This document shows positions 1-64,000 of a stretch of 64,000 bases of DNA, one piece after another. The position numbers were made by a program, and so were the translations under genes. The notes under the pieces were generated by a model. It was not told the DNA's origin. It saw nothing but the letters and a program-made list of their open reading frames with translations, and did not search any database. Positions within the stretch are counted from its first letter, which is position 1, and the number at the start of each line of letters is the position of its first letter. Source of the DNA: Natribaculum luteum (lineage in GTDB: Archaea; Halobacteriota; Halobacteria; Halobacteriales; Natrialbaceae); the NCBI RefSeq assembly GCF_023008545.1, contig NZ_CP095397.1, positions 434,001 through 498,000 of the forward strand, written 5' to 3'.

Positions 1-420
1 CTTCTGGAGGCGCACGTACGACTTCGCGGTGAAGTAGTAGGCGTCCATCTCGAGGCCGATCCGGCCGTCGGCGACGTCGAGGTCGGCGAGCACGTCGGCG
101 AAGACGTCCATCGGGTGGAGGTCGTGGGGCGAGTGGACGTGGTCGTCGCTGTACGAGCGGATGCTCGACTCGGAGAGCCAGGTCGTCGCTCGAGCGCCGT
201 TGGCGTCCATCTCACGGCCGATCCAGACGGGTTCGTCCCGGTCGGGCGTGACGACGACGGCCTGGTGGACGTAGAACGACCAGCCGTCGTATCCCGTGAG
301 GTAGTTCATGTTCGCCGGGTCGGAGACGACGACGGCGTCGAGTCCCTCCTCGCGCAGCCGCGCTTTGGTCCGTTCGATCCGTCGTTCGTACTCCGCCTCG
401 TCGAAGACAGTTCGTGGCAT
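1..420 (-). CDS. M24-family metallopeptidase (Xaa-Pro peptidase / ectoine hydrolase-like), N-terminal part
   Basis: The minus strand is open from an ATG at 418-420 to the window edge, giving 140 residues of the N-terminal creatinase-like domain. Recognisable stretches are LREEGLDAVVVSDPANMNYLTGYDG and a following VYVHQAVVV-like strand, typical of the non-catalytic half of Xaa-Pro dipeptidases and of ectoine hydrolase DoeA. The catalytic metal-binding half lies outside the window, so substrate cannot be judged. A TATA-like stretch (minus-strand reading of about 453-462) sits near 35 nt upstream of the ATG, consistent with a nearly leaderless transcript. A second M24 homologue is at 47818-49029. 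Confidence 0.8.
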   Translation of the reverse strand, partial: MPRTVFDEAEYERRIERTKARLREEGLDAVVVSDPANMNYLTGYDGWSFYVHQAVVVTPDRDEPVWIGREMDANGARATTWLSESSIRSYSDDHVHSPHDLHPMDVFADVLADLDVADGRIGLEMDAYYFTAKSYVRLQK

Positions 421-576
421 GGTAACGGGTCCTCTACCGGGTGGGTGTACCAGTAACGCTAAAAGTTTTTCGTGTATGTTAGAAACAGATAGTGTGTATA
501 TTTCGGAGCGCGGGTGAGAACTATCGACTCGAGGCGAACCACCCGCCTTAAGACGGGGCGGGACGTCCCGCCGGAC

Positions 577-1122
577 ATGGCAGTACTCGAGACGATCGTC
601 GTCGCGTTCTGGGCGATGTTGCCCGCGTACGTGCCGAACAACGCGGCAGTGCTCGCCGGCGGCGGGCGACCGATCGACGGCGGGCGGACGTGGGGCGACA
701 GTCGGATCCTCGGCGACGGGAAGACCTGGCGCGGCACCGCCGTGGGGACGGCCGCCGGGGCCGTCCTAGCGCTCGTCCTCAATGCAATCTCGGGCGACGT
801 CGGGTCAGTGACCGGCGTCGGCCTCCCGGTCTTCCCGGCCCCAGCCATCGTCGCGCTCCCGTTCGGAGCGATGCTCGGCGACATCCTCGCCTCGTTTCTC
901 AAGCGCCGGACGGGACGCGAGCGCGGCGCGGCCTTCCCCGGCGTCGACCAGCTCGACTTCGTCGTCGTCTCGCTCGCGCTCGCGTTCGTCGCCGCCCCCG
1001 ACTGGTTCCTCGAGACGTTCACCCTGCCCGTCCTGGCGGTCGTCGTGATCATCACGCCGCTTTTGCACGTGACGACCAACGTGATCGCGTACAAACTCGG
1101 GCTGAAGAACGAACCCTGGTAA
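577..1122 (+). CDS. carS: CDP-archaeol synthase (CDP-2,3-bis-O-geranylgeranyl-sn-glycerol synthase)
   Basis: An integral membrane enzyme of 181 residues that transfers CMP from CTP to unsaturated archaetidic acid, making the CDP-activated precursor of all archaeal polar lipids. The sequence has four to five hydrophobic segments and the family's conserved PAYVPNNAAVL and GDGKTWRG segments; the latter, with the following GDILASFLKRR loop, fits the CDP-alcohol-forming CarS/CdsA-like family. The ATG at 577 was chosen because it starts the conserved hydrophobic N terminus and lies about 27 nt after a TTAAG TATA-like box at 547, as expected for a leaderless haloarchaeal mRNA. Upstream in-frame codons from 514 are not conserved-looking. 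Confidence 0.93.
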   Translation: MAVLETIVVAFWAMLPAYVPNNAAVLAGGGRPIDGGRTWGDSRILGDGKTWRGTAVGTAAGAVLALVLNAISGDVGSVTGVGLPVFPAPAIVALPFGAMLGDILASFLKRRTGRERGAAFPGVDQLDFVVVSLALAFVAAPDWFLETFTLPVLAVVVIITPLLHVTTNVIAYKLGLKNEPW

Positions 1123-1134
1123 CGGTCGGTCGGA

Positions 1135-2091
1135 CTACTCGAGTGCGTCGGCCAGATCGGCCGCGACGTCGGCGTACGCCTCGTGGGCCCGGGTCAGATC
1201 GACTGGCTCTTCGAGCATCGCCATGAAGCCGTGGATCACGTCCGGGTAGTTCCGGTATGTGACGGGAACGCCGGCCGCCTCGAGTCGATCGGCGTAGGCG
1301 GCCCCGTCCTCGCGCAGTGGATCGAACCCCGCCGTGACGACCGTCGCCGGTGGCAGCCCGGACAGGTCGCGTGCGAGCCGCGGCGCGACCAGGAGGTGTA
1401 ACTCGTCGACGTCGCGCTCGAGGTAGTGGTCGCGAAACCACTCCATCTCGGCCGTCGTGAGGAAGTACCCCTCCGCGTTTTCCTCGTAGGAGTCGGTTTC
1501 GGTCGGGTCGCCGGTCACCGGATAGAGGAGAAGCTGGTACGCGATCGACGGTCCGTCGCGATGGCGGGCGAGCAACGCGGTCGCGGCGGCGAGGTTCCCG
1601 CCGGCGCTGTCGCCGGCGAGGACGATCCGGTCGGGGTCGCCGCCGATCGCCGCCGCGTCGTCCGCGAGCCACTCTAGGGCAGCGTAGCTGTCCTCGAGGG
1701 CGGCCGGGAACGGGTGTTCCGGCGCGAGTCGGTAGTCGACGCTGACGACGACGTACCCCGTCTCGGTGGCGAGTTTCCGACACGAGGGATCGTGTGAGTC
1801 GAGACTCCCGATCACCCAGCCACCGCCGTGGAGATAACAGACGACCGGCCGCGACTCGTCGGGCCGCGGATCGTAGATCCGAACCGGGAGGTCGCCACCG
1901 GGTCCGTCGATCGTCCGCTCCTCGACCGACGCGACCTGGATCGACGGCTCGTCACGGCCGAGCAGTCCGTCGAGGAGGTCACGAGCCTCGAGCGGCGAGA
2001 ACTCCTCGAGCGACGGGGCACCCATCTCCTCGAGTGCGTCGAGGACGGCCTGGACTTCGGAGTGGGGTTCGTCGGCGGCACCGCGGGTCAT
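1135..2091 (-). CDS. alpha/beta hydrolase, hormone-sensitive lipase-like esterase
   Basis: A 318-residue esterase of the HSL/acetyl-hydrolase family. The oxyanion-hole motif HGGGW and the nucleophile elbow GDSAGG are both present, followed by a C-terminal Asp in FDPLREDG and a His in VIHGFM completing the triad. Substrate is unknown; family members hydrolyse short-chain esters in the cytoplasm. The start at 2091 gives MTRGAADEP; the open frame extends further to 2160, but the extra residues look non-coding and a TATA-like element lies between. It is convergent with carS, 12 nt apart, and divergent from pyrE. Confidence 0.9.
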
Positions 2092-2219
2092 CGAATGCGA
2101 CGACGGCTCGCATCGGCAAAAGGTCCCGGTTCGCCGTGGAGTGTGACTGCACGATTTCACGACGGCGATCGGATCGGAATTTCACACCGTTTATCTCGAT
2201 CCGGCGCGCCTCTCCGACA

Positions 2220-2747
2220 ATGACGAACCAGGAACTCATCGACGCGTTGCGTACAGCAGACGCCGTTCAGTTCGGCGAGTTCGACCTCGCCCACGGCGGC
2301 ACGAGCGAGTACTACGTCGACAAGTACCTCTTCGAGACCGACCCGCGCTGTCTCGAGTTGATCGCCGAGGCCTTCGCCGAACGGGTCGACGAGGACGAGA
2401 AACTCGCGGGCGTGGCACTCGGCGCGGTCCCCCTCGCCGCAGCGACGAGCGTCGCTGCCGGGGTGCCGTACGTCATCGCGCGCAAGCAGCGCAAGGAGTA
2501 CGGCACGGCGAACCTGATCGAGGGCCGACTCGAGGAGGGCGAGGAAGTGGTCGTCCTCGAGGACATCGTCACCACGGGGACGAGCCTCGTCGACGCGATC
2601 GAGGCGCTTCGGGAGGCAGGTGCGACCGTCGAGCGCGCGATGGTCGTCGTCGACCGCGAGGAGGGCGGCCGCGAGAACGTCGAAGACGCGGGCGTCGAGA
2701 TGGAGGCGCTCGTGACCGCGAGCGAGTTGCTGGCAGACCGCGAGTAG
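2220..2747 (+). CDS. pyrE: orotate phosphoribosyltransferase
   Basis: A 175-residue cytosolic enzyme of pyrimidine synthesis that joins orotate and PRPP to give OMP. The PRPP-binding loop [10 protein letters not shown] is near residues 112-121, the conserved [12 protein letters not shown] lies near the N terminus, and a basic loop RKQRKEYGT (near 87-95) supplies catalytic lysines. The ATG at 2220 is about 28 nt after a TTTAT box (2194-2198), indicating a leaderless mRNA. The GNAT gene starts 3 nt after its stop, so the two are probably cotranscribed. A paralogous PRTase-fold regulator, GfcR, is encoded at 5565. Confidence 0.95.
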
Positions 2748-2750
2748 TCG

Positions 2751-3290
2751 ATGGTCACGGTCGCACGCGACCCGTCGCCGCCGGTCGAGGCGTGTCTCGA
2801 CCTCGCGCGAGCGCTCGAGGAGCACTTCACCGCGGACGCGCTCGCCGAGATCCAGGCGGCGCTCGACGATCAGCGAACGTACGTCGCTCGAGACGGCGAC
2901 GACGTCGTCGGCTTCGCGACGATCTACCGCGGGGTTCCCGCCGCCCACCGGCGCGGCGAGACGCGGGACGACGCTGTCGCCGAACTGACCTGGATCGGCG
3001 TCAGGCCGTCCCGGCAGGGAAACGGCGTCGGCGGTCGCCTCCTCGAGACCGCGGCAGACGAACTGGCCGACGGCGGCGTCCGCGTGCTCTCGGTGAAGAC
3101 GCTCGCACCGAGCGTCGAGTACCGACCGTACGAGGCGACCCGGCGGTTCTACGAGGCGAACGGGTTCGTCCCGGTCGAGACAATCGATCCCTACCCCGGA
3201 TGGGAGCCCGGCAACCCCTGTAGCATCTACGTCAAACCGCTGGCGACGGCCGACGAATACGGGCGTCCGAACGGCGTCGATCCCACGTGA
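2751..3290 (+). CDS. GNAT-family N-acetyltransferase
   Basis: A 179-residue predicted acetyltransferase. The acetyl-CoA-binding motif A is visible as VRPSRQGNGVGGRLLE near residues 83-98, preceded by the beta-strand LTWIGV, and followed by the motif B-like YEATRRFYEANGFVPVE. The substrate is not predictable. It begins three bases after the pyrE stop and probably shares its transcript, though no functional link with pyrimidine synthesis is evident. The Pro-rich N terminus and the C-terminal tail beyond residue 165 look like poorly conserved extensions. Confidence 0.88.
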   Translation: MVTVARDPSPPVEACLDLARALEEHFTADALAEIQAALDDQRTYVARDGDDVVGFATIYRGVPAAHRRGETRDDAVAELTWIGVRPSRQGNGVGGRLLETAADELADGGVRVLSVKTLAPSVEYRPYEATRRFYEANGFVPVETIDPYPGWEPGNPCSIYVKPLATADEYGRPNGVDPT

Positions 3291-3324
3291 GGTCGTGGCA
3301 AACGCACACGGCACCATCACAACC

Positions 3325-3332
3325 CTTTTATC
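3325..3332 (+). promoter_or_regulatory. TATA box of the thrS leader transcript
   Basis: CTTTTATC at 3325-3332, preceded by an A/C-rich BRE-like AACC, is a typical haloarchaeal core promoter. Transcription would start about 25 nt downstream, near 3353-3356, just before the ATG of the small leader ORF at 3358 and about 160 nt before thrS. Confidence 0.6.
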
Positions 3333-3357
3333 CCGGTCGAGAGTAATCGTAATCACG

Positions 3358-3399
3358 ATGGTAGGTGTCCGCTTTACAGGGGCTCTCGCCCGCTTCTAA
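3358..3399 (+). CDS. putative 13-residue leader peptide upstream of thrS
   Basis: The frame from ATG 3358 to TAA 3397-3399 encodes MVGVRFTGALARF. The predicted transcription start lies 2-5 nt upstream, so it would be read as a leaderless mRNA start, which haloarchaea use efficiently. It contains one Thr codon, ACA (codon 7), a rare choice in such a GC-rich genome. Its first codons form one arm of the 3360-3411 hairpin. Whether it is translated is unproven; its only support is position, promoter spacing and overlap with the stem. Confidence 0.4.
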   Translation: MVGVRFTGALARF

Positions 3400-3411
3400 C
3401 TCACACCTACC
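3360..3411 (+). promoter_or_regulatory. inverted repeat in the thrS 5' leader
   Basis: GGTAGGTGT (3360-3368) is perfectly complementary to ACACCTACC (3403-3411), a 9-bp stem enclosing 34 nt. The left arm lies inside the mini-ORF (codons 1-4) and the right arm starts 3 nt after its stop codon, so ribosome position on the mini-ORF would decide whether the stem forms. About 100 nt separate the stem from thrS. This is a candidate attenuator or other regulatory leader element. Confidence 0.5.
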
Positions 3412-3513
3412 GTGCGCTGTGTCGACCACGACCGACCAGCGGACGGTCCAGGTGGATCCACCGGCGGACGCACACCCGGCGTTCTCACGTTCACACGAAC
3501 CACACCCACAGCC

Positions 3514-5457
3514 ATGTCAGAATCAGAATCACAGGAAGAGATAGCGGTCGTACTGCCCGACGGATCCGAACTCGAGGTCGATGCCGACGCGACGGTCGAA
3601 GACTGCGCCTACGAGATCGGCCCCGGCCTCGGCCGGGACACGGTCGCGGGCAAACTCGACGGCGACCTCGTCGCCAAAGAGGAACCCGTCTACGACGGGG
3701 CGAAACTCGAGATCGTCACGGACCAGTCCGAGGAGTACCTGCGAGTGATGCGCCACTCCGCCGCCCACTGTCTCGCACAGGCGGTCGAGCGGCTGTACGA
3801 CGACGTCAAACTCGCCATCGGGCCGCCGACCGACGAGGGTTTCTACTACGACTTCGACGACCTCGAGGTCGACGAGGAGGATCTCGAGGAGATCGAAGCG
3901 GAGATGGAAGCGATCGTCGAGGCCGATTACGACATCGAACGCGAGGAAGTCTCGATCGCGGACGCCGAGGAGCGACTCGACGGCCAGCCGTACAAACTCG
4001 AACTCCTCTCCGAGTTCGCCGACGAGAACGACCACGTCACCTTCTACAGCCAGGGCGAGTGGGGGGACCTCTGTGCCGGCCCGCACGTCGACTCGACGGG
4101 CGAGATCGGCGCGGTGAAACTGCTCGAGATCGCCGGCGCCTACTGGCGCGGCGACGAGGAGAACCCGATGCAGACCCGGATTTACGGCACCGCCTTCGAG
4201 GACGAGTCCGACCTGGAGGCGTTCCTCGAGCGAAAACGCGAGGCCGAAGAGCGCGACCACCGCCGGATCGGCAACGAAATGGACCTGTTCTCGATCCAGG
4301 ACGTCACGGGTCCCGGACTGCCGCTGTATCACCCGCCGGGCAAGACGATCCTGAACGAACTCAGCGAGTTCGTCACCGATCTCAACGACGCCGCCGGCTA
4401 CGACTACGTCGAGACGCCCCACCTGTTCAAGACGGACCTCTGGAAACGCTCCGGCCACTACGAGAACTACCAGGACGACATGTTCGTCTTTGAACTCGGC
4501 GACGACGAGTTCGGGCTGAAGCCGATGAACTGCCCCGGCCACGCCACGATCTTCGACGACCACTCCTGGAGCTACCGGGACCTTCCCGTGCGGTACGCCG
4601 AGGACGGCAAGGTCTACCGCAAGGAACAGCGCGGCGAACTCTCGGGGCTCTCGCGCGTGTGGGCCTTCACGATCGACGACGGCCACCTGTTCGTCCGCCC
4701 CGACCAGATCGAAGCGGAAGTCGAGGCCATCATGGACGCCATCGACGAGGTGCTCTCGACGTTCGACCTGGAGTACGAGGTCGCACTGGCCACGCGCCCC
4801 GAGAAGAGCGTGGGAAGTGACGAGATCTGGGAGCGTGCGGAGTCCCAGCTGAAGGCCGTCCTCGAGGACCGCGAGATGGAGTACGACCTCGAGGAGGGCG
4901 ACGGTGCCTTCTACGGCCCGAAGATCGACTACGCCTTCGAGGACGCCATCGGCCGCAGCTGGGACGGTCCCACCGTCCAGCTCGACTTCAACATGCCCGA
5001 ACGGTTCGACCTCACCTACGTCGGCGAGGACAACGAGGAACACCGTCCCGTGATGATCCACCGGGCGCTGTACGGCAGCTACGAGCGGTTCTTCATGATG
5101 CTCATCGAGCACTTCGAGGGCAAGTTCCCGCTCTGGCTCGCCCCCGAGCAGGTCCGCGTGCTCCCCATCTCCGACGACAACCTCGAGTACGCCCGGGAGG
5201 TCGCCACGGAGTTCGACGACTTCCGTGTGGAGGTCGACGACCGCGACTCGACGCTCGAGCGCAAGATCCGCGCGGCCCACGACGACCGCGTCCCCTACCA
5301 GATCATCGTCGGCGACAACGAAGAGGAGGCGGGCAACATCTCGGTTCGCGACCGCTTCGAGGACCAGGAGTCCGACGTCGAAATCGAGGCGTTCCGTGCC
5401 CACCTCGAGGACGAACGGGACGCAAAGCGGACGGAACCGGACTTCCTCGCCGAGTAA
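3514..5457 (+). CDS. thrS: threonyl-tRNA synthetase
   Basis: A 647-residue class II synthetase that charges tRNA-Thr. Domain order: an N-terminal TGS domain (about 8-68), an N2 editing domain with HxxxH (His81, His85) and CxxxH (Cys187, His191), the catalytic core with a zinc Cys in MNCPGH (Cys340), then a C-terminal anticodon-binding domain from about 545. The editing domain is the type found in bacteria and eukaryotes, not the D-Tyr-deacylase-like archaeal type. The ATG at 3514 starts a Ser/Glu-rich leader before the TGS strand; the open frame reaches back to 3412 but those residues look non-coding. Preceded by a leader ORF and hairpin. Confidence 0.96.
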
Positions 5458-5564
5458 ACGCCTGCTGACGGTTCGGCATCCCGATCAGGCAATCCACATT
5501 CGTGCTCCGTGACGGCGGTGTCAGGGATCGAAATATCCATACTTGTGGAATTGTGCCTACCAAC

Positions 5565-6275
5565 ATGAACAGAGCCGAGAAAGCGACCTTGCAGTTACGT
5601 GCCGTCGAGGTGCTGCGGATGCTCAAGGAGACGCGCACGTACGACGAACTCGCCGCGCGAACGGGGCTGCCGCCGGGCGATCTCAATCGGTACGTCAACG
5701 GACACGTCCTCCCGAGTGCCGACCGCGCCAGGACCGTCGTCGAGGACGTCGGCCGCGACGCGCTCGCGGCGGAACTCGACGCCCGGATTCGCGTCGACGA
5801 CGAGGGATACGTCGACACCTCCGGGGCGGTCTTCGACCAGCCCTTTCTCGACCTCGTCGCACCCGTCGTCGCCAGCGCCTTCGAGTTCGACCGGCCGGAC
5901 GTCGTGTTGACGGCCGCGACCGACGGCATCACGCTCGCGGCGTCGCTCGCGAGTTACTACGGCGTCCGCTGTGCGTACGCCAAGAAACGAAAGGAGACTG
6001 CAGTCGAGGAGTTCATCGAGGCCCGACAGCGCCTCGCCTCGGGGATCGAACTCACCTACTACCTGCCCGCGTCGGCGATCGACGCGGGCGAGTCCGTGCT
6101 CGTCGTCGACGACCTCATCCGCTCGGGCGAGACCCAGGAACTGCTGCTCGAGATCGTCGAGTCGGCCGGTGGCCACGTCGCGGGCGTCTTCGCGCTCATC
6201 GCCGCGGGTGACGACGGTGTCGAACGCGCACGCGAGCGAACGGACGCGCCGATCGGCTCGCTGGCGACCGTCTGA
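5565..6275 (+). CDS. gfcR: transcriptional regulator GfcR, HTH plus orotate-PRTase-like domain
   Basis: A 236-residue protein with an N-terminal helix-turn-helix (about 8-50, TYDELAARTGLPPGDLNRYVNG) joined to a type I phosphoribosyltransferase domain. The PRPP-loop region reads VLVVDDLIRSGET. In Haloferax volcanii the orthologue controls glucose and fructose catabolic genes and is not the orotate enzyme; pyrE at 2220 is the biosynthetic copy here. The start at 5565 begins the HTH; the longer frame from 5502 lacks conserved content. An AT-rich stretch with AAATATCC lies about 30 nt upstream as probable promoter. Confidence 0.88.
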   Translation: MNRAEKATLQLRAVEVLRMLKETRTYDELAARTGLPPGDLNRYVNGHVLPSADRARTVVEDVGRDALAAELDARIRVDDEGYVDTSGAVFDQPFLDLVAPVVASAFEFDRPDVVLTAATDGITLAASLASYYGVRCAYAKKRKETAVEEFIEARQRLASGIELTYYLPASAIDAGESVLVVDDLIRSGETQELLLEIVESAGGHVAGVFALIAAGDDGVERARERTDAPIGSLATV

Positions 6276-6323
6276 CGTGGTACGGATCCCGAAGCTTTTG
6301 GCTACGGAAGGCGAAGCAATACT

Positions 6324-6743
6324 ATGGCCAGAGCACACGACGTCGCAGACACCGTCCACACGCTGCTCGAGCACGACGGCCTCGAGCGGGCAGACCTCGA
6401 GGAGGTCAGGGAGGCCGACGACGAGACCGCAGAGGAGATCACCACCGACTTGCTCGCGCTGCTGGGACGGACCCACGCGCTCGCACTCCTGCGGGAGTTC
6501 GCTCTCGGAAGCGAGCCGTTGCGGTTCTCCGACCTCGAGTCGACGCTCGAGGTCTCGCCGAGTACGCTCTCGGCGCGCCTCTCGGAGTTCGTCGAGGCGG
6601 GACTGCTCGAGCGGGAGTCCTACGACGAGATCCCCCCGCGCGTCGAGTACCGGGCGACCGAGAAGACGAACGCCCTCGCGCCGCTTTTCTTCTACCTGGA
6701 CCTCTGGGCCGACCGGTACGGGTACGACCTCGAGGAGACGTAG
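6324..6743 (+). CDS. HxlR-type winged-helix transcriptional regulator
   Basis: A 139-residue predicted DNA-binding protein. After an acidic N terminus, residues about 47-110 form a winged helix: LLGRTHALALLREF, the recognition segment SDLESTLEVSPSTLSARLSEFVEAGLLERE, and a wing before YRATEKTNAL, the typical HxlR/MarR-like end of the wing. It is likely a repressor with unknown effector. A TTTTGG box at 6296-6301 lies about 25 nt before the ATG, suggesting a leaderless mRNA separate from gfcR. Confidence 0.85.
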   Translation: MARAHDVADTVHTLLEHDGLERADLEEVREADDETAEEITTDLLALLGRTHALALLREFALGSEPLRFSDLESTLEVSPSTLSARLSEFVEAGLLERESYDEIPPRVEYRATEKTNALAPLFFYLDLWADRYGYDLEET

Positions 6744-6839
6744 CGACGGGTCAGACTGTCACGACGATGGCTGCGAGTCAGTTCCGGGCACCCGTGGCTC
6801 GGCGTGGGTTGCCCCGGGACACAGTCGCAGCTATCGGTA

Positions 6840-7478
6840 TCACTCGCCGGGGACGACCGCCTCGATGCCGACGAACGACCCCTCGCCGTAGCCGTCGCGA
6901 ACCGGGTCGACGTCGTCCATCTCTCCCGGCCACTCGAAGATCGTCTGGACGAACTCGAAGTCGACGAAGCCGGCGTCCTCGAGGTCGTCGACCAGTTCGT
7001 CGGTCGAGACGAACGTCGCGTCCCGGTAGAACGGGTTCTCGTCTTTGTACTCCTGGTACTGCTGGCCGACGGGGCTCTCCCTGTCGATGTAGCCGATGAC
7101 GAGCGATCCGCCGGGACGGAGCACGCGGCGTGCCTCCGCGAACGTCGTCGGGACGTCGTCGACGAAACAGATCGTCGTGACGATCACGGCGACGTCGAAT
7201 CGATCCGTCCGGAACGGCAGCGCCTCCGCGACGCCGCGGACGACGTCGATTCCACGGTCGTCCGCGTACTCGAGCATCTCGACGGCCGGGTCGACGCCGG
7301 TTTCGATCTCGAGTGGCTCCGCGAATCGACCGCTGCCGACGCCGATCTCGAGTCCGAACGCGTCGGCCGGGACGAGTCGAGACAGGGCGTCTATCTCGGC
7401 GCGATACGCCTCTGTGTGTTCGTCGAACCACTGTTCGTATCGATCGGTGTGTTCCTCGAACGGGGCTGACTTGGGCAT
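6840..7478 (-). CDS. class I SAM-dependent methyltransferase
   Basis: A 212-residue Rossmann-fold methyltransferase. Motif I is GLEIGVGSGRFAE (about 41-53), with the acidic residue of motif II in TGVDPAVEML and motif III-like FDVAVIVTTICFVDD. Post-I region VLRPGGSLVIGYID is typical of the UbiE/Methyltransf_11 family. Substrate is unknown. The Met at 7478 starts the conserved sequence; codons upstream to 7607 are Arg-rich and look non-coding. Confidence 0.88.
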   Translation of the reverse strand: MPKSAPFEEHTDRYEQWFDEHTEAYRAEIDALSRLVPADAFGLEIGVGSGRFAEPLEIETGVDPAVEMLEYADDRGIDVVRGVAEALPFRTDRFDVAVIVTTICFVDDVPTTFAEARRVLRPGGSLVIGYIDRESPVGQQYQEYKDENPFYRDATFVSTDELVDDLEDAGFVDFEFVQTIFEWPGEMDDVDPVRDGYGEGSFVGIEAVVPGE

Positions 7479-7980
7479 CGATGATCGCTCACTCGAGTAT
7501 CGACGCGAAGACACGATAAACGGTGCCCTCGCCTGCCAACCGCGTCTCGCGTTCGCTTCGACGGGGCCGTGATCGGCGTACTCGATCGCCTCGCGTCTCG
7601 CGTGCACGGTTCGGGGTCCGGGCGTGCGCGATAGTCTGCAGACGACGTCGCGACGGCCTGGTCGCTACCCTCTCGAGCGGCGAGAGGGGTAGTTTCCATC
7701 GGCAGAGATTGTGCATTTCGAGCACAACCATTGGCGAGGAAGGTCCGACACACGAACTCCGGACACTCCTCGAGTTACCAGCGACGGAGACGCAGCTCGA
7801 CGAGCTGTATCCGTGAGCCCCTGTTCGAGACCGCATCTAAACCGCGTTTCTCGTCTCGAGTGGGCGCAGACGGTTGGTGCGACCGGGGACGATTTCGCGT
7901 TCCAGTCGCGTTCGTGACACTGGCTGGCATGCCGCTACCGAGAAGTATAAGGTTCCGCAGTGTTGTGTATACTATACAAT
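7479..7980. other. intergenic region of 502 bp
   Basis: No convincing gene. A plus-strand open frame ending at 7816 has a coding-like tail (THELRTLLELPATETQLDELYP) but no credible start, and may be a gene remnant. The right end carries promoter sequences for the flavoprotein gene: AGTATAAGG at about 7943-7951 and an AT-rich, partly symmetric GTATACTATAC at 7968-7978 directly before the ATG. Confidence 0.4.
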
Positions 7981-8922
7981 ATGGACGTCGCAATCATCGG
8001 CGGTGGCCCCGCAGGGTTGAGCGCTGCGGTCTACACCGCACGAGCCGACCAGGAGACGTACGTGTTCGACGACGGGAGCGGGACGACCCGCGAGGTCGAC
8101 ACGATGGAGAACGTCTACGGGTTCCCCGATGGCGTGACGGGTCCGGAACTCGTCTCGCTCGGGCAGCGCCACGCGACGAAGTTCGGCGCGACGATCCTCG
8201 AAGAGGAGGTGGTCCGGATCGGGCGAACCGACGACGACGCCTACGAGATCGAAACGACCGAGAACCGGTACCAGGCGCGTGGGGTCGTCATCGCGACCGG
8301 CGCCTCCTACGAATCGCCGGCCATCCGGGACGTCGACGAGTACGAGGGTCGTGGCGTCTCCTACTGCGTGGAGTGTGACGCGTACTTCTACCGCGACCGA
8401 CCGGTCGCCGTCGTCGGGTCGGGGAACTTCGCCGCCAAAGAGGCGCTGATGCTCCTCGATTACACCGACGACGTCCAGGTGCTCACCAACGGCAAGGAGT
8501 TCACCGCCGACGCCGCTCTCCGCGACCAGCTCGACGCAGCCGACGTCGCCGTTCGAACGGACCGCCTCGAGCGAGTCGACGGCGACGACGCACTCGAGCG
8601 AATCGTCACCCGGGACGGCGACGAACTCGAGGTCGACGGACTGTTCGTTGCCCTCGGTGCCGCCGGTGGAACCGCCCTCGCCGAGATGCTCGGCGTCGCC
8701 ACCGCGGGGCCGTACGTCGAGACCGACGATGGAATGGGCACCAACGTCCCGCGCGTGTACGCGGCGGGCGACGTGACCGGCGGGCAACGGCAGATCAACA
8801 CGTCCATCGGCGAGGGTACCCGAGCTGCGATCAACCTGTTAGAGGAGTTCCGAGACGCCTCGGAGTACGTCGACTACCAGAAACTCGACCGACCGGCGTC
8901 TGAGACGGCCACGTCTGACTAA
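7981..8922 (+). CDS. NAD(P)/FAD-dependent oxidoreductase, thioredoxin reductase-like
   Basis: A 313-residue flavoprotein of the TrxB fold. The FAD-binding GGGPAGLSAA is at residues 7-16, the NAD(P)H-binding VVGSGNFAAKEA is near 142-153, and the FAD-binding C-terminal YAAGDVTGGQRQI lies near 260. A redox-active CxxC (CVEC) sits just before the NADPH domain at the position of the classical thioredoxin reductase CATC, followed by D. It probably passes electrons to a thioredoxin-like partner. The ATG at 7981 is leaderless-compatible. The gene stands alone; no thioredoxin is adjacent. Confidence 0.9.
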   Translation: MDVAIIGGGPAGLSAAVYTARADQETYVFDDGSGTTREVDTMENVYGFPDGVTGPELVSLGQRHATKFGATILEEEVVRIGRTDDDAYEIETTENRYQARGVVIATGASYESPAIRDVDEYEGRGVSYCVECDAYFYRDRPVAVVGSGNFAAKEALMLLDYTDDVQVLTNGKEFTADAALRDQLDAADVAVRTDRLERVDGDDALERIVTRDGDELEVDGLFVALGAAGGTALAEMLGVATAGPYVETDDGMGTNVPRVYAAGDVTGGQRQINTSIGEGTRAAINLLEEFRDASEYVDYQKLDRPASETATSD

Positions 8923-9059
8923 CGGACGGGGTTCGATCCAGTCTCCAGTCGATCGTGGGAGGGACTGCCCGCCGATCGCTGGGAACTGGCAGAGTACGGC
9001 GTCTCCAGTTTCGATTCGAAGCAATAACGCTTATCCTCGAATCCGGACCATGAAAGACA

Positions 9060-10466
9060 GTGACTGCCGAATCGGCCGCCGACCCCGGAGACGAACCCGA
9101 ATCCACGGCGGGATACCGCGGCGAACCGACGACGGCGAAACTCTCAGAGATCATCCGCTACTTCCTGTTCATCGGCATCGTCGGCTTCGGTGGCCCGCTG
9201 GTCCACATCGCGATGATGGAAGACGACCTGGTCGGCGAGGAGAGCAAGGGGTGGACCGATCAGTCGATCTTCATGGAGGGGCTGGCGATCTGTAACACCT
9301 TACCAGGGCCGGCCTCGACCCAGCTTGGGATCTTCATGGGCTGGATCTACGCCGGCAGACTCGGCGCGATCGTCGCCGGCGTCTCGTTCATGCTCCCGAC
9401 GTTCGTCATCGTCGTGGCGTTCTCCTATCTCTACTTCACCTACCAGCAGCTTCCGGCCGTCGAAGCCGTCTTCTACGGCATCAACCCCGTCGTCATCGGC
9501 CTCATCGTCGGTGCGTCCTACTCGATGGCACACAGCGCCCTCCGCGAGGGAGACGCCGACCTCGAGTTCAGCCTCGGCGACGAGGAGTGGACGGTCGACT
9601 GCAAACTGCTGGCCGTCCTCGTCGCGGCGGTCGTCGTCACGGCCGTCCTCAATCCGAACCCCGTGATCGCGTTCGTCGTCGCGGGGATCGTCGCCCTGTT
9701 CGTCTACCGCATGCCGTGGATCCGCCGACACGCACGCACGGTGTCGCTCTGGGCCGTCGTCGGCTCGGCACTCGGCGCGCTCTACGCCGCTCGCGATCGA
9801 CTTCTCGCGGCCGTCGGCCCGCGAATCGAAACTGCCGTGACCTCGAGCCCGCTGTGGGGGTACGCACTCGCGCTGTGGGCGAACGAGTGGTTCAAGCTCT
9901 TCCTGTTTATGCTCTACACCGGTTCGTTCATCTACGGTGGCGGGCTCGTGTTGATCCCGTTCATCGAGAAGTACGTCGTCCACGAGTTCGGCTGGCTCTC
10001 GAGTCGAACGTTCGTCGACGGGATCGCCATCGGCCAGCTCTCACCGGGTCCCGTCGTCATGACCACCGCCTTCGTCGGCTACGAACTCATGCTCTCGAAG
10101 TACGGCCTCGTTCCCGTGGCCGTACTGGGGGCGTTCGTCGCCGCCATCGGTGCGTTCGGCCCCTCGTTCGCGTTCATCGTCGGCTTCTTCCCCTACTTCG
10201 CGCGGGTCCGGGAGAACGACGTCGTTCAGTCGGCGCTGGTCGGCGTCAACGCGGCCGTCGTCGGCGCGATCCTCGGAGCGACGGTAACGCTCGCCAGCGA
10301 GGCGTTCGTGATCGACGGCGTCGTCGACCCGGTGACGATCGGCCTCGCAGTCGTCGCTTTCGTCGTCTTCGTTCGCGGCGTCCACGCTGCCTGGATCATC
10401 GTCGTCGGCGCACTCGTCGGCGTCCCGCTGTACTTCCTGGACGTCGTCTCACACCTGTCTCTCTAG
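9060..10466 (+). CDS. chrA: chromate transporter, ChrA (CHR) family
   Basis: A 468-residue membrane protein with two homologous CHR domains. The N-terminal one has IGIVGFGGPLVHIAMM and CNTLPGPASTQLGIFMGW; the second has GGGLVLIPFIEKYVV and GQLSPGPVVMTTAFVGY. The paired GFGGP and PGP motifs define the family, which exports chromate or other oxyanions. About ten to twelve hydrophobic segments are visible. The start is a GTG at 9060, about 25 nt after the box CGCTTATCC (9029-9037); an ATG at 9050 is out of frame. The stop overlaps the stop of the convergent universal stress gene by a few bases. Confidence 0.9.
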   Translation: MTAESAADPGDEPESTAGYRGEPTTAKLSEIIRYFLFIGIVGFGGPLVHIAMMEDDLVGEESKGWTDQSIFMEGLAICNTLPGPASTQLGIFMGWIYAGRLGAIVAGVSFMLPTFVIVVAFSYLYFTYQQLPAVEAVFYGINPVVIGLIVGASYSMAHSALREGDADLEFSLGDEEWTVDCKLLAVLVAAVVVTAVLNPNPVIAFVVAGIVALFVYRMPWIRRHARTVSLWAVVGSALGALYAARDRLLAAVGPRIETAVTSSPLWGYALALWANEWFKLFLFMLYTGSFIYGGGLVLIPFIEKYVVHEFGWLSSRTFVDGIAIGQLSPGPVVMTTAFVGYELMLSKYGLVPVAVLGAFVAAIGAFGPSFAFIVGFFPYFARVRENDVVQSALVGVNAAVVGAILGATVTLASEAFVIDGVVDPVTIGLAVVAFVVFVRGVHAAWIIVVGALVGVPLYFLDVVSHLSL

Positions 10467-10900
10467 CGAATGATCGTCACCGGCACCGGCGACCGGCGGG
10501 CGACCTTCTCGGCGACGCTCCCCAGCAGGATCCGACTCGCACCCGTCCGACCGTGGCTGCCGATGACGATCTGATCGGCGTCGTGTTCGTCCGCGTACTC
10601 GATGATCGTCCGCGAGACGCCGCCGAGGACGTGGTCCGTCTCGATCTCGACGCCGGCCTCGTCGGCCTGTTCGCGTGCGCGTTCGAGGATCTGCTCCGCT
10701 CGTCGCTCGTGGTTCTCGCGGATCTGCTCGTAGTTGGCCATCGCGCCGCCTTCGATTCCGGTCGCCGCGTAGAAGTCGCCGGGGTCGATGACGTGTAAGG
10801 CCGTGATCTTCGCGTCCGGATACTCCTCGAGAACGAACTCGAGTGCCTGCGTTGCACGATCCGAGTCGTCGACTGGCACCAACACGTGTTTCGTTGCCAT
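10463..10900 (-). CDS. universal stress protein (UspA family)
   Basis: A 145-residue single-domain Usp. The N-terminal strand HVLVPVDDSDRATQALEF and the C-terminal ATP-binding signature IVIGSHGRTGASRILLGSVAEKVARRSPVPV match the G-2x-G-9x-G(S/T) motif of ATP-binding Usps. It probably binds ATP and acts in stress tolerance; no specific partner is visible. The Met at 10900 gives MATKHVLVPV; the frame extends to 11311 only through low-complexity antisense of the next gene. Confidence 0.93.
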   Translation of the reverse strand: MATKHVLVPVDDSDRATQALEFVLEEYPDAKITALHVIDPGDFYAATGIEGGAMANYEQIRENHERRAEQILERAREQADEAGVEIETDHVLGGVSRTIIEYADEHDADQIVIGSHGRTGASRILLGSVAEKVARRSPVPVTIIR

Positions 10901-11096
10901 ACGGATACGTTCGGGTGCTCCCGAGATAAATTCCTGCCCAAAACGATGGCACACGCTGCCCGCGTCTGCGCCTGTGTTCCGAGAGGGACCGTCTCGAGCA
11001 ACCAATGGCAACGACCAGCATAAAAACAGTGACGAATCGTTCCAGGCGATGACAATCACACGAAGTGATATTTGAACCAGCGTGGAGGAATCGACC

Positions 11097-11714
11097 ATGC
11101 AGCGCGCATCCAAACTCCGTCGCCGCCGGCTGCTCGCGGTCGTCGGCGGTTCGCTCGCGGTGACCGCCGGTTGCCTCGGCAGCGACGACGACGAGGACGA
11201 CAATAACAACGACGATACCGACGACACTGACGACACCGACGACACCGACGACACCAACGACACCGACGACACCAACGACAACAGCAGCGACAACAGCAGC
11301 GACGACGGCAACAGCTCAGACGAGGATTACGAGATCAAACACTACCGAGACACCGAGATCCCGCTTCTCCCGCTCGAGGACGCCTACGAGTGGCACCAGA
11401 ACGACTCTGCTCGCTTCGTCGACGCCAGAAGCCCGGAGCAGTACGACCTGCTACGCATCGAGGGTGCCGTCTCGAGTCCCGCTCCCGACGGACTCGCGAG
11501 CGACGACCCCGTCGCCGAGTGGTCGAGTGATCAAACGATGGTCATCTACTGCGAATGCAAGGACATGGTCGAATCCGCCAACCGTGCGGTCGCCCTGATC
11601 AACGAGGGTTACGAGAATGTCTACGTCCTCGCCCCCGGTGAGGACTCGAGTGGGTTTACGCGGTGGGTCGAACACGACTACCCGCTCGCCGGATCGCTCA
11701 CCGAAGACGAGTAA
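11097..11714 (+). CDS. Tat-exported lipoprotein with a rhodanese-like domain
   Basis: A 205-residue protein. The N terminus has a twin-arginine region (RRRRLLAVVGG) and the lipobox TAGC, so it is probably exported by Tat and lipid-anchored outside the membrane. Residues about 25-75 are an acidic tether built of repeated Asp-Asp-Thr and Asn/Ser units. The rest is rhodanese-like: FVDARSPEQYDLLRIEGAV and the active-site loop IYCECKDM, whose first Cys would carry persulfide. The ATG at 11097 was preferred over a GTG at 11082. An extracellular sulfurtransferase role is inference. Confidence 0.85.
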   Translation: MQRASKLRRRRLLAVVGGSLAVTAGCLGSDDDEDDNNNDDTDDTDDTDDTDDTNDTDDTNDNSSDNSSDDGNSSDEDYEIKHYRDTEIPLLPLEDAYEWHQNDSARFVDARSPEQYDLLRIEGAVSSPAPDGLASDDPVAEWSSDQTMVIYCECKDMVESANRAVALINEGYENVYVLAPGEDSSGFTRWVEHDYPLAGSLTEDE

Positions 11715-11792
11715 CGTCGCGAACGCGACTACAGGGAAGGTTGCCACTCGAGGGAGGACGGTTCACGGCGAAAAACGGCAGCAGCGAGTCGC

Positions 11793-12383
11793 TTACTTCG
11801 CGCGGCCCTGCCCACCGGTGTTGCTCGGGCGGACCTTCTCTGCACCTTTCCCGCGGTTGTACAGTCCGCGGTTGTCCTTGCCGGCGTTCGTGAGGCCGCG
11901 CAATGCGCGGTTCTCGTGGACGTCGTCACAGATCCAGTTGAGGTCGTCGTCGTTCTGGATGGCAGGGTGGTTCGGATCGACGAGGATCACTTCGAACCAC
12001 TTCTGGCTGCCATCTTCGCCAACCCAGTAGCTGTTGAGTACCCGCAGGTTGGGGTACTTCCGGGTGACGCGCTCCTCGCCGATGCGCTGGATGTTCTTGC
12101 GGCGGCCGATGCGGTTGACGCCCTGACGCTTCGAGCGGCGACCCGCTTTGAAACGCTGCTTGCGGGCCGTCCCCTTGCGGACCGAGACGCGGGCGAGAAC
12201 GATGCCCTGTTTCGCCTTGTAGCCCAGTTCGCGGGCCTTGTCCAGGCGAGTCGGGCGGTCGATGCGCTCGATCGCGCCCTGCTTGCGCCACTCCTGCTTT
12301 CGCTGCCACTGCAGTTCGCCGAGTTTGCCGTCGTCGGGGTCTTTCCACGCTTCCTTGATGTGGGAGTAGAAGCTTCGTGCCAT
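11793..12383 (-). CDS. rpl15e: large ribosomal subunit protein eL15 (L15e)
   Basis: A 196-residue protein of the archaeal/eukaryotic eL15 family. It starts MARSFYSHIKEAWK and includes the highly conserved GRRSKRQGVNRI and YPNLRVLNSYWVGEDG segments, with a Gly/Lys/Arg-rich C terminus ending GGQGRAK. It binds 23S rRNA. The ATG (12381-12383) has a GGTGA Shine-Dalgarno-like motif a few bases upstream, unlike the leaderless genes nearby, and a leader of about 100 nt. Confidence 0.97.
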   Translation of the reverse strand: MARSFYSHIKEAWKDPDDGKLGELQWQRKQEWRKQGAIERIDRPTRLDKARELGYKAKQGIVLARVSVRKGTARKQRFKAGRRSKRQGVNRIGRRKNIQRIGEERVTRKYPNLRVLNSYWVGEDGSQKWFEVILVDPNHPAIQNDDDLNWICDDVHENRALRGLTNAGKDNRGLYNRGKGAEKVRPSNTGGQGRAK

Positions 12384-12512
12384 CGTTGTCACCTGCGGGC
12401 GTTCCTGGTTCAATCCCACGAGGGATCACATCCCGACCTGTGGCAGGTGCCGAACAGGTGCCCGCTGGTGCCCGCCGACCAGCGAGTCGTTCTGATCTAT
12501 CCAACTACCGAG
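12384..12512 (-). promoter_or_regulatory. 5' leader of rpl15e with small hairpins
   Basis: The minus-strand box CCCTTATACTC (about 12511-12521) predicts a start near 12490, leaving an untranslated leader of roughly 100 nt. The leader contains a direct repeat of GCGGGCACC, a hairpin ACCTG-CCA-CAGGT, and GGGAT-GTG-ATCCC, then an SD-like GGTGA. Autogenous control by a ribosomal protein is a possibility, not shown. Confidence 0.4.
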
Positions 12513-12543
12513 TATAAGGGCTTCGAAGTGCGACAGATCGACT

Positions 12544-12627
12544 GATACGGACTACTGTACGTCATCTCCGGTGCAACCGCGATCTTCCTGCAGTTGTACC
12601 GGTAATCGGTACAGCAGCCCGTATGAC
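12544..12627. repeat. short palindromic element, family 1, copy 1
   Basis: ATACGGACTACTGTAC at 12545-12560 is the near reverse complement (14 of 16) of GTACAGCAGCCCGTAT at 12609-12624. An inner hairpin TGTACCG/CGGTACA sits near the right end. The same outer sequence brackets 22158-22243. It lies alone between rpl15e and the gene at 12797; no ORF is inside. Confidence 0.5.
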
Positions 12628-12796
12628 CCGAGGTCGTGTTCGGTCGGCCTACGGAAGAGCAGTCGACCCGTTTCGGACGCCCTTTGCCGATCGGTGTAGT
12701 CCGGCCGTACCCCAGTCAATCACCCCTTAGCCGCTCGTGTCGTCCTCGAAACTGTCGACGTGCTTTTGCTGTCATCACGCCGGATACTACCCGCCT

Positions 12797-13147
12797 ATGA
12801 GGCTTCGAAACCGCGTCCTCGTCCTCGCTCTCGCACTCGCGATCGCCCTCGCGGGTGCGTCCACCGCCGCCGCCGGTGGCGATGCAGCCACAGACGACAA
12901 ACACCTCGGTACGATCGATCTCACGCTCGAGAACGAGCAGATCCACGTCGACGGCGTGGACGTCTCCGGAGAGGGACTGCCGACGATGGAGATCGACGAG
13001 CGGACCTACCAGCTCGAGTCGGCGACGATCACGACCGACGGCGTGACCGTGACCGTCGGCGAGACGACCTACCGGCTCGGACAGATCACCGTCGGCGTCG
13101 AGAACGTCAGCGTCACGCTCGAGGACGTCTCGATCACCGGCAAGTAA
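12797..13147 (+). CDS. small exported protein of unknown function
   Basis: A 116-residue protein I do not recognise. Residues 1-27 are a Sec-type signal peptide (basic start MRLRNR, hydrophobic core LVLALALAIALAG, then STAAAGG with an Ala-x-Ala cleavage site). The mature part is about 90 residues of short alternating strands rich in Thr, Val and Asp (for example ITVGVENVSVTLEDVSI), suggesting a small beta-sandwich or beta-solenoid. No Cys, no lipobox, no C-terminal anchor, so it is likely secreted. The stop codon abuts a palindromic element at 13147. Confidence 0.7.
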   Translation: MRLRNRVLVLALALAIALAGASTAAAGGDAATDDKHLGTIDLTLENEQIHVDGVDVSGEGLPTMEIDERTYQLESATITTDGVTVTVGETTYRLGQITVGVENVSVTLEDVSITGK

Positions 13148-13256
13148 TACTACTGGACAACAGTCAGTGAATACTCGAGCGCGTCTCGCCGTCTGTCGCC
13201 GCTGGCGACAGCGTCTCGAGTGCGACCGATGTCTGAACCGTTTTGTCCAGCAGTAT
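13147..13256. repeat. palindromic element, family 2, copy A
   Basis: ATACTACTGGACAA (13147-13160) and TTGTCCAGCAGTAT (13243-13256) are inverted repeats matching at 13 of 14 positions. Between them lie CTCGAG inverted pairs and a hairpin around CGCTGGCGACAGCG. It starts at the last base of a stop codon and could end that transcript. A related sequence lies just after the endonuclease IV gene (25657-25714). Confidence 0.5.
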
Positions 13257-13518
13257 AAGCAAACCGAACCCGAAATCCGACCTGCGAGCGGTCGTCTTTT
13301 TACGGTCCACTCGAGCGCGCCACCGGCATCTCCGCTCGATCGACGAGGCCGATTTCGTATATCACTATGAAGTATATGTCCGGGCGCACGGCAGTTCTAG
13401 CCCCAACTACAGAACTGACTCGGGATCACCGGTCAGTGGAGCCGTCCCGTTCTCGAACGAGTGCAGCACAGCGGCGATCCGAGAAAAACAGGAGCGCAGG
13501 GGTGTCGGGCCGTCGCGC
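13257..13518. other. intergenic region downstream of the palindromic element
   Basis: With the element at 13147-13256 this makes about 370 bp without a supported gene. A 51-codon open frame from an ATG at about 13367 ends in TAG just before 13519, next to an AT-rich CGTATATCAC, but its composition is Arg/Ser-rich and not protein-like, so it is not called. Confidence 0.35.
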
Positions 13519-14421
13519 CTAGATGTCCTCGAGCGAGTCGAACGATTCGTCTGCGATCGCGGCGGCGACGTCGTCGACGTCGACGTCGGGGACGACGCGG
13601 GGATACTTCCGGCGGAAGTAGCCGACCAGGTTGGAGACGTCGCGCCGGAGGAACTCGGATGCGTTCTCGTGGTCGGTCGCCACCGCCTGGGGCCAGTCGA
13701 AGATCGTCACGCCTTCCTCGCTCACGAAGACGTTGTACTCGCTCATGTCGGCGTGAACGTATCCCTTCTCGTGTGCACGCGTAAGTTCGCGAAGTAACAG
13801 CTCGAGGACGCCGACGACCTGCTCGTCGTCGAGTTTCGCCCGCGAGAGTTCGACGCCGTCCATCTTCTCCATGACGATCGCGTGGCGGTTCTGGTCGATC
13901 GGTTGGGGGACGGCCACGTCGGGATACATCGACTCGAGGATCTCGTACTCGCGCTCGGCGGCCTTCCGGGCCGTGTACATCCAGGAGACGTGTCGCTTGT
14001 CGGAGGTGTAGTCGCGCTCTTTGTTCACCTCGCGGAAGTTCGTATAGCCCTCGCGGTGATACTTCAGCGCGAGCGGCTTGTACGAGCGCACCTCGTAGAC
14101 GTCGCTCTCCTTGCCGACGCCCAGCGGTGCGCCGAACTCGGAGATCGTCTCCCGTTCGACCAGGGCGTGGAGCGCGAGGACGTCGTACCCCTCGAACTGG
14201 AGGGTGTACCCCTCGTACTGGATCGTCTTCTTCTCGATCAGCCCGCGTTTGAGACACCGCTCGAGTCGGTAGTCGACCTCCTCGGGGGACAGTCCCGAAA
14301 AGCGGGGCAGTTTCTCGCGCTGGACCCACTCCGAGAAGCGCATCCCCTGTTCGACGCCCGACAGTAGATAGAAGTCTTCCGTCTCGAGTTCCGGCAAGAG
14401 GCCGGCGACGTTCCGCACCAT
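13519..14421 (-). CDS. rio2: RIO2-family serine/threonine protein kinase
   Basis: A 300-residue atypical kinase/ATPase of archaeal ribosome maturation. Residues about 1-90 form the Rio2-specific winged helix (FYLLSGVEQGMRFSEWV, LKRGLIEKKTIQYEGYTL). The RIO kinase core follows: nucleotide loop LGVGKESDVYEV, catalytic loop YVHADMSEYNVFV and metal-binding IFDWPQAV. The family acts on pre-small subunits in the cytoplasm. The Met at 14421 (MVRNVAGLLPEL) is the conserved start; the longer frame to 14553 is not. The rRNA operon is elsewhere in the window. Confidence 0.94.
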   Translation of the reverse strand: MVRNVAGLLPELETEDFYLLSGVEQGMRFSEWVQREKLPRFSGLSPEEVDYRLERCLKRGLIEKKTIQYEGYTLQFEGYDVLALHALVERETISEFGAPLGVGKESDVYEVRSYKPLALKYHREGYTNFREVNKERDYTSDKRHVSWMYTARKAAEREYEILESMYPDVAVPQPIDQNRHAIVMEKMDGVELSRAKLDDEQVVGVLELLLRELTRAHEKGYVHADMSEYNVFVSEEGVTIFDWPQAVATDHENASEFLRRDVSNLVGYFRRKYPRVVPDVDVDDVAAAIADESFDSLEDI

Positions 14422-14727
14422 GGGCAGACGTAGCCAGCGTGGACGTAAAAACGTCGTGACGAGCGGGCGGGTTTCGAGCGCGCAGACGAACTGGTCGGCT
14501 CTGGCCGGGGGTAAACTACATACTGCGATACGAAATCGAGGCGACGGACACAAGGTTCGGAAGAGAGGCCAGTTTCAATCGAATCAGTCGAGCGCTCGAA
14601 GTTCTCGAACGGTGTGACGAGATCGGTATGCCGGGGATCGGTCCGGAGAGCGATCCCGAGCTGGTACGCCTCACACCGATAGCGCATTCGGCGGGACTCG
14701 ATCTGTCGACGGAGTCCGAACTGGTGG
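14422..14727. other. intergenic region of about 306 bp
   Basis: Lies between the start of rio2 and the end of the AbrB/PhoU gene, both on the minus strand. I see no gene with credible codon use. It would contain the rio2 promoter and the 3' end of the phosphate operon transcript; no clear T-run terminator is visible. Confidence 0.4.
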
Positions 14728-15795
14728 TCACCCTCCAGTCGAGGCGTGAGACTCTCGAGTCGAGTCCTCCGCGTTCGCAGCCTCCTGGGGTGGTTCCGTC
14801 AGTTCACCGTGGCGGATGGCGTGTCGGAGTCCGAACTCCGCAATGTTCCCCCCGTGTTCGGCTGTCCGCCGCAATCTATCGAGAACCGGTCCGAGTTGGG
14901 TGCCTTCGTCCGACGATTCCTCCAATCGGCGCTCGAGTGTCGCTATTTCTTCGCGTACCCGATCACGAGCAGTCAACGCCTGTTGTGCGGTTTCGACGCT
15001 CACGTCGCCGACGATGACACTCACCGCGTCCGCAACGATCTCGCGTGCCGTCGCTGCAATCTCACGGAGGTCATTTTTGATCGAATCGTCCACGGCCACA
15101 TCGATTTCGGCGGCGACGGTTGCTATGCCTTCGGCGTGGTCGGCAACGCGCTCTAGCTCGCGAGTCGTCCCCCACAGTTCGAACAACTCCGGACGGGTCA
15201 ATCCCAGCGCATCGACCTCGCCGAGACGTGCGAGCCCCCGAGCAAAGGACCAGTCGATCATCGCGTAGAGGCGATCGGCCTGATCGTCGCGATCGGCCAG
15301 ATTTCCGGGATCTGTGTCCTCAGTCACCGCAGCCGTTGCATCGCGATGCATCGATAGTGCGACGAACTTGAGCTGGCACACCGACTGTCGAACCGACACC
15401 TCCTCGGTATCGAGGAGCGTTCGAACCGTGATCGTCGATTCGGACTCCGCAGTGACCGACACCCCAGTGAGGTTTCTGGCAACCTGGTCGACGATGCGTC
15501 GCTGGTCGGTCGTAAAACAATCGACGGCCTCGAGTCGCACTTCCTTCGCACCGACGGCGTAGGCTGCCCGCAGGGTCCGCTCGAGTGGCTCGGCGTCGGC
15601 GTGAGCGACCTGGACGGCGATTCGTTCGGGCGTGTCGTCCGTACACTCCTGGGCCTGGAGGGCGAGCACTCCGTCGATGTGTGTATGCAGGCTGACGGTA
15701 TCGCCTGCAGTGATGTCCTGGGACTCGGCCCACTCTTTGGGGAGTGACACGGTGTAGGTTCCGCTGCTGACCGTCTGTATTTTGCGTGTCTCCAT
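14728..15795 (-). CDS. phosphate uptake regulator with AbrB and PhoU domains
   Basis: A 355-residue protein with an N-terminal SpoVT/AbrB-type swapped-hairpin segment (about 1-45, IQTVSSGTYTVSLPKEWAESQDITAGD) followed by PhoU-type helical repeats (about 115-330, with DWSFARGLARLGEVDALG and RELERVADHAEGIATVAAEI, the latter carrying the metal-cluster acidic pattern). It is likely a DNA-binding or membrane-transporter regulator sensing phosphate status. It is the last gene of the pst operon, 3 nt after phoU. Haloarchaea often carry such AbrB-PhoU fusions beside pst genes. Confidence 0.88.
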   Translation of the reverse strand: METRKIQTVSSGTYTVSLPKEWAESQDITAGDTVSLHTHIDGVLALQAQECTDDTPERIAVQVAHADAEPLERTLRAAYAVGAKEVRLEAVDCFTTDQRRIVDQVARNLTGVSVTAESESTITVRTLLDTEEVSVRQSVCQLKFVALSMHRDATAAVTEDTDPGNLADRDDQADRLYAMIDWSFARGLARLGEVDALGLTRPELFELWGTTRELERVADHAEGIATVAAEIDVAVDDSIKNDLREIAATAREIVADAVSVIVGDVSVETAQQALTARDRVREEIATLERRLEESSDEGTQLGPVLDRLRRTAEHGGNIAEFGLRHAIRHGELTEPPQEAANAEDSTRESHASTGG

Positions 15796-15798
15796 CGG

Positions 15799-16485
15799 TC
15801 AATAGATGAGGGCAGGGTCGTTCTCGGCCATGTACAGGGTCCGTGCTGCAATATTCACGGCGTGGTCGGCGATCCGTTCGAGGTCACGAATCGTCAACAG
15901 TACACGCGAGACGTCGTCGAGTAGTTGTTCGACCGCCCACGGATCGCCGCTGTCTGCCTCGCGCTCGATCAAGTCCCGCGTAACGGTTTCGCTCGCCCGC
16001 TGACAGAGGGCATCGACGTCGTCGTCGCTGGCTGCGATCTCCCGACACGCGTCGACGTCTTCGGTTTCGTACGCTTCGAGACTTCGCGTGAGGAGGGCCC
16101 TTGCGTTGTGACCGATGTCCTCGATGGCGACTTCGGGCGTGAATTTGCGCTTCGCTGTCAGTGCGTACTGTGCCAGATTGGCTGCCAAATCCCCGACGCG
16201 TTCGAGGTCTGTGATGATTTTGAACGAGGCCGTGATGAAGCGGAGATCACTCGCCACTGGCTGCTGGAGGGCGAATAAGTCGACACACTGGTTTTCCAGT
16301 GTGAGGTACGTCTCGTTTACGTCTGCATCGCCCTCGATGACTTCCCGGGCCAGTGATTGATCCTCGTTGACTACGCTCTCCAGCCCGACCTCGAGCCGTT
16401 CGACGACGAGCGAACCCATCTCGAGGACGTCGTTCCGGAGGGAATCCAGCGATTGCTGGTATGTCTCTCGTGTCACGGCAGTCAC
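15799..16485 (-). CDS. phoU: phosphate signalling protein PhoU
   Basis: A 228-residue two-repeat PhoU. Both helical repeats end in the metal-binding pattern: [18 protein letters not shown] and [19 protein letters not shown]. PhoU restrains Pst uptake when phosphate is plentiful; bacterial PhoU works through PhoR, which is absent here, so the mechanism in haloarchaea is open. The start is a GTG at 16485 that overlaps the pstB stop by 4 nt (GTGA), indicating coupled translation. Confidence 0.93.
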
Positions 16486-17408
16486 CCGAACTTGCCGGTG
16501 ATGTAATCCTCGACGCGCTGGCTCTGTGGGTCCTCGAACACCTGGTCAGTGTCGCCGTACTCCACGAGCTCGCCGCCAGTCAGGAACACGGCTGTCTGGT
16601 CGGAGATGCGTGCCGCCTGCTGCATGTTGTGCGTGACGATCACGACCGTGTAGTCCTCGGCGAGATCTTCGATGAGGTCCTCGACTTTCGCGGTGGCGAT
16701 CGGGTCGAGCGCCGAGGCCGGCTCGTCCATCAGGATGACCTCCGGGTCGACAGCGAGACACCGAGCGATGCACAGCCGCTGTTGCTGGCCGCCCGAAAGA
16801 CCGAGTGCGTTATCGTCGAGACGACCCTCGACCTCGTCCCAGAGGGCTGCATCGCGAAGACACTGCTCTACCAGCTCGTCCTCTTTTTCGGTCTCCTCTC
16901 GTCCGAGCAATCTCGGAACGAGTCCACGATCGAGTTCGCCGTGCTTGCGCGGGGCGTACGCGACGTTGTCCCGTATCGACTTCGGGAACGGATTTGGATG
17001 CTGGAATACCATGCCGATACGTTTTCGAAGTTCGACGAGGTTGGCCCCGTCGGCGTAGATATCCTGCTCGTTAAACGAGACGGAGCCCTCGATGCGGGCA
17101 CTCTTGATCCGGTCGTTCATCCGGTTGAGACACCGGAGGAACGTGGACTTACCACATCCCGACGGCCCGATGAGCGCCGTTACACTCTCTTCGGGGATGT
17201 CGATCGAGATGTCTTTCAGTGCGTGATCGTCGTCGTACCAGACGTTCAGGTCCTCGACCGAGAGGACCGGATCGCCGGCGAACGAGTACTCTCGCCACGC
17301 TGCGCTCGTCTGTTCGTCACTTTCGCCGGCAGTCGTTTCACTACTCGACGTGGCTTCCTCCGAGTCGGTTCGTTCCGCTGTCGTGGTGTTCATACTGGAT
17401 TCCGTCAT
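16482..17408 (-). CDS. pstB: phosphate ABC transporter ATP-binding protein PstB
   Basis: A 308-residue ATPase of the high-affinity phosphate importer. Walker [10 protein letters not shown] is near 81-89, signature [16 protein letters not shown] near 217-232, Walker [14 protein letters not shown] near 238-250 and the H-loop VTHN follows. The ATG at 17408 overlaps the pstA stop as ATGA; an alternative Met is at 17393. The first 45 residues are a Ser/Thr/Glu-rich extension not needed for the ABC fold. The insert [25 protein letters not shown] between Q-loop and signature is longer than in many bacterial PstB. Confidence 0.95.
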
Positions 17409-19594
17409 TGGTGAAGTTTCCTCCTGAAGTACCGTCGGGTGGCGATGCCCATCGCGAAGAAGGCGAGGACGACGCCGAGTAGAACGAGCGTCGTGCCCCA
17501 GCCGAAGGACTCCTCGGCTCCGACACCGGCGGTGATGATCGCGTACAGCTGGTAGGGGAGCGCACTGGCCCGCTCGAGCAGTGCCGGGTTGGAGACGTGG
17601 ACGAACGGCGGTGTGAGCCCCAACTCGACTGTGAAACTCGAGAGGACGCCGGGAGCCGCATTCGGGAAGTTCGGTCCGTTGAGAACGAGCAAGAGTGGTG
17701 CAGTTTCGCCTGCGATCCGACCGACGCCGAGGATAACCCCGGTGATAACGCCCGGCATCGCCGCAGGAATGACGACGCTTCTGATCGTGTCCCACTTCGA
17801 GACACCGAGGGCTGCGCTCGCGTCTCGGTACTCGTCGGGGACGCTTTTCATCGCCTCCCGGCTCGTGATGAGTACGAGTGGGAGTAACATGAAGCCCAGA
17901 ACGAGCTGGGCTGCGAATATCGAGGGGGCGCCACCGAACCGCGGGACGAGGAAGGCGAGACCGAATAGGCCAAAGACGATGCTCGGCGTGCTCCAGAGCC
18001 CGTTCGTGGCGATGTCGACCGCACGCGTGAACGCGCTGTCCTCGGCGTACTCGGTGAGGAAGACGGCAGCGCCGACGGCCAGAGGGACCGCGAATGCGAC
18101 GGCCCCGAGAACGATCCAGATCGTCCCAAGCATCGCGGGCATCACGCCTTTTTGGATTCCAAGGCCCTGAGACGGGTTCATCACGAAGGGCCAATCTACG
18201 GTTCCGCTGGGAACGATGCCGATCGAGGCCGTGCCAAGCGGAAAGCCAGTGACGGCAACGTGAAGACAGCTAAGGGCGAATGCCAACAGTGCGATATCTA
18301 CGATACGGGACAGTGGCGGAACCCACGTCGGGACGACGGACGTGTCGGACAGTTCGGCGATTCTGCTCGGGACGAGTACACCCATCGCAATCGCACCGAC
18401 CAGGATCGTGAGCGTCGGCACGATAGCGACACCCACGACGGCGAGTTCGGACCACGTGATCACCTCGATGAGCGCTGTCCCGACCAGAAGTCCAGTGGCG
18501 AGTCGCAGGCCCTCGTCGACTCTCCTACCGATATCGGTGTCGGGTTCCCATCCCGTGTTCGACCGACGGTGGACTCCGAGGTGGACAGCGCCGACGAGGA
18601 GACCCGGGACCGCACCGACGACAGTTGTCGGCTCGATCGTGACTGCGTAGCCGGATATCGGCTGCCCCGTACCAATCGTGTAGGCCAGTCCACCACCGAG
18701 GAGACCGATAAGAATCGCCACAGCGAGGTGGACGAACGCAACGATCTTGTCGGTCCCATCCGCCATAGCTGGTCGGACGGTACCGAACGTGACTACCAGG
18801 ACGAGCGCTGTCCCGAGGATCAGCAACGCCGTCCCGGCACCGATGGTCAGATTCTCGAGTACGACGGTGATGCCTCGTTCGAACACGAACACGAGGAGGA
18901 ACACGAGCACCGAGAGGACGAACAGTACGACCAGAGAAATCAACAGGAATGCCCCGTTCTGTCTACCCCGCGTGCCGAATCCCTCGTGGGCCGATGCACC
19001 AGCCCAGCCGGCGAGAAGGCTGCCGAGCATCGTCAGCGAGGGGATCACGATCGTCCCGGGGATGCTGGCATCGAACGCCTCGGGCTCCCAGGTCCACTCC
19101 GGAGTAATCAGACCTGCCAGGATGAAGACACCAACGAGACAGATAAACGCCGCGGCGGGAAGCGTCGCGCCGACGTCTTCTCGTGTACCGATCGTGAGGT
19201 ACCCGGCGAACATCCCCACGGGAACGGCGACGAGCCAGCCGATCCTGCCAAGGCCGACGGTGTTACTGACGAACAACCCTGTAGTAGTCATCCAGAGACC
19301 CGTCTGAACGAGTCCGACACCGAGCCCCGGTGTGCGATCGGGCGTCGTCCGCATCCCACCCCACCGAGAGAGAACACCCAGCGTTCCGGTCGCCACGCCC
19401 AGCGCGAAAACGCCTCCGCCAAAGTAGTTCGCCGCCGAGACGCTGCTGACGTGTCCATCGACCGGGATCCAGCCGAACAGCGTCCCCGCCGCGAGAACGA
19501 AGGCCGCAAACGCCCCGACGACGACGGCCATCGCGAACCGTTCGTAGGTCGTACCGCCATCGTTGACGAGTCGAACTTCGTGGGTGCCGCTCAT
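17405..19594 (-). CDS. pstA: phosphate ABC transporter permease PstA with a long N-terminal membrane extension
   Basis: A 729-residue membrane protein. The PstA permease core is the C-terminal 280 or so residues, with the cytoplasmic loop [45 protein letters not shown] that contacts PstB. The preceding roughly 430 residues hold about ten to twelve further hydrophobic segments separated by short loops and are absent from usual 280-300 residue PstA proteins. The reading frame is continuous and both ends overlap neighbours by 4 nt (with pstC and pstB), so the length is real. The role of the extension is unknown. Confidence 0.9.
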
Positions 19595-20700
19595 TGTCCC
19601 TCCTGCAGCTTGCGGTTCATCCGCTGTTCGATGAGCTGTGAGACGATGCCCAGTCCCGTGACGATCACCAGCAGGAAGACGCCAGCGGCAAACAGCGCGC
19701 TCCAGAACAGCTGTCCGGGCGTCACGTGTCCGTAGCTGGCGGCGATAAAGGTCGTGAGCGTCTCCGTGCTGTCGAAGACGTTGTACAGCTCCGGTTCAGG
19801 CAGTCGACGACTGTGCGAGATCATGACGGTTGCAGCCATGGTCTCACCGATCGCCCGACCGACTCCGAGCAGGACGGCCGCAGAGATTCCGGAGAACGCC
19901 GTCGGGATAGAGACACTCTTCATCGTCTGCCAGTCCGTCACACCCATCGCCACCGAGCCGTCCTTCATTTCCTCGGGAACGGCCGAGAGAGCATCTTCAG
20001 CCACGGAAACGACCGTGGGCAGTGCCATGAACCCGATGACCAGTCCGATGGCGAACAGCGCTCCGGGATTGATCGAGAGGAGATTGCCGACATACGGGTT
20101 GATGACCGTGAAGCCGATGAACCCGTACACGATCGATGGAATGCCAGCCAGGAGTTCGACCGCCGGCTTGACGATGTCACGGAGCCAGTCGGGGGCGATA
20201 TCGCTGATGAACAGCGCGCCCGCGATCCCAAACGGTGCCGCGACGAGGATCGCGATGGCCGTCGTGAGGGCGGTACCCCAGAACATCGGCACGAGTGAAA
20301 ACTGGCCCTGGGAGGCGCTCCATTCGGTCGAGCCGAACAGCCACACGAGCCCGAGGCCAGCGTGACGAAACACCGGGATCGCCTCGAGGACCAGAAACAC
20401 GGCGATGAGCCCGAGTGTCACGAACGTCGTCGCCGTCATCAAGAACGTCACCACCTTCGCCGTCAGTGCTTGTCGGACGCCCCAGCCGATCCCAGCGACC
20501 AGTAGGAAGCCGTACAGGAGTGTCACGGTCCAGGTCGACCGCAGGAGAAAGCCAGCAAACGCCCCGGTGATCAGAAGTATCTGTGCGGTCGCGAGAAGCA
20601 GACTCGGCCGATCCAAGTCCGCCGCCGTCCGAACAATCCTGGTCGTCCGGCGCTGCATCCATGGTATTGCTCGCAAAATGCTTGTGTGTATATCTAACAT
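19591..20700 (-). CDS. pstC: phosphate ABC transporter permease PstC
   Basis: A membrane protein of about 369 residues. Hydrophobic segments are followed by the periplasm-facing region NPYVGNLLSINPGALFAIGLVIGF and the PstB-contact loop GVTDWQTMKSVSIPTAFSGISAAVLLGVGRAIGETMAATVMI, diagnostic of PstC. The start is uncertain: ATG at 20700 (MLDIHTS), ATG at 20658 (MQRRTTR) and an upstream codon at 20733 are all in frame. It begins about 80 nt after pstS and overlaps pstA by 4 nt. Confidence 0.93.
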   Translation of the reverse strand: MLDIHTSILRAIPWMQRRTTRIVRTAADLDRPSLLLATAQILLITGAFAGFLLRSTWTVTLLYGFLLVAGIGWGVRQALTAKVVTFLMTATTFVTLGLIAVFLVLEAIPVFRHAGLGLVWLFGSTEWSASQGQFSLVPMFWGTALTTAIAILVAAPFGIAGALFISDIAPDWLRDIVKPAVELLAGIPSIVYGFIGFTVINPYVGNLLSINPGALFAIGLVIGFMALPTVVSVAEDALSAVPEEMKDGSVAMGVTDWQTMKSVSIPTAFSGISAAVLLGVGRAIGETMAATVMISHSRRLPEPELYNVFDSTETLTTFIAASYGHVTPGQLFWSALFAAGVFLLVIVTGLGIVSQLIEQRMNRKLQEGQ

Positions 20701-20780
20701 GATGAGTCGGAGAGGTGTCTCTCGATTCAGCACCCGGTTAGCCCGTACGGCGATCGGATGAGAACCTCACTCGCCTGGAA

Positions 20781-21911
20781 TTAGGCCTGATCCGCGAGCT
20801 TCGCACGCTCTTCCTCGCGGCGCTCCGGTGGGAGCTTGAAGTAGTTGTTCGGCTCGACGAAGTACTGCTGACCGAAGTCCGAGAGAATCATGTTGATGAA
20901 TGCGCTCTCACGCTCGTCGGTTCCCTCGAAGGTGTAACAGTGGAGGTCGCGGCTGAGTGGGTAGCCCTTCGCACCGAGGTTCTTGCCATACTCGTAGAGC
21001 GTGCCGTCGAGTTCGAGGCCGATAGGCGGCGTGGCACCATCGGGTTCGACGAACGCGAGTGCGATGTAGGCGATGGCGTTGTCGTTCTGCTCGACGAGGG
21101 TCGCCACCTGCTGGTTCTGTCCCTTGCGAGTATCGGGTTCGATCGGTTCGTCGGGGTCGCCGTAGAGATTGGCTCGGAACGCGGTGTCGGTGCCGGAGTC
21201 CTCCGCACGGCCGATCGCGTAGATGTCCTTGTTGGGCCCACCGAGTTCGCTCCAGTTGGTGATCTCCTGCTTGTAGATCGCCCGGAGTTCGTCTCCCGTG
21301 ATCTGAGTCACGCCTGCGTCGTAGATCTCCCGGCTTACGACGATGGGCTGGCCGTCGACGCCGACGACGTGGTCGACGATGTCGTCCATCGCCTCGTGGT
21401 CGGAGCCGAGGATCGACTCGGCCGTCGAGCTGGCGTCACCGATATCGACGCGATCGTTGATGACACCCTCGACGCCGGTGCCGGAGTGGCTGAGCGCCAC
21501 CTGCGTCTGGAACGGGGGGACACTGCGCTCTCCTGTCGCCTCGAAGCCGTAGAGGCCGGCCCAGTAGTCGGCGAGGTTCTCGTCCGTGTCGATGTCGTAC
21601 TGGCCGGGACCCCAGTACTCCTGGTCGTCCGCCGGCGGATTACCGTTCCACAGCGACGAGGCCAGATTGGTAATCGGGTACACCGTTGAGGAACCGTCAG
21701 CGGTCAGTGACGAGGGATTCGAGTTGTTCCCTGAGGATTCGTCGGTTGCGCCGGCACCGTCGTCGGAATTGCCGCCGTTCGAATCAGACGTGTTCGTCTC
21801 CGAGCCTTGACTCGAACACCCTGCGAGCGTTGCAGCACCGGCCGCGCCCGAAGCGAGCATAAATTTCCGCCGCGATACCAGGTCGGACAGACGCTCTGAG
21901 TCTTGCACCAT
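20781..21911 (-). CDS. pstS: phosphate-binding lipoprotein PstS
   Basis: A 376-residue substrate-binding protein that captures phosphate outside the cell for PstCAB. The N terminus has a Tat motif (SRRKFMLASG) and the lipobox LAGC, so it is exported folded and lipid-anchored. A Ser/Asn/Asp-rich tether (about 33-65) precedes the binding domain, which begins DGSSTVYPIT, the classic PstS phosphate-loop start; SHSGTGVEGVI carries the second anion-binding loop. ATG at 21911 is preferred over a GTG at 21914. It is the first gene of the operon. Confidence 0.95.
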   Translation of the reverse strand: MVQDSERLSDLVSRRKFMLASGAAGAATLAGCSSQGSETNTSDSNGGNSDDGAGATDESSGNNSNPSSLTADGSSTVYPITNLASSLWNGNPPADDQEYWGPGQYDIDTDENLADYWAGLYGFEATGERSVPPFQTQVALSHSGTGVEGVINDRVDIGDASSTAESILGSDHEAMDDIVDHVVGVDGQPIVVSREIYDAGVTQITGDELRAIYKQEITNWSELGGPNKDIYAIGRAEDSGTDTAFRANLYGDPDEPIEPDTRKGQNQQVATLVEQNDNAIAYIALAFVEPDGATPPIGLELDGTLYEYGKNLGAKGYPLSRDLHCYTFEGTDERESAFINMILSDFGQQYFVEPNNYFKLPPERREEERAKLADQA

Positions 21912-21942
21912 CACCTGAAGCCAGACGAATCTGTACTAAAGC

Positions 21943-21991
21943 GGTTTATAATAGGGGTATTGCCCGATAAGACAGGTACGAACCGACCTGT
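21943..21991 (-). promoter_or_regulatory. pst operon promoter and candidate operator
   Basis: Read on the minus strand, CCTATTATAAACC (21943-21955) is an excellent TATA box about 32 nt before the pstS start. Just upstream is the inverted repeat ACAGGT-N8-ACCTGT (21972-21977 and 21986-21991). Its position next to the TATA box suits an activator or repressor site for phosphate control. A second AT-rich stretch lies at 22014-22032. Confidence 0.55.
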
Positions 21992-22157
21992 TGGACTCTG
22001 AAGAGTATGGGCGCATATAGTTGGATATATAGCAGTCCGTTTGACTGTCTCTCTTCCATACATCGGCACACTCGAGACGCCCCCAGCGGCGACAGCCGTC
22101 GAGACGTGATCGAGTGTGCAGTGGCCGTTGTCCGACAGTATACCAACTGAAACGATT
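21992..22157. other. intergenic sequence upstream of the pst promoter
   Basis: No gene is supported. It contains AT-rich stretches at 22014-22032 (GCATATAGTTGGATATATAGC), which could serve as a second promoter. The pst promoter/operator is to the left and the family 1 palindromic element to the right. Confidence 0.35.
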
Positions 22158-22243
22158 GATACGGTCTGCTGTCCCTATTTTCCGCAGCGACCGCGCCCCC
22201 TCGGGCGGTCGCTGCGGGACGGACGTACAGCGGTCCGTATGAC
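22158..22243. repeat. short palindromic element, family 1, copy 2
   Basis: GATACGGTCTGCTGT (22158-22172) and its near complement ACAGCGGTCCGTATGAC (22227-22243) bracket a perfect 12-bp hairpin, CGCAGCGACCGC (22183-22194) with GCGGTCGCTGCG (22205-22216) and a 10-nt loop. The outer arms match those of the element at 12544-12627. A further hairpin follows outside it, GCGACCAGT (22261-22269) with ACTGGTCGC (22289-22297). Confidence 0.5.
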
Positions 22244-22297
22244 ACACTGCTCGCAGCGCAGCGACCAGTGCTTGCGGCTCTCGCCAGTACTGGTCGC

Positions 22298-22765
22298 CGA
22301 GTCGCGAGTCGGTGTGCAATGACTGTCAGTGGCTACTATAGCTATCCCCGGAGCGTGGGGGACACAGTTGCGCCACGCCGGCCCGGTCGCCTCGAGAGTC
22401 CACCGTGGTCGATCCAGGCACGGATTGCCGCCAGTTTCGACTCGAACGGCGGGTTCCAGGCCAATCGAGGGGTCCGACGGCCGAGTCGTGGATCCGCCGT
22501 CGGCGATGCAGGCAAACCTCGCCTCGCTCGCACAGCCGCGGAAGAAACTGACCCTGTGAGCGCGGTTTAGACCGGTGCGAGTGAAGGCGCTGACGAGATG
22601 ATCGACCAGAGACTGACCGACGCTCGATCGCGAGTACGCCCGGGAGGTGCGTCACCGTGAGCGGTGGCAATGACGCTGGCGAAGAACCCGACGACGGCCA
22701 CCTCGAAGAGGTCCCCAACGGGAGCGGCTGCACCGAGATCTGGGAACACCTCGCGAAGCGACAGG
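22298..22765. other. non-coding or decayed sequence before the trpD-like pseudogene
   Basis: About 470 bp in which no frame looks like a maintained gene. The missing N-terminal third of the trpD-like pseudogene would be expected in the right half but no similarity could be recognised by eye. A frame ending ASLAQPRKKLTL at 22559 is unassigned. Confidence 0.35.
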
Positions 22766-23515
22766 AAGACGACGACGGCGCTTTTGGGCGTCGGGGCCGG
22801 CCTGGTCGTCGCAGCGGCCGGCACGCCGGTCGTCGCCCACAGTGGGCCGTCGATACCCGCAACGTACGGGACGACCTACCGGGACGTCCTCGCCGAACTC
22901 GGGGTCGATACGGACCTCGCACCCTCCGAGAGCGCCGCGATGGTCGACGAGGTCGGCTTCTACTACCAGCCCCGCTTTACTCCCCGGTGCACGACCTCCT
23001 CGAGACTCGCGAACGGATGGGCGTCCGGACCGTCCTCAACACGATCGAGACGGTGGCGAATCCGGCGGACGCCTCGACGCACGTCGGTAGCTTCTACCAT
23101 CTCTCCTTCGCAAAGCGGCTCGCAGAGACGGTCGCGGCGAGCGAGACCGTCGGGTTCGACCGGGTGCTCCTGGTCCAGGGACTCGAGGGCTACGACGACG
23201 TCCGGCCGGGCGAGACGACGAGCGCCGAGTTCGACGGCGAGTTCGGAGAGCGAGACCTCGTGATCGACTCGTGGACACGTGAGCATCTGAGCATCGACGA
23301 CGTTGCCGCTGAATCGGCCCGGATCACCGAGGCAGTTCTCGCGGGCGAGCGCGACGACGCGTTCGCAACCGCGATCGCACAGAACGCTGGCCTGCGGATC
23401 TACGCGGGCGGCGACGCCGGGACGGTCGGCGAAGATAATCGAACGCGCACGCGAGGTGCTCGAGGACGGTCGCGCCGTGGAGCGACTCGCTCGCCTGCGC
23501 GCGTTCGAGCCATGA
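22766..23515 (+). pseudogene. decayed anthranilate phosphoribosyltransferase-like (TrpD-like) gene
   Basis: Three collinear pieces in two frames resemble the haloarchaeal orphan TrpD-like family. Piece 1 (frame of 22766) reads TALLGVGAGLVVAAAGTPVVAHSG through FYYQPRF. Near 22978-22986, in a C-run, the frame shifts to piece 2, VHDLLETRERMGVRTVLNTIETVANPADASTHVGSFYHL through SARITEAVLAGERDDAFA. Near 23430 it shifts again to piece 3, IIERAREVLEDGRAVERLARLRAFEP, ending at TGA 23513-23515. The N-terminal third is missing. The remnant ends in an ATGA overlap with the next gene, so they once formed an operon. Confidence 0.75.
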
Positions 23516-23834
23516 CGGACCCTCTCGAGGTCGGCGAGACGGACGCGCCGCCGGTCGAGACGAAACCGTACAAACACGTCTTCGAGGCAAGCCGGTGTTT
23601 CGGCGCGGGTCGGTGTGCGGAGGTGGAGACCAACTGGGCGCTGAACCTCGAGACGGGCCTCGCAGAACCTCGCGCGTACTTTTTCGACGAGGACGACCTC
23701 GCGGAGAACGTGGCGGCAACCGAGGTCTGTCCGGCGAAAACGGTGACGGCGCGATCCACGTGATCGACCGCCAGACAGGCGGGGAGCTCGCCCCCGACCC
23801 GCACGGGGACGGTACGCCGAGCGTCGACTGGTGA
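23512..23834 (+). pseudogene. frameshifted 3Fe-4S-type ferredoxin-like gene
   Basis: The frame from ATG 23512 gives a ferredoxin-like start with the cluster motif CFGAGRC (C-x5-C) and later the third ligand in VCPAK, then runs into a premature stop at 23763. The +1 frame continues the protein as NGDGAIHVIDRQTGGELAPDPHGDGTPSVDW to 23834. One missing A in the run at 23737-23740 (GCGAAAACGG) would restore a protein of about 107 residues. All three Cys precede the shift, so a truncated product might still bind a cluster. A base-calling error is possible, but its operon partner is also broken. Confidence 0.65.
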
Positions 23835-23877
23835 TCCCGTCGTAATCGCTTTCTCCCTCGCTCGCGAGGTCTCGAGC

Positions 23878-24705
23878 ATGACCGACCTCGCAGACCGGGA
23901 GTGGCGGGTCATCAGGGACGAGCCGCGGGACGGACCGATGCAGATGGCACTCGAGGAAGTCGCCGGGGAGACGGCACTCGAGGAGGACGTCAGGACGGTC
24001 CGCGTCTACTCGTGGGAACCGAGCACGCTCTCGCTTGGCTACCGGCAGGAACCCGAGACGGTCGACTGGGACTTCTGCGAGCGGGAAGGGATCGGCGTCA
24101 CTCGCCGCCAGACCGGCGGCGGCGGGATCTACCACGACTCGTACGCCGACATCTCGTATACGATCGTCGCGCCCGCCGCGGAGGTTCCCGGAGATCTGAT
24201 GGAGTGTTACGGCCTGTTCTGCGAGCCGATCCTCGCAGCCCTGGAGCGGATGGGCGTCGACGCCGACTTCGCCAGCGAAGCGCAGGCAGCGATCTACCAG
24301 CCGTCGTGTTACCTGCGGGACATCCACCCGGCACACGACGTCGTCGCCGATGGGCAGAAGATCAGCGGCAACGCCCAGTACCGCCAGCGCGACGTCGTGA
24401 TCCAGCACGGCTCGATCAGCTACGACCTCGAGCCACAGCGACACCTCGGAGTCTTCGCCGGCCACGACGTCTCGACCGAGACGTTCACCGATCGGGTGAC
24501 GAGCATCCGCGAGCAGGCCGGGATCAACCGTGAGGAGGCCGTCGAGACGATCGTCGACGCGCTCGCGAAGTGGTGTGACGCCGACGCCGGGTCCTGGTGC
24601 GAGGGCGAACTCGAGGACGCGCGCGCCCTTGCCGCCCGCAAGTATGGCACCGACGCGTGGCGTCGCAGGCGGGAAGTGCTCGATGCGGGCGAGCGCCCGA
24701 AGTAG
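23878..24705 (+). CDS. lipoate-protein ligase A family protein
   Basis: A 275-residue member of the BPL/LplA/LipB fold, which attaches lipoate or octanoate to carrier domains of 2-oxoacid dehydrogenases or the glycine cleavage H protein. The binding motif RRQTGGGGIYHD is near residues 76-87 and the catalytic Lys lies in GQKISGNAQYR near 160-170. A small C-terminal region resembles the accessory part that some archaeal ligases carry as a separate protein. Substrate could also be biotin, but RRxxGGG with KISGNAQ favours lipoate. It stands just after the broken ferredoxin gene. Confidence 0.85.
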   Translation: MTDLADREWRVIRDEPRDGPMQMALEEVAGETALEEDVRTVRVYSWEPSTLSLGYRQEPETVDWDFCEREGIGVTRRQTGGGGIYHDSYADISYTIVAPAAEVPGDLMECYGLFCEPILAALERMGVDADFASEAQAAIYQPSCYLRDIHPAHDVVADGQKISGNAQYRQRDVVIQHGSISYDLEPQRHLGVFAGHDVSTETFTDRVTSIREQAGINREEAVETIVDALAKWCDADAGSWCEGELEDARALAARKYGTDAWRRRREVLDAGERPK

Positions 24706-24784
24706 ATCGAGGCGGGCGAACACCCGGAGCAGACGCTCGAGCAGGTTCGAAGTACCTTTCATCGCCCGGTACTGACACCGTGCC

Positions 24785-25654
24785 ATGAACGTCGGTGCAC
24801 ACGTTTCGATCTCCGGATCGCGCGTCTCATCGGACGAGGAGACGCCGCCGTACGACGACATCCGCAACGCCGTCTGCCGACAGGTCGCCTTCGGCGGCAA
24901 CTGCGGGCAGATCTTCACCACCTCGCCGCAGGTCTGGGCCAAACCCGAAATCTCCGCGGAGGCCGCCGCAGGCTTTCGGGAGGAAAGCGACGAAAAACTC
25001 GAGGGGCCGTGGGTGATCCACTCGTCGTACCTGGTCAACCTCTGTACGCCCAAAGAGGATCTCCGCCGGAAGTCCAAAGAGAGCATGCAGGCCGAACTCG
25101 ACGCCGCCGACACACTGGGAATTCCGTACGTAAACGTCCACCTCGGCGCCCACACGGGCGCGGGCGTCGAGGGCGGGCTCGACAACGCGGCAGGCGTCAT
25201 CGACGACCTCGACGTTCCCGAGGGCGTGACGATCCTGATCGAGTCCGACGCCGGCAGCGGCACCAAACTCGGCGGCGAGTTCGACCACCTCGCGGGAATC
25301 ATCGACCGCACCGAGACCGACATCGGAATCTGCATCGACACCGCCCACACGCTGGTCGCGGGCAACGACCTCACCACGCCCGAGGCCGTCGACGAGACCG
25401 TCGGCCGGTTCGACGACGTGGTCGGCCTCGAGTACCTCGAGTACATCCACCTCAACGACTCGAAACACGACGTGGGCACCCACAAGGACGAACACGCCCA
25501 CATCGGCGAGGGTTACATCGGCGAGGACGGCATGCGCGCGATCGTGAACCATCCCGACCTTCGGGACCTGCCCTTTGCGCTCGAGACGCCCACCGAGGAC
25601 GGCCGCGGCTTCGCCTGGAACATCCAGAAGGTCAAAGAGTTGCGCGAGGAGTGA
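24785..25654 (+). CDS. nfo: deoxyribonuclease IV (AP endonuclease IV)
   Basis: A 289-residue TIM-barrel apurinic/apyrimidinic endonuclease of base-excision repair. It opens with VGAHVSISG and carries the trinuclear zinc ligand segments [28 protein letters not shown] and [22 protein letters not shown]. Length and order match the family. The ATG at 24785 is preceded by a spacer with no gene (24706-24784). A family-2 palindromic sequence begins three bases after the stop. Confidence 0.96.
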
Positions 25655-25656
25655 GA

Positions 25657-25714
25657 TACCGGACAACGGTCAGGACGTACCCGATATCGAGTCGGTCGCC
25701 GCTGGCAACAGCGG
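25657..25714. repeat. palindromic element, family 2, copy B (partial)
   Basis: GGACAACGGTCAG at 25661-25673 and GTCGCCGCTGGCAACAGCG at 25695-25713 match the left arm and central hairpin of the element at 13147-13256, with the same order. A clear right arm was not found, so the copy may be partial. The CCGCTGGCAACAGCGG part forms a hairpin directly downstream of nfo. Confidence 0.4.
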
Positions 25715-25820
25715 ATGACGACAGTTGCCGAGCACGATAGTCGCGAGCGCGTACGTGACGTCTCGGCGACCGCTCGGGCGGCTGACAGCGATCGGACAGA
25801 GTGGTCGTCGCCCGGTCAGG

Positions 25821-25838
25821 GTGCCCCATACGGGGCAC
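25821..25838. terminator. hairpin between convergent genes
   Basis: GTGCCCC-ATAC-GGGGCAC is a perfect 7-bp stem lying between the end of nfo and the end of the small gene at 25881. A terminator role is inferred from location; no T-run follows. Confidence 0.35.
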
Positions 25839-25880
25839 GCGCCCTCTCTATTGATCGCCAACGATGGTGCGTTCCGTTCG

Positions 25881-26159
25881 CTACTCGTCTTCGAGCGCGG
25901 CTGCGATCGCCTCGAGTTCTGCCTTTCGGAACGGACGCTCGGCACTGGCCGGATCGTCTTCGTCGATGACGCCGATTTTCCAGAGGATACCCGCACGCAT
26001 CTGCGGTTTCGAGGGACGGTCGTCCGTGTCGACGTCGTAGTCGACGGCGTCACAGATCGCAGCCAGGGCCTCTTTCGTGAAGGCCGTCGACTCGATGCGT
26101 TCGTATCGTCCAACGGCCTGTCGGATCTCGTTCCGGAGGTCGTCGACAGTTTGTGCCAT
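25881..26159 (-). CDS. small conserved haloarchaeal protein of unknown function
   Basis: A 92-residue acidic protein beginning MAQTVDDLRNEIRQAVGRY. It is predicted all-helical, with a conserved-looking middle SKPQMRAGILWKIGVIDEDDP and no Cys, signal peptide or membrane segment. I do not recognise a named family. Codon use and acidity are those of its neighbours. The Met at 26159 has an AT-rich stretch upstream (minus strand), and the longer frame to 26558 is antisense to the methyltransferase gene. Confidence 0.75.
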   Translation of the reverse strand: MAQTVDDLRNEIRQAVGRYERIESTAFTKEALAAICDAVDYDVDTDDRPSKPQMRAGILWKIGVIDEDDPASAERPFRKAELEAIAAALEDE

Positions 26160-26212
26160 AGCTCCGTAGAGCGGCCGTTTCACACTTAAATGATCGCCAT
26201 CGGTCCCTCGAG

Positions 26213-27058
26213 TTGCGACCCGGAATCGACCCGTTTTTACTCGAGACGGCCCAACCCGCTTGCGTGCGCGAGTTCTCCGCCGACTACCTGTCCTGGACCC
26301 GCGAGGGAATGTGGGCCGACTCCCGGGACGCTCTGTCCCCGCTCGAGCTGGAAAACCGCGAGCGCGTCCTCGACGTCGGCTGTGGCACCGGCGAGTTGAG
26401 CCGCGTCCTCGCCGCCGAGTGTCCGGGCAAGGTCGTCGGCTGTGACGCCGACGTGGGACTGCTCGAGCGCGCCCGCGAACACGTCCCAGTCGTCGCGGGC
26501 GACGCGTTGCGGTTGCCGTTCCCGGACGACGCCTTCGATCTCGTCGTCTGTCAGGCACTGTTGATCAACCTCCCCGACCCCGCCGCCGCCGTCGACGAGT
26601 TCGCCCGCGTCTCGAGCGACCTCGTGGCCGCCGTCGAACCCGACAACGGCGCGGTCCGGGTCGACTCGAGCGTCCCGGCGGAGGCGAGACTCGAGCGGCG
26701 GGCTCGCCGGGCCTACCTCAAGGGCGTCGAGACCGACGTCACCCTCGGCGCGGAGACGCGAGACGCGTTCGCGGACGCCGGCGTGGACGTCCTCGAGACA
26801 CTACGGTACGATCACGACCGGACGATCGCCCCGCCGTACGACGAACACGCCCTCGCCGCCGCGCGGCGAAAGGCGACGGGGGCCGGACTGGCCGGTGACC
26901 GGGCGACGATGCTCGAGAGCGACCTCTCTGCGGAAGGATACGACGATCTCAAAAACGCGTGGCGCGAGATGGGGCGAACCGTCGTCGACCAGATGCGCGA
27001 CGGCGAGTACCGCCGGACGGAAGTCGTACCGTTCTACGTGACCGTCGGACGTGTGTGA
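26213..27058 (+). CDS. class I SAM-dependent methyltransferase
   Basis: A methyltransferase of up to 281 residues. Motif I is VLDVGCGTGELSRVLA, followed by VVGCDADVGLLERA, VVAGDALRLPFPDDAFDLVVCQALL and a C-terminal segment rich in Arg/Glu that may recognise substrate. Substrate unknown. The start is a TTG at 26213 (weak) because no ATG lies upstream in frame; a GTG within the first 20 codons is an alternative. It is divergent from the 92-residue protein and precedes an ABC exporter, with no obvious link. Confidence 0.85.
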   Translation: MRPGIDPFLLETAQPACVREFSADYLSWTREGMWADSRDALSPLELENRERVLDVGCGTGELSRVLAAECPGKVVGCDADVGLLERAREHVPVVAGDALRLPFPDDAFDLVVCQALLINLPDPAAAVDEFARVSSDLVAAVEPDNGAVRVDSSVPAEARLERRARRAYLKGVETDVTLGAETRDAFADAGVDVLETLRYDHDRTIAPPYDEHALAAARRKATGAGLAGDRATMLESDLSAEGYDDLKNAWREMGRTVVDQMRDGEYRRTEVVPFYVTVGRV

Positions 27059-27130
27059 CGGCGACGGGACGGACGCGAGACGAACCAGACCGCCAGCAGG
27101 TCCATATATCCCTCCTGTCTAGTCGACGGT

Positions 27131-28036
27131 ATGGCCGTCATCGAACTCGAGGGACTCACGAAAGACTACGGCGAGGTGCTCGCCAACGACGACCTCTCGT
27201 TTACGGTCGGGGAAGGCGAGATATTCGGCTACCTCGGCCCGAACGGTGCGGGGAAGACGACGACGATCCGCACGCTGCTTGGCTTTCTCTCGCCGACGGC
27301 CGGGACGGCACGGGTGCTCGGCTACGAGATCACCGACGAGCGAGCGCTCATCGAGGCCAAACGCCGGATCGGCTACCTCCCCGACGACCCGGCGTTCGAC
27401 GAGTCGGCGACGGGCCGGGAGATCCTCGAGTTACACGCGGAGCTCAAAGGCGACGAGCGCAGCGCGGAGTTACTCGAGTTGTTCGACCCGCCGCTCGACC
27501 GACAGGTTCGCGAGTACTCACAGGGGAACGTCCAGAAGCTCGGGCTCGTGACGACGTTCATGCACGACCCCGATCTCGTGATCCTCGACGAACCGACGAA
27601 CGGACTCGACCCGCTGATGAAACAGCGCTTCGCCGAGTTCCTCCGGGACGAACGCGACCGCGGCGTGACGGTCTTTTTCTCCTCGCACGTCCTGAGCGAA
27701 GTCCGTCGGCTCTGCGATCGCGTCGGCATCATCCGCGACGGCCGACTCGTCACCGTCGAACCCGTCGACACCCTCCTCGACCGCAGCGGCAAAGTCGTCC
27801 GCCTGCACGCTTCCGACCCCATCCCGCGGGAAATCCTCGAGTTCGAGGGCGTCTACGACCTCGAGACGACCGAGCGCGACGAGAACGGTGTCGCCGAGTG
27901 TACGTTCACGTTCACTGGCGACGTCAACGTCTTACTCGAGCGACTCCGGTCGTACGTCCTGCTCGACCTCTCGATCGAGGAGGCTCCGCTCGAGGACGTC
28001 TTCATGCGCTTTTACGGCGGTGGTGACGATGTTTGA
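27131..28036 (+). CDS. ABC transporter ATP-binding protein (ABC-2 type exporter)
   Basis: A 301-residue ATPase. Walker A GPNGAGKTTT near 37-46, a signature-like YSQGNVQKLGLV (SQG replacing SGG), Walker B LVILDEPTNGLDP and the H-loop FSSH are present. The C-terminal 80 residues form the usual extra domain of CcmA/NatA-type exporters. The stop overlaps the downstream permease gene by 8 nt, so they form a coupled pair. Substrate is unknown; such pairs export drugs, ions or lipids. Confidence 0.93.
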   Translation: MAVIELEGLTKDYGEVLANDDLSFTVGEGEIFGYLGPNGAGKTTTIRTLLGFLSPTAGTARVLGYEITDERALIEAKRRIGYLPDDPAFDESATGREILELHAELKGDERSAELLELFDPPLDRQVREYSQGNVQKLGLVTTFMHDPDLVILDEPTNGLDPLMKQRFAEFLRDERDRGVTVFFSSHVLSEVRRLCDRVGIIRDGRLVTVEPVDTLLDRSGKVVRLHASDPIPREILEFEGVYDLETTERDENGVAECTFTFTGDVNVLLERLRSYVLLDLSIEEAPLEDVFMRFYGGGDDV

Positions 28037-28817
28037 ACTCTCGCGGTACGAGGGACGAACCAGGGTAAAAGGCGGCGTCTACCTCTCGATCGGTCTCGCG
28101 ACACTCGCGGCGCTCGTGATCTGGGTCTACCCCTCGTTTCGCGACTCGATGAACATGGACGAACTGCTCCGGGCCTACCCCGAGCCCATGTTGCAGGTGA
28201 TGGGCATTCGGACGATGGCGTCGCTCGAGGGCTTTCTCGCCGTCGAACTCTACATGTTCGGCTGGGTGATCCTGCTCGGACTGTACTTTGCCTACAGCGC
28301 GGCGAGCACCATCGCCGACGACGTCGAACGCGGCCGCATGGAAATCCTGCTCTCCCTGCCTATCTCTCGAGCGCGCGTTGTCGGCGAGAAGTTCGCCGCA
28401 CTCGCGGTCCCGATCGCCCTCGTCAACGTCCTGACACCAGTCGTCGTCCTCGTCGGCGCGGAACTGATCGGCGAGTCGCTCTCGACTGTGGACCTGCTCG
28501 TCGTCCACCTGCTATCGATCCCCTACCTCTTCGCCTGCGCCGGAATCGGCCTCCTCGCGTCCGTCGTCTTCGACCGGACGTCGATCGCACAGCGGGTCGC
28601 ACTCGGTGTCACCTTCGGACTGTTCTTGCTCGAGTCGCTGCTCGCCGACACCGACTACGAGGTCGTGGGCGCGATCGCGCCGATGCGGTACTACGACCCG
28701 AACGAGATCCTACTCGAGGGAACGTACGATCCCGTCTCTGCGGGCGTCTTGCTCGCGATGGCGGCTATCCTCCTCGTCGCCAGTGCAACGTGGTTCACGC
28801 AAATCGACGTCGATTGA
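28029..28817 (+). CDS. ABC transporter permease (ABC-2 type)
   Basis: A 262-residue membrane protein with about six transmembrane segments. It starts MFELSRYEGRTRVKGGVYLSIGLATL and has the typical ABC-2 cytoplasmic stretch DDVERGRMEILLSLPISRARVVGEKF after the second segment. It is the membrane partner of the ATPase upstream, whose gene overlaps it by 8 nt. The ATG at 28029 was chosen; a GTG six bases earlier is in frame. The extracellular loop near residues 40-60 (MNMDELLRAYPEPMLQVMG) is a feature of this subgroup. Confidence 0.92.
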   Translation: MFELSRYEGRTRVKGGVYLSIGLATLAALVIWVYPSFRDSMNMDELLRAYPEPMLQVMGIRTMASLEGFLAVELYMFGWVILLGLYFAYSAASTIADDVERGRMEILLSLPISRARVVGEKFAALAVPIALVNVLTPVVVLVGAELIGESLSTVDLLVVHLLSIPYLFACAGIGLLASVVFDRTSIAQRVALGVTFGLFLLESLLADTDYEVVGAIAPMRYYDPNEILLEGTYDPVSAGVLLAMAAILLVASATWFTQIDVD

Positions 28818-29205
28818 CCACCGACGGATCGTTTCCGTAGTAACTAGTTCTTCCGTTACCTGTGAAACCCGCCGTCGGTAGTGGTTTAAACTATATCTCG
28901 AGGAAGGTCCTCGTCTTATCGCAGGGTTGAAAAGTGAAGATACGCCCCTCAAATGCGATTGACACTCACTACCTTTGAAGAGTCGGTTCGTAGGCCTTAA
29001 GTAGTGACCACCGGTTACGAATGAGTACGCAGAAGATGAGGACCCCACCCCTGCGGTCCGCCGTACAGATGGGATCTGATGTTAGCCTCGACAGTTCGGT
29101 GACGCCTGATCGGTCTCTCGATCTGGAGTCGCCGAACGTGGACCCATAGTGTGAGTGTGTACCTACATTCACCGCCAAACCTCCCTGGCTCTGCCAGGGA
29201 ATAGC
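28818..29205 (+). promoter_or_regulatory. rRNA operon promoter region and 16S leader
   Basis: About 390 bp without a protein gene. The best haloarchaeal rRNA promoter candidate is TTCGTAGGCCTTAAGTAG at 28987-29004; a second TATA-like stretch, GTGGTTTAAACTAT, is at 28881-28894, so tandem promoters are likely. Downstream, 29081-29097 and 29132-29144 form the 5' side of the 16S processing stem. A small hairpin CTCCCTGGCTCTGCCAGGGA ends just before the 16S start. Confidence 0.6.
29081..29144 (+). other. 5' half of the 16S precursor processing stem
   Basis: GTTAGCCTCGACAGTTC (29081-29097) is perfectly complementary to 30762-30778, and CCGAACGTGGACC (29132-29144) is perfectly complementary to 30714-30726. 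Together they give a long stem closing pre-16S, interrupted by unpaired bases. In archaea such stems contain the bulge-helix-bulge site cut by the tRNA-splicing endonuclease. Confidence 0.85.
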
Positions 29206-30674
<1,469 letters not shown>

Positions 30675-30713
30675 ACAGACCGAGACCACCCCGACGGGGT
30701 GGCTCAACTTCGC

Positions 30714-30778
30714 GGTCCACGTTCGGTCACCACTCCAGCGAGTGGCCGACCGGGCACCTTTGAACTGTCGAGGCTAAC
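30714..30778 (+). other. 3' half of the 16S precursor processing stem
   Basis: GGTCCACGTTCGG (30714-30726) and GAACTGTCGAGGCTAAC (30762-30778) are the exact complements of 29132-29144 and 29081-29097. The segment lies between 16S and tRNA-Ala. Confidence 0.85.
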
Positions 30779-30817
30779 ACTTGCTCCTCGTCGGGCCCCG
30801 ATCGGCTCGACGAGGGT

Positions 30818-30889
30818 GGGCCCATAGCTCAGTGGTAGAGTGCCTCCTTTGCAAGGAGGATGCCCAGGGTTCGAATCCCTGTGGGTCCA
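30818..30889 (+). tRNA. tRNA-Ala (anticodon TGC)
   Basis: A 72-nt tRNA in the 16S-23S spacer. The acceptor stem GGGCCCA pairs with TGGGTCC, the anticodon stem is CCTCC/GGAGG with loop TTTGCAA, giving TGC at 30850-30852, and the T arm is CAGGGTTCGAATCCCTG. The discriminator is A and no CCA is encoded. Its place in the spacer is the usual one in haloarchaeal rRNA operons. Confidence 0.97.
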
Positions 30890-31038
30890 TCTCTCGGAGG
30901 AAATCTCGGATCGTATCCCTTAAGTGGGAGACGGCCCGACGATTGAATCCGAACGAAACCGATGCACCAGTCCGTGTAAACGTGGCTGGGAAGGGTCAAT
31001 GCACGCCAGCCGTCTACTGGTGTTGCAGATGAGACCGT

Positions 31039-31074
31039 GTGTACGTGTAGTCCAGGCGTCCACTGGACCCGTTC
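31039..31074 (+). other. 5' half of the 23S precursor processing stem
   Basis: GTGTACGTGTAGTCCAG (31039-31055) pairs with 34057-34073, 16 Watson-Crick pairs plus one G-U, and GGACCCGTTC (31065-31074) pairs perfectly with 34038-34047. This closes the pre-23S stem. Confidence 0.8.
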
Positions 31075-31098
31075 CCGGGTCACTTTGATCCGACGAAC

Positions 31099-34010
<2,912 letters not shown>

Positions 34011-34037
34011 TCATTTCGCATGGATCACAGGACCCGC

Positions 34038-34073
34038 GAACGGGTCCAGGCGCTAACTGGACTACACATACAC
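34038..34073 (+). other. 3' half of the 23S precursor processing stem
   Basis: GAACGGGTCC (34038-34047) and CTGGACTACACATACAC (34057-34073) complement 31065-31074 and 31039-31055. The segment separates 23S from the first tRNA-like element. Confidence 0.8.
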
Positions 34074-34084
34074 ACGGTTTTCCA

Positions 34085-34128
34085 CCGATCCTGGCCAGGT
34101 GTGACGACGGTTCGATTCCGTCGATCGG
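34085..34128 (+). promoter_or_regulatory. tRNA-like processing element before 5S copy 1
   Basis: CCGAT (34085-34089) pairs with ATCGG (34124-34128), enclosing a T-arm mimic CGACGG-TTCGATT-CCGTCG (34105-34123). This acceptor-plus-T-arm shape just 2 nt before 5S fits the tRNase Z maturation signal known for Haloferax volcanii 5S rRNA. Confidence 0.7.
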
Positions 34129-34130
34129 CG

Positions 34131-34252
34131 TTACGGCGGCCACAGCGGCGAGGCACCTCCCGTACCCATCCCGAACACGGAAGATAAGCTCGCCTGCGTA
34201 TCGGTCACTACTGGAGTGGGCGACCCTCTGGGAACACCGATTCGCCGCCGAC
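34131..34252 (+). rRNA. rrf: 5S ribosomal RNA, copy 1
   Basis: About 122 nt beginning TTACGGCGGCCACAGCGGCG and ending TTCGCCGCCG, whose ends pair. The conserved CCCGTACCCATCCCGAACACGG block is intact. It is the first of two tandem 5S genes. Confidence 0.96.
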
Positions 34253-34274
34253 CATTCATATTCACATCAACGAT

Positions 34275-34315
34275 ACCGATAGTGGTCTGACGGCGGTTCG
34301 ATTCCGCCGATCGGT
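34275..34315 (+). promoter_or_regulatory. tRNA-like processing element before 5S copy 2
   Basis: ACCGAT (34275-34280) pairs with ATCGGT (34310-34315), enclosing CGGCGG-TTCGATT-CCGCCG (34291-34309). Compared with the first element, an A-T pair in the T stem is replaced by G-C on both strands, a compensatory change that supports the fold. Confidence 0.7.
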
Positions 34316-34316
34316 C

Positions 34317-34437
34317 TTACAGCGGCCACAGCGGCGAGGTCACTCCCGTACCCATTCCGAACACGGAAGATAAGCTCGCCTGCGTATCGGTCACTACTGG
34401 AGTGGGCGACCCTCTGGGAACACCGATTCGCCGCTTT
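34317..34437 (+). rRNA. rrf: 5S ribosomal RNA, copy 2
   Basis: About 121 nt, starting TTACAGCGGCCACAGCGGCG. It is nearly identical to copy 1 from the GATAAGCTCGCC region to the end but differs in a few bases near the 5' end (for example GAGGTCACTCCC for GAGGCACCTCCC, and CCATTCCG for CCATCCCG). The terminal stem uses AGCGGC with GCCGCT, compensating its change relative to copy 1. Confidence 0.94.
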
Positions 34438-34594
34438 CACTCATACTTCACACTCGAGAGTGGTAACTACGTACGTTCTCGTGGGTTCTTTCGGTGTCTC
34501 TGATCAGAAAGACACGATTTCCCGACAGTAATATACAGTTATGAACAAACGTTCGATAACGGTGCCAGCAGTGTATTTTCGATACGGATAGCCA

Positions 34595-35248
34595 TCATAC
34601 GACGTCGCCACGAACCGTCATGCCGTCTTGCTCGTCGCGCCAGGCGTGGACCTCCTCGGCGGCAGCCGTCGCTTCCTTTTCGTCCATACCGAGCATCTCG
34701 AGGGCGGCCGACAGCGTCGGAAGCGCGAACTCGCTCTCGCGGAGTTTGCGAAACGCCTCCTCGCTGCGGGTGCCGTCGACCCACAGACAGACCCCGCGCG
34801 GATCGAGCAGCTGCGTGTAGTCCTCGCGTAACTGTGCTCCGCGAAGCCGCTGGGTGACGTTGTCCTCGAAGGAGGCGTTGCAGACCTCGAGGTGGATCGG
34901 CTCGTCGCCAGAGAGGAGGTGGGCGGCAAGGCATTTCTCGGGAGCCGCGTGGCCGTTGGCGTTCGCCCGGAGGTACTCGGGATACTCGACAGCCCAGTCG
35001 GCTCGGACCGATTTGCCAACTCCTCGAACGCCGTGTGACTCGACGAACTCGTCTTCGCCGCCGGGGTCGTCGCGCAGCAGGACGTCTTTCGTGACGTAGA
35101 CGTCGAGTCGGTCGATCGGATCGAGGCCGAGTGCGACGTCGCCGTAGACCCACACCTCACGGACGGGAACCGGCATCCGTTCGTCCTCGACGGTGTCGAC
35201 GATCTCTTCGACCCGGTCGACGGCCGCCTCGCGGTCGAATCCGCTCAT
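34595..35248 (-). CDS. conserved haloarchaeal protein of unknown function
   Basis: A 217-residue acidic cytosolic protein I cannot name securely. The N-terminal half contains WVYGDVALGLDPIDRLDVYVTKDVLL, which loosely recalls a nucleotidyltransferase-type GDxALG-(x)n-DLDVY pattern, but key residues were not verified. A later part, GVCLWVDGTRSEEAFRKLRESEFALPTLSAALEMLGM, is predicted helical. No signal peptide or membrane segment. The ATG at 35248 is divergent from the hydrolase at 35361, with about 110 nt between. Confidence 0.8.
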   Translation of the reverse strand: MSGFDREAAVDRVEEIVDTVEDERMPVPVREVWVYGDVALGLDPIDRLDVYVTKDVLLRDDPGGEDEFVESHGVRGVGKSVRADWAVEYPEYLRANANGHAAPEKCLAAHLLSGDEPIHLEVCNASFEDNVTQRLRGAQLREDYTQLLDPRGVCLWVDGTRSEEAFRKLRESEFALPTLSAALEMLGMDEKEATAAAEEVHAWRDEQDGMTVRGDVV

Positions 35249-35360
35249 CGGTGGCGTTTGGTCCGGCGTGGGGAAAACGGTTTCTCGTCTGGTCGCCGTC
35301 GCCTCAGACAGCTCGTGTCAACCGACCACATTTTTGGTCGCTGCTGGTGAACGAACCGGT

Positions 35361-36080
35361 ATGAGACACCGGATCTTCAACGAGGACGGCGAGGAAGACC
35401 TCGTCTTCGTGATGGGCTGGGGCAACCGCTGGACCCACGAGAACGTCAGCTGGCTGATCGGAACGCTCGCAAACGCCGACTATCGCGTCCACGCGTTCGA
35501 ACTGCCGACCAACGTCGACGATTTCAAAGCCGACTGGCTCGAGCCGATCGCCGAATACGTCGTCGACCTCGAGGGCTACCAGCTGCTTGGCCACAGCGCG
35601 GGCGCGCTGGTCGGCCAGGCGTTAGACGGTGCGGAGAACCACGTCTACCTGAGCCCGTGGTGGGGGTACAGCGACGCCTACCCCGACCTCGCGCTCGATC
35701 TGCTCGCAGAGATACCGACGGCGTTCCCGTTCGTCCCGGTCGGCGGGATGGACAGGGATGCGCTCGGCGAACTGGCGACCGACCACCAGCTTGCGACGCT
35801 CCCACGGTGGGTTTCGCCGGCGTTCGTCCGGGAGACGCGCCGCGCACAGCAGGAACTACTGACGATCGACCACGACGCCGTCGTCTTCTGTTCGCTTCGG
35901 GATCCGGTGATCAGCCTGCGGCCCATCGGTGAACGCATTCCGCCCGAGCACGTCGTCCTCTACGACGGCGGCCACGAACTGTTCTCTGCGCCGGAGCGCG
36001 AGACGTACGTCGACGTCGTCCTGGCCGCACTCGAGGAAGGTGCCACTGCCGTCGAACAGCGACGTCCAGTCACGGTCTGA
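35361..36080 (+). CDS. alpha/beta-fold hydrolase
   Basis: A 239-residue hydrolase. The nucleophile elbow is LGHSAGALVGQ near residues 75-85, and the probable catalytic His is in YDGGHELF near 205-212, with an acidic residue in SLRDPVISL. The N-terminal strand VFVMGWGNRW supplies the oxyanion region. Substrate unknown. The ATG at 35361 is about 30 nt after an AT-rich ACATTTTTGG box. It is followed after about 60 nt by ncsA, so they may share a transcript. Confidence 0.85.
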   Translation: MRHRIFNEDGEEDLVFVMGWGNRWTHENVSWLIGTLANADYRVHAFELPTNVDDFKADWLEPIAEYVVDLEGYQLLGHSAGALVGQALDGAENHVYLSPWWGYSDAYPDLALDLLAEIPTAFPFVPVGGMDRDALGELATDHQLATLPRWVSPAFVRETRRAQQELLTIDHDAVVFCSLRDPVISLRPIGERIPPEHVVLYDGGHELFSAPERETYVDVVLAALEEGATAVEQRRPVTV

Positions 36081-36139
36081 CCGCCGATTCGAACCCGAGA
36101 ACGAAACGGGTTTCCGCTCGAGGCTGTTACGTGACGGCG

Positions 36140-37108
36140 ATGGAGTGCAATCGGTGTGACGAGGAGGCGGTCATGCACGCCGCCTACTCCGGCGCGCACC
36201 TCTGTGAGTCTCACTTTCGCGAATCCGTCGAACGGCGCGTCCGACGGCGCGTCCGACGCGACGACCTCGTCCCCGGAGACGCTTCACCCGAGGACCCACA
36301 GACGTGGGTGATCGGTCTCTCTGGCGGCAAAGACAGCGTCGTTCTCACGAAGATCCTCCACGACACGTTCGCCAAGGATCCCCGAATCGAACTCGTCGGG
36401 CTGACAATCCACGAAGGGATCGAGGGCTATCGTGACGAGTCGCTCGCAGCCTGCGTCGATCTCACCGACGACCTGGGGATTCGCCACGAGGTCGTCAGTT
36501 ACGAAGAGGAGTTCGACATCCGGATGGACGACGTCGTCGAGGACGATCCCGAGAACATGGCCGCCTGTGCCTACTGTGGCGTCTTTCGACGGGACCTCCT
36601 CTCGCGGTACGCCGAGATGTTCGACGCCGACCTCCTGCTGACGGGCCACAACTTAGACGACGAGGCCCAGACCGCGCTGATGAACTTCCTCGAGGGCGAC
36701 GTCGCCCAGATTGCCAAACACTTCGACGCGAGCCTCGGTCCGCTCTCGGAACGCGAAGAACAGGAGGAGTTCGTCCCCCGGGCGAAGCCGCTACGCGACG
36801 TCCCCGAAAAGGAGGTCGCCCTCTACGCTCACCTCGCGAACCTGCCAGCTCACATCACCGAGTGTCCCCACTCGAGCGAAGCCTACCGCGGCGAGATCCA
36901 GCAGTTGTTGTACGACCTCGAGGAGAACCACCCTGGGACTCGCCACTCGATCCTCTCGGGATACGAGGAGCTCGCGGGTATCGTCGCCGACCAGTACGCG
37001 GCTGACGACGAGCGCGACGACCTCCGGGAGTGCATCGAGTGTGGCGCGACGACCACGCGCGAACGCTGTCGGAAGTGTGCGTTACTCGAGTCGATCCACG
37101 CGGTATAA
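36140..37108 (+). CDS. ncsA: tRNA 2-thiolation enzyme NcsA/TtuA family
   Basis: A 322-residue PP-loop ATPase of the TtuA/Ncs6 group that adenylates tRNA for 2-thiouridine formation; in haloarchaea sulfur comes from a ubiquitin-like SAMP protein. The N-terminal zinc finger uses Cys3, Cys6, Cys22 and His25; the PP-loop SGGKDS is at 61-66; catalytic Cys residues are in CAYCGVF and ITECPHSSEAYR; a second zinc finger CIECG...CRKC closes the protein. A GTG at 36131 is an alternative start. It is convergent with ftsZ2, as in Haloferax. A 12-bp tandem repeat encodes RVRRRVRR near 36229-36257. Confidence 0.92.
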   Translation: MECNRCDEEAVMHAAYSGAHLCESHFRESVERRVRRRVRRDDLVPGDASPEDPQTWVIGLSGGKDSVVLTKILHDTFAKDPRIELVGLTIHEGIEGYRDESLAACVDLTDDLGIRHEVVSYEEEFDIRMDDVVEDDPENMAACAYCGVFRRDLLSRYAEMFDADLLLTGHNLDDEAQTALMNFLEGDVAQIAKHFDASLGPLSEREEQEEFVPRAKPLRDVPEKEVALYAHLANLPAHITECPHSSEAYRGEIQQLLYDLEENHPGTRHSILSGYEELAGIVADQYAADDERDDLRECIECGATTTRERCRKCALLESIHAV

Positions 37109-37230
37109 CACCAAAACGTCGTTTTAAGCCCGTTTACGGGACGTTTTCGACAGTTCGGTCGTCACGTCGGTGAAAAGTGAACGACGAGAGGGAGAACCGT
37201 CAGACGACAGTCGAACCGCGGACGTGGACG

Positions 37231-38418
37231 CTATCGGATGACGTCGACGCCGTTGTTTCGCTCGAGTTCGTCGCGGCCGCCGTCGCTTTGCGTACCGAAG
37301 TTCGCGGTCGACGTCTCGACGTTGTTGCTGGCGTCGAAGTCGGCGTCGGACAGCCCCTCGATGCTGGCGCGGGACTTGTCGGCCTGTTTCTGCGTCGTCG
37401 GGCCGAGCACTTGCGCGCTCTGGACGCCGGTCATGATGGCCATCACTCGGACCTTGCCCTTGTAGTTCTCCTGGATTCGGGCGCCCCAGATGACGTTTGC
37501 ACTGGCCTCGAGTCGCTCCGTGATGTTGTCCGCGATGCCCTCGGCCTCCTTCAGCGTGAGGTCGGGTCCACCCGTGATGTGAACGAGACCGCCGGATGCG
37601 CCGCGATAGTCGACGTCGAGCAGCGGATGGTTCATCGCGTCGCTGACCACCTCGCGCGTCTTGTTCTTGTCCTGGGTCTCGCCGACCAGCATGACGGCGA
37701 CGCCGCCCTGGTTCATGATCGTAGACATGTCGGCGTAGTCCAGGTTGATCAGGCTCGGCTGAGTGATCGTCTCGGAGATTCCTTTGACGGTCTCGGCGAT
37801 GATCTGGTCCATCACCGAGAACGCCTTGCCGATCGGGAGGTTCGGGACGTAGTCGAGCAGCCGGTTGTTGTCGAGCACGATGATCGAGTCGGCCTGCTCG
37901 CGCAGTTTCTCGAGGCCCTCTTCGGCTTTCACTGTGCGGGCGCGCTCGACGTTGAACGGCGTCGAGACCATGCCGACGACGATGGCACCCTGTTCTTTCG
38001 CGATCTTCGCGACGACGGGCGCGGCACCCGTGCCGGTGCCACCGCCCATCCCCGCGGTCACGAACACGAGGTCCGCATCGCCGAGGACGTCCTTGATGGT
38101 GCTCTGGGCCATCTCTGTCGCACGTTCGCCCATCGACGGATCGCCACCGGCACCCAGTCCGTTCGTGAGCGACTTGCCCACCAGGATCTTGGTGTCGGCC
38201 TCGATCATTTTGAGGTGCTGTTTGTCGGTGTTGATCGCCACCGTGTCAGCGCCGTCGACGCCGATGTTGTACAGCCGGTTGATCGTGTTGTTCCCCGCGC
38301 CACCGCAGCCGATGATCACGATGCGGGGGTCACCGAACTCGTCGTCGTCAAGCGACGCGTCCATCTCGCGGGCTTCTTCTTCGGCGTTCTCGAGGGCCTC
38401 CTGAACGATGTCCTGCAT
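37231..38418 (-). CDS. ftsZ2: cell division protein FtsZ2
   Basis: A 395-residue tubulin homologue that assembles at mid-cell and is needed for constriction in haloarchaea. GTP-binding [15 protein letters not shown] is at 35-49, the tubulin signature GGGTGTG at 125-131, and the T7 loop region near [10 protein letters not shown] supplies the catalytic acidic residue. The C-terminal tail is Asn/Thr/Asp-rich. Placement directly behind cdrS, and convergent to ncsA, identifies it as the FtsZ2 orthologue rather than FtsZ1. cdrS ends 2 nt before this ATG, so the two form one operon. Confidence 0.94.
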
Positions 38419-38420
38419 CG

Positions 38421-38600
38421 TTACACCTTGGCCCAGCCGCGTTTACCAGACTGTTCGTGACGGCCGTCGTTCTGTTCGTTGATCATCTCGCGAACGGCCG
38501 ACCGGATCGCCTCGCTCCGGTTCGGGAACTCGCCAGAGTCGACCAGTTGTTCGACCTCTTCGATCTGCTGTTTCGGAATCCGCAGTGTCACACGCTCCAT
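38421..38600 (-). CDS. cdrS: cell division regulator CdrS, ribbon-helix-helix protein
   Basis: A 59-residue RHH transcription factor. The ribbon is [20 protein letters not shown] and the helices follow in [21 protein letters not shown]. In Halobacterium and Haloferax the orthologue is cotranscribed with ftsZ2 and controls cell-division genes. The ATG at 38600 starts the ribbon; the frame continues to 38717 through the operator region, which I take as untranslated. Palindromes and GTCTTAC repeats lie upstream. Confidence 0.92.
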
Positions 38601-38619
38601 GGTTGTATTCCCCTGTTGG

Positions 38620-38791
38620 GTAAGACGGCGCGCGCCCCTGTCAGACACGTCGTGTCTTACACGCCGAACCACGGTCGTTCGCCGGTTAACCGGCCACCGA
38701 TCCGGTGTGTAAGACAAACCGTCTTACGCGATTGTGGCAACTCTGCCATGAGCAATAAAACTTTCGTAAGACGTGAATTTTTCCGTATTAC
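38620..38791. promoter_or_regulatory. cdrS promoter with a cluster of GTAAGAC / GTCTTAC sites
   Basis: GTAAGAC occurs at 38620-38626, an AGACACG-T-CGTGTCT palindrome at 38643-38657 runs into TTAC, GTAAGAC-N5-GTCTTAC is at 38709-38727, and GTAAGAC recurs at 38766-38772 followed by GTATTAC at 38785-38791. A minus-strand TATA-like TTTTATTG lies at about 38754-38761. The inverted 7-mers suit a dimeric RHH protein, so CdrS or CdrL autoregulation is plausible. Confidence 0.6.
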
Positions 38792-38818
38792 GTAAGTCAG
38801 TTTCGTTGATACGACGTC

Positions 38819-39421
38819 TCAGCCTGACTCCAGGACGTCCGCTGCAGGCGTCCGTCGACCGCAGCCGGGACAGAACGACCAGTCCGAGCGGATCTCGTCA
38901 CCACACTCGCAGAACAGTCGTCTCGAGGCCTTCTCGCCGCAGTTCGGACAGTAGACGTGTTCGTCGTCGAGTGGATCGCCACACTGGTCACACTGGCGGC
39001 TGTCGTCCGACGTCGCCGACTCCACCGGGCGCTGGTCCGGCCGAGTCGCCGTCCGACGCGTGGCTCCGTCGACGGCTGTCTTACGAGTGTCTCCCTCGAC
39101 CCCCTCGAGCGCGATCGTGACGTTCACGTCCGTCGTGTCGTCGTGCCGCTCGGCGAGTCGTCGCTCGAGAACGTCGTCGACGCACTCGCGAACGAGGTCG
39201 TCGATGCTAGGGCGGCGTGTCGGTGACTCGGGGATCGTCCGAGTCTGGGGATCAGCCGTCCGTTCCGTTCGTAGACGGTCGTCGCGGTCGTCGCGGTCGT
39301 CGCTCGCGGACGCAGCGAGGTACTCGCGAAGCGCCTCTCGCATCACCTCACTCTTCGACGAGTCGAGTGCCTCGAGTTCGTCGACGAGGTCGTCGTCGGC
39401 GCGGAACGTGATCTTCCCCAT
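38819..39421 (-). CDS. cdrL: CdrL, ribbon-helix-helix protein with C-terminal zinc ribbons
   Basis: A 200-residue DNA-binding protein. Residues 1-40 form an RHH domain (MGKITFRADDDLVDELEAL, SSKSEVMREALREYL). An Arg/Asp-rich linker leads to a helical segment (about 65-110), then two zinc-ribbon-like motifs: CDQCG...CPNCG and CECG...CPGCG. In haloarchaea CdrL acts upstream of cdrS-ftsZ2. The gene lies just upstream of cdrS on the same strand, with the operator cluster between, and is divergent from tRNA-Tyr. Confidence 0.88.
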   Translation of the reverse strand: MGKITFRADDDLVDELEALDSSKSEVMREALREYLAASASDDRDDRDDRLRTERTADPQTRTIPESPTRRPSIDDLVRECVDDVLERRLAERHDDTTDVNVTIALEGVEGDTRKTAVDGATRRTATRPDQRPVESATSDDSRQCDQCGDPLDDEHVYCPNCGEKASRRLFCECGDEIRSDWSFCPGCGRRTPAADVLESG

Positions 39422-39511
39422 AGGCGGTCTGAATACTTCGCCTATTTCTAATTACATCCACATCAATCATTCGGTATTGTGTGACAGGTGTCATACTCCG
39501 CCGACTCGAAT

Positions 39512-39524
39512 AATAACCCTTATG
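39512..39524 (+). promoter_or_regulatory. tRNA-Tyr promoter
   Basis: AACCCTTATGTCG, about 30 nt before the tRNA 5' end, is a good haloarchaeal BRE/TATA box for tRNA-Tyr. Confidence 0.5.
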
Positions 39525-39551
39525 TCGTCTTCGTCTGCTACGTATGAGTGA

Positions 39552-39625
39552 CCGCTCTTAGCTCAGCCTGGTAGAGCAGCCGACTGTAGATCGGCTTGCC
39601 CCCCGTTCAAATCGGGGAGAGCGGA
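39552..39625 (+). tRNA. tRNA-Tyr (anticodon GTA)
   Basis: A 74-nt tRNA. The acceptor stem CCGCTCT pairs with AGAGCGG, the anticodon stem is GCCGA/TCGGC with loop CTGTAGA, giving GTA at 39586-39588, and the T arm contains GTTCAAATC. The discriminator is A and no CCA is encoded. C1-G72 is the archaeal Tyr identity pair. No intron is present. Confidence 0.97.
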
Positions 39626-39781
39626 CTACATTCTCAGCCGAATTGTAGCTGGACCCGGAAGCCTAACTTTCGGAGATTTTAGAGCCTCTATCGGCGGAAC
39701 CGAGAATCATCTGGATCTGCCCCCGTAGCGAAGCGAACAGGGTCCCTGTAACGGGTCACCGCCCTATAGCGATTTTTGTAG

Positions 39782-39907
39782 TTAGTGGCCGATCTCGTCG
39801 GTGGCCAGAATCCCCAGCAGTACTTCTGGTGTAGTTCTCACGTCTCGCCAGCGTTCCAACAGGCCTTCGTTTTCGACGTATGACAGCACCAATCGTGTTG
39901 CTAGCAT
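39782..39907 (-). CDS. possible small ORF, 41 residues, unknown
   Basis: ATG at 39905-39907 to TAA at 39782-39784 encodes a peptide starting MLATRLVLSYVENEGLLERW and ending LLGILATDEIGH. It looks helical and protein-like (VENEGLLERWRDVRTTPEVLL), but codons such as ACA, AGA and CTA are unlike the host's preferred set, suggesting foreign origin or a fragment. No clear promoter or SD is visible. It may be a decayed piece of a larger gene. Confidence 0.3.
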   Translation of the reverse strand: MLATRLVLSYVENEGLLERWRDVRTTPEVLLGILATDEIGH

Positions 39908-39927
39908 GGGGGAGAACTCGTAAAGTA

Positions 39928-39949
39928 CCACGGGTCGGGTGACCCGTGG
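39928..39949. repeat. perfect 9-bp hairpin
   Basis: CCACGGGTC (39928-39936) and GACCCGTGG (39941-39949) form a stem with a GGGT loop, directly upstream (minus strand) of the small ORF. Confidence 0.6.
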
Positions 39950-39981
39950 AACTCTCGCTGTTCTCTTTAGCGGTTTGGTGA

Positions 39982-40047
39982 GGGTTCTAAGCTCCCACCC
40001 TCGAGGAGCGAACGAACGTGAGCGAGTAGGGTGGGGAGACAGAACCC
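39982..40047. repeat. long imperfect hairpin downstream of the protease gene
   Basis: GGGTTCT (39982-39988) pairs with AGAACCC (40041-40047) and CTCCCACCCT (39992-40001) with AGGGTGGGGAG (40028-40038), with a 26-nt loop. It sits about 57 nt past the protease stop, where it could end or stabilise that mRNA. Subterminal hairpins of this kind also mark ends of IS200/IS605-type elements. Confidence 0.5.
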
Positions 40048-40103
40048 GCGCAGCACAACCCTCCTAAATCACACCCATTACAAGGCGGTTGAACGGCGAT
40101 TCG

Positions 40104-43100
40104 TCAGTTCTGCCGCCGGTGCGATAGCATCGCAAACGAGAGAATCGCGATGAGTGCAATACTTATGCCGAAGCCGGGCAGAGGAGCACCACTGTCATCC
40201 AAGTCATCACCGCTAGTGTTATCAGAGGTAGTGTCGGAACTGGCTGAATCGTCGCTGGTTTCGTCAGAGTCGTCGCCTGTTCTGTCTGAGCCATCATCAG
40301 TTCTGTCAGCGCCATCTCCCGTGGAATCCTCTGTCTTTTCAACGGTAACGGTGTCCGTCGCAGTGTCAGGCTCCGCAAAATCGTTTGTGACGGTGAGGTC
40401 GACATCGTAGGTCCCTGCCTCGTCGAACGAGGTGGTGACCGTTTTGCCGGTGAACGATTCACCGTCGATCTCCCACTCGTAGGAGATGATCTCACGTTCG
40501 TTGTCGGTCGAGTTCGCAGCCGAGAACGTGATCTCCTCGCCGACCGTCGCTGGATCGGGATCGATCGAGATCACTGCCGTCGGCGTGGGGATTTCATTGC
40601 CGCCGTCGTCACTATCACGCGGCAGGGCGGGCAGACTGCCACCGCCGCCACCGTTGTTGCCATCACCACTATCGTCCCCCTGCTCAGCGGCAACCTCAAA
40701 CTTCGTCTCGATCCGTTGTTCGTTACCCGCTTCATCAGCGACGTCGAGTTCGACCGTATAGGACTCGTTAGACCCAACAGAGAGATTCTCGTAGACAGTT
40801 GTCCTCGAGGTGATCTCTGTGCGCTCGTCGTTGGTTACTGTCTTTCCGTCGATGTGTAGCTCGAGCGCCGAGGTGTTAATAGCAGAGATGTTATCGGCAT
40901 ACTCGAGTTCGACTGTCACAGCCTCGGTGTCGTGATCGAGTGTTGTGCCGTCTGTAGGTGTGGCATCGACGAGTTCGGGCGGACTGTCGTCGGCGACCGT
41001 TACGCCGTAGGTCGAGAACTCATCGACAGTCGTAACCCAGTACTCGCCATCGATCAGGGTCCCATCTTCAGCGTCGAATTGGCGAACCGTCAGGTTCCGC
41101 TGCTCCCAGCGGTTTCCGCTCTCGTTGTACCACTGGAGTCGTACTTGGTCATCGTCAGCTCTCACGGTCTCGGGTAGTTGCTCCTGTTCGACTGGAATGC
41201 CGATGGTCGCGTTCGTGAGGGTCTGGTCGAGTTCGTCACCGAGAACCACCGTTAGGAACCTGACCCCGACCGTGTCGGACTCGAGTTGCTGTGGCGGCGT
41301 CTGTGTTTCCGACAGCGTGAGAGACGACTCGTTGATATCCTCACTCGTATTGAGTGTCACGAACGTTCCCGTTTGCTCGTTGGTGACCGTCACCGTCCGA
41401 TTGTCAGTGGTAGTCTCGGGCTGGACCGTCACGTTCGCCGTATCAGTACCGTGATTTCCTGCGAGATCGACACCGCTTGCAGTCAGCACGTAGCTCCCGG
41501 CATCGTCGGTCTCGAACGAGTTCGTCCATGTAGTCGGTGATCGTCTGGAGAGGTTCTCGACGGGAGTTTCGTTCCCGTCGGGGCCAGTTACAACGAGTGT
41601 GGGGCTATCCGTGAGCGGTTCGTTCGAGCGAACGCGGACGCCGGCAGTCACTCCCTCGAAATCGGTGATGGCTGCACTCAATTCGGGTTCTGTCTGATCA
41701 GAGACGACTGACGTGTCAGCAACGGTTTCGTTAGTATTGTTCGCCGAATCGGTCGCCGATACGCGGATGTAATACTGGCCTTCGTCTGGCAGCTCTGATC
41801 CGGCAACGGTTGCCGTCCAGGTGTTTTCGGTGCCTCGCTCGGCGGTCGCTTCATGACGATAGTTGGTAAACGCCGCCTCGAGTGAGACCGACACGTCGTC
41901 GATCGAACCCGGATCTATCTGCCGATCGCTGGTGTGAACCGAAACCGTAAGGCTAGATGAATCGTTGAGATAGACGTCGCCGTCGTAGTCGGCTGTCCCG
42001 TCGATAGAATCAACGGAGATATTCGGTGCGCTAGTATCCACCTCAACTACTGTCGAACTAGTGTTGGTGTTTCCGAGGTCATCGACTGTGGTTGTACTGA
42101 TCTCGTAGCTCCCACTTCCGACCGGGATACCCGAGTCGTCGATGGCTCCCCATTCGACCGTGGCAACTCCACCGGCACCTGTTTCGTTAGAGACATTCCA
42201 TTCGTCGATCGTCTCGTTTTCACTCCCCGTTATCGTCACAGTCGTCGACTCGTGTCTGGGGTCCGTCGCTGTCACGTTGATGACACCGGGGTTGTATTGA
42301 CTCACATACATGTACTGTTCGTTGGCGGGCTGGACGTCAACCGATAGTTCGGGCTCCGTGGCTTTGACGGAGACCGTGTGATTGTCGGTAGCCGTCTCGA
42401 ACGGCAGCACCGTCCCGTTGCCGTCCAACAGTCGCACGCTGATCGTATAGGTGCCGTCTGAAAGTTCCCCTGTAGGTACGGCGAACTGTCGTGGTTCCGC
42501 CGTTTGCTCGAAGGGACTATCCGTCCAGTCGACGATCGGTTCGTCGTTCGCACCGCTGATCCGGTACTGCGCTTTAGACGTATTTTCGAGATCTGTATTA
42601 CTGAGCGTATACTCCACCGTTACGTTACTGTCGTTGGTAGCTACACCATCGCTTGGAGTTTCGATCGCGGTCGACGGTGAGGCCCGAACTACGACAGCAG
42701 CGTCTGTCACGTTCGTGTTCCCGGATGGGTCGGTGACGTTTAGAGTCACGGTCTGATTGCCAGGCTCCTCGAATGTGTGTGTCGTGACTGGTTCCCCGGT
42801 CGCTACAGTGGACTCGTTGCCAAACGTCCATTCGTATTGGGCGATCTCGTGATTATCTACTGATCCAGTTGCATTGAACGTCGTTTTCGTATCGACGATC
42901 GTCTCGTCGGGAGCTTCGAACGCCGCCGTTGGACTGGTCGTATCGACGACCGTGATATCCACCGTCGTCGTATTTTCATTCTCGGACTTGTCGACGACGG
43001 TGAGATTCACAGTCGTATTCCCCGGTGTGTCGAACGTGAAGTTGGTACTCGGAGCGGTAGTCGTCCGAACGGTCTCGCCGTCGATCGCCCACTCGTAGTG

Positions 43101-44945
43101 GTCGATTCCATAATTGTCTGCTGATCCACTTGCGTTGAATTCAACCGCACCGATCCCTGCCTCGACGCCTTCGGTTCGGTTGGCCTCGAGTCGTGCCGTG
43201 GGTAAGATTTCGTCGACGACGTCGACCGTCGCCTCCGCCGTGTAGTTCTCTCGACCAGCGTCGACGAGATCTACAGTTACCGTGGTCGTCCCGGTCTCCG
43301 CGAACGTGTGCACGACTTCTGGCTTGGCTGTCGTCGTACTGTGTCCATCTCCGAACTGCCATCGATACTCCTCGACCGGATGATCGACCTCGATTCTGAC
43401 TGTGGTCGCTTCTGAAACGTTCGCCGTTTCTGGAGTGATCGTCGGCTCGAGGTTCTCTCTCGAGTGTTTCAGGAGTGCTTCCTGGACGTCTATTCGGCCC
43501 TCTCCCTGTCGGTTTTGGGCCTCGCCGATATCGACAGCAGTGGTCTCGAGGAGAGAACGGACTTCTGCTGGAGAGAGATCCTCAGCTGTGCCAGACTGGA
43601 GGAGTGCGATTGCACCAGCGACGTGGGGTGTCGCCATGCTGGTTCCGTCTAATCTCATATAGTCGGAGTAGCCGCCAGGGTATGCACTCTTCACTCCCAC
43701 TCCAGGGGCGACGATGTCCGGTTTCACGTAACTGTTCGGCCAATCCTGGGGGGCGGAAGCGCCCCACGCAGTACTCGTATCGATCATCTCCCCGCTCGAA
43801 AAACCGGCGACAGTGTCGGTATCATCGCTAGCACCGACGCCGATAGTATCGTAGATATTTCCGGGAGATCCACTACACCCTTCGCCGTCGTTTCCGGTCG
43901 CAGCGACGACCGTCGTTCCACTCGCCCTGGCGTTCTCGATAGGCTCGATATACAGCGGTCGGTACGTCGATCCATCGTCACACGGAGAGCCGAGACTCAT
44001 ACTGATCACGGCGGCGTCTTCCGCTACGGCCCACTCGATGCCGCCGATAATCTGGGACGTATAGCCAATCCCTTCCGGGAGGACGAGGCCATGCATGAGT
44101 CTGGTCTCGGGTGCAACGCCGATGTACTCGCCGGAGGCATCACCACCTGCGACAGTCCCACTGACGTGTGTTCCGTGGCTTCCACTGTCGTATGGTTGTG
44201 ATCCCTCAATTTGATTACCATATCTGTCGAATTCGGCCCAGCCACCGGGATAGGTTGGATCGCTCTCGTCACGCGTGTATAGGCCGATATCGTCGTCGTA
44301 GGAAAGATCGTAGCCCGTATCGAGTACGGCGACTTTTGTCCCGTCGCCTTTCGTCTCGAACGTCTCCCAGACGTCAGGGGCGTTGATTTTCTCCAGACCG
44401 TACGTAGTCGTATAACGATCTGCGGTAGCAGTTGTATTCGCGTAACTACCTGCCATCGCAGACGTATTTTGACCCGCTGTGGCGGTCGCTGTGCCATCCA
44501 CTAGCCTGACTTCGGCATTCTCGTGGAGCCCCGTCACGTGATCGACCATCCCGAGCCGTTCGATGGGTATTTTGTCGGTGTCGACCGTCACCAGGATCGC
44601 GTTCGTGATCCAGAACTGCCGTTCGATTTCGACGTGCGGATTCCCCTCTGCGAACCGCTCGAACGCGGTCTGCGTCGTGGACGCGTGAGACTGCATCGCT
44701 GCAACCTGGTTCTCAGTCGCTGTCGTCGTGACTTCGCGTTTCGGGCGGCCCTCGAGCTGAACGAGGACCATCGTCTCCCCAGTAGCGTTCGCTACTGTCG
44801 AGTCGATTTCGACGTCACTGATGGTTTCGTTGACGGTCTCGTTCCCGACACTTCCCCCGTCTGCAGTCACTGGCCAGATTATCCCCGTTCCTAACGCAAG
44901 GAGAAATATGCTACCTACTAGCAATACTGCGCTTCTCGTATGCAT
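40104..44945 (-). CDS. secreted subtilisin-like serine protease with PKD domains and PGF-CTERM anchor
   Basis: A 1613-residue S8 protease. Order: signal peptide (1-28), I9-type propeptide (about 57-150), catalytic domain (about 180-470) with Asp209 (VAVLDTG), His257 (SHGTHVSG), oxyanion Asn352 (ATGND) and Ser436 (DGTSMATPHVAG), three PKD-like repeats (about 490-750, each with YRW/YEW and HTF/FTF signatures), several Ig-like modules, a Gly/Ser spacer, a fourth PKD, an acidic Asp/Ser/Thr tract and a C-terminal PGF motif, hydrophobic helix and basic end (PGFGISIALIAI...HRRQN), the archaeosortase ArtA signal. The ATG at 44945 starts a good signal peptide. It is probably cell-surface or released. 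Confidence 0.93.
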   Translation of the reverse strand: MHTRSAVLLVGSIFLLALGTGIIWPVTADGGSVGNETVNETISDVEIDSTVANATGETMVLVQLEGRPKREVTTTATENQVAAMQSHASTTQTAFERFAEGNPHVEIERQFWITNAILVTVDTDKIPIERLGMVDHVTGLHENAEVRLVDGTATATAGQNTSAMAGSYANTTATADRYTTTYGLEKINAPDVWETFETKGDGTKVAVLDTGYDLSYDDDIGLYTRDESDPTYPGGWAEFDRYGNQIEGSQPYDSGSHGTHVSGTVAGGDASGEYIGVAPETRLMHGLVLPEGIGYTSQIIGGIEWAVAEDAAVISMSLGSPCDDGSTYRPLYIEPIENARASGTTVVAATGNDGEGCSGSPGNIYDTIGVGASDDTDTVAGFSSGEMIDTSTAWGASAPQDWPNSYVKPDIVAPGVGVKSAYPGGYSDYMRLDGTSMATPHVAGAIALLQSGTAEDLSPAEVRSLLETTAVDIGEAQNRQGEGRIDVQEALLKHSRENLEPTITPETANVSEATTVRIEVDHPVEEYRWQFGDGHSTTTAKPEVVHTFAETGTTTVTVDLVDAGRENYTAEATVDVVDEILPTARLEANRTEGVEAGIGAVEFNASGSADNYGIDHYEWAIDGETVRTTTAPSTNFTFDTPGNTTVNLTVVDKSENENTTTVDITVVDTTSPTAAFEAPDETIVDTKTTFNATGSVDNHEIAQYEWTFGNESTVATGEPVTTHTFEEPGNQTVTLNVTDPSGNTNVTDAAVVVRASPSTAIETPSDGVATNDSNVTVEYTLSNTDLENTSKAQYRISGANDEPIVDWTDSPFEQTAEPRQFAVPTGELSDGTYTISVRLLDGNGTVLPFETATDNHTVSVKATEPELSVDVQPANEQYMYVSQYNPGVINVTATDPRHESTTVTITGSENETIDEWNVSNETGAGGVATVEWGAIDDSGIPVGSGSYEISTTTVDDLGNTNTSSTVVEVDTSAPNISVDSIDGTADYDGDVYLNDSSSLTVSVHTSDRQIDPGSIDDVSVSLEAAFTNYRHEATAERGTENTWTATVAGSELPDEGQYYIRVSATDSANNTNETVADTSVVSDQTEPELSAAITDFEGVTAGVRVRSNEPLTDSPTLVVTGPDGNETPVENLSRRSPTTWTNSFETDDAGSYVLTASGVDLAGNHGTDTANVTVQPETTTDNRTVTVTNEQTGTFVTLNTSEDINESSLTLSETQTPPQQLESDTVGVRFLTVVLGDELDQTLTNATIGIPVEQEQLPETVRADDDQVRLQWYNESGNRWEQRNLTVRQFDAEDGTLIDGEYWVTTVDEFSTYGVTVADDSPPELVDATPTDGTTLDHDTEAVTVELEYADNISAINTSALELHIDGKTVTNDERTEITSRTTVYENLSVGSNESYTVELDVADEAGNEQRIETKFEVAAEQGDDSGDGNNGGGGGSLPALPRDSDDGGNEIPTPTAVISIDPDPATVGEEITFSAANSTDNEREIISYEWEIDGESFTGKTVTTSFDEAGTYDVDLTVTNDFAEPDTATDTVTVEKTEDSTGDGADRTDDGSDRTGDDSDETSDDSASSDTTSDNTSGDDLDDSGAPLPGFGISIALIAILSFAMLSHRRQN

Positions 44946-46619
44946 TGTGTAATGTATTGTAAAAAATAATATATTCACTTTAATGTTCTGTGTCCCTACT
45001 GGTTGGTCCAAAATTAGACTCTAGCCAAGAATCGTAACGAACACGGACCGTTAACGTAACTAACGAATTACTCTCGATTAGCTACCAGTCTGAAAATAGT
45101 AGTCGGTAGCACCGCGAAAATCCGTAGAAGGTGAGAGAAACGGAGGGGTAATCTCGTCTCCGATCTCGATGGTCGAGAATCCGCCTCGTCAGCCTGTGAA
45201 TGCGATTCGGATGTGCCCCCGAAGCCGTACCGTCGAAGAGTCACGGCCGGATTCGTGGGCGTTTTCCGGTCTGGATGACGAGTTGTGGGGTCGAGACAGC
45301 GGCGCTGGCAGACTTACCCCGGACGCAGTATCCTCCATTACGAACGGATGCCATCTCCAGTTTCGGCGCTTCGTCCGCGTTTACGAGACTGTCGGTCTCG
45401 TGTCGACCATCAGAACGCCTCGAGTTCTGCGGACGGCTTCAGCCGTGGTTGTTCGCGCTGCTTCCGGTGTAACGAACGGGGAAAGGGCGATGATCGGATG
45501 GGTGGTTGGACTGTAACGCCGCCTTCCCCGGTGGTACGTTACGTGCGTCCCCTCTAAAAACTGTTGCATTGCCAATAAGTCGTGGTCGTGGATCGGTCGT
45601 CGAATCGAATCGACTGACTGCACGGCTCGGCTCTTGTCCGATCGACCGGCGGCTGGCTGTCGAACTCGAGTTCGTCGAGCGCGTCGTCCGTCTGGGTGAG
45701 CGATAGCGACGGATCTCGAGTACGGCTGCTCGTCGAGGGTAAAATACTGTCCCCCCAGGAGAGGGTCGAGGGGAAACATGCAGAGGTGCCGGTCGTATGC
45801 GTGGTATTCCCTCTCCCACAACCAGACTTCCATCCAGGAAGTATATACTTATCGGTCACTCGGCTGTGACAGCGCCAACTGCACGTCGAGCGAAGCGGGT
45901 CGGCGAGGGACGCCAACGGTCTCGGCCAGCGAGCAGGAGACTGAGCGCACCTCGAGGTCGTACCCCCTGATGATCGCTCGAGTGCGATCGGTCGAAAACG
46001 GCGTTGCCCCGGACTCACTCGAGGTAGCGACCGAGCAACGCTGCGACGGCCATCACGACGGCGAGGACGGTCGAGAGCGCGTCGATCGTCGGCGTCGAGA
46101 CAGGCTCGACGCGACTCGGACGACCGTAGTCGACCCGCGCGGTAGCGACGGTAGGTGGTGGGGTCGAGTGGTGGTGCCGCTACCGCAGGAGGCAGTCCGC
46201 CTCGAGGGTACGTAAGCCTCGGCGGCCGAGGCAAGGCGCGAGCGGACGGGTTCGAAGTCGAAGGCAGACTCCAGGCCGATCGCGTTCGATCGGGTGCGAA
46301 CCGACGAACGGCCCGACGACTCGAGTCCGGAAAAGGGGTCACGGGCAGCGAGTGACAGACGGGGCGTCGAACGGGTAGCACGGATATGGTCGGACAGACT
46401 GGCAGTGGGGCGTTCGCCGGCACGGACGGCGAGGCCTGCGACCAGCGAGTCCGACGGTGGCGGCGTCTATCACGCGCCACGCGAGGATCGACACCGACGA
46501 CGGAAAACGCTGTATAATACCTCGATTGAGAACTATAGAGCGCACGTGACTTCCCTGTAGTTTCGGCCACGCGTTCGCCGGCCGGCCGTTTTTCCGCCTG
46601 GTGGCGGTAGTTTCGAGTC
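44946..46619. other. 1.7-kb region without a supported gene
   Basis: The left 60 nt are very AT-rich (ATAATATATTCACTTTAATG) and must contain the protease promoter. From about 45070 to 46620 several open frames exist on both strands but none has acidic haloarchaeal composition, a credible start or a known motif; a 408-codon minus frame is Arg/Ser/Pro-rich. A short minus-strand stretch at about 46016-46120 reads TPTIDALSTVLAVVMAVAALLGRYLE before a stop and looks like the end of a membrane protein, but an upstream stop cuts the frame. Decayed genes are possible. Confidence 0.4.
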
Positions 46620-47003
46620 GTGAGCGACGACAACGACCTCGATCGCGTCCAGGATCGAGCCGAACGACGACAGTCCGAGCGTGCGTCGACCACCGAATCC
46701 GTCCTCGAGGAGGTCGAACACCACCTCGGCGACGTCGAGTACCCGGTTCGCGGCGAGGAACTGGCGGCGTCGTACGGCACGGAGACGATCGACCTGCCGA
46801 ACGAGACTGAGTCGCTCGGGAGCGTCTTCGATCGGCTGGCGAACGAGGAGTTCGAGTCATCGGCGGAGGCCCGCGAGGCGATCTACGGCGAGATCACCGG
46901 CGAGGCGGGCGACGTCCACGAGGCGAATCCGGAGCGCGACCTCGAGCGACTCGACGAGGAGAGTCGCGGATCGCTCGGCGAAAGCGGCAGCGACGCGCTG
47001 TGA
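46620..47003 (+). CDS. DUF5789-like conserved haloarchaeal protein
   Basis: A 127-residue very acidic protein starting at a GTG (46620). It contains EVEHHLGDVEYPVRGEELAASYG and the following DLPNETESLGSVFDRLANEEFESSAEAREAIYGEI, which I associate with the haloarchaeal DUF5789 family; function is unknown. It is predicted helical, cytosolic, without Cys. It lies about 80 nt before the aIF2-beta gene on the same strand. Confidence 0.75.
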   Translation: MSDDNDLDRVQDRAERRQSERASTTESVLEEVEHHLGDVEYPVRGEELAASYGTETIDLPNETESLGSVFDRLANEEFESSAEAREAIYGEITGEAGDVHEANPERDLERLDEESRGSLGESGSDAL

Positions 47004-47084
47004 CGGCGTCGGATGCGGTAACCGCCGGAGCGGCCCGAAAGCGATAGCAGAACGGATTTACGTCGCGGGGCACTTCTCTCGTGT

Positions 47085-47696
47085 ATGGATTACGAGTCGA
47101 GTCTCGACCGAGCGATGGACAGCGTTCCCGACATCGGGGGCGACGAAGAGCGACTGCAGATTCCGGACGCACAGGCCCAGAAAGACGGTGCGTTCACGCG
47201 GTTTACGAACCTCGGCGAGATCGCCGACGTCCTTTCACGAGAGGACGAGCACCTCCACCGGTTCATCCAGCGCGAACTGGGTACCAGCGGCAAATTCGAG
47301 AACGGCCGCGGCCGGTACAACGGGTCGTTCTCCCAGCAGGACTTCGACGCGGCGGTCGACGCCTACGTCGAGGAGTACGTCCTCTGTTCGGAGTGTGGCC
47401 TGCCGGACACGCGCCTCGTCCGTGAGGACCGCACGCCGATGCTGCGCTGTGACGCCTGCGGGGCGTTCAGACCGGTGACCAAACGCTCCTCGAGCCAGCA
47501 GCAACAACAGCAACGCGAGGCCGTCGAGGAGGGCAAGACCTACACGGTCGAGATCACGGGAACTGGACGCAAGGGCGACGGCGTCGCCGAGAAAGGCAAG
47601 TACACGATCTTCGTGCCGGGCGCGAACGAGGGCGACGTCGTCGAGATCTACATCGAGAACATCTCCGGCAATCTCGCGTTCGCTCGACTCGCATAG
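47085..47696 (+). CDS. translation initiation factor aIF2 subunit beta with C-terminal TRAM domain
   Basis: A 203-residue protein. Residues 1-138 are aIF2-beta: an N-terminal gamma-binding helix, the core FTNLGEIADVLSREDEHLHRFIQRELGTSGKF, and a zinc ribbon CSEC...CDAC. With the alpha and gamma subunits it delivers Met-tRNAi to the ribosome. A Ser/Gln linker with six consecutive Gln follows, then a TRAM domain (about 148-203, GKTYTVEITGTGRKGDGVAEKGKYTIFVPGANEGDVVEIYI), an RNA-binding beta-barrel. The fusion is unusual relative to most archaeal aIF2-beta of about 135-140 residues. Confidence 0.93.
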   Translation: MDYESSLDRAMDSVPDIGGDEERLQIPDAQAQKDGAFTRFTNLGEIADVLSREDEHLHRFIQRELGTSGKFENGRGRYNGSFSQQDFDAAVDAYVEEYVLCSECGLPDTRLVREDRTPMLRCDACGAFRPVTKRSSSQQQQQQREAVEEGKTYTVEITGTGRKGDGVAEKGKYTIFVPGANEGDVVEIYIENISGNLAFARLA

Positions 47697-47817
47697 AGGA
47701 GTTTTCGACGCTTCGAATTTTCGCCGCGACGTGACGACGATAGCGGCAGGTGTCACCCGTTCGATCGGAATTTCCGCGGTCTGAACGCTTTTCACCGTCC
47801 TCGAGCGTTGACTCACC

Positions 47818-49029
47818 ATGGCACCCCGACTCCCCGACCGCGAGTTCGAGGCTCGATTCGAGCGCGTTCGCGACCGCCTCGCCGAAACCGACGCCGACGC
47901 CGGCGTCTGGTTCGACGCGACGAGCATCGAGTACCTCACCGGCTTCGACCACATCCAGACCGAACGGCCCGTCGTCCTGGCGGTCACCGACGAGCGCGTC
48001 GAGATCACCGTCCCCCGCCTCGAGGTCGAGCGCGTCCGCGCGAATCCGCGGATCGACGCGGTCGCCCACTACGGCGACTATCCCAGCGGCGGCCCGATCG
48101 CGGTCGCCGTCGAGATGCTCGAGGGGCTCGGTGTCGACGCCGTCGCGGCCGACGCCGAGGGCGCGCCGGGAACGATGGGCTACCAGGGGCCGTCGCTGTC
48201 GGACGTGAGCGACCTCGAGGTCGAGACCCAGGACTGGATCCGTCGGATGCGCTGGGAGAAGTCGGCGGCGGAAGTCGACCTCGTCCGCGAGTCGGCGCGG
48301 TGGGCCAACCTGGGCCATCGCTATCTGGCCGACTACACCGAACCCGGCGCACACCCGGTGACGGTGAGCCAGCGCGCCTCGATGGACGCCTCGCGGGCGA
48401 TGCTCGACGCGCTCGGCGACCGGTACGTCGCCCGCACGCGCGGGAGCGGCCCCGTCCACGCGGGGTACATCACGGGCGAGCAGACCAGACTCCCACACGG
48501 CCACACCGCGAACCGCCGACTCGAGGAAGGCGACGTCCTGATCACGGGCGCGACGGCGAACGTCGACGGCTACTACTCCGAACTCGAGCGGACGATGTTC
48601 CTCGGTGAACCGACCGACGAGCAGGTCCACTACTTCGAACTCATGTGCGAGGCCCAGTCGATCGCGATCGACGCGCTCGGTCCCGGCGTCCCGATCGCGT
48701 CCGTCGACGAGGCGGTGTGGTCGTACTTCGACGAGCAGGGCGTCGCCGACCTCGCCCAGCACCACGTCGGCCACAACATCGGGCTCGGCGGCCACGAACC
48801 GCCGTACATCGACCGGGGCTGGGGCGGCCACTGCGAGTCGTCGCACACGGAGTACGACGAGGACGACGCCGTGATGCGTCCTGGCCAGATCTACACGATC
48901 GAGCCGGGGATCTACACGGACACCTACGGCTACCGCCACTCGGATACGATCGCGATCACCGACGACGGCGTCGAGTGGCTCACGTACTTCCCGCGTGACC
49001 TCGAGGGGAACGTGATCGCACTCGAGTGA
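47818..49029 (+). CDS. M24-family (creatinase/Xaa-Pro peptidase-like) protein with altered metal ligands
   Basis: A 403-residue pita-bread-fold protein: N-terminal creatinase-like domain (1-140) and C-terminal M24 domain. Of the five metal ligands of aminopeptidase P, the first Asp appears replaced by Thr243 (LITGAT) and the second by Glu255 (YYSELERT); the His in VGHNIG (H319) and the Glu in IEPGIY (E362) are kept; the last Glu is in a RHSD sequence (Ser375). It may be a non-metal hydrolase like creatinase, or use an alternative site. It follows aIF2-beta by about 120 nt. Confidence 0.85.
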   Translation: MAPRLPDREFEARFERVRDRLAETDADAGVWFDATSIEYLTGFDHIQTERPVVLAVTDERVEITVPRLEVERVRANPRIDAVAHYGDYPSGGPIAVAVEMLEGLGVDAVAADAEGAPGTMGYQGPSLSDVSDLEVETQDWIRRMRWEKSAAEVDLVRESARWANLGHRYLADYTEPGAHPVTVSQRASMDASRAMLDALGDRYVARTRGSGPVHAGYITGEQTRLPHGHTANRRLEEGDVLITGATANVDGYYSELERTMFLGEPTDEQVHYFELMCEAQSIAIDALGPGVPIASVDEAVWSYFDEQGVADLAQHHVGHNIGLGGHEPPYIDRGWGGHCESSHTEYDEDDAVMRPGQIYTIEPGIYTDTYGYRHSDTIAITDDGVEWLTYFPRDLEGNVIALE

Positions 49030-49143
49030 TGCTCGACCGAGAGTCGATCCAGTCGTCGACGATCACACTCCATAGACGGAGCACGGCGGGGGTACAGCGA
49101 CGCTTCCGCTAGTCTAAAGTCAACTTGTGCTAGTCACACGAAC

Positions 49144-49770
49144 GTGGCAGTATCGTTCGACCTCTTCGGGACGCTCGTCAGCATCGAGAAGCCGGCGGAC
49201 CCGGCTGCAACCGTCGCGGCTGAACTCGCGGCCCGGGACGTCGACGTCTCGGACGACTGGAACGCGCTCTACGCGCAGCGACACGTCGACGCGCCCGAAG
49301 GGGCCGAAGTGCCGCTACCGGCACACGTCGGCGCGGCGCTCTCGAGTCGGGGGATCGACTACGAGGGAAACGCCGTCCGGCGGGCGGTCGTCGCGGCTTT
49401 CGACCCCGACGTCGAGACGAGAGACGGCGCGCTCGAGGCGGTCGCCGCTGCTCGCGAGTACGGCCCTGTCGCGATCTGTTCGAACTGTAGCGTCCCAGAA
49501 CTCGTCTCCCGGACGCTCGTCCGGTCGGCGTTCGAACGCGAGGACTTCGACGCGATCGTGACCAGCGCCGGCTGTGGCTGGCGCAAACCCGCGCCCGAGA
49601 TCTTCGAGGTGACGGCGGACCGTCTGGGCGTCACGGTCGAGGACCTCGTCCACGTCGGCGACGATCCGCGAACGGACGGCGGCATCGAGAGAGTCGGCGG
49701 AACGGCGATTTCGATCGCCGAGGTCCCACTGCGCGAGGTGCCGGCGCGACTGGAGGCGGTCGACGGATGA
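49144..49770 (+). CDS. HAD-family hydrolase
   Basis: A 208-residue haloacid dehalogenase-like phosphatase starting at a GTG. Motif I is SFDLFGTLV (the nucleophile Asp would be the first acidic residue, followed by Leu-Phe-Gly-Thr rather than the usual second Asp), motif II AICSNCSVP, motif III-like WRKPAPEIFE and motif IV HVGDDPRTDGG. It directly precedes cbiB on the same strand, 28 nt apart, so a phosphatase role in cobalamin synthesis (for example on alpha-ribazole phosphate) is possible but unproven. Confidence 0.85.
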   Translation: MAVSFDLFGTLVSIEKPADPAATVAAELAARDVDVSDDWNALYAQRHVDAPEGAEVPLPAHVGAALSSRGIDYEGNAVRRAVVAAFDPDVETRDGALEAVAAAREYGPVAICSNCSVPELVSRTLVRSAFEREDFDAIVTSAGCGWRKPAPEIFEVTADRLGVTVEDLVHVGDDPRTDGGIERVGGTAISIAEVPLREVPARLEAVDG

Positions 49771-49798
49771 ACGTGCGGCGAGCGGAGGCGACGATTCA

Positions 49799-50764
49799 GT
49801 GACGTTTACGGCGACGCTTACGGTTCTCGCGATTATCGGCCTCGCGTTCGGTCTCGATCTGGCTGTCGGCGAACCGCCCGACGCCGTCCACCCCGTCGCC
49901 TGGTTCGGTCGCGTCGTCGCCCTCGTCGACCGGGAGTGGACGGAAAGCGAGCGTGGCCAGCGACTGGTCGGCGTCGTGATCGCCGTCTGTCTCCCGCTGG
50001 CCGCCGCGGGAGTCGTCGGCGGTCTCGTTCTCGTCGCGTCGGCGGCCGATCCGCTGGCCGGCGCGGTCGCGGCCGCCCTCGTCCTCTTTCTGACGACCAG
50101 CCTGCGGATGCTCCTCGAGCTCACCCGGACGGTCGTCGAGGGAAGCGCGTCGGACCTCGAGGAGACCCGCGGCGTCGTCCGCGGACTCGTCGGCCGGGAC
50201 GCGACGGCCCTCTCGCCGGCGTTGCTTCGAAGCGCCGCCGTCGAGAGCGCGGGCGAGAACCTCGCGGACGGACTGGTCGCGAGCGTGCTCCCCTTCGCCG
50301 TGCTCGCGCCGGTTTCGCTTCCGGCTGCGGCCGCCGCCGCGGCGTGGGTGAAAGCCGTCAACACGCTCGACTCGATGCTCGGCTACCGGTCGAAGCCGAT
50401 CGGCACCGCGAGCGCCAGACTCGACGACACTGTCATGTGGCTCCCCGCTCGCGTCGCCGCGCTCGCCATCGCCATCGTCGCCGTCGATCCGGGCGCGATC
50501 CGACGCGCGCGGCGGTGGGCGCGCGTCCCTACCTCGCCGAACTCCGGGTGGCCGATGGCGACGCTCGCCTGCGCGCTCGAGGTGCGACTCGAGAAGCCCG
50601 ACGCCTACGTGCTGTGTGCGGACGGGGCGCTTCCGACGGTCGACGACGGCGAGCGGGCCGTCCGACTCGTCGGAGCGGCGGGTGCGGTCGTCGTCTTCCT
50701 CGCCGCCGTCCTCGCGGTCGTCTCGCCTGCGGCCGTGGCGGCGCTGACGGGGGTGGGGCCGTGA
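49799..50764 (+). CDS. cbiB: adenosylcobinamide-phosphate synthase CbiB (CobD)
   Basis: A 321-residue membrane protein that attaches the aminopropanol (phosphate) arm to adenosylcobyric acid. The family start DLAVGEPPDAVHPVAWFGR is at about 19-37, with ESAGENLADGLVASVLPF and KAVNTLDSMLGYRSKPIGTASARLDD in the middle and C-terminal GWPMATLACALEVRLEKP. Four to five hydrophobic segments. The start is a GTG (49799). Its TGA overlaps the GTG of cobS by 4 nt. It works with the threonine-phosphate decarboxylase encoded at 53076. Confidence 0.94.
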   Translation: MTFTATLTVLAIIGLAFGLDLAVGEPPDAVHPVAWFGRVVALVDREWTESERGQRLVGVVIAVCLPLAAAGVVGGLVLVASAADPLAGAVAAALVLFLTTSLRMLLELTRTVVEGSASDLEETRGVVRGLVGRDATALSPALLRSAAVESAGENLADGLVASVLPFAVLAPVSLPAAAAAAAWVKAVNTLDSMLGYRSKPIGTASARLDDTVMWLPARVAALAIAIVAVDPGAIRRARRWARVPTSPNSGWPMATLACALEVRLEKPDAYVLCADGALPTVDDGERAVRLVGAAGAVVVFLAAVLAVVSPAAVAALTGVGP

Positions 50765-51519
50765 CGCGATCGCTGTGTGCGCTCCGGGGTGCCGTCGCCT
50801 TCCTCACGCGCCTGCCGGTCGGCAGCCGCGAGGGCGACTGGGAGGCGTTCCGCGAGACGCCGGCGGTCTTTCCCGTGGTCGGATTCGTCGTCGGCGCACT
50901 CGCGGCGCTGCCCCTGCTCGCGGGGCCGGCGCTGCCAGCGCCGACGGTCGCGCTCGGCTACCTGCTTGCGGTCTACCTCGTGACCGGCATCCACCACCTC
51001 GACGGCGTCGCTGACCTCGGCGACGCGCTCGTGGTCCACGGCGACGCCGACCGGCGACGCGAGGTCCTGAAGGACACGACGACCGGCGTCGGCGCGCTGC
51101 TCGCGGTGAGCGTCACGGTCGCCGGCGTCGGACTTGGAGGCCTCTCGCTCGCCGGAGTGCCGGCGCTCGTCGCCGTCGGCGTCGCCGTCGCGGCGGAGGT
51201 CGGCGCGAAACTCGGCATGGCCGCCCTCTCGTGTTTCGCCACGGCCGCCCACGAGGGAATGGGCTCGAGTTTCACCGACGGCGTCGGACCGGCGGCGTTC
51301 GCCCTCCCGGCGGCGCTCGCCGTTCCCGCGGCCGCGCTCACCTGGCCGACCCCCGCCGCCGCGGTCGCCCTCTGTGGCGCGCTCGGTGGCGCGGGGATTC
51401 CCTGGCTCTGGGCGCGCTGGCGACTCGAGGGCGTCACCGGCGACGTCTTCGGTGCGGCGAACGAACTCGGCCGGGTCGCCGGCCTGCACGCGGGGGTGAT
51501 CGCGTGGACGCTCTCCTGA
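50761..51519 (+). CDS. cobS: adenosylcobinamide-GDP ribazoletransferase (cobalamin-5-phosphate synthase)
   Basis: A 252-residue integral membrane enzyme for the last joining step, adenosylcobinamide-GDP plus alpha-ribazole (or its phosphate). It shows [28 protein letters not shown] at the start, the metal-binding [15 protein letters not shown] with acidic residues near 80-90, and several hydrophobic helices. The GTG start at 50761 overlaps the cbiB stop; its own 3' end overlaps cobY by 16 nt. Confidence 0.95.
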
Positions 51520-52070
51520 TGTGTGGCGGACGCGGCACGCGCCTCGAGAGCGACCGCGAGAAACCGCTGTACCCCATCGACGGAGTGGCGATGGTCGACC
51601 GCGTCCTGCGGGCGCTCGCGGAGAGCGCCGTCGAGACGACGTACGCGGCCGTCTCGCCGAACGCACCCGAGACGCGCGACCACCTCGCGAGCGACGACGG
51701 CCCGGCACTGATCGACACGCCCGGCGAGGGCTACGTGACCGACCTCGGCGTCGCCCTCGAGTCGGAGGCGGTGACGACGCCGGTGCTCACCGTCGCGGCC
51801 GACCTCCCCCTGCTCGAGGCGGCGACGATCGATCGCGTGCTCGAGCGACACGACGACGGTTCGGCGACCGTGTGCGTTCCGGTCGCGCTGAAACGACGAC
51901 TCGGGGTGAGCGTCGACGCGACGCTCGCTCCACACCTCGCACCGACGGGCGTGAACGTCGTCGGTGCATCGACCGAGAGACAGATGACGTACGTACACTA
52001 CGACCCACGACTGGCACTCAACGTGAATCGACTCGAAGACGCGCGGATCGCGGAGGAACGATGCGAGTAG
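51504..52070 (+). CDS. cobY: GTP:adenosylcobinamide-phosphate guanylyltransferase
   Basis: A 188-residue MobA-like nucleotidyltransferase that replaces bacterial CobU in archaea. The GTP-binding signature [22 protein letters not shown] is at residues 4-25, followed by [16 protein letters not shown] with the metal-binding Asp. The GTG at 51504 is the only start that keeps the first strand, and puts the gene 16 nt inside cobS. The cobT-like gene begins 10 nt before its stop, so translation is coupled through the cluster. Confidence 0.92.
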
Positions 52071-53086
52071 TGCTGGCGACGGGGACGACGGAGACGGCGC
52101 TGATCGACGGCATCAGCGCGGCGGGTGCGGCCCCCGAACTGATGGCGCACACGCCGTCGGCCGACGCCGAAATCGTCGTCTACGGCGAACCGACCGCCGC
52201 ACCGGTGACGCCCGTCAGCCCGACCGGCTGTCCGACGCCCGCGGCGATCACCCGGGCGGTGCGCGAGGTGGTCGGCTTCGACGTGGCGATCCTCGACGCC
52301 GGCCTCGCGAAACCGACGGCCGCCCCGACGGTCGACCTCGGGGCGAATCCCGGCGAGGACGTCCGCGAACCGACGGCGGTGCCGGACGCGGCGACCATCT
52401 TCGACCGCGCGTACGACTACGGCGCGAGCCTCCCCGACGAGGAGGTGCTGATCGGCGAGACGATCCCGGGCGGCACGACGACGGCCCTCGGCGTCCTCAC
52501 CGCCCTCGGCGAACCGCTCGGCGTCTCCTCGTCGCTCCCCGAGAACCCGCTCGAGCGAAAACGGGCGGTCGTCGACGAGGCGCTGGCGGCCAGCGACCTC
52601 GCATCGGGCGACTGCGCCGGCGACCCGTTCGCGGCCGTCGAGAGTGTGGGCGACCCCGTCCAGGCCGCCGTGGCTGGCGTCTCCGCGGGTGCGCTCGAGC
52701 GCGGCGCGTCGGTGACGCTGGCCGGCGGCACGCAACTGGTCGCGGTGTCGGCGCTACTCCGGCACGCGGACGTCGACGGGCCGCTAACGCTCGCGACCAC
52801 CTCGTTCGTCGCCGACGATCCGGGGGTCGACCTCGAGACCGCAGCAGAGCGGTTCGACCTCGAGGTCGTCGCCACCGACCCCGGCTTCGAGCAGAGCGAG
52901 CACGTGGCGATGGAACGCTACTGTGCCGGCGAGGCGAAAGAGGGCGTCGCGATGGGCGGGACGCTCTCGCTCGTTCCCGACGGAAAGTTGGGCGCGGTTC
53001 GGGATCGACTCGAGGCGGTCTGCGATCGGCTCGGCATCGACGCCGACGGCGGCCCGACGGGCGCGGACGGTGACGATGGAGCCTGA
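52061..53086 (+). CDS. cobT: nicotinate-nucleotide--dimethylbenzimidazole phosphoribosyltransferase-like protein (archaeal CobT family)
   Basis: A 341-residue protein of the archaeal CobT-like family (TIGR00303/DUF105), thought to activate the lower ligand base as its ribotide. Conserved stretches are [47 protein letters not shown] and [28 protein letters not shown]. It is not the classic bacterial CobT by sequence pattern, so base specificity is uncertain. It overlaps cobY by 10 nt and the decarboxylase gene by 11 nt. Confidence 0.88.
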
Positions 53087-54086
53087 CGCGATACGGTCGG
53101 GCGAGCGGGTCCCCCACGGCGGCGAGACGGACCCGGCAGTGCTCGACTTCAGCGCCAATATCAACCCGCGCTATCCCGACGGCGTCGCCGAAATCTACGA
53201 CATGGCACTCGGAGAGTCGCGACGGTATCCCGACGACGACTACCCCGCATACCGCGATGCCGCAGCCGAATACGTCGACTGCGACCCGGCGGACGTGATC
53301 CCCACGCCCGGCGGCCTCGCCGCGATCCGGCTGACTCTCGAGACGGTCCTCGAGGCCGGCGACGAGGTCCTGGTGCCGTACCCGAGTTTCGGCGAGTACG
53401 CCCGCGAGGTTCGCCTGCAGGGTGGCTCGCCGTTTTTCGTCCGCTACGACGAACTGCTCGGCACCGATCCCGGCCGGTACGACCTGGCGATCGTCTGCAC
53501 GCCGAACAACCCGACGGGCGAGGCGGCGGACCCGAACGCGCTCGCGGCGTTCGCGGATCGCTGCGTCGAGGGCGGAACGACCCTGCTGGTCGACGAGGCG
53601 TTCCTCGGGTTCACCGACCTGCCGTCGATGGCCGGCCGCGAGGGCGTCGTCGTCGCCCGGTCGCTGACGAAACTGTTCGGCCTCCCGGGGTTGCGAGCCG
53701 GCTTCGCCGTCGCGACCGGCGACCTCCGGGACGCACTCGAGACGGCGCGTCCCGCCTGGAGCCTCGGAACGCCGGCCGCCGCGGTCGGCGCACACTGCAT
53801 GCGCGCCCGCGAGTTCGTCCGCGAGACGCGCGAGCGGGTCAACCGGGAGCGCGACCGGATGCGCGCGCAACTCGAGTCGCGGTTTCGCGCGTACCCATCC
53901 GACGCGCCGTACCTCCTGCTCGAGGTCGGGGATCGCGACGTCGACGACCTGCTCGCACACGCCCGCGGAGCGGGGATCGCGCTCCGGGACGCGCGGACGT
54001 TCCGCGGTCTGGACTCGCACGTCCGCGTCGCTGTGAAAGATCGCGAGGCGAACGACCGACTGCTCGAGGTGCTGTGCAGTGCGTGA
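53076..54086 (+). CDS. cobD: L-threonine-O-3-phosphate decarboxylase (PLP aminotransferase fold)
   Basis: A 336-residue fold-type I PLP enzyme resembling histidinol-phosphate aminotransferase. [14 protein letters not shown] is the typical CobD/HisC start, CTPNNPTGE and [10 protein letters not shown] are the cofactor-binding Asn and Asp segments, and [15 protein letters not shown] carries the Schiff-base Lys. Genome context decides for threonine-phosphate decarboxylase, which supplies aminopropanol phosphate to CbiB. A HisC role cannot be excluded by sequence alone. Overlaps both neighbours by 8-11 nt. Confidence 0.87.
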
Positions 54087-54831
54087 GATCGACTACGAGG
54101 CGTCGCGCGTCGACGGCGTCCTCCGGGTTCGACGGCCGGGCACGGAGTGGCTCTCGACCGGCTGGAACGGCGGTCGCCGGGAGAGTGAGTGCGTCTACAA
54201 CGTCTCCGTGCCCGAGGGCTGGACCAGCGACGAGATCGGCGAGTACGTGTCCGACCGCCTCGAGCGGGCGGGATTCGACGCCGACGGGCCGGTCTTGCTG
54301 ACCGGCGTCGACCTCGAGCACGCACGAGGAGCGCGCTGTGGTCCCGTCACGGCCTACGCGACGGCAGGCGTTTCGAATCCTGCAGGGCTGCCGATGGACC
54401 CGCCGGGCGGCGAGTTACCGAACTGGGATCGAACGGATGGCGAGCCAGTCGGCACGGTGAACCTGATCGTCGGAACGACGCGGGCGCTCGGAGACGGGGC
54501 ACTCGCGAACCTGCTGACCGTCGCGGCGGAGGCGAAGGCGACGACCCTGCTGGCAGAAACCGGTTTTCCGGGGACCACGACTGACGCGGTCGTCGCCGGT
54601 CACGACCCCGACGGGCCGCTCGAGGAGTTCTCCGGGAGTGCGACGCCGGTCGGGGCGGCGACGCGAGCCTGCGTGCGCGAGGCGCTCCGGGCCGCACTCG
54701 CCTCGCGCTACGCGGAGACCGAAACGGCGGTCCCCGACTCCGTCTCGGCGGCGACCTACGGCGTCTCGACGGACGTGCGGGCCGAGGTGTTCTGCCCGGA
54801 ACGCGAGCGCGAAGGCAGGGTCGAACGCTGA
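54079..54831 (+). CDS. cbiZ: adenosylcobinamide amidohydrolase CbiZ
   Basis: A 250-residue salvage enzyme that strips the aminopropanol arm from imported cobinamide, giving adenosylcobyric acid for CbiB; this role is established in haloarchaea. The conserved core is YNVSVPEGWTSD, VLLTGVDLEHARGARCGPVTAYATAGVSNPAG and GTVNLIVGTTRALGDGALANLLTVAAEAKATTL. The start is a GTG at 54079, overlapping cobD by 8 nt. It closes the cluster, so de novo late steps and salvage are under one transcript. Confidence 0.93.
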   Translation: MREIDYEASRVDGVLRVRRPGTEWLSTGWNGGRRESECVYNVSVPEGWTSDEIGEYVSDRLERAGFDADGPVLLTGVDLEHARGARCGPVTAYATAGVSNPAGLPMDPPGGELPNWDRTDGEPVGTVNLIVGTTRALGDGALANLLTVAAEAKATTLLAETGFPGTTTDAVVAGHDPDGPLEEFSGSATPVGAATRACVREALRAALASRYAETETAVPDSVSAATYGVSTDVRAEVFCPEREREGRVER

Positions 54832-54845
54832 TCGGTTCCGGACGC

Positions 54846-56663
54846 CTACAGGCGAGTTACCGTCAGCGAACTTTCGCGGTCGAACTCGTGGAACAACTGC
54901 TGCCGGGCCGGTCGGACGTCCTCGTCGGTCGCCAGCCACGGGTCCGTCGTTCCGGGGTGTGGATCGAACCGGGGAGCGTTGCTGCTCGCGACCTCGAGTC
55001 TGAGCCAGTCGCCGGCGGGAACGCGGTGGTGGACGTTCCACATGTCGATGCGGACGAACATTGGCCCGTCGGGAACTTCGACCTCGCGGTCGCGGCCGTG
55101 TCGATATCGTGCCCGTCGAATCCCTTCACAGAGGTTGTACGCCTGGCCGTCGGCCGTCACGTGGACGAGTTTCGCCGTGAAGTCGGTGTCCGGTGCGTCC
55201 GTGGCGACCGTCAGGTCGGCGCACACCGGGCCGGCGAGTTCGATCGGGTCCGAAAGCGGCGGCGTGGTGTAGGTGCACACGTCCTCGCGCCGTTCGATCT
55301 CGCGCTGGTCGTAGACGCCGGGCTCGACGTCGCCACAGCAAAGCGGACCGCCGCGAGTTGGAACTGGATCGGTCGGATCGTGCGTCCAGGCGTCCGCCGG
55401 TTCGAACTTCGACGGCGGCGTCCGCTCGAGTCGACCGTCCGAGAGGTCGGTCGCGGCGGTCCCGTCGCTTCGCAGGAACCAGCGTTCCGGTCGGGCAGCC
55501 GTCGGCGGCCAGTCGTCGTGTCTCGTCCACTCGCCATCGCCCCCGTCGTCGGCGACCGTCGTGCGGAGCGTCTCGACCAGTCGTCCGTCGCTCGCGAAGG
55601 GACCGCGGGGCTCGTCGCGGACGTACGTGTCGAAAAACGCCATGTGGAGGTCCCAGACGCCGTACGCGTCGGCGCTCGCCTCTTCGCCGAAGGCGAGGTC
55701 GCCGATCTCGCTCGAGGTATTCTGGTGTGCCCACGGCCCGATCACGAGGTGCTGGGGTGCGGGCGAGCGGTCGCGCAACCCGGCGTAGTTGGCGACGGTT
55801 CCGCGCTGGCAGAGTTCGTACCAGCCGGTGACGTGGAGTCCAGGGACGTCGATCCTGTCGTACTCGGGTTCCGGGTCGAACGAGCGCCAGAACTCGTCGT
55901 ACGTCGGCCGAGTGGTCCAGGCGTCCCAGTGGGGAACGAGATCGCCCGGCGTCAGGCCGGCCGGCAGGTCGACAGCCTCGAGGACGCGTTCCGGGAGGTC
56001 GACCAGCGGCCGTGACTCGGTCGTCGCCTCGAGTCGGTCGAGGGCGTCCTCGAGGGCGTCGTGTGCGGCCGCGGCGGTCTCGTCGTCGAGTCGATCGGCC
56101 TCCTGAAGTCGGTCGACCGTGTGGCCGGCGACGGACTGTCCGAGCGACCAGGTGACGTAGGTCATCGCGCTCATCGCGCCGTCCTGGAAGAAGTCGGCCT
56201 GGTGGAGGTCGCTCGGGGAGAACATCGGGGCGATCGCGGCCAGGCCATCGGGGCGCTCGGCGGCAGCGAACAGCTGGACCTGGCCAGGGGACGAGCCGCC
56301 GTACATCCCGACGCGGCCGTTCGACCACAGGCGGTCGGCCAGCCACTCGACGGTCGCAGCGCCGTCGCTCGCCTCGTGGACCCAGGGCAGGAATTCGCCG
56401 TCGCTATCGCCCCGGCCGCGGGTGTCCTCGTACGCGACCGCGTAGCCGGCGTCGAGCGCGCGTGCGGCGACGCCCAGCCCCTCGGGGTCGTCGGGCCGGC
56501 CGTACGGCGTCCGCTGGAGAAGCGTCGGCAGGTCACTTCGCCCTTCCGGGCGGAACACGCGAATCGCGAGGTCCGTCCCGTCCGCTGCTTCGTGGGTGTA
56601 GTCGTCGGTGCGATACGGCTCGATCGGGGGTTCGGAGTCTGTCGACTCCTCGTCGTCACTCAT
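54846..56663 (-). CDS. CocE/NonD family serine hydrolase (X-Pro dipeptidyl-peptidase S15-like)
   Basis: A 605-residue hydrolase. The alpha/beta hydrolase core has YEDTRGRGDSDGEF before the nucleophile elbow GMYGGSSPGQ with Ser124, an Asp in the region of DRIDVPGLHVTGWYELC, and His in IGPWAHQN. The C-terminal 230 residues form the jelly-roll X-Pro dipeptidyl-peptidase domain (LAGPVCADLTVATDAPDTDFTAKLVHV). Substrates of relatives are esters or acyl amides. The Met at 56663 is preferred; the frame continues to 57050 over the start of the next gene. Convergent with cbiZ. Confidence 0.9.
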   Translation of the reverse strand: MSDDEESTDSEPPIEPYRTDDYTHEAADGTDLAIRVFRPEGRSDLPTLLQRTPYGRPDDPEGLGVAARALDAGYAVAYEDTRGRGDSDGEFLPWVHEASDGAATVEWLADRLWSNGRVGMYGGSSPGQVQLFAAAERPDGLAAIAPMFSPSDLHQADFFQDGAMSAMTYVTWSLGQSVAGHTVDRLQEADRLDDETAAAAHDALEDALDRLEATTESRPLVDLPERVLEAVDLPAGLTPGDLVPHWDAWTTRPTYDEFWRSFDPEPEYDRIDVPGLHVTGWYELCQRGTVANYAGLRDRSPAPQHLVIGPWAHQNTSSEIGDLAFGEEASADAYGVWDLHMAFFDTYVRDEPRGPFASDGRLVETLRTTVADDGGDGEWTRHDDWPPTAARPERWFLRSDGTAATDLSDGRLERTPPSKFEPADAWTHDPTDPVPTRGGPLCCGDVEPGVYDQREIERREDVCTYTTPPLSDPIELAGPVCADLTVATDAPDTDFTAKLVHVTADGQAYNLCEGIRRARYRHGRDREVEVPDGPMFVRIDMWNVHHRVPAGDWLRLEVASSNAPRFDPHPGTTDPWLATDEDVRPARQQLFHEFDRESSLTVTRL

Positions 56664-56897
56664 GATTACTCGAGAGATCGGTTCGGTGTTCGATGCGACT
56701 GGCAGTCGGATGGGCGTCGGGCGTCCGTCCGGGCGGACGGAACGGCAGAAGCGAAGCGGGTCATCGATCGACTCGGTTGCGTACGCTACCGAGACCCGGC
56801 GCATAACGACTTCGATACGTCGACGGACGAATCGCGGTCGAGCGATCGCCGACCGCGGCCGATAGTATATAATTCGCGCCGATCCAAACCGGACCCG

Positions 56898-57326
56898 ATG
56901 GCTGGAGACGCCGATCCGTCCACGATTCGTTCGCTCGCCGTCTCGAAGGAGGACGTCGTGAACGCATTCGTCTACGGACGAGAGAATCCCGGCACCGCCG
57001 TCCTCCGTGCGACGCCGCCGTTTCACGGGCGAATGCGCGCTCGCATCCACGTCTACCAGGTCGACGATACGAGGCTAACGGGCGCGATTCACGTCCACCC
57101 CGCCGACCTCCTCGAGAGCGAGGTCGTCGAGGAGTACCCCGCGCTCGAGGGCGTCGAGGACGACCTCGCGGCCGGCGACGGCGAAGCCGACCCCGAACGG
57201 GTCCGCGAGGAACACGCGAGGGCACTCGAGGAGTGGCAAAAGCGAGCGCGAGAACGGATCGTCGACGACGTCGGCCTCGAGGTCGACGGAGTGGAGGTCC
57301 ACGTCGACGTCAAGACGCTCGGCTGA
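56898..57326 (+). CDS. conserved haloarchaeal protein of unknown function
   Basis: A 142-residue acidic protein. The middle RATPPFHGRMRARIHVYQVDDTRLTGAIHVHPADLLESEVVEEYP looks like a compact alpha/beta domain, and a charged helix (EEHARALEEWQKRARERI) leads to a final strand VDGVEVHVDVKTLG. No Cys, no membrane segment, no named family recognised. The AT-rich box TATATAATTC at 56866-56875 lies about 25 nt before the ATG, fitting a leaderless mRNA. Confidence 0.8.
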   Translation: MAGDADPSTIRSLAVSKEDVVNAFVYGRENPGTAVLRATPPFHGRMRARIHVYQVDDTRLTGAIHVHPADLLESEVVEEYPALEGVEDDLAAGDGEADPERVREEHARALEEWQKRARERIVDDVGLEVDGVEVHVDVKTLG

Positions 57327-57407
57327 GCGGGACGTCGCCGTCGTCTCACACTTTCACTTTCACCGCGGACGGGTCGACTTGACGTACTGTCAGTCGAATC
57401 GACACCT

Positions 57408-57599
57408 ATGCACGTCAGCGCGAAGCGAACCGAAGACGGGACCGACGAGACGCCGACGGTCGACCCGCGACGGCGGCGCATCGACGTCACCGACGTGACG
57501 GCCGGACGCGTCCAGGAGTACGTCCGCGAGAACGTCGGCACGGAGCGCGTCTCACTCGAGCACCGCGGCGCGCGAACCTACCTCCTCGTCGAGAAGTGA
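57408..57599 (+). CDS. small conserved protein, 63 residues, unknown function
   Basis: A short basic-to-acidic protein starting MHVSAKRTEDGTDETPTVDP. The second half, RRIDVTDVTAGRVQEYVRENVGTERVSLEHRGARTYLLVEK, has a helix then two strands and looks folded. It sits 80 nt after the previous gene on the same strand and its stop nearly meets the convergent THEP1 gene. Composition is typical of the genome. No function suggested. Confidence 0.65.
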   Translation: MHVSAKRTEDGTDETPTVDPRRRRIDVTDVTAGRVQEYVRENVGTERVSLEHRGARTYLLVEK

Positions 57600-57621
57600 T
57601 ACTGTCGGTACGAGCCGTCGA

Positions 57622-58155
57622 TCACGCCGAGCGAACCCACTCGAGTAGCGCCTCGGGGAGATCGTCGCGCGTCTCGGGCGTTACCTCGAAGACCTCGACG
57701 TCGTCTCTGCCCTTCACGTCTCCGAGAACGCCGCGCTCGGAGCGATATTTGATCGCCGCGAGCACCGGCACCGCCGACTCGAGTGCGCGATCGAGCGTGC
57801 GGACGAACCGCTCGCTCTCGAGTTCCATCGGCGCAATCTCGTCGATCACGACGCAGTCGGCGTCGTAGATAGCGGAAAATATCGCCTGTTCCGAGATGCG
57901 GTCGACGGCGCTCACGTCGACGCGGTACGTGCCGACGGCGGGTCCGTCGTCGAACGCGACGTGAGCCATGGTCTCGCGGTCGCTGCTCGCGAGGTCGACG
58001 ATCTCGAACCCGACGCGCTCGCCGTTCTCGCGGATCTCGGGAGCGGTGACCCCGCCGACGGCGTACCCCCGATCGCGAAGCAGGGAGACAGTTCGCTCGA
58101 GTGCGGTCGTCTTCCCGCTTCTCGGCGGGCCGGTGACGAGTGCGTTTCTGGGCAT
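57622..58155 (-). CDS. nucleoside-triphosphatase, THEP1 family
   Basis: A 177-residue P-loop NTPase. Walker A is TGPPRSGKTT near residues 8-17, Walker B VVIDEIAPMELES near 100-112, with the family segment RGYAVGGVTAPEIRENGERVGFEIVDL between. THEP1 enzymes hydrolyse NTPs in the cytoplasm and show links to nucleotide or modified-base metabolism; the exact role is not known. Length matches the family. The neighbouring sulfurtransferase gene is on the same strand about 90 nt upstream. Confidence 0.92.
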   Translation of the reverse strand: MPRNALVTGPPRSGKTTALERTVSLLRDRGYAVGGVTAPEIRENGERVGFEIVDLASSDRETMAHVAFDDGPAVGTYRVDVSAVDRISEQAIFSAIYDADCVVIDEIAPMELESERFVRTLDRALESAVPVLAAIKYRSERGVLGDVKGRDDVEVFEVTPETRDDLPEALLEWVRSA

Positions 58156-58245
58156 CGGTGGTTCGTGAGAAGGATGTGGGAGGTTGGGGATGTGATCGAA
58201 AGCGGTGCAGTTGCGGACGTGACGAAAGTCGACGACTCGAGCGGT

Positions 58246-59127
58246 CTACTCGCCTTTCGCGATCGGGGCGCGGATGAGGTTGCCCCACTCGGTCCAGGAG
58301 CCGTCGTAGTTGTGGACGTCCTCGTAGTCGAGCAGTTCGCTCAGCGCGAACCACGCGATGGCCGACCGTTCGCCGACGCGGCAGTAGGTGATGACCGACT
58401 CGTCGCCGTCGATGCCGGCCTCGCTGTAGAGGTCCTCGAGTTCCTCGGGCGGGAGGAACCGGCCGTCGTCACGCAGGTTCGTCGGGACGGGGACGTTCGA
58501 CGCGCCGGGGATGTGGCCGCCGCGCTGGGCAGTTTCGTCGAGTTCCGGCGGGGCGATGAGTTCGCCGGAGAACTCCTCGGGGGAGCGAACGTCGACCATC
58601 GGGAGGCCGGCCTCGCGGGCCTTGTCGACGTCGTCCTTGTAGGCGCGGATGCTCTCGAACGGGCCGCGGGCCTCGTAGTCCCGTGCCGGGAAGTCGGGTT
58701 CGTCCTCGGTCAGCGGGTAGTCGTTCTCGACCCAGTAGTCTTTCCCGCCGTCCAGGACGCGGGTGTCCTCGTGGCCGTAGTACTTGAACTCCCAGTAGGC
58801 GAAGACGGCGAACCAGTTGGGGATGTGGCCGTCGCCGTAGAAGACGACCGTCGAGTCCGCGTCGATGCCGATTTCCCCGACGAGTTCCTCGAAGTCGTCT
58901 CTCTTGAGGATGTCACGCTGGTCCTGGTCGGAGAGGTCCTCGTCCCAGTTGAGGCCGATCGCTCCCGGAATGTGCCCCTCGTCGTACAGGGAGGGGAAGT
59001 CGTTGTCCGGTGGGTTCGGACTCTCGATCTCTACGAGTCGGTACGACGGGTCGTCCGACTGGAACTCCTCTAGGTGGTCGTCGACCCAGTCGGCCGAGAC
59101 GAGCACGTCGGTATCGTATTCGGACAT
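58246..59127 (-). CDS. thiosulfate sulfurtransferase (two-domain rhodanese)
   Basis: A 293-residue rhodanese with two tandem domains. The N-terminal inactive domain has YRLVEIESPNPPDNDFPSLYDEGHIPGAIGLNWDEDL, with Tyr/Gly (YGDGHIPNW) where the active Cys would be; the C-terminal domain has MVDVRSPEEFSGE, GGHIPGASNVPVP and the active-site loop TYCRVGERSA near residue 250. It moves sulfane sulfur from thiosulfate to acceptors, in the cytoplasm (no signal peptide). It differs from the lipid-anchored single-domain rhodanese at 11097. Confidence 0.94.
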   Translation of the reverse strand: MSEYDTDVLVSADWVDDHLEEFQSDDPSYRLVEIESPNPPDNDFPSLYDEGHIPGAIGLNWDEDLSDQDQRDILKRDDFEELVGEIGIDADSTVVFYGDGHIPNWFAVFAYWEFKYYGHEDTRVLDGGKDYWVENDYPLTEDEPDFPARDYEARGPFESIRAYKDDVDKAREAGLPMVDVRSPEEFSGELIAPPELDETAQRGGHIPGASNVPVPTNLRDDGRFLPPEELEDLYSEAGIDGDESVITYCRVGERSAIAWFALSELLDYEDVHNYDGSWTEWGNLIRAPIAKGE

Positions 59128-59385
59128 ACACGAATCGCTTCCACGAGCAGGTCCAAAAGGCTAGCAGCGAGGGTAAATCTCCACCGTTTCTATGACGCCG
59201 CCGTCGGGGGTCAGGCACGCCGAATCGCGACCCCGTTCACTCGGCAGGGACAGAGCGGACAGAACGCGCTTCCGTGTCGACTCGAGACCGACCTCGAGTG
59301 TGTCGCCGACGGCGGCAACGTCTGCCTCGCTCGCGTCCGAGGATCGAACCGCCACCCCTAATCCGTCGCAATCGCGAGTGCGAGT

Positions 59386-60114
59386 ATGCGACTCGCACGA
59401 CTCTCGACACCCGAGGGACCGGTGGCCGGACGGTACGAGGACGGCGTCGTCTACGCGTCCGACGGCCGGTACGAGGTGGGCGTCGACGGACGCCTGTTGC
59501 CCCCCTGTGAGCCCTCGGTGCTGTACTGCGTTGGCCGGAACTACGCGGCAACCCTGGAGCAGATGGAGTACGAACGGCCCGAGGAGCCGGACTTCTTCAT
59601 CAAGCCGCCCACGTCGCTCGTGGGCCACGAGCAGCCGATCCCCTACCCCGCGTTCACCGACGAGTTGACCTACGCGGGCGAACTGGCGGCCGTAATCGAC
59701 GAACGCTGTCGGAACGTCACACCCGAGGACGTCCCCGAGGTCGTCCGGGGTTACACGATCATGAACGACGTCGACGCGCTCGACCAGCAGGGACGAACTG
59801 CACGAAAAGCCTTCGACGGGTCGGGGCCACTCGGGCCGTGGATCGAGACCGACGTCGATCCCACGGACATCGAGATGTGGACCGACGTGGCCGGCGAGCG
59901 CCGCCAGGAGGCGACCACGGAACTGATGCTGTTCGATCCCTACGAGGTCGTCTCGTACCTCTCGAGACGATTCACGTTCCGGCCGGGCGACGTCGTCGCG
60001 TTCGGGAGCCCCGCGAATCCCGGACTGATCGAACCCGGCGACACGGTCGAAATCACCTACGAGGGCGTCGGCACGCTCCGGAACACCGTCGCGACTGACG
60101 ACGCTCGAGCGTGA
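59386..60114 (+). CDS. fumarylacetoacetate hydrolase (FAH) family protein
   Basis: A 242-residue metal-dependent enzyme. The family start region YCVGRNYAATLEQM is near 47-60 and FFIKPPTSLVGHEQPI near 69-84. A distinctive point is the first metal-ligand segment, TYAGELAAVID (canonical E-x-E with the first Glu kept as GE-LA), followed by YTIMNDVDALDQQ and GPLGPWIETDVDP. Relatives hydrolyse or decarboxylate oxo-acids in aromatic catabolism. The usual conserved PGDVVAFGSPANPG end is intact. Substrate unknown. Confidence 0.87.
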   Translation: MRLARLSTPEGPVAGRYEDGVVYASDGRYEVGVDGRLLPPCEPSVLYCVGRNYAATLEQMEYERPEEPDFFIKPPTSLVGHEQPIPYPAFTDELTYAGELAAVIDERCRNVTPEDVPEVVRGYTIMNDVDALDQQGRTARKAFDGSGPLGPWIETDVDPTDIEMWTDVAGERRQEATTELMLFDPYEVVSYLSRRFTFRPGDVVAFGSPANPGLIEPGDTVEITYEGVGTLRNTVATDDARA

Positions 60115-60202
60115 GTTCCCGGTCCCGGTTCCCGACCGAGCGCGATCGCCGCCCGTCGTCCGCATAGAAAGGCACTTTCCCGCCCGTCCGCTTCACTCGA
60201 GC

Positions 60203-60715
60203 GTGAGCACCGACGCCCCCCGCCGCGTCGAGGTCTACCCCGGCCGCGAGGCGGTCGTCGAGTTCGATCCCGACCTCACCTTCGAGTGCGTCGAGGACTG
60301 CACGTGGTGTTGTCACCACGGCGTCCTGCTGTACGACGAGGACCTGATCGAACTCGCCAGGCGAGCGAACCTCGCGGAGACGACGACGGACTTCCGCGGC
60401 GAGAAGTTCGTCCGCCGCGAGCGGAAAGACCGCGAGGGACACGTCGCCGACGACGGCCACGCCTGTGCCTTCCTGCGCGAGGACGGCCTCTGTTCGCTAC
60501 ATCTCGAGGAAGACTGGAAGCCGACTCGCTGTTCTGTCTTCCCGCTCGGCGTCCGTCTCGAGGACGGCGACCTCCACGTCGACGTTCGCGACTCGGCCCA
60601 CGACCACTGCGAGGGACTCGGAGTGAGCGACCGGCGCGTGATCGACAACCTCGACGCCTTCCTCCCCGAACTCCTGTGGGAACTCGAGAACCCGGACTCC
60701 GATCGAGCGCTGTAG
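60203..60715 (+). CDS. YkgJ-family cysteine-cluster protein
   Basis: A 170-residue protein starting at GTG 60203. Cysteines are arranged as CVEDCTWCCHHGV near 34-46, CAFLREDGLCSLH near 92-104 and RCSVFPLGVR near 113, the pattern of the UPF0153/CxxCxxCC family, which probably binds zinc or an Fe-S cluster. A late His/Cys (DHCEGLG) may complete the site. Function unknown; relatives occur with Fe-S or tRNA-modification genes. It converges on the SDR gene with 3 nt between stops. Confidence 0.86.
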   Translation: MSTDAPRRVEVYPGREAVVEFDPDLTFECVEDCTWCCHHGVLLYDEDLIELARRANLAETTTDFRGEKFVRRERKDREGHVADDGHACAFLREDGLCSLHLEEDWKPTRCSVFPLGVRLEDGDLHVDVRDSAHDHCEGLGVSDRRVIDNLDAFLPELLWELENPDSDRAL

Positions 60716-60718
60716 ACG

Positions 60719-61417
60719 TCAGCGCGTCGCCTGTTTCCACTCCCGGAGGCCGACGATCTCGCCGTCGATCGCCTCCGGGTCGGCTGCCGTCGCCGCCCAG
60801 ACGAACATCCCCGCGATCGATTCCGGATCGCGACCCGTCCCGCCCGTGAGGTCGGTCGCGACCTGTCCAGGCTCGAGACAGCCCACGACGTAGTCGGTGT
60901 CAGCGGCGAACCCTCGAGTTACGGCCTCCGCGCCGGCTTTCGAGACAGCGTAGGAGCCGTAGCCTGGCTTTGCGTTCCGGGCGATCGCACCCGTCGGGAC
61001 CAGGACGCGAGCCCCCTCGTTCAGGTGTGGGAGCGCTTCCGCGATCGTCACGAAGACGCCACGACCGTTCGTCCGCCACGCGTCGTCGAACGCGGCGTAC
61101 GACTCGCCGTCGATCGGTGTCTCACCCGGGTCGCCGTGGTAGACGCCCGCGGCCGCGACGACGACGTCGATGCCGCCCGCGTCGCCGACGCGGGAGGCGG
61201 TCTCCATCAGTCGCTCGACGTCGAACTCGTCGCGGACGTCCGTCCTGACGCCCGTAACCGTCGCGCCCGACGCCTCGAGGTCGTCGACGACCTCCTCGAG
61301 GGCGGCAGTGTCTCGAGCACCGAGGACGACCGCTGCACCCTCCGTGGTGAATGCGTCGGCGACCGCACGTCCGATGCCGCCCGTTCCGCCGGTTACCACG
61401 ACTGTCGTCTCGTCCAT
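60719..61417 (-). CDS. short-chain dehydrogenase/reductase (SDR)
   Basis: A 232-residue NAD(P)-dependent oxidoreductase. The cofactor motif TGGTGGIG is near residues 9-16, the structural VAAAGVY near 90, catalytic Ser expected in LVPTGAIARNA appears as Thr/Ala in that region, and YGSYAVSKAGAE carries the Tyr-x3-Lys pair near 153-163. The canonical Ser before Tyr is not obvious, so substrate handling may differ. ATG 61417 is used; a Met at 61426 (MVGMDE) is equally possible. Divergent from crtD. Confidence 0.86.
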   Translation of the reverse strand: MDETTVVVTGGTGGIGRAVADAFTTEGAAVVLGARDTAALEEVVDDLEASGATVTGVRTDVRDEFDVERLMETASRVGDAGGIDVVVAAAGVYHGDPGETPIDGESYAAFDDAWRTNGRGVFVTIAEALPHLNEGARVLVPTGAIARNAKPGYGSYAVSKAGAEAVTRGFAADTDYVVGCLEPGQVATDLTGGTGRDPESIAGMFVWAATAADPEAIDGEIVGLREWKQATR

Positions 61418-61519
61418 ACCCACCATATGGCCTCGAGCGACAGGAACCCACCGGAAATACTCGGAAACCCTACGTAGTGAAGACGTACGCTTATCAACGA
61501 GCCGATACTCCATTCGGGT

Positions 61520-63001
61520 ATGGAATCGCTGGACGGTGCGTCGATCGTCGTGATCGGCAGCGGTGTCGGTGGTCTCTCGACCGCCTGTTACCTCGCCGAC
61601 GCGGGTGCCGACGTGCACGTGATCGAGAAAAACGAGCAACTCGGCGGCCGGGCGTCGACGCTCGAGGCAGAGGGCTTTCGCTTCGACATGGGGCCGTCGT
61701 GGTACCTCATGCCCGACGTCTTCGAGCGCTTCTTCGGTGACTTCGACCGGACGCCCTCCGACTACTACGAACTGACCCATCTCGATCCCCACTACCGGAT
61801 CTTCTTCAAAGACGGCGACGAGGTGGACGTCACGGCCGACCTCGAGCGGACGAAGCGCATCTTCGAGTCCTACGAGGAGGGCGCGGGCGAGGCCTTAGAG
61901 CGCTATCTGTCGAAGTCCCGGGAGAACTACGAGGTGGGGATGAAACACTTCGTCTACGAGGACCGCGAGCGGCTGCGCGACTACCTCGACCTCGACGTGG
62001 CGCGACAGGCGCGCGGTCTCTCGCTTCTGGGATCGATGCAGGATCACGTCGAGAACTACTTCGAGCACCCGAAGCTCCAGCAGATCATGCAGTACACGCT
62101 GGTGTTTCTCGGTGGCTCGCCGAAGAACACGCCGGCGCTGTACAACCTGATGAGCCACGTCGACTTCAACCTCGGCGTCTGGTACCCCGAGGGCGGTCTC
62201 GGCGGCGTGATCGACGGCATCGCCGACCTCGGCCGGGAGCTTGGGGTTACCTACGAGACGAACCGGCCGGCGACGGCGATCAAGGGACGCGAGGGGGCGT
62301 TCAAAATCGAGACGCCCGACGGCCCGCTCACGGCCGATCTCGTGGTGAGCAACGCCGACTACGCCCACACCGAGCAGGACCTGCTCTCGCCCGAACGACG
62401 CGGGTACGACGCCGACTACTGGGAGTCGCGTACGTACGCGCCCTCCGCGTTCCTGCTCTACCTCGGCGTCTCCGGTGACGTGCCGGAACTCGCCCACCAC
62501 ACCCTCGTCCTCCCGACGGACTGGGAGGAACACTTCGATCAGATCTTCGAGGACCCACAGTGGCCGGACGATCCGGCCTACTACTGCTGTGTCCCCTCCG
62601 AGACCGACGACACCGTCGCACCCGCGGGCCACAGCAACCTGTTCGTCCTCGTCCCGATCGCACCCGGCCTCGAGGACACGCCCGAACGTCGCAGCCGGTA
62701 CCGCGACCAGATCCTCGAGGACGTCGCCGAACACACGGGGACCGACCTGCGCGATCGGATCGTCTTCGAGGAGAGTTTCTGCGTCGAGGACTTCGCCGAC
62801 CGGTACAACAGTTTCAAGGGGACGGCTCTGGGAATGGCACACACGCTTCGACAGACCGCCCTGTTTCGCCCGCCCCACCGTTCGAAGGAGGTCGACGGCC
62901 TCTACTTCGCCGGCTCGTACACCACACCGGGCATCGGCGTTCCGATGTGTCTCATCAGCGGCGAACTGACCGCGGAGAAGGTGTTCGAAGATCACGGATG
63001 A
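61520..63001 (+). CDS. crtD: carotenoid 3,4-desaturase / phytoene desaturase-type enzyme of bacterioruberin synthesis
   Basis: A 493-residue FAD-dependent desaturase. The dinucleotide fold VVIGSGVGGLSTACYLADAGADVHVIEKNEQLGGRAST is at about 10-48 and the C-terminal family signature YFAGSYTTPGIGVPMCLISGELTA near 466-490. With lyeJ and cruF downstream it matches the haloarchaeal operon that turns lycopene into bacterioruberin: CrtD introduces the 3,4 double bonds. A lycopene-forming CrtI role cannot be excluded from sequence alone. The box CGCTTATC (61489-61496) lies about 25 nt before the ATG. Confidence 0.9.
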   Translation: MESLDGASIVVIGSGVGGLSTACYLADAGADVHVIEKNEQLGGRASTLEAEGFRFDMGPSWYLMPDVFERFFGDFDRTPSDYYELTHLDPHYRIFFKDGDEVDVTADLERTKRIFESYEEGAGEALERYLSKSRENYEVGMKHFVYEDRERLRDYLDLDVARQARGLSLLGSMQDHVENYFEHPKLQQIMQYTLVFLGGSPKNTPALYNLMSHVDFNLGVWYPEGGLGGVIDGIADLGRELGVTYETNRPATAIKGREGAFKIETPDGPLTADLVVSNADYAHTEQDLLSPERRGYDADYWESRTYAPSAFLLYLGVSGDVPELAHHTLVLPTDWEEHFDQIFEDPQWPDDPAYYCCVPSETDDTVAPAGHSNLFVLVPIAPGLEDTPERRSRYRDQILEDVAEHTGTDLRDRIVFEESFCVEDFADRYNSFKGTALGMAHTLRQTALFRPPHRSKEVDGLYFAGSYTTPGIGVPMCLISGELTAEKVFEDHG

Positions 63002-63014
63002 TCGTCCGAGGTGC

Positions 63015-63893
63015 GTGAGTGTGACCGACAACCGAACCGCTCGAGCGGACGCCGGGACCGTCGACAGGCTCTCGTACCTGCTGACGCTCTCGCGACCACG
63101 ATTCTGGCTCTACCTCGCGGGGCCGGTGCTCGTGGGCGTCGCCTACGCGGCCGATTCGGTCGGCGACCTGTTCGCGCCCGCCGCGGTCGTCCTGTTCGTG
63201 TACTTCCTCTTGCCGGCGAACGTCTTCCTGTACGGCATCAACGACGTCTACGACCGGGAGATCGACGCCGAGAACCCCAAGAAGGAAGGGCGAGAAGCAC
63301 GCTACGAGGGACAGTCGTTCGTCCCCGTCGCTGTCGGGCTTGCCGCCACGATTCCCCTCGCGTTCTTTCCGATCGTCCCCGCCGAGGCGTGGCCGTGGCT
63401 CGCGGCGTTTCTCGTCCTCGGCGCGGCCTACAGCGCGCCGCCGCTACGACTCAAGACGACGCCCCCGCTGGACTCGATCTCCAACGGGCTGTACGTGACG
63501 CCCGGCGCGGCCGCCTACGCCGCCGTCGCCGGAACGCAGCCACCGGCGCTCGCCGTCGCGGGCGGATGGCTCTGGGCGATGGGGATGCACACCTTCTCCG
63601 CGATTCCGGACGTCGTGCCGGATCGCGAGGCGGGGATCCGGACCACCGCGACCGTCCTCGGCCCACGACGGACGTACGCCTACTGTGCGGCCTGCTGGCT
63701 CGCCACTGCGGGCGCGTTCGCCGCGCTGGATGTTCGGCTCGGGGCACTCATGCTCGTCTACCCCGCGCTCGTCGCCGGCGTCGCGACCTCGAGTATCGCC
63801 GTCTCCCGTGCCTACTGGTGGTTCCCCGCGATCAACACCGTCGTCGGCGCGGCGCTGACGATGGGCGGCCTCTGGAGGGTACTGTATGGGTGA
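63015..63893 (+). CDS. lyeJ: lycopene elongase / hydratase, UbiA prenyltransferase family
   Basis: A 292-residue membrane protein with eight or nine hydrophobic segments. The two Asp-rich prenyl-diphosphate-binding motifs are NDVYDREIDAENPKKEGRE and the later DVVPDREAGIRTTATVLG. In haloarchaea this enzyme adds dimethylallyl units to lycopene and hydrates the ends during bacterioruberin formation. The start is a GTG at 63015, 13 nt after crtD; a second GTG at 63021 is possible. The 3' end overlaps the next gene by 8 nt. Confidence 0.92.
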   Translation: MSVTDNRTARADAGTVDRLSYLLTLSRPRFWLYLAGPVLVGVAYAADSVGDLFAPAAVVLFVYFLLPANVFLYGINDVYDREIDAENPKKEGREARYEGQSFVPVAVGLAATIPLAFFPIVPAEAWPWLAAFLVLGAAYSAPPLRLKTTPPLDSISNGLYVTPGAAAYAAVAGTQPPALAVAGGWLWAMGMHTFSAIPDVVPDREAGIRTTATVLGPRRTYAYCAACWLATAGAFAALDVRLGALMLVYPALVAGVATSSIAVSRAYWWFPAINTVVGAALTMGGLWRVLYG

Positions 63894-64000
63894 CGTGGCG
63901 ACGGCGGCCCGCGAACTGACGCGAACGGACGTCGAGCGACGGCTCGAGACGGCGATCCGGGACAACCGGTTTACGATCGCCGTCGTCTTCCCCGTCGTCG
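63886..64000 (+). CDS. cruF: bisanhydrobacterioruberin hydratase CruF, N-terminal fragment
   Basis: ATG 63886 opens a frame to the window edge (38 residues, starting MGDVATAARELTRTDVERRL and continuing with FTIAVVFPVV, the beginning of a membrane segment). Only the start is visible, so identity rests on its position: it overlaps lyeJ by 8 nt, and the order crtD-lyeJ-cruF is conserved in haloarchaea. CruF adds water to the terminal double bonds to finish bacterioruberin. Confidence 0.75.
   Translation, partial: MGDVATAARELTRTDVERRLETAIRDNRFTIAVVFPVV

Follow-up and report, generated by a model that had tools for sequence, protein, structure and literature searches.

The threonyl-tRNA synthetase (ThrRS) gene thrS of Natribaculum luteum is preceded by a leader that is almost certainly a real, conserved cis element. 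It contains a very short open reading frame (micro-ORF) with a single threonine codon, a covarying stem and a candidate second helix that would use the same stem arm. The explanation that we somewhat favour is that this mRNA leader acts in cis as a ribosome-position switch and sets the output of ThrRS according to how much charged tRNA-Thr(UGU) is available.

Organization of the leader in the window

The window is the whole stretch of 64,000 nucleotides that was analyzed. The features of the leader and its gene are listed here by position.

3326–3331, + strand: TATA box TTTTAT, starting 32 nt upstream of the leader ATG (read directly)
3358–3399, + strand: leader micro-ORF, 13 codons, peptide MVGVRFTGALARF, stop TAA (read directly; 94 leaders compared)
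3360–3368, + strand: left arm of stem P1, GGTAGGTGT, within codons 1–4 (complementarity, covariation)
3365–3373, + strand: left-arm stretch GTGTCCGCT, able to pair with element D rather than with the right arm (fold, comparison, permutation)
3373–3378, + strand: invariant codon pair TTT-ACA, Phe-Thr (leader comparison, codon counts, tRNA genes)
3380–3391, + strand: inner hairpin P2, GGGC-TCTC-GCCC, just 3' of the Thr codon (direct reading, covariation)
3403–3411, + strand: right arm of stem P1, ACACCTACC (complementarity, covariation)
3410–3446, + strand: hairpin P3, CCGTGCGCTG / CAGCGGACGG (minimum free energy (MFE) folds; covariation by eye only)
3463–3471, + strand: element D, GGCGGACGC, with which the left arm can pair instead, beginning 51 nt upstream of the thrS ATG (permutation, 0/5000 in family f1)
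3482–3486, + strand: TTCTC motif 3' of element D, in other families directly 3' of P1 (counts versus expected)
3514–5457, + strand: thrS, bacterial-type threonyl-tRNA synthetase with TGS, SAD, class II core and anticodon domains (domain reading)

The coordinates that an earlier note on this DNA had given for the mini-ORF, the stem, the TATA box and the distance to thrS were exact on direct reading. The micro-ORF is probably leaderless, because its ATG (3358–3360) lies 26 nt past the TATA box, and from this spacing the transcript is predicted to carry only about 0–5 nt before the ATG. The position of the TATA box (−34 to −32 from the ATG) was the same in 58 of 60 leaders of family f1, the family of the window. 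The only threonine codon is ACA at codon 7 (3376–3378), and the frame ends with TAA at 3397–3399. Stem P1 has nine base pairs, with GGTAGGTGT fully complementary to ACACCTACC, and an additional U3359-G3412 pair; between its arms lie the TTT-ACA pair and then P2.

Distribution of the leader and its association with ThrRS genes

Of 46 f1 genomes sampled, 44 had the leader in front of thrS in a DNA search with a 231-nt query from the window, at up to 88% identity. Regions upstream of thrS were then picked by protein match instead of leader match. Such regions contained the leader in f7, in f10 and in individual genomes of f3 and f4; in eleven genomes of f4, f5 and f12, thrS lacks it and has a TATA-like box of its own. 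Halorubellus salinus (L002) is a named carrier, and inspection of the Halorubrum, Salinigranum, Halobonum and Halohasta loci showed that the leader is absent there.

Covariance model R1, applied to 392 genomes of the order, gave 135 matches, one per genome, in 94 of the 96 f1 genomes and in 41 genomes elsewhere. The matches in G025 and G051 were rejected as false positives, as they are not near thrS and lack TTTACA, and the element is thus found in 39 genomes of six other haloarchaeal families. Conservation in relatives, the lack of which the earlier note had named as a finding against its reading, is therefore extensive. A second covariance model, R2, run on 375 Halobacteriota genomes, yielded nothing convincing outside Halobacteria.

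The surroundings were fetched for 36 of the non-f1 matches, i.e., all except G108, G156, G166, G194 and G345, and for the f1 matches except about 30. Among these 36, 34 precede a ThrRS gene and two are the false positives; all other copies that were opened also sit upstream of thrS. Genomes of f17 and of part of f5 carry two copies of thrS; the leader stands before the more divergent copy (55–60% identical), and the main copy has none. Such two-ThrRS genomes (e.g., G031 and G192) are reminiscent of the inducible thrZ in Bacillus. In G283 the leader lies 179 nt upstream of an archaeal-type ThrRS gene with the archaea-specific editing domain PF08915, the product of which is only 32% identical to the window enzyme over the common part. 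The occurrence before divergent copies and before an archaeal-type gene indicates that the element goes with the function of the enzyme, and it is tied to ThrRS in three kinds of gene. Regions upstream of other class I and class II synthetase genes in G000, G112 and G024, where several gene starts are uncertain, contained no similar leader.

At one locus, L109 (G208), the ThrRS is 98% identical to that of the window, but for leader and spacer the identity is only 72%, and both resemble those of genus g2; recombination is a possible explanation.

Conservation of the micro-ORF and its rare threonine codon

The frame of the micro-ORF and its threonine codon, for which the earlier note had proposed a conservation test, were retained throughout: ATG, in-frame TTT-ACA and a stop were present in 94 of 94 leaders read. 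The distance from ATG to TTTACA, invariably divisible by three, was 15, 18 or 66 nt, and an in-frame stop followed soon 3' of ACA in every case. The spacing that is longer by 3 nt occurs in several lineages (G074, G192, G176, G283, G109), all in frame. The longest results from 51 extra in-frame nucleotides that separate the left arm from the RFT motif of the peptide in L125 (G229) and L126 (G036), which retain the peptide end RFTRA-ARF. All 56 distinct leader peptides contain Phe-Thr, although TTTACA served to place the leaders and its invariance is thus partly by construction. Among the regions matched via the thrS protein, every leader-like region had TTTACA, and the only model matches without it were the two false positives. 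That the stop codon adjoins the right arm of the stem, as had been noted before, is true for the window but not in general, since in several families it lies within the loop of the inner hairpin.

In window genes chosen by a simple filter, ACA makes up 6.2% of the Thr codons and TTT 11.8% of the Phe codons. Among 50 tRNA genes read in the genome there is one tRNA-Thr gene each with the anticodons GGU, CGU and UGU, and it is tRNA-Thr(UGU) that reads the rare codon ACA. A run of threonine codons is absent; there is one ACA only, though it is invariant. It is very likely that the micro-ORF is translated as part of the element.

Two further observations concern the reading frame and the tRNA genes. 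Read-through of the leader stop into thrS was considered but is not supported, because some spacers contain in-frame stops and stop codons are not clearly rarer in that frame than in the other two; for f1, the distance from the leader ATG to the thrS ATG is a multiple of three for 21 of 30 distinct spacings. In G000, five tRNA genes (Arg, Glu, Tyr, Asp, Gln) are clustered on the 862-kb second contig (L226, contig C2, 681200–683100), and their anticodons are also present on the main contig.

Covariation in P1 and P2 and an alternative partner of the left arm

In a first alignment, mostly of f1 leaders, P1 was near-invariant with two compensated positions. The 56-sequence multi-family alignment A4, which was fitted to a covariance model and thus leans towards structure, had changes on both sides in 9 of 15 pairs, and none of 500 shuffles scored as high. 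The covariation cells numbered 40 versus 14.0 in shuffles, and slid controls had only 1–4 pairs with changes on both sides. For P2, three of the four pairs were changed on both sides. Compensated arms of P1 are seen in f17 (GGTGACT/AGTCACC), G070 (GGCAGGTGTCTG/CAGACATCTGCC) and G109 (GTCGGTGATC/GATCACCGAC). In an f7 leader, L134 (G086), about 75–80 nt with an internal inverted repeat, CGAACGGCACCCGGGTGCCGTTCG, are inserted between P2 and the right arm of P1, and both arms are intact.

The MFE fold of the window leader alone pairs the left arm elsewhere than in P1. Throughout f1, the sequence GGTGTCCGC before TTT is complementary to the downstream element D (GCGGACRCC), and variants of D track the left arm: CGC occurs with GCGGAC, CGT with ACGGAC and TGC with GCAGAC. 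In the f10 genome G026 the left arm and D are GTGGCTAC and GTAGCCAC. When 13 left-arm variants were compared against each spacer, the leader's own arm was the best in 44 of 57 distinct f1 cases, and none of 5000 permutations of the left arms reached the observed total (1206, compared to a mean of 1115 with a standard deviation of 11). Element D was lost in the TAC class, and none was found in f7, f4, f3, f5 and most other families. The strong covariation thus bears out the stem that the earlier note had described, but in f1 the left arm has a choice between this stem and a second helix, which had been overlooked.

P1 and the helix of the left arm with D overlap in GGTG(T), and both covary in f1. 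The two helices should be mutually exclusive because they share GGTG; a possible alternative is a pseudoknot confined to the bases that are not in common. Many genera have an additional hairpin 3' of D in the f1 spacers (e.g., GAACTTC..GAAGTTC in L085), variants of which look compensated (GGACTTC/GGAGTCC in L118, GAACGTC/GACGTTC in L120).

Judging from these comparisons, the ORF frame, the fixed TTT-ACA, P1, P2, D and the pyrimidine motif TTYTC described below are kept by selection.

A proposed ribosome-position switch

In the proposed switch, the transcript would begin at or within a few nucleotides of the leader ATG, and ribosomes would start directly on the leaderless micro-ORF. The first codons of this frame, which are rich in G and form the left arm, could pair with the right arm (P1) or, in f1, with D. 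With ample Thr-tRNA the ribosome would pass ACA, the left arm would be freed and paired, and thrS expression would be low. When Thr-tRNA(UGU) is short, the ribosome would wait with ACA in the A site, the left arm would be covered, neither helix would form and thrS would be expressed. With ACA in the A site, the ATG would be 15 nt before the P-site codon, so that the whole left arm would be covered. Translation, stalling and the direction of the effect are parts of the switch that we infer: the stalled state would be the on state provided that each helix reduces thrS expression, and it fits this logic that the two share an arm under the stalled ribosome.

It is somewhat more likely than not that Thr-tRNA is sensed at the ACA codon. 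The preceding TTT is a counterpoint, as it is equally invariant although codon sensing needs no fixed TTT. Further points against the switch are that there is one Thr codon only and that D is missing in four families (f7, f4, f3, f5). The earlier suggestion that a waiting ribosome covers the left arm holds for most genomes, with the ATG 15 nt before TTT, but not for G229 and G036, because the 51 extra nucleotides put ACA too far away for one ribosome to cover the arm too. These two leaders argue against the simplest geometry.

Possible readouts and alternative explanations

Two special cases of the switch differ in its readout. In transcription attenuation proper, P1 or the left arm:D helix together with a pyrimidine tract would form a terminator or pause, and the ribosome position would set the read-through. 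The motif TTYTC is indeed found directly 3' of P1 in 24 of 33 leaders outside f1 (2.0 expected by shuffling) and in 43 of 59 f1 spacers, mostly 3' of D (3.2 expected), and the tract of G010 reads TTTTTCTC. Transcription in Haloferax terminates at T stretches (T5C, for example), and 503 of the sites have a hairpin upstream (PMC7237163), so that TTYTC after a helix is possibly a weak terminator or pause. The tract is, however, weak in most genomes (TTCTC), and no U-run follows P1 in the window; this version is put forward tentatively, as possible but not probable. The scarcity of U-runs would suit a switch at the level of translation, in which the helices govern ribosome loading on thrS, via a Shine-Dalgarno (SD) sequence in the short-leader families and without one in f1. 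An SD-like GGAGGTG lies near thrS in f7 and can pair with the right arm in some genomes, but this promising sequestration was not kept in G070 and G062 and was rejected. For occlusion of the thrS start there was no clear effect either, its predicted accessibility being nearly independent of the simulated ribosome position (0.60 versus 0.62). We regard the translational version as doubtful.

Two other explanations do without threonine sensing by a ribosome. ThrRS could bind the leader RNA, at P1, P2 and the internal loop with TTTACA, and excess enzyme would in this way repress its own gene, the ORF being secondary. The specificity for ThrRS genes of three kinds and the conservation of TTTACA and its loop at the nucleotide level, beyond what the amino acids need, would agree with such autoregulation. 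Yet protein binding does not explain why the distance from ATG to TTTACA is always a multiple of three, two rather dissimilar types of ThrRS would have to recognize the same element, and the P2 loops are short and variable. Mimicry of a tRNA-Thr anticodon arm was rejected on a comparison of sequence only: the leader shares nothing beyond chance with the GGU, CGU and UGU tRNAs of the genome (longest common word 5–6 nt, 6.9 for a shuffled leader). We consider autoregulation unlikely. Least probable, and in our view very unlikely, is a conserved 5' hairpin that stabilizes the mRNA, the micro-ORF being incidental; such protection is conceivable, but the element is confined to thrS across three ThrRS kinds, and frame, ACA and second helix are all conserved.

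Comparison with known systems

Leader ORFs that mediate amino-acid attenuation are textbook knowledge for bacteria. In the leader-peptide attenuators of the trp, his and thr operons and of pheST, a 5' micro-ORF with cognate codons, mutually exclusive helices and a stalled ribosome as sensor are combined. The thrS leader resembles them in having a 5' micro-ORF with a cognate codon, exclusive helices that involve the ORF (in f1, P1 versus left arm:D) and, as proposed here, a stalled-ribosome sensor. It differs in that it is archaeal with a leaderless ORF, has a single fixed rare codon instead of a codon run, has a stem that begins in the first codons, and lacks a strong U-run terminator in the window.

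Bacterial thrS and thrZ are controlled by T-box leaders, also where an inducible second copy accompanies a plain one. The control of a ThrRS gene and the arrangement of the two copies in f17 are similar, but the haloarchaeal leader has a conserved ORF instead of direct tRNA binding. A T-box riboswitch was rejected, as no Rfam T-box matched the leader even at E up to 5; the Rfam scan gave only two chance matches, far below gathering scores. The Escherichia coli thrS operator, a tRNA mimic that is bound by ThrRS, is likewise a structured 5' leader of thrS, in contrast to which the haloarchaeal leader has a conserved ORF frame.

Small ORFs in haloarchaeal 5'-UTRs have been described: long 5'-UTRs of Haloferax volcanii carry uORFs of 15–31 amino acids (PMC4983044), compared to 13 codons in the thrS leader, and that study does not mention attenuation, leader peptides or synthetases for them. 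A full-text literature search of papers outside subscription returned neither a leader-peptide attenuator from archaea nor a leader of thrS from haloarchaea.

Taken together, there is about an even chance that this is the first ribosome-mediated amino-acid attenuator in Archaea, which would combine a leaderless ORF, a single rare ACA codon and two competing helices, and would be present in at least seven haloarchaeal families and before three kinds of ThrRS. Attenuation in archaea would have to work with leaderless translation and a different RNA polymerase. As the element is compact, conserved and located at an essential gene, and haloarchaea are culturable and genetically tractable, its workings are directly testable.
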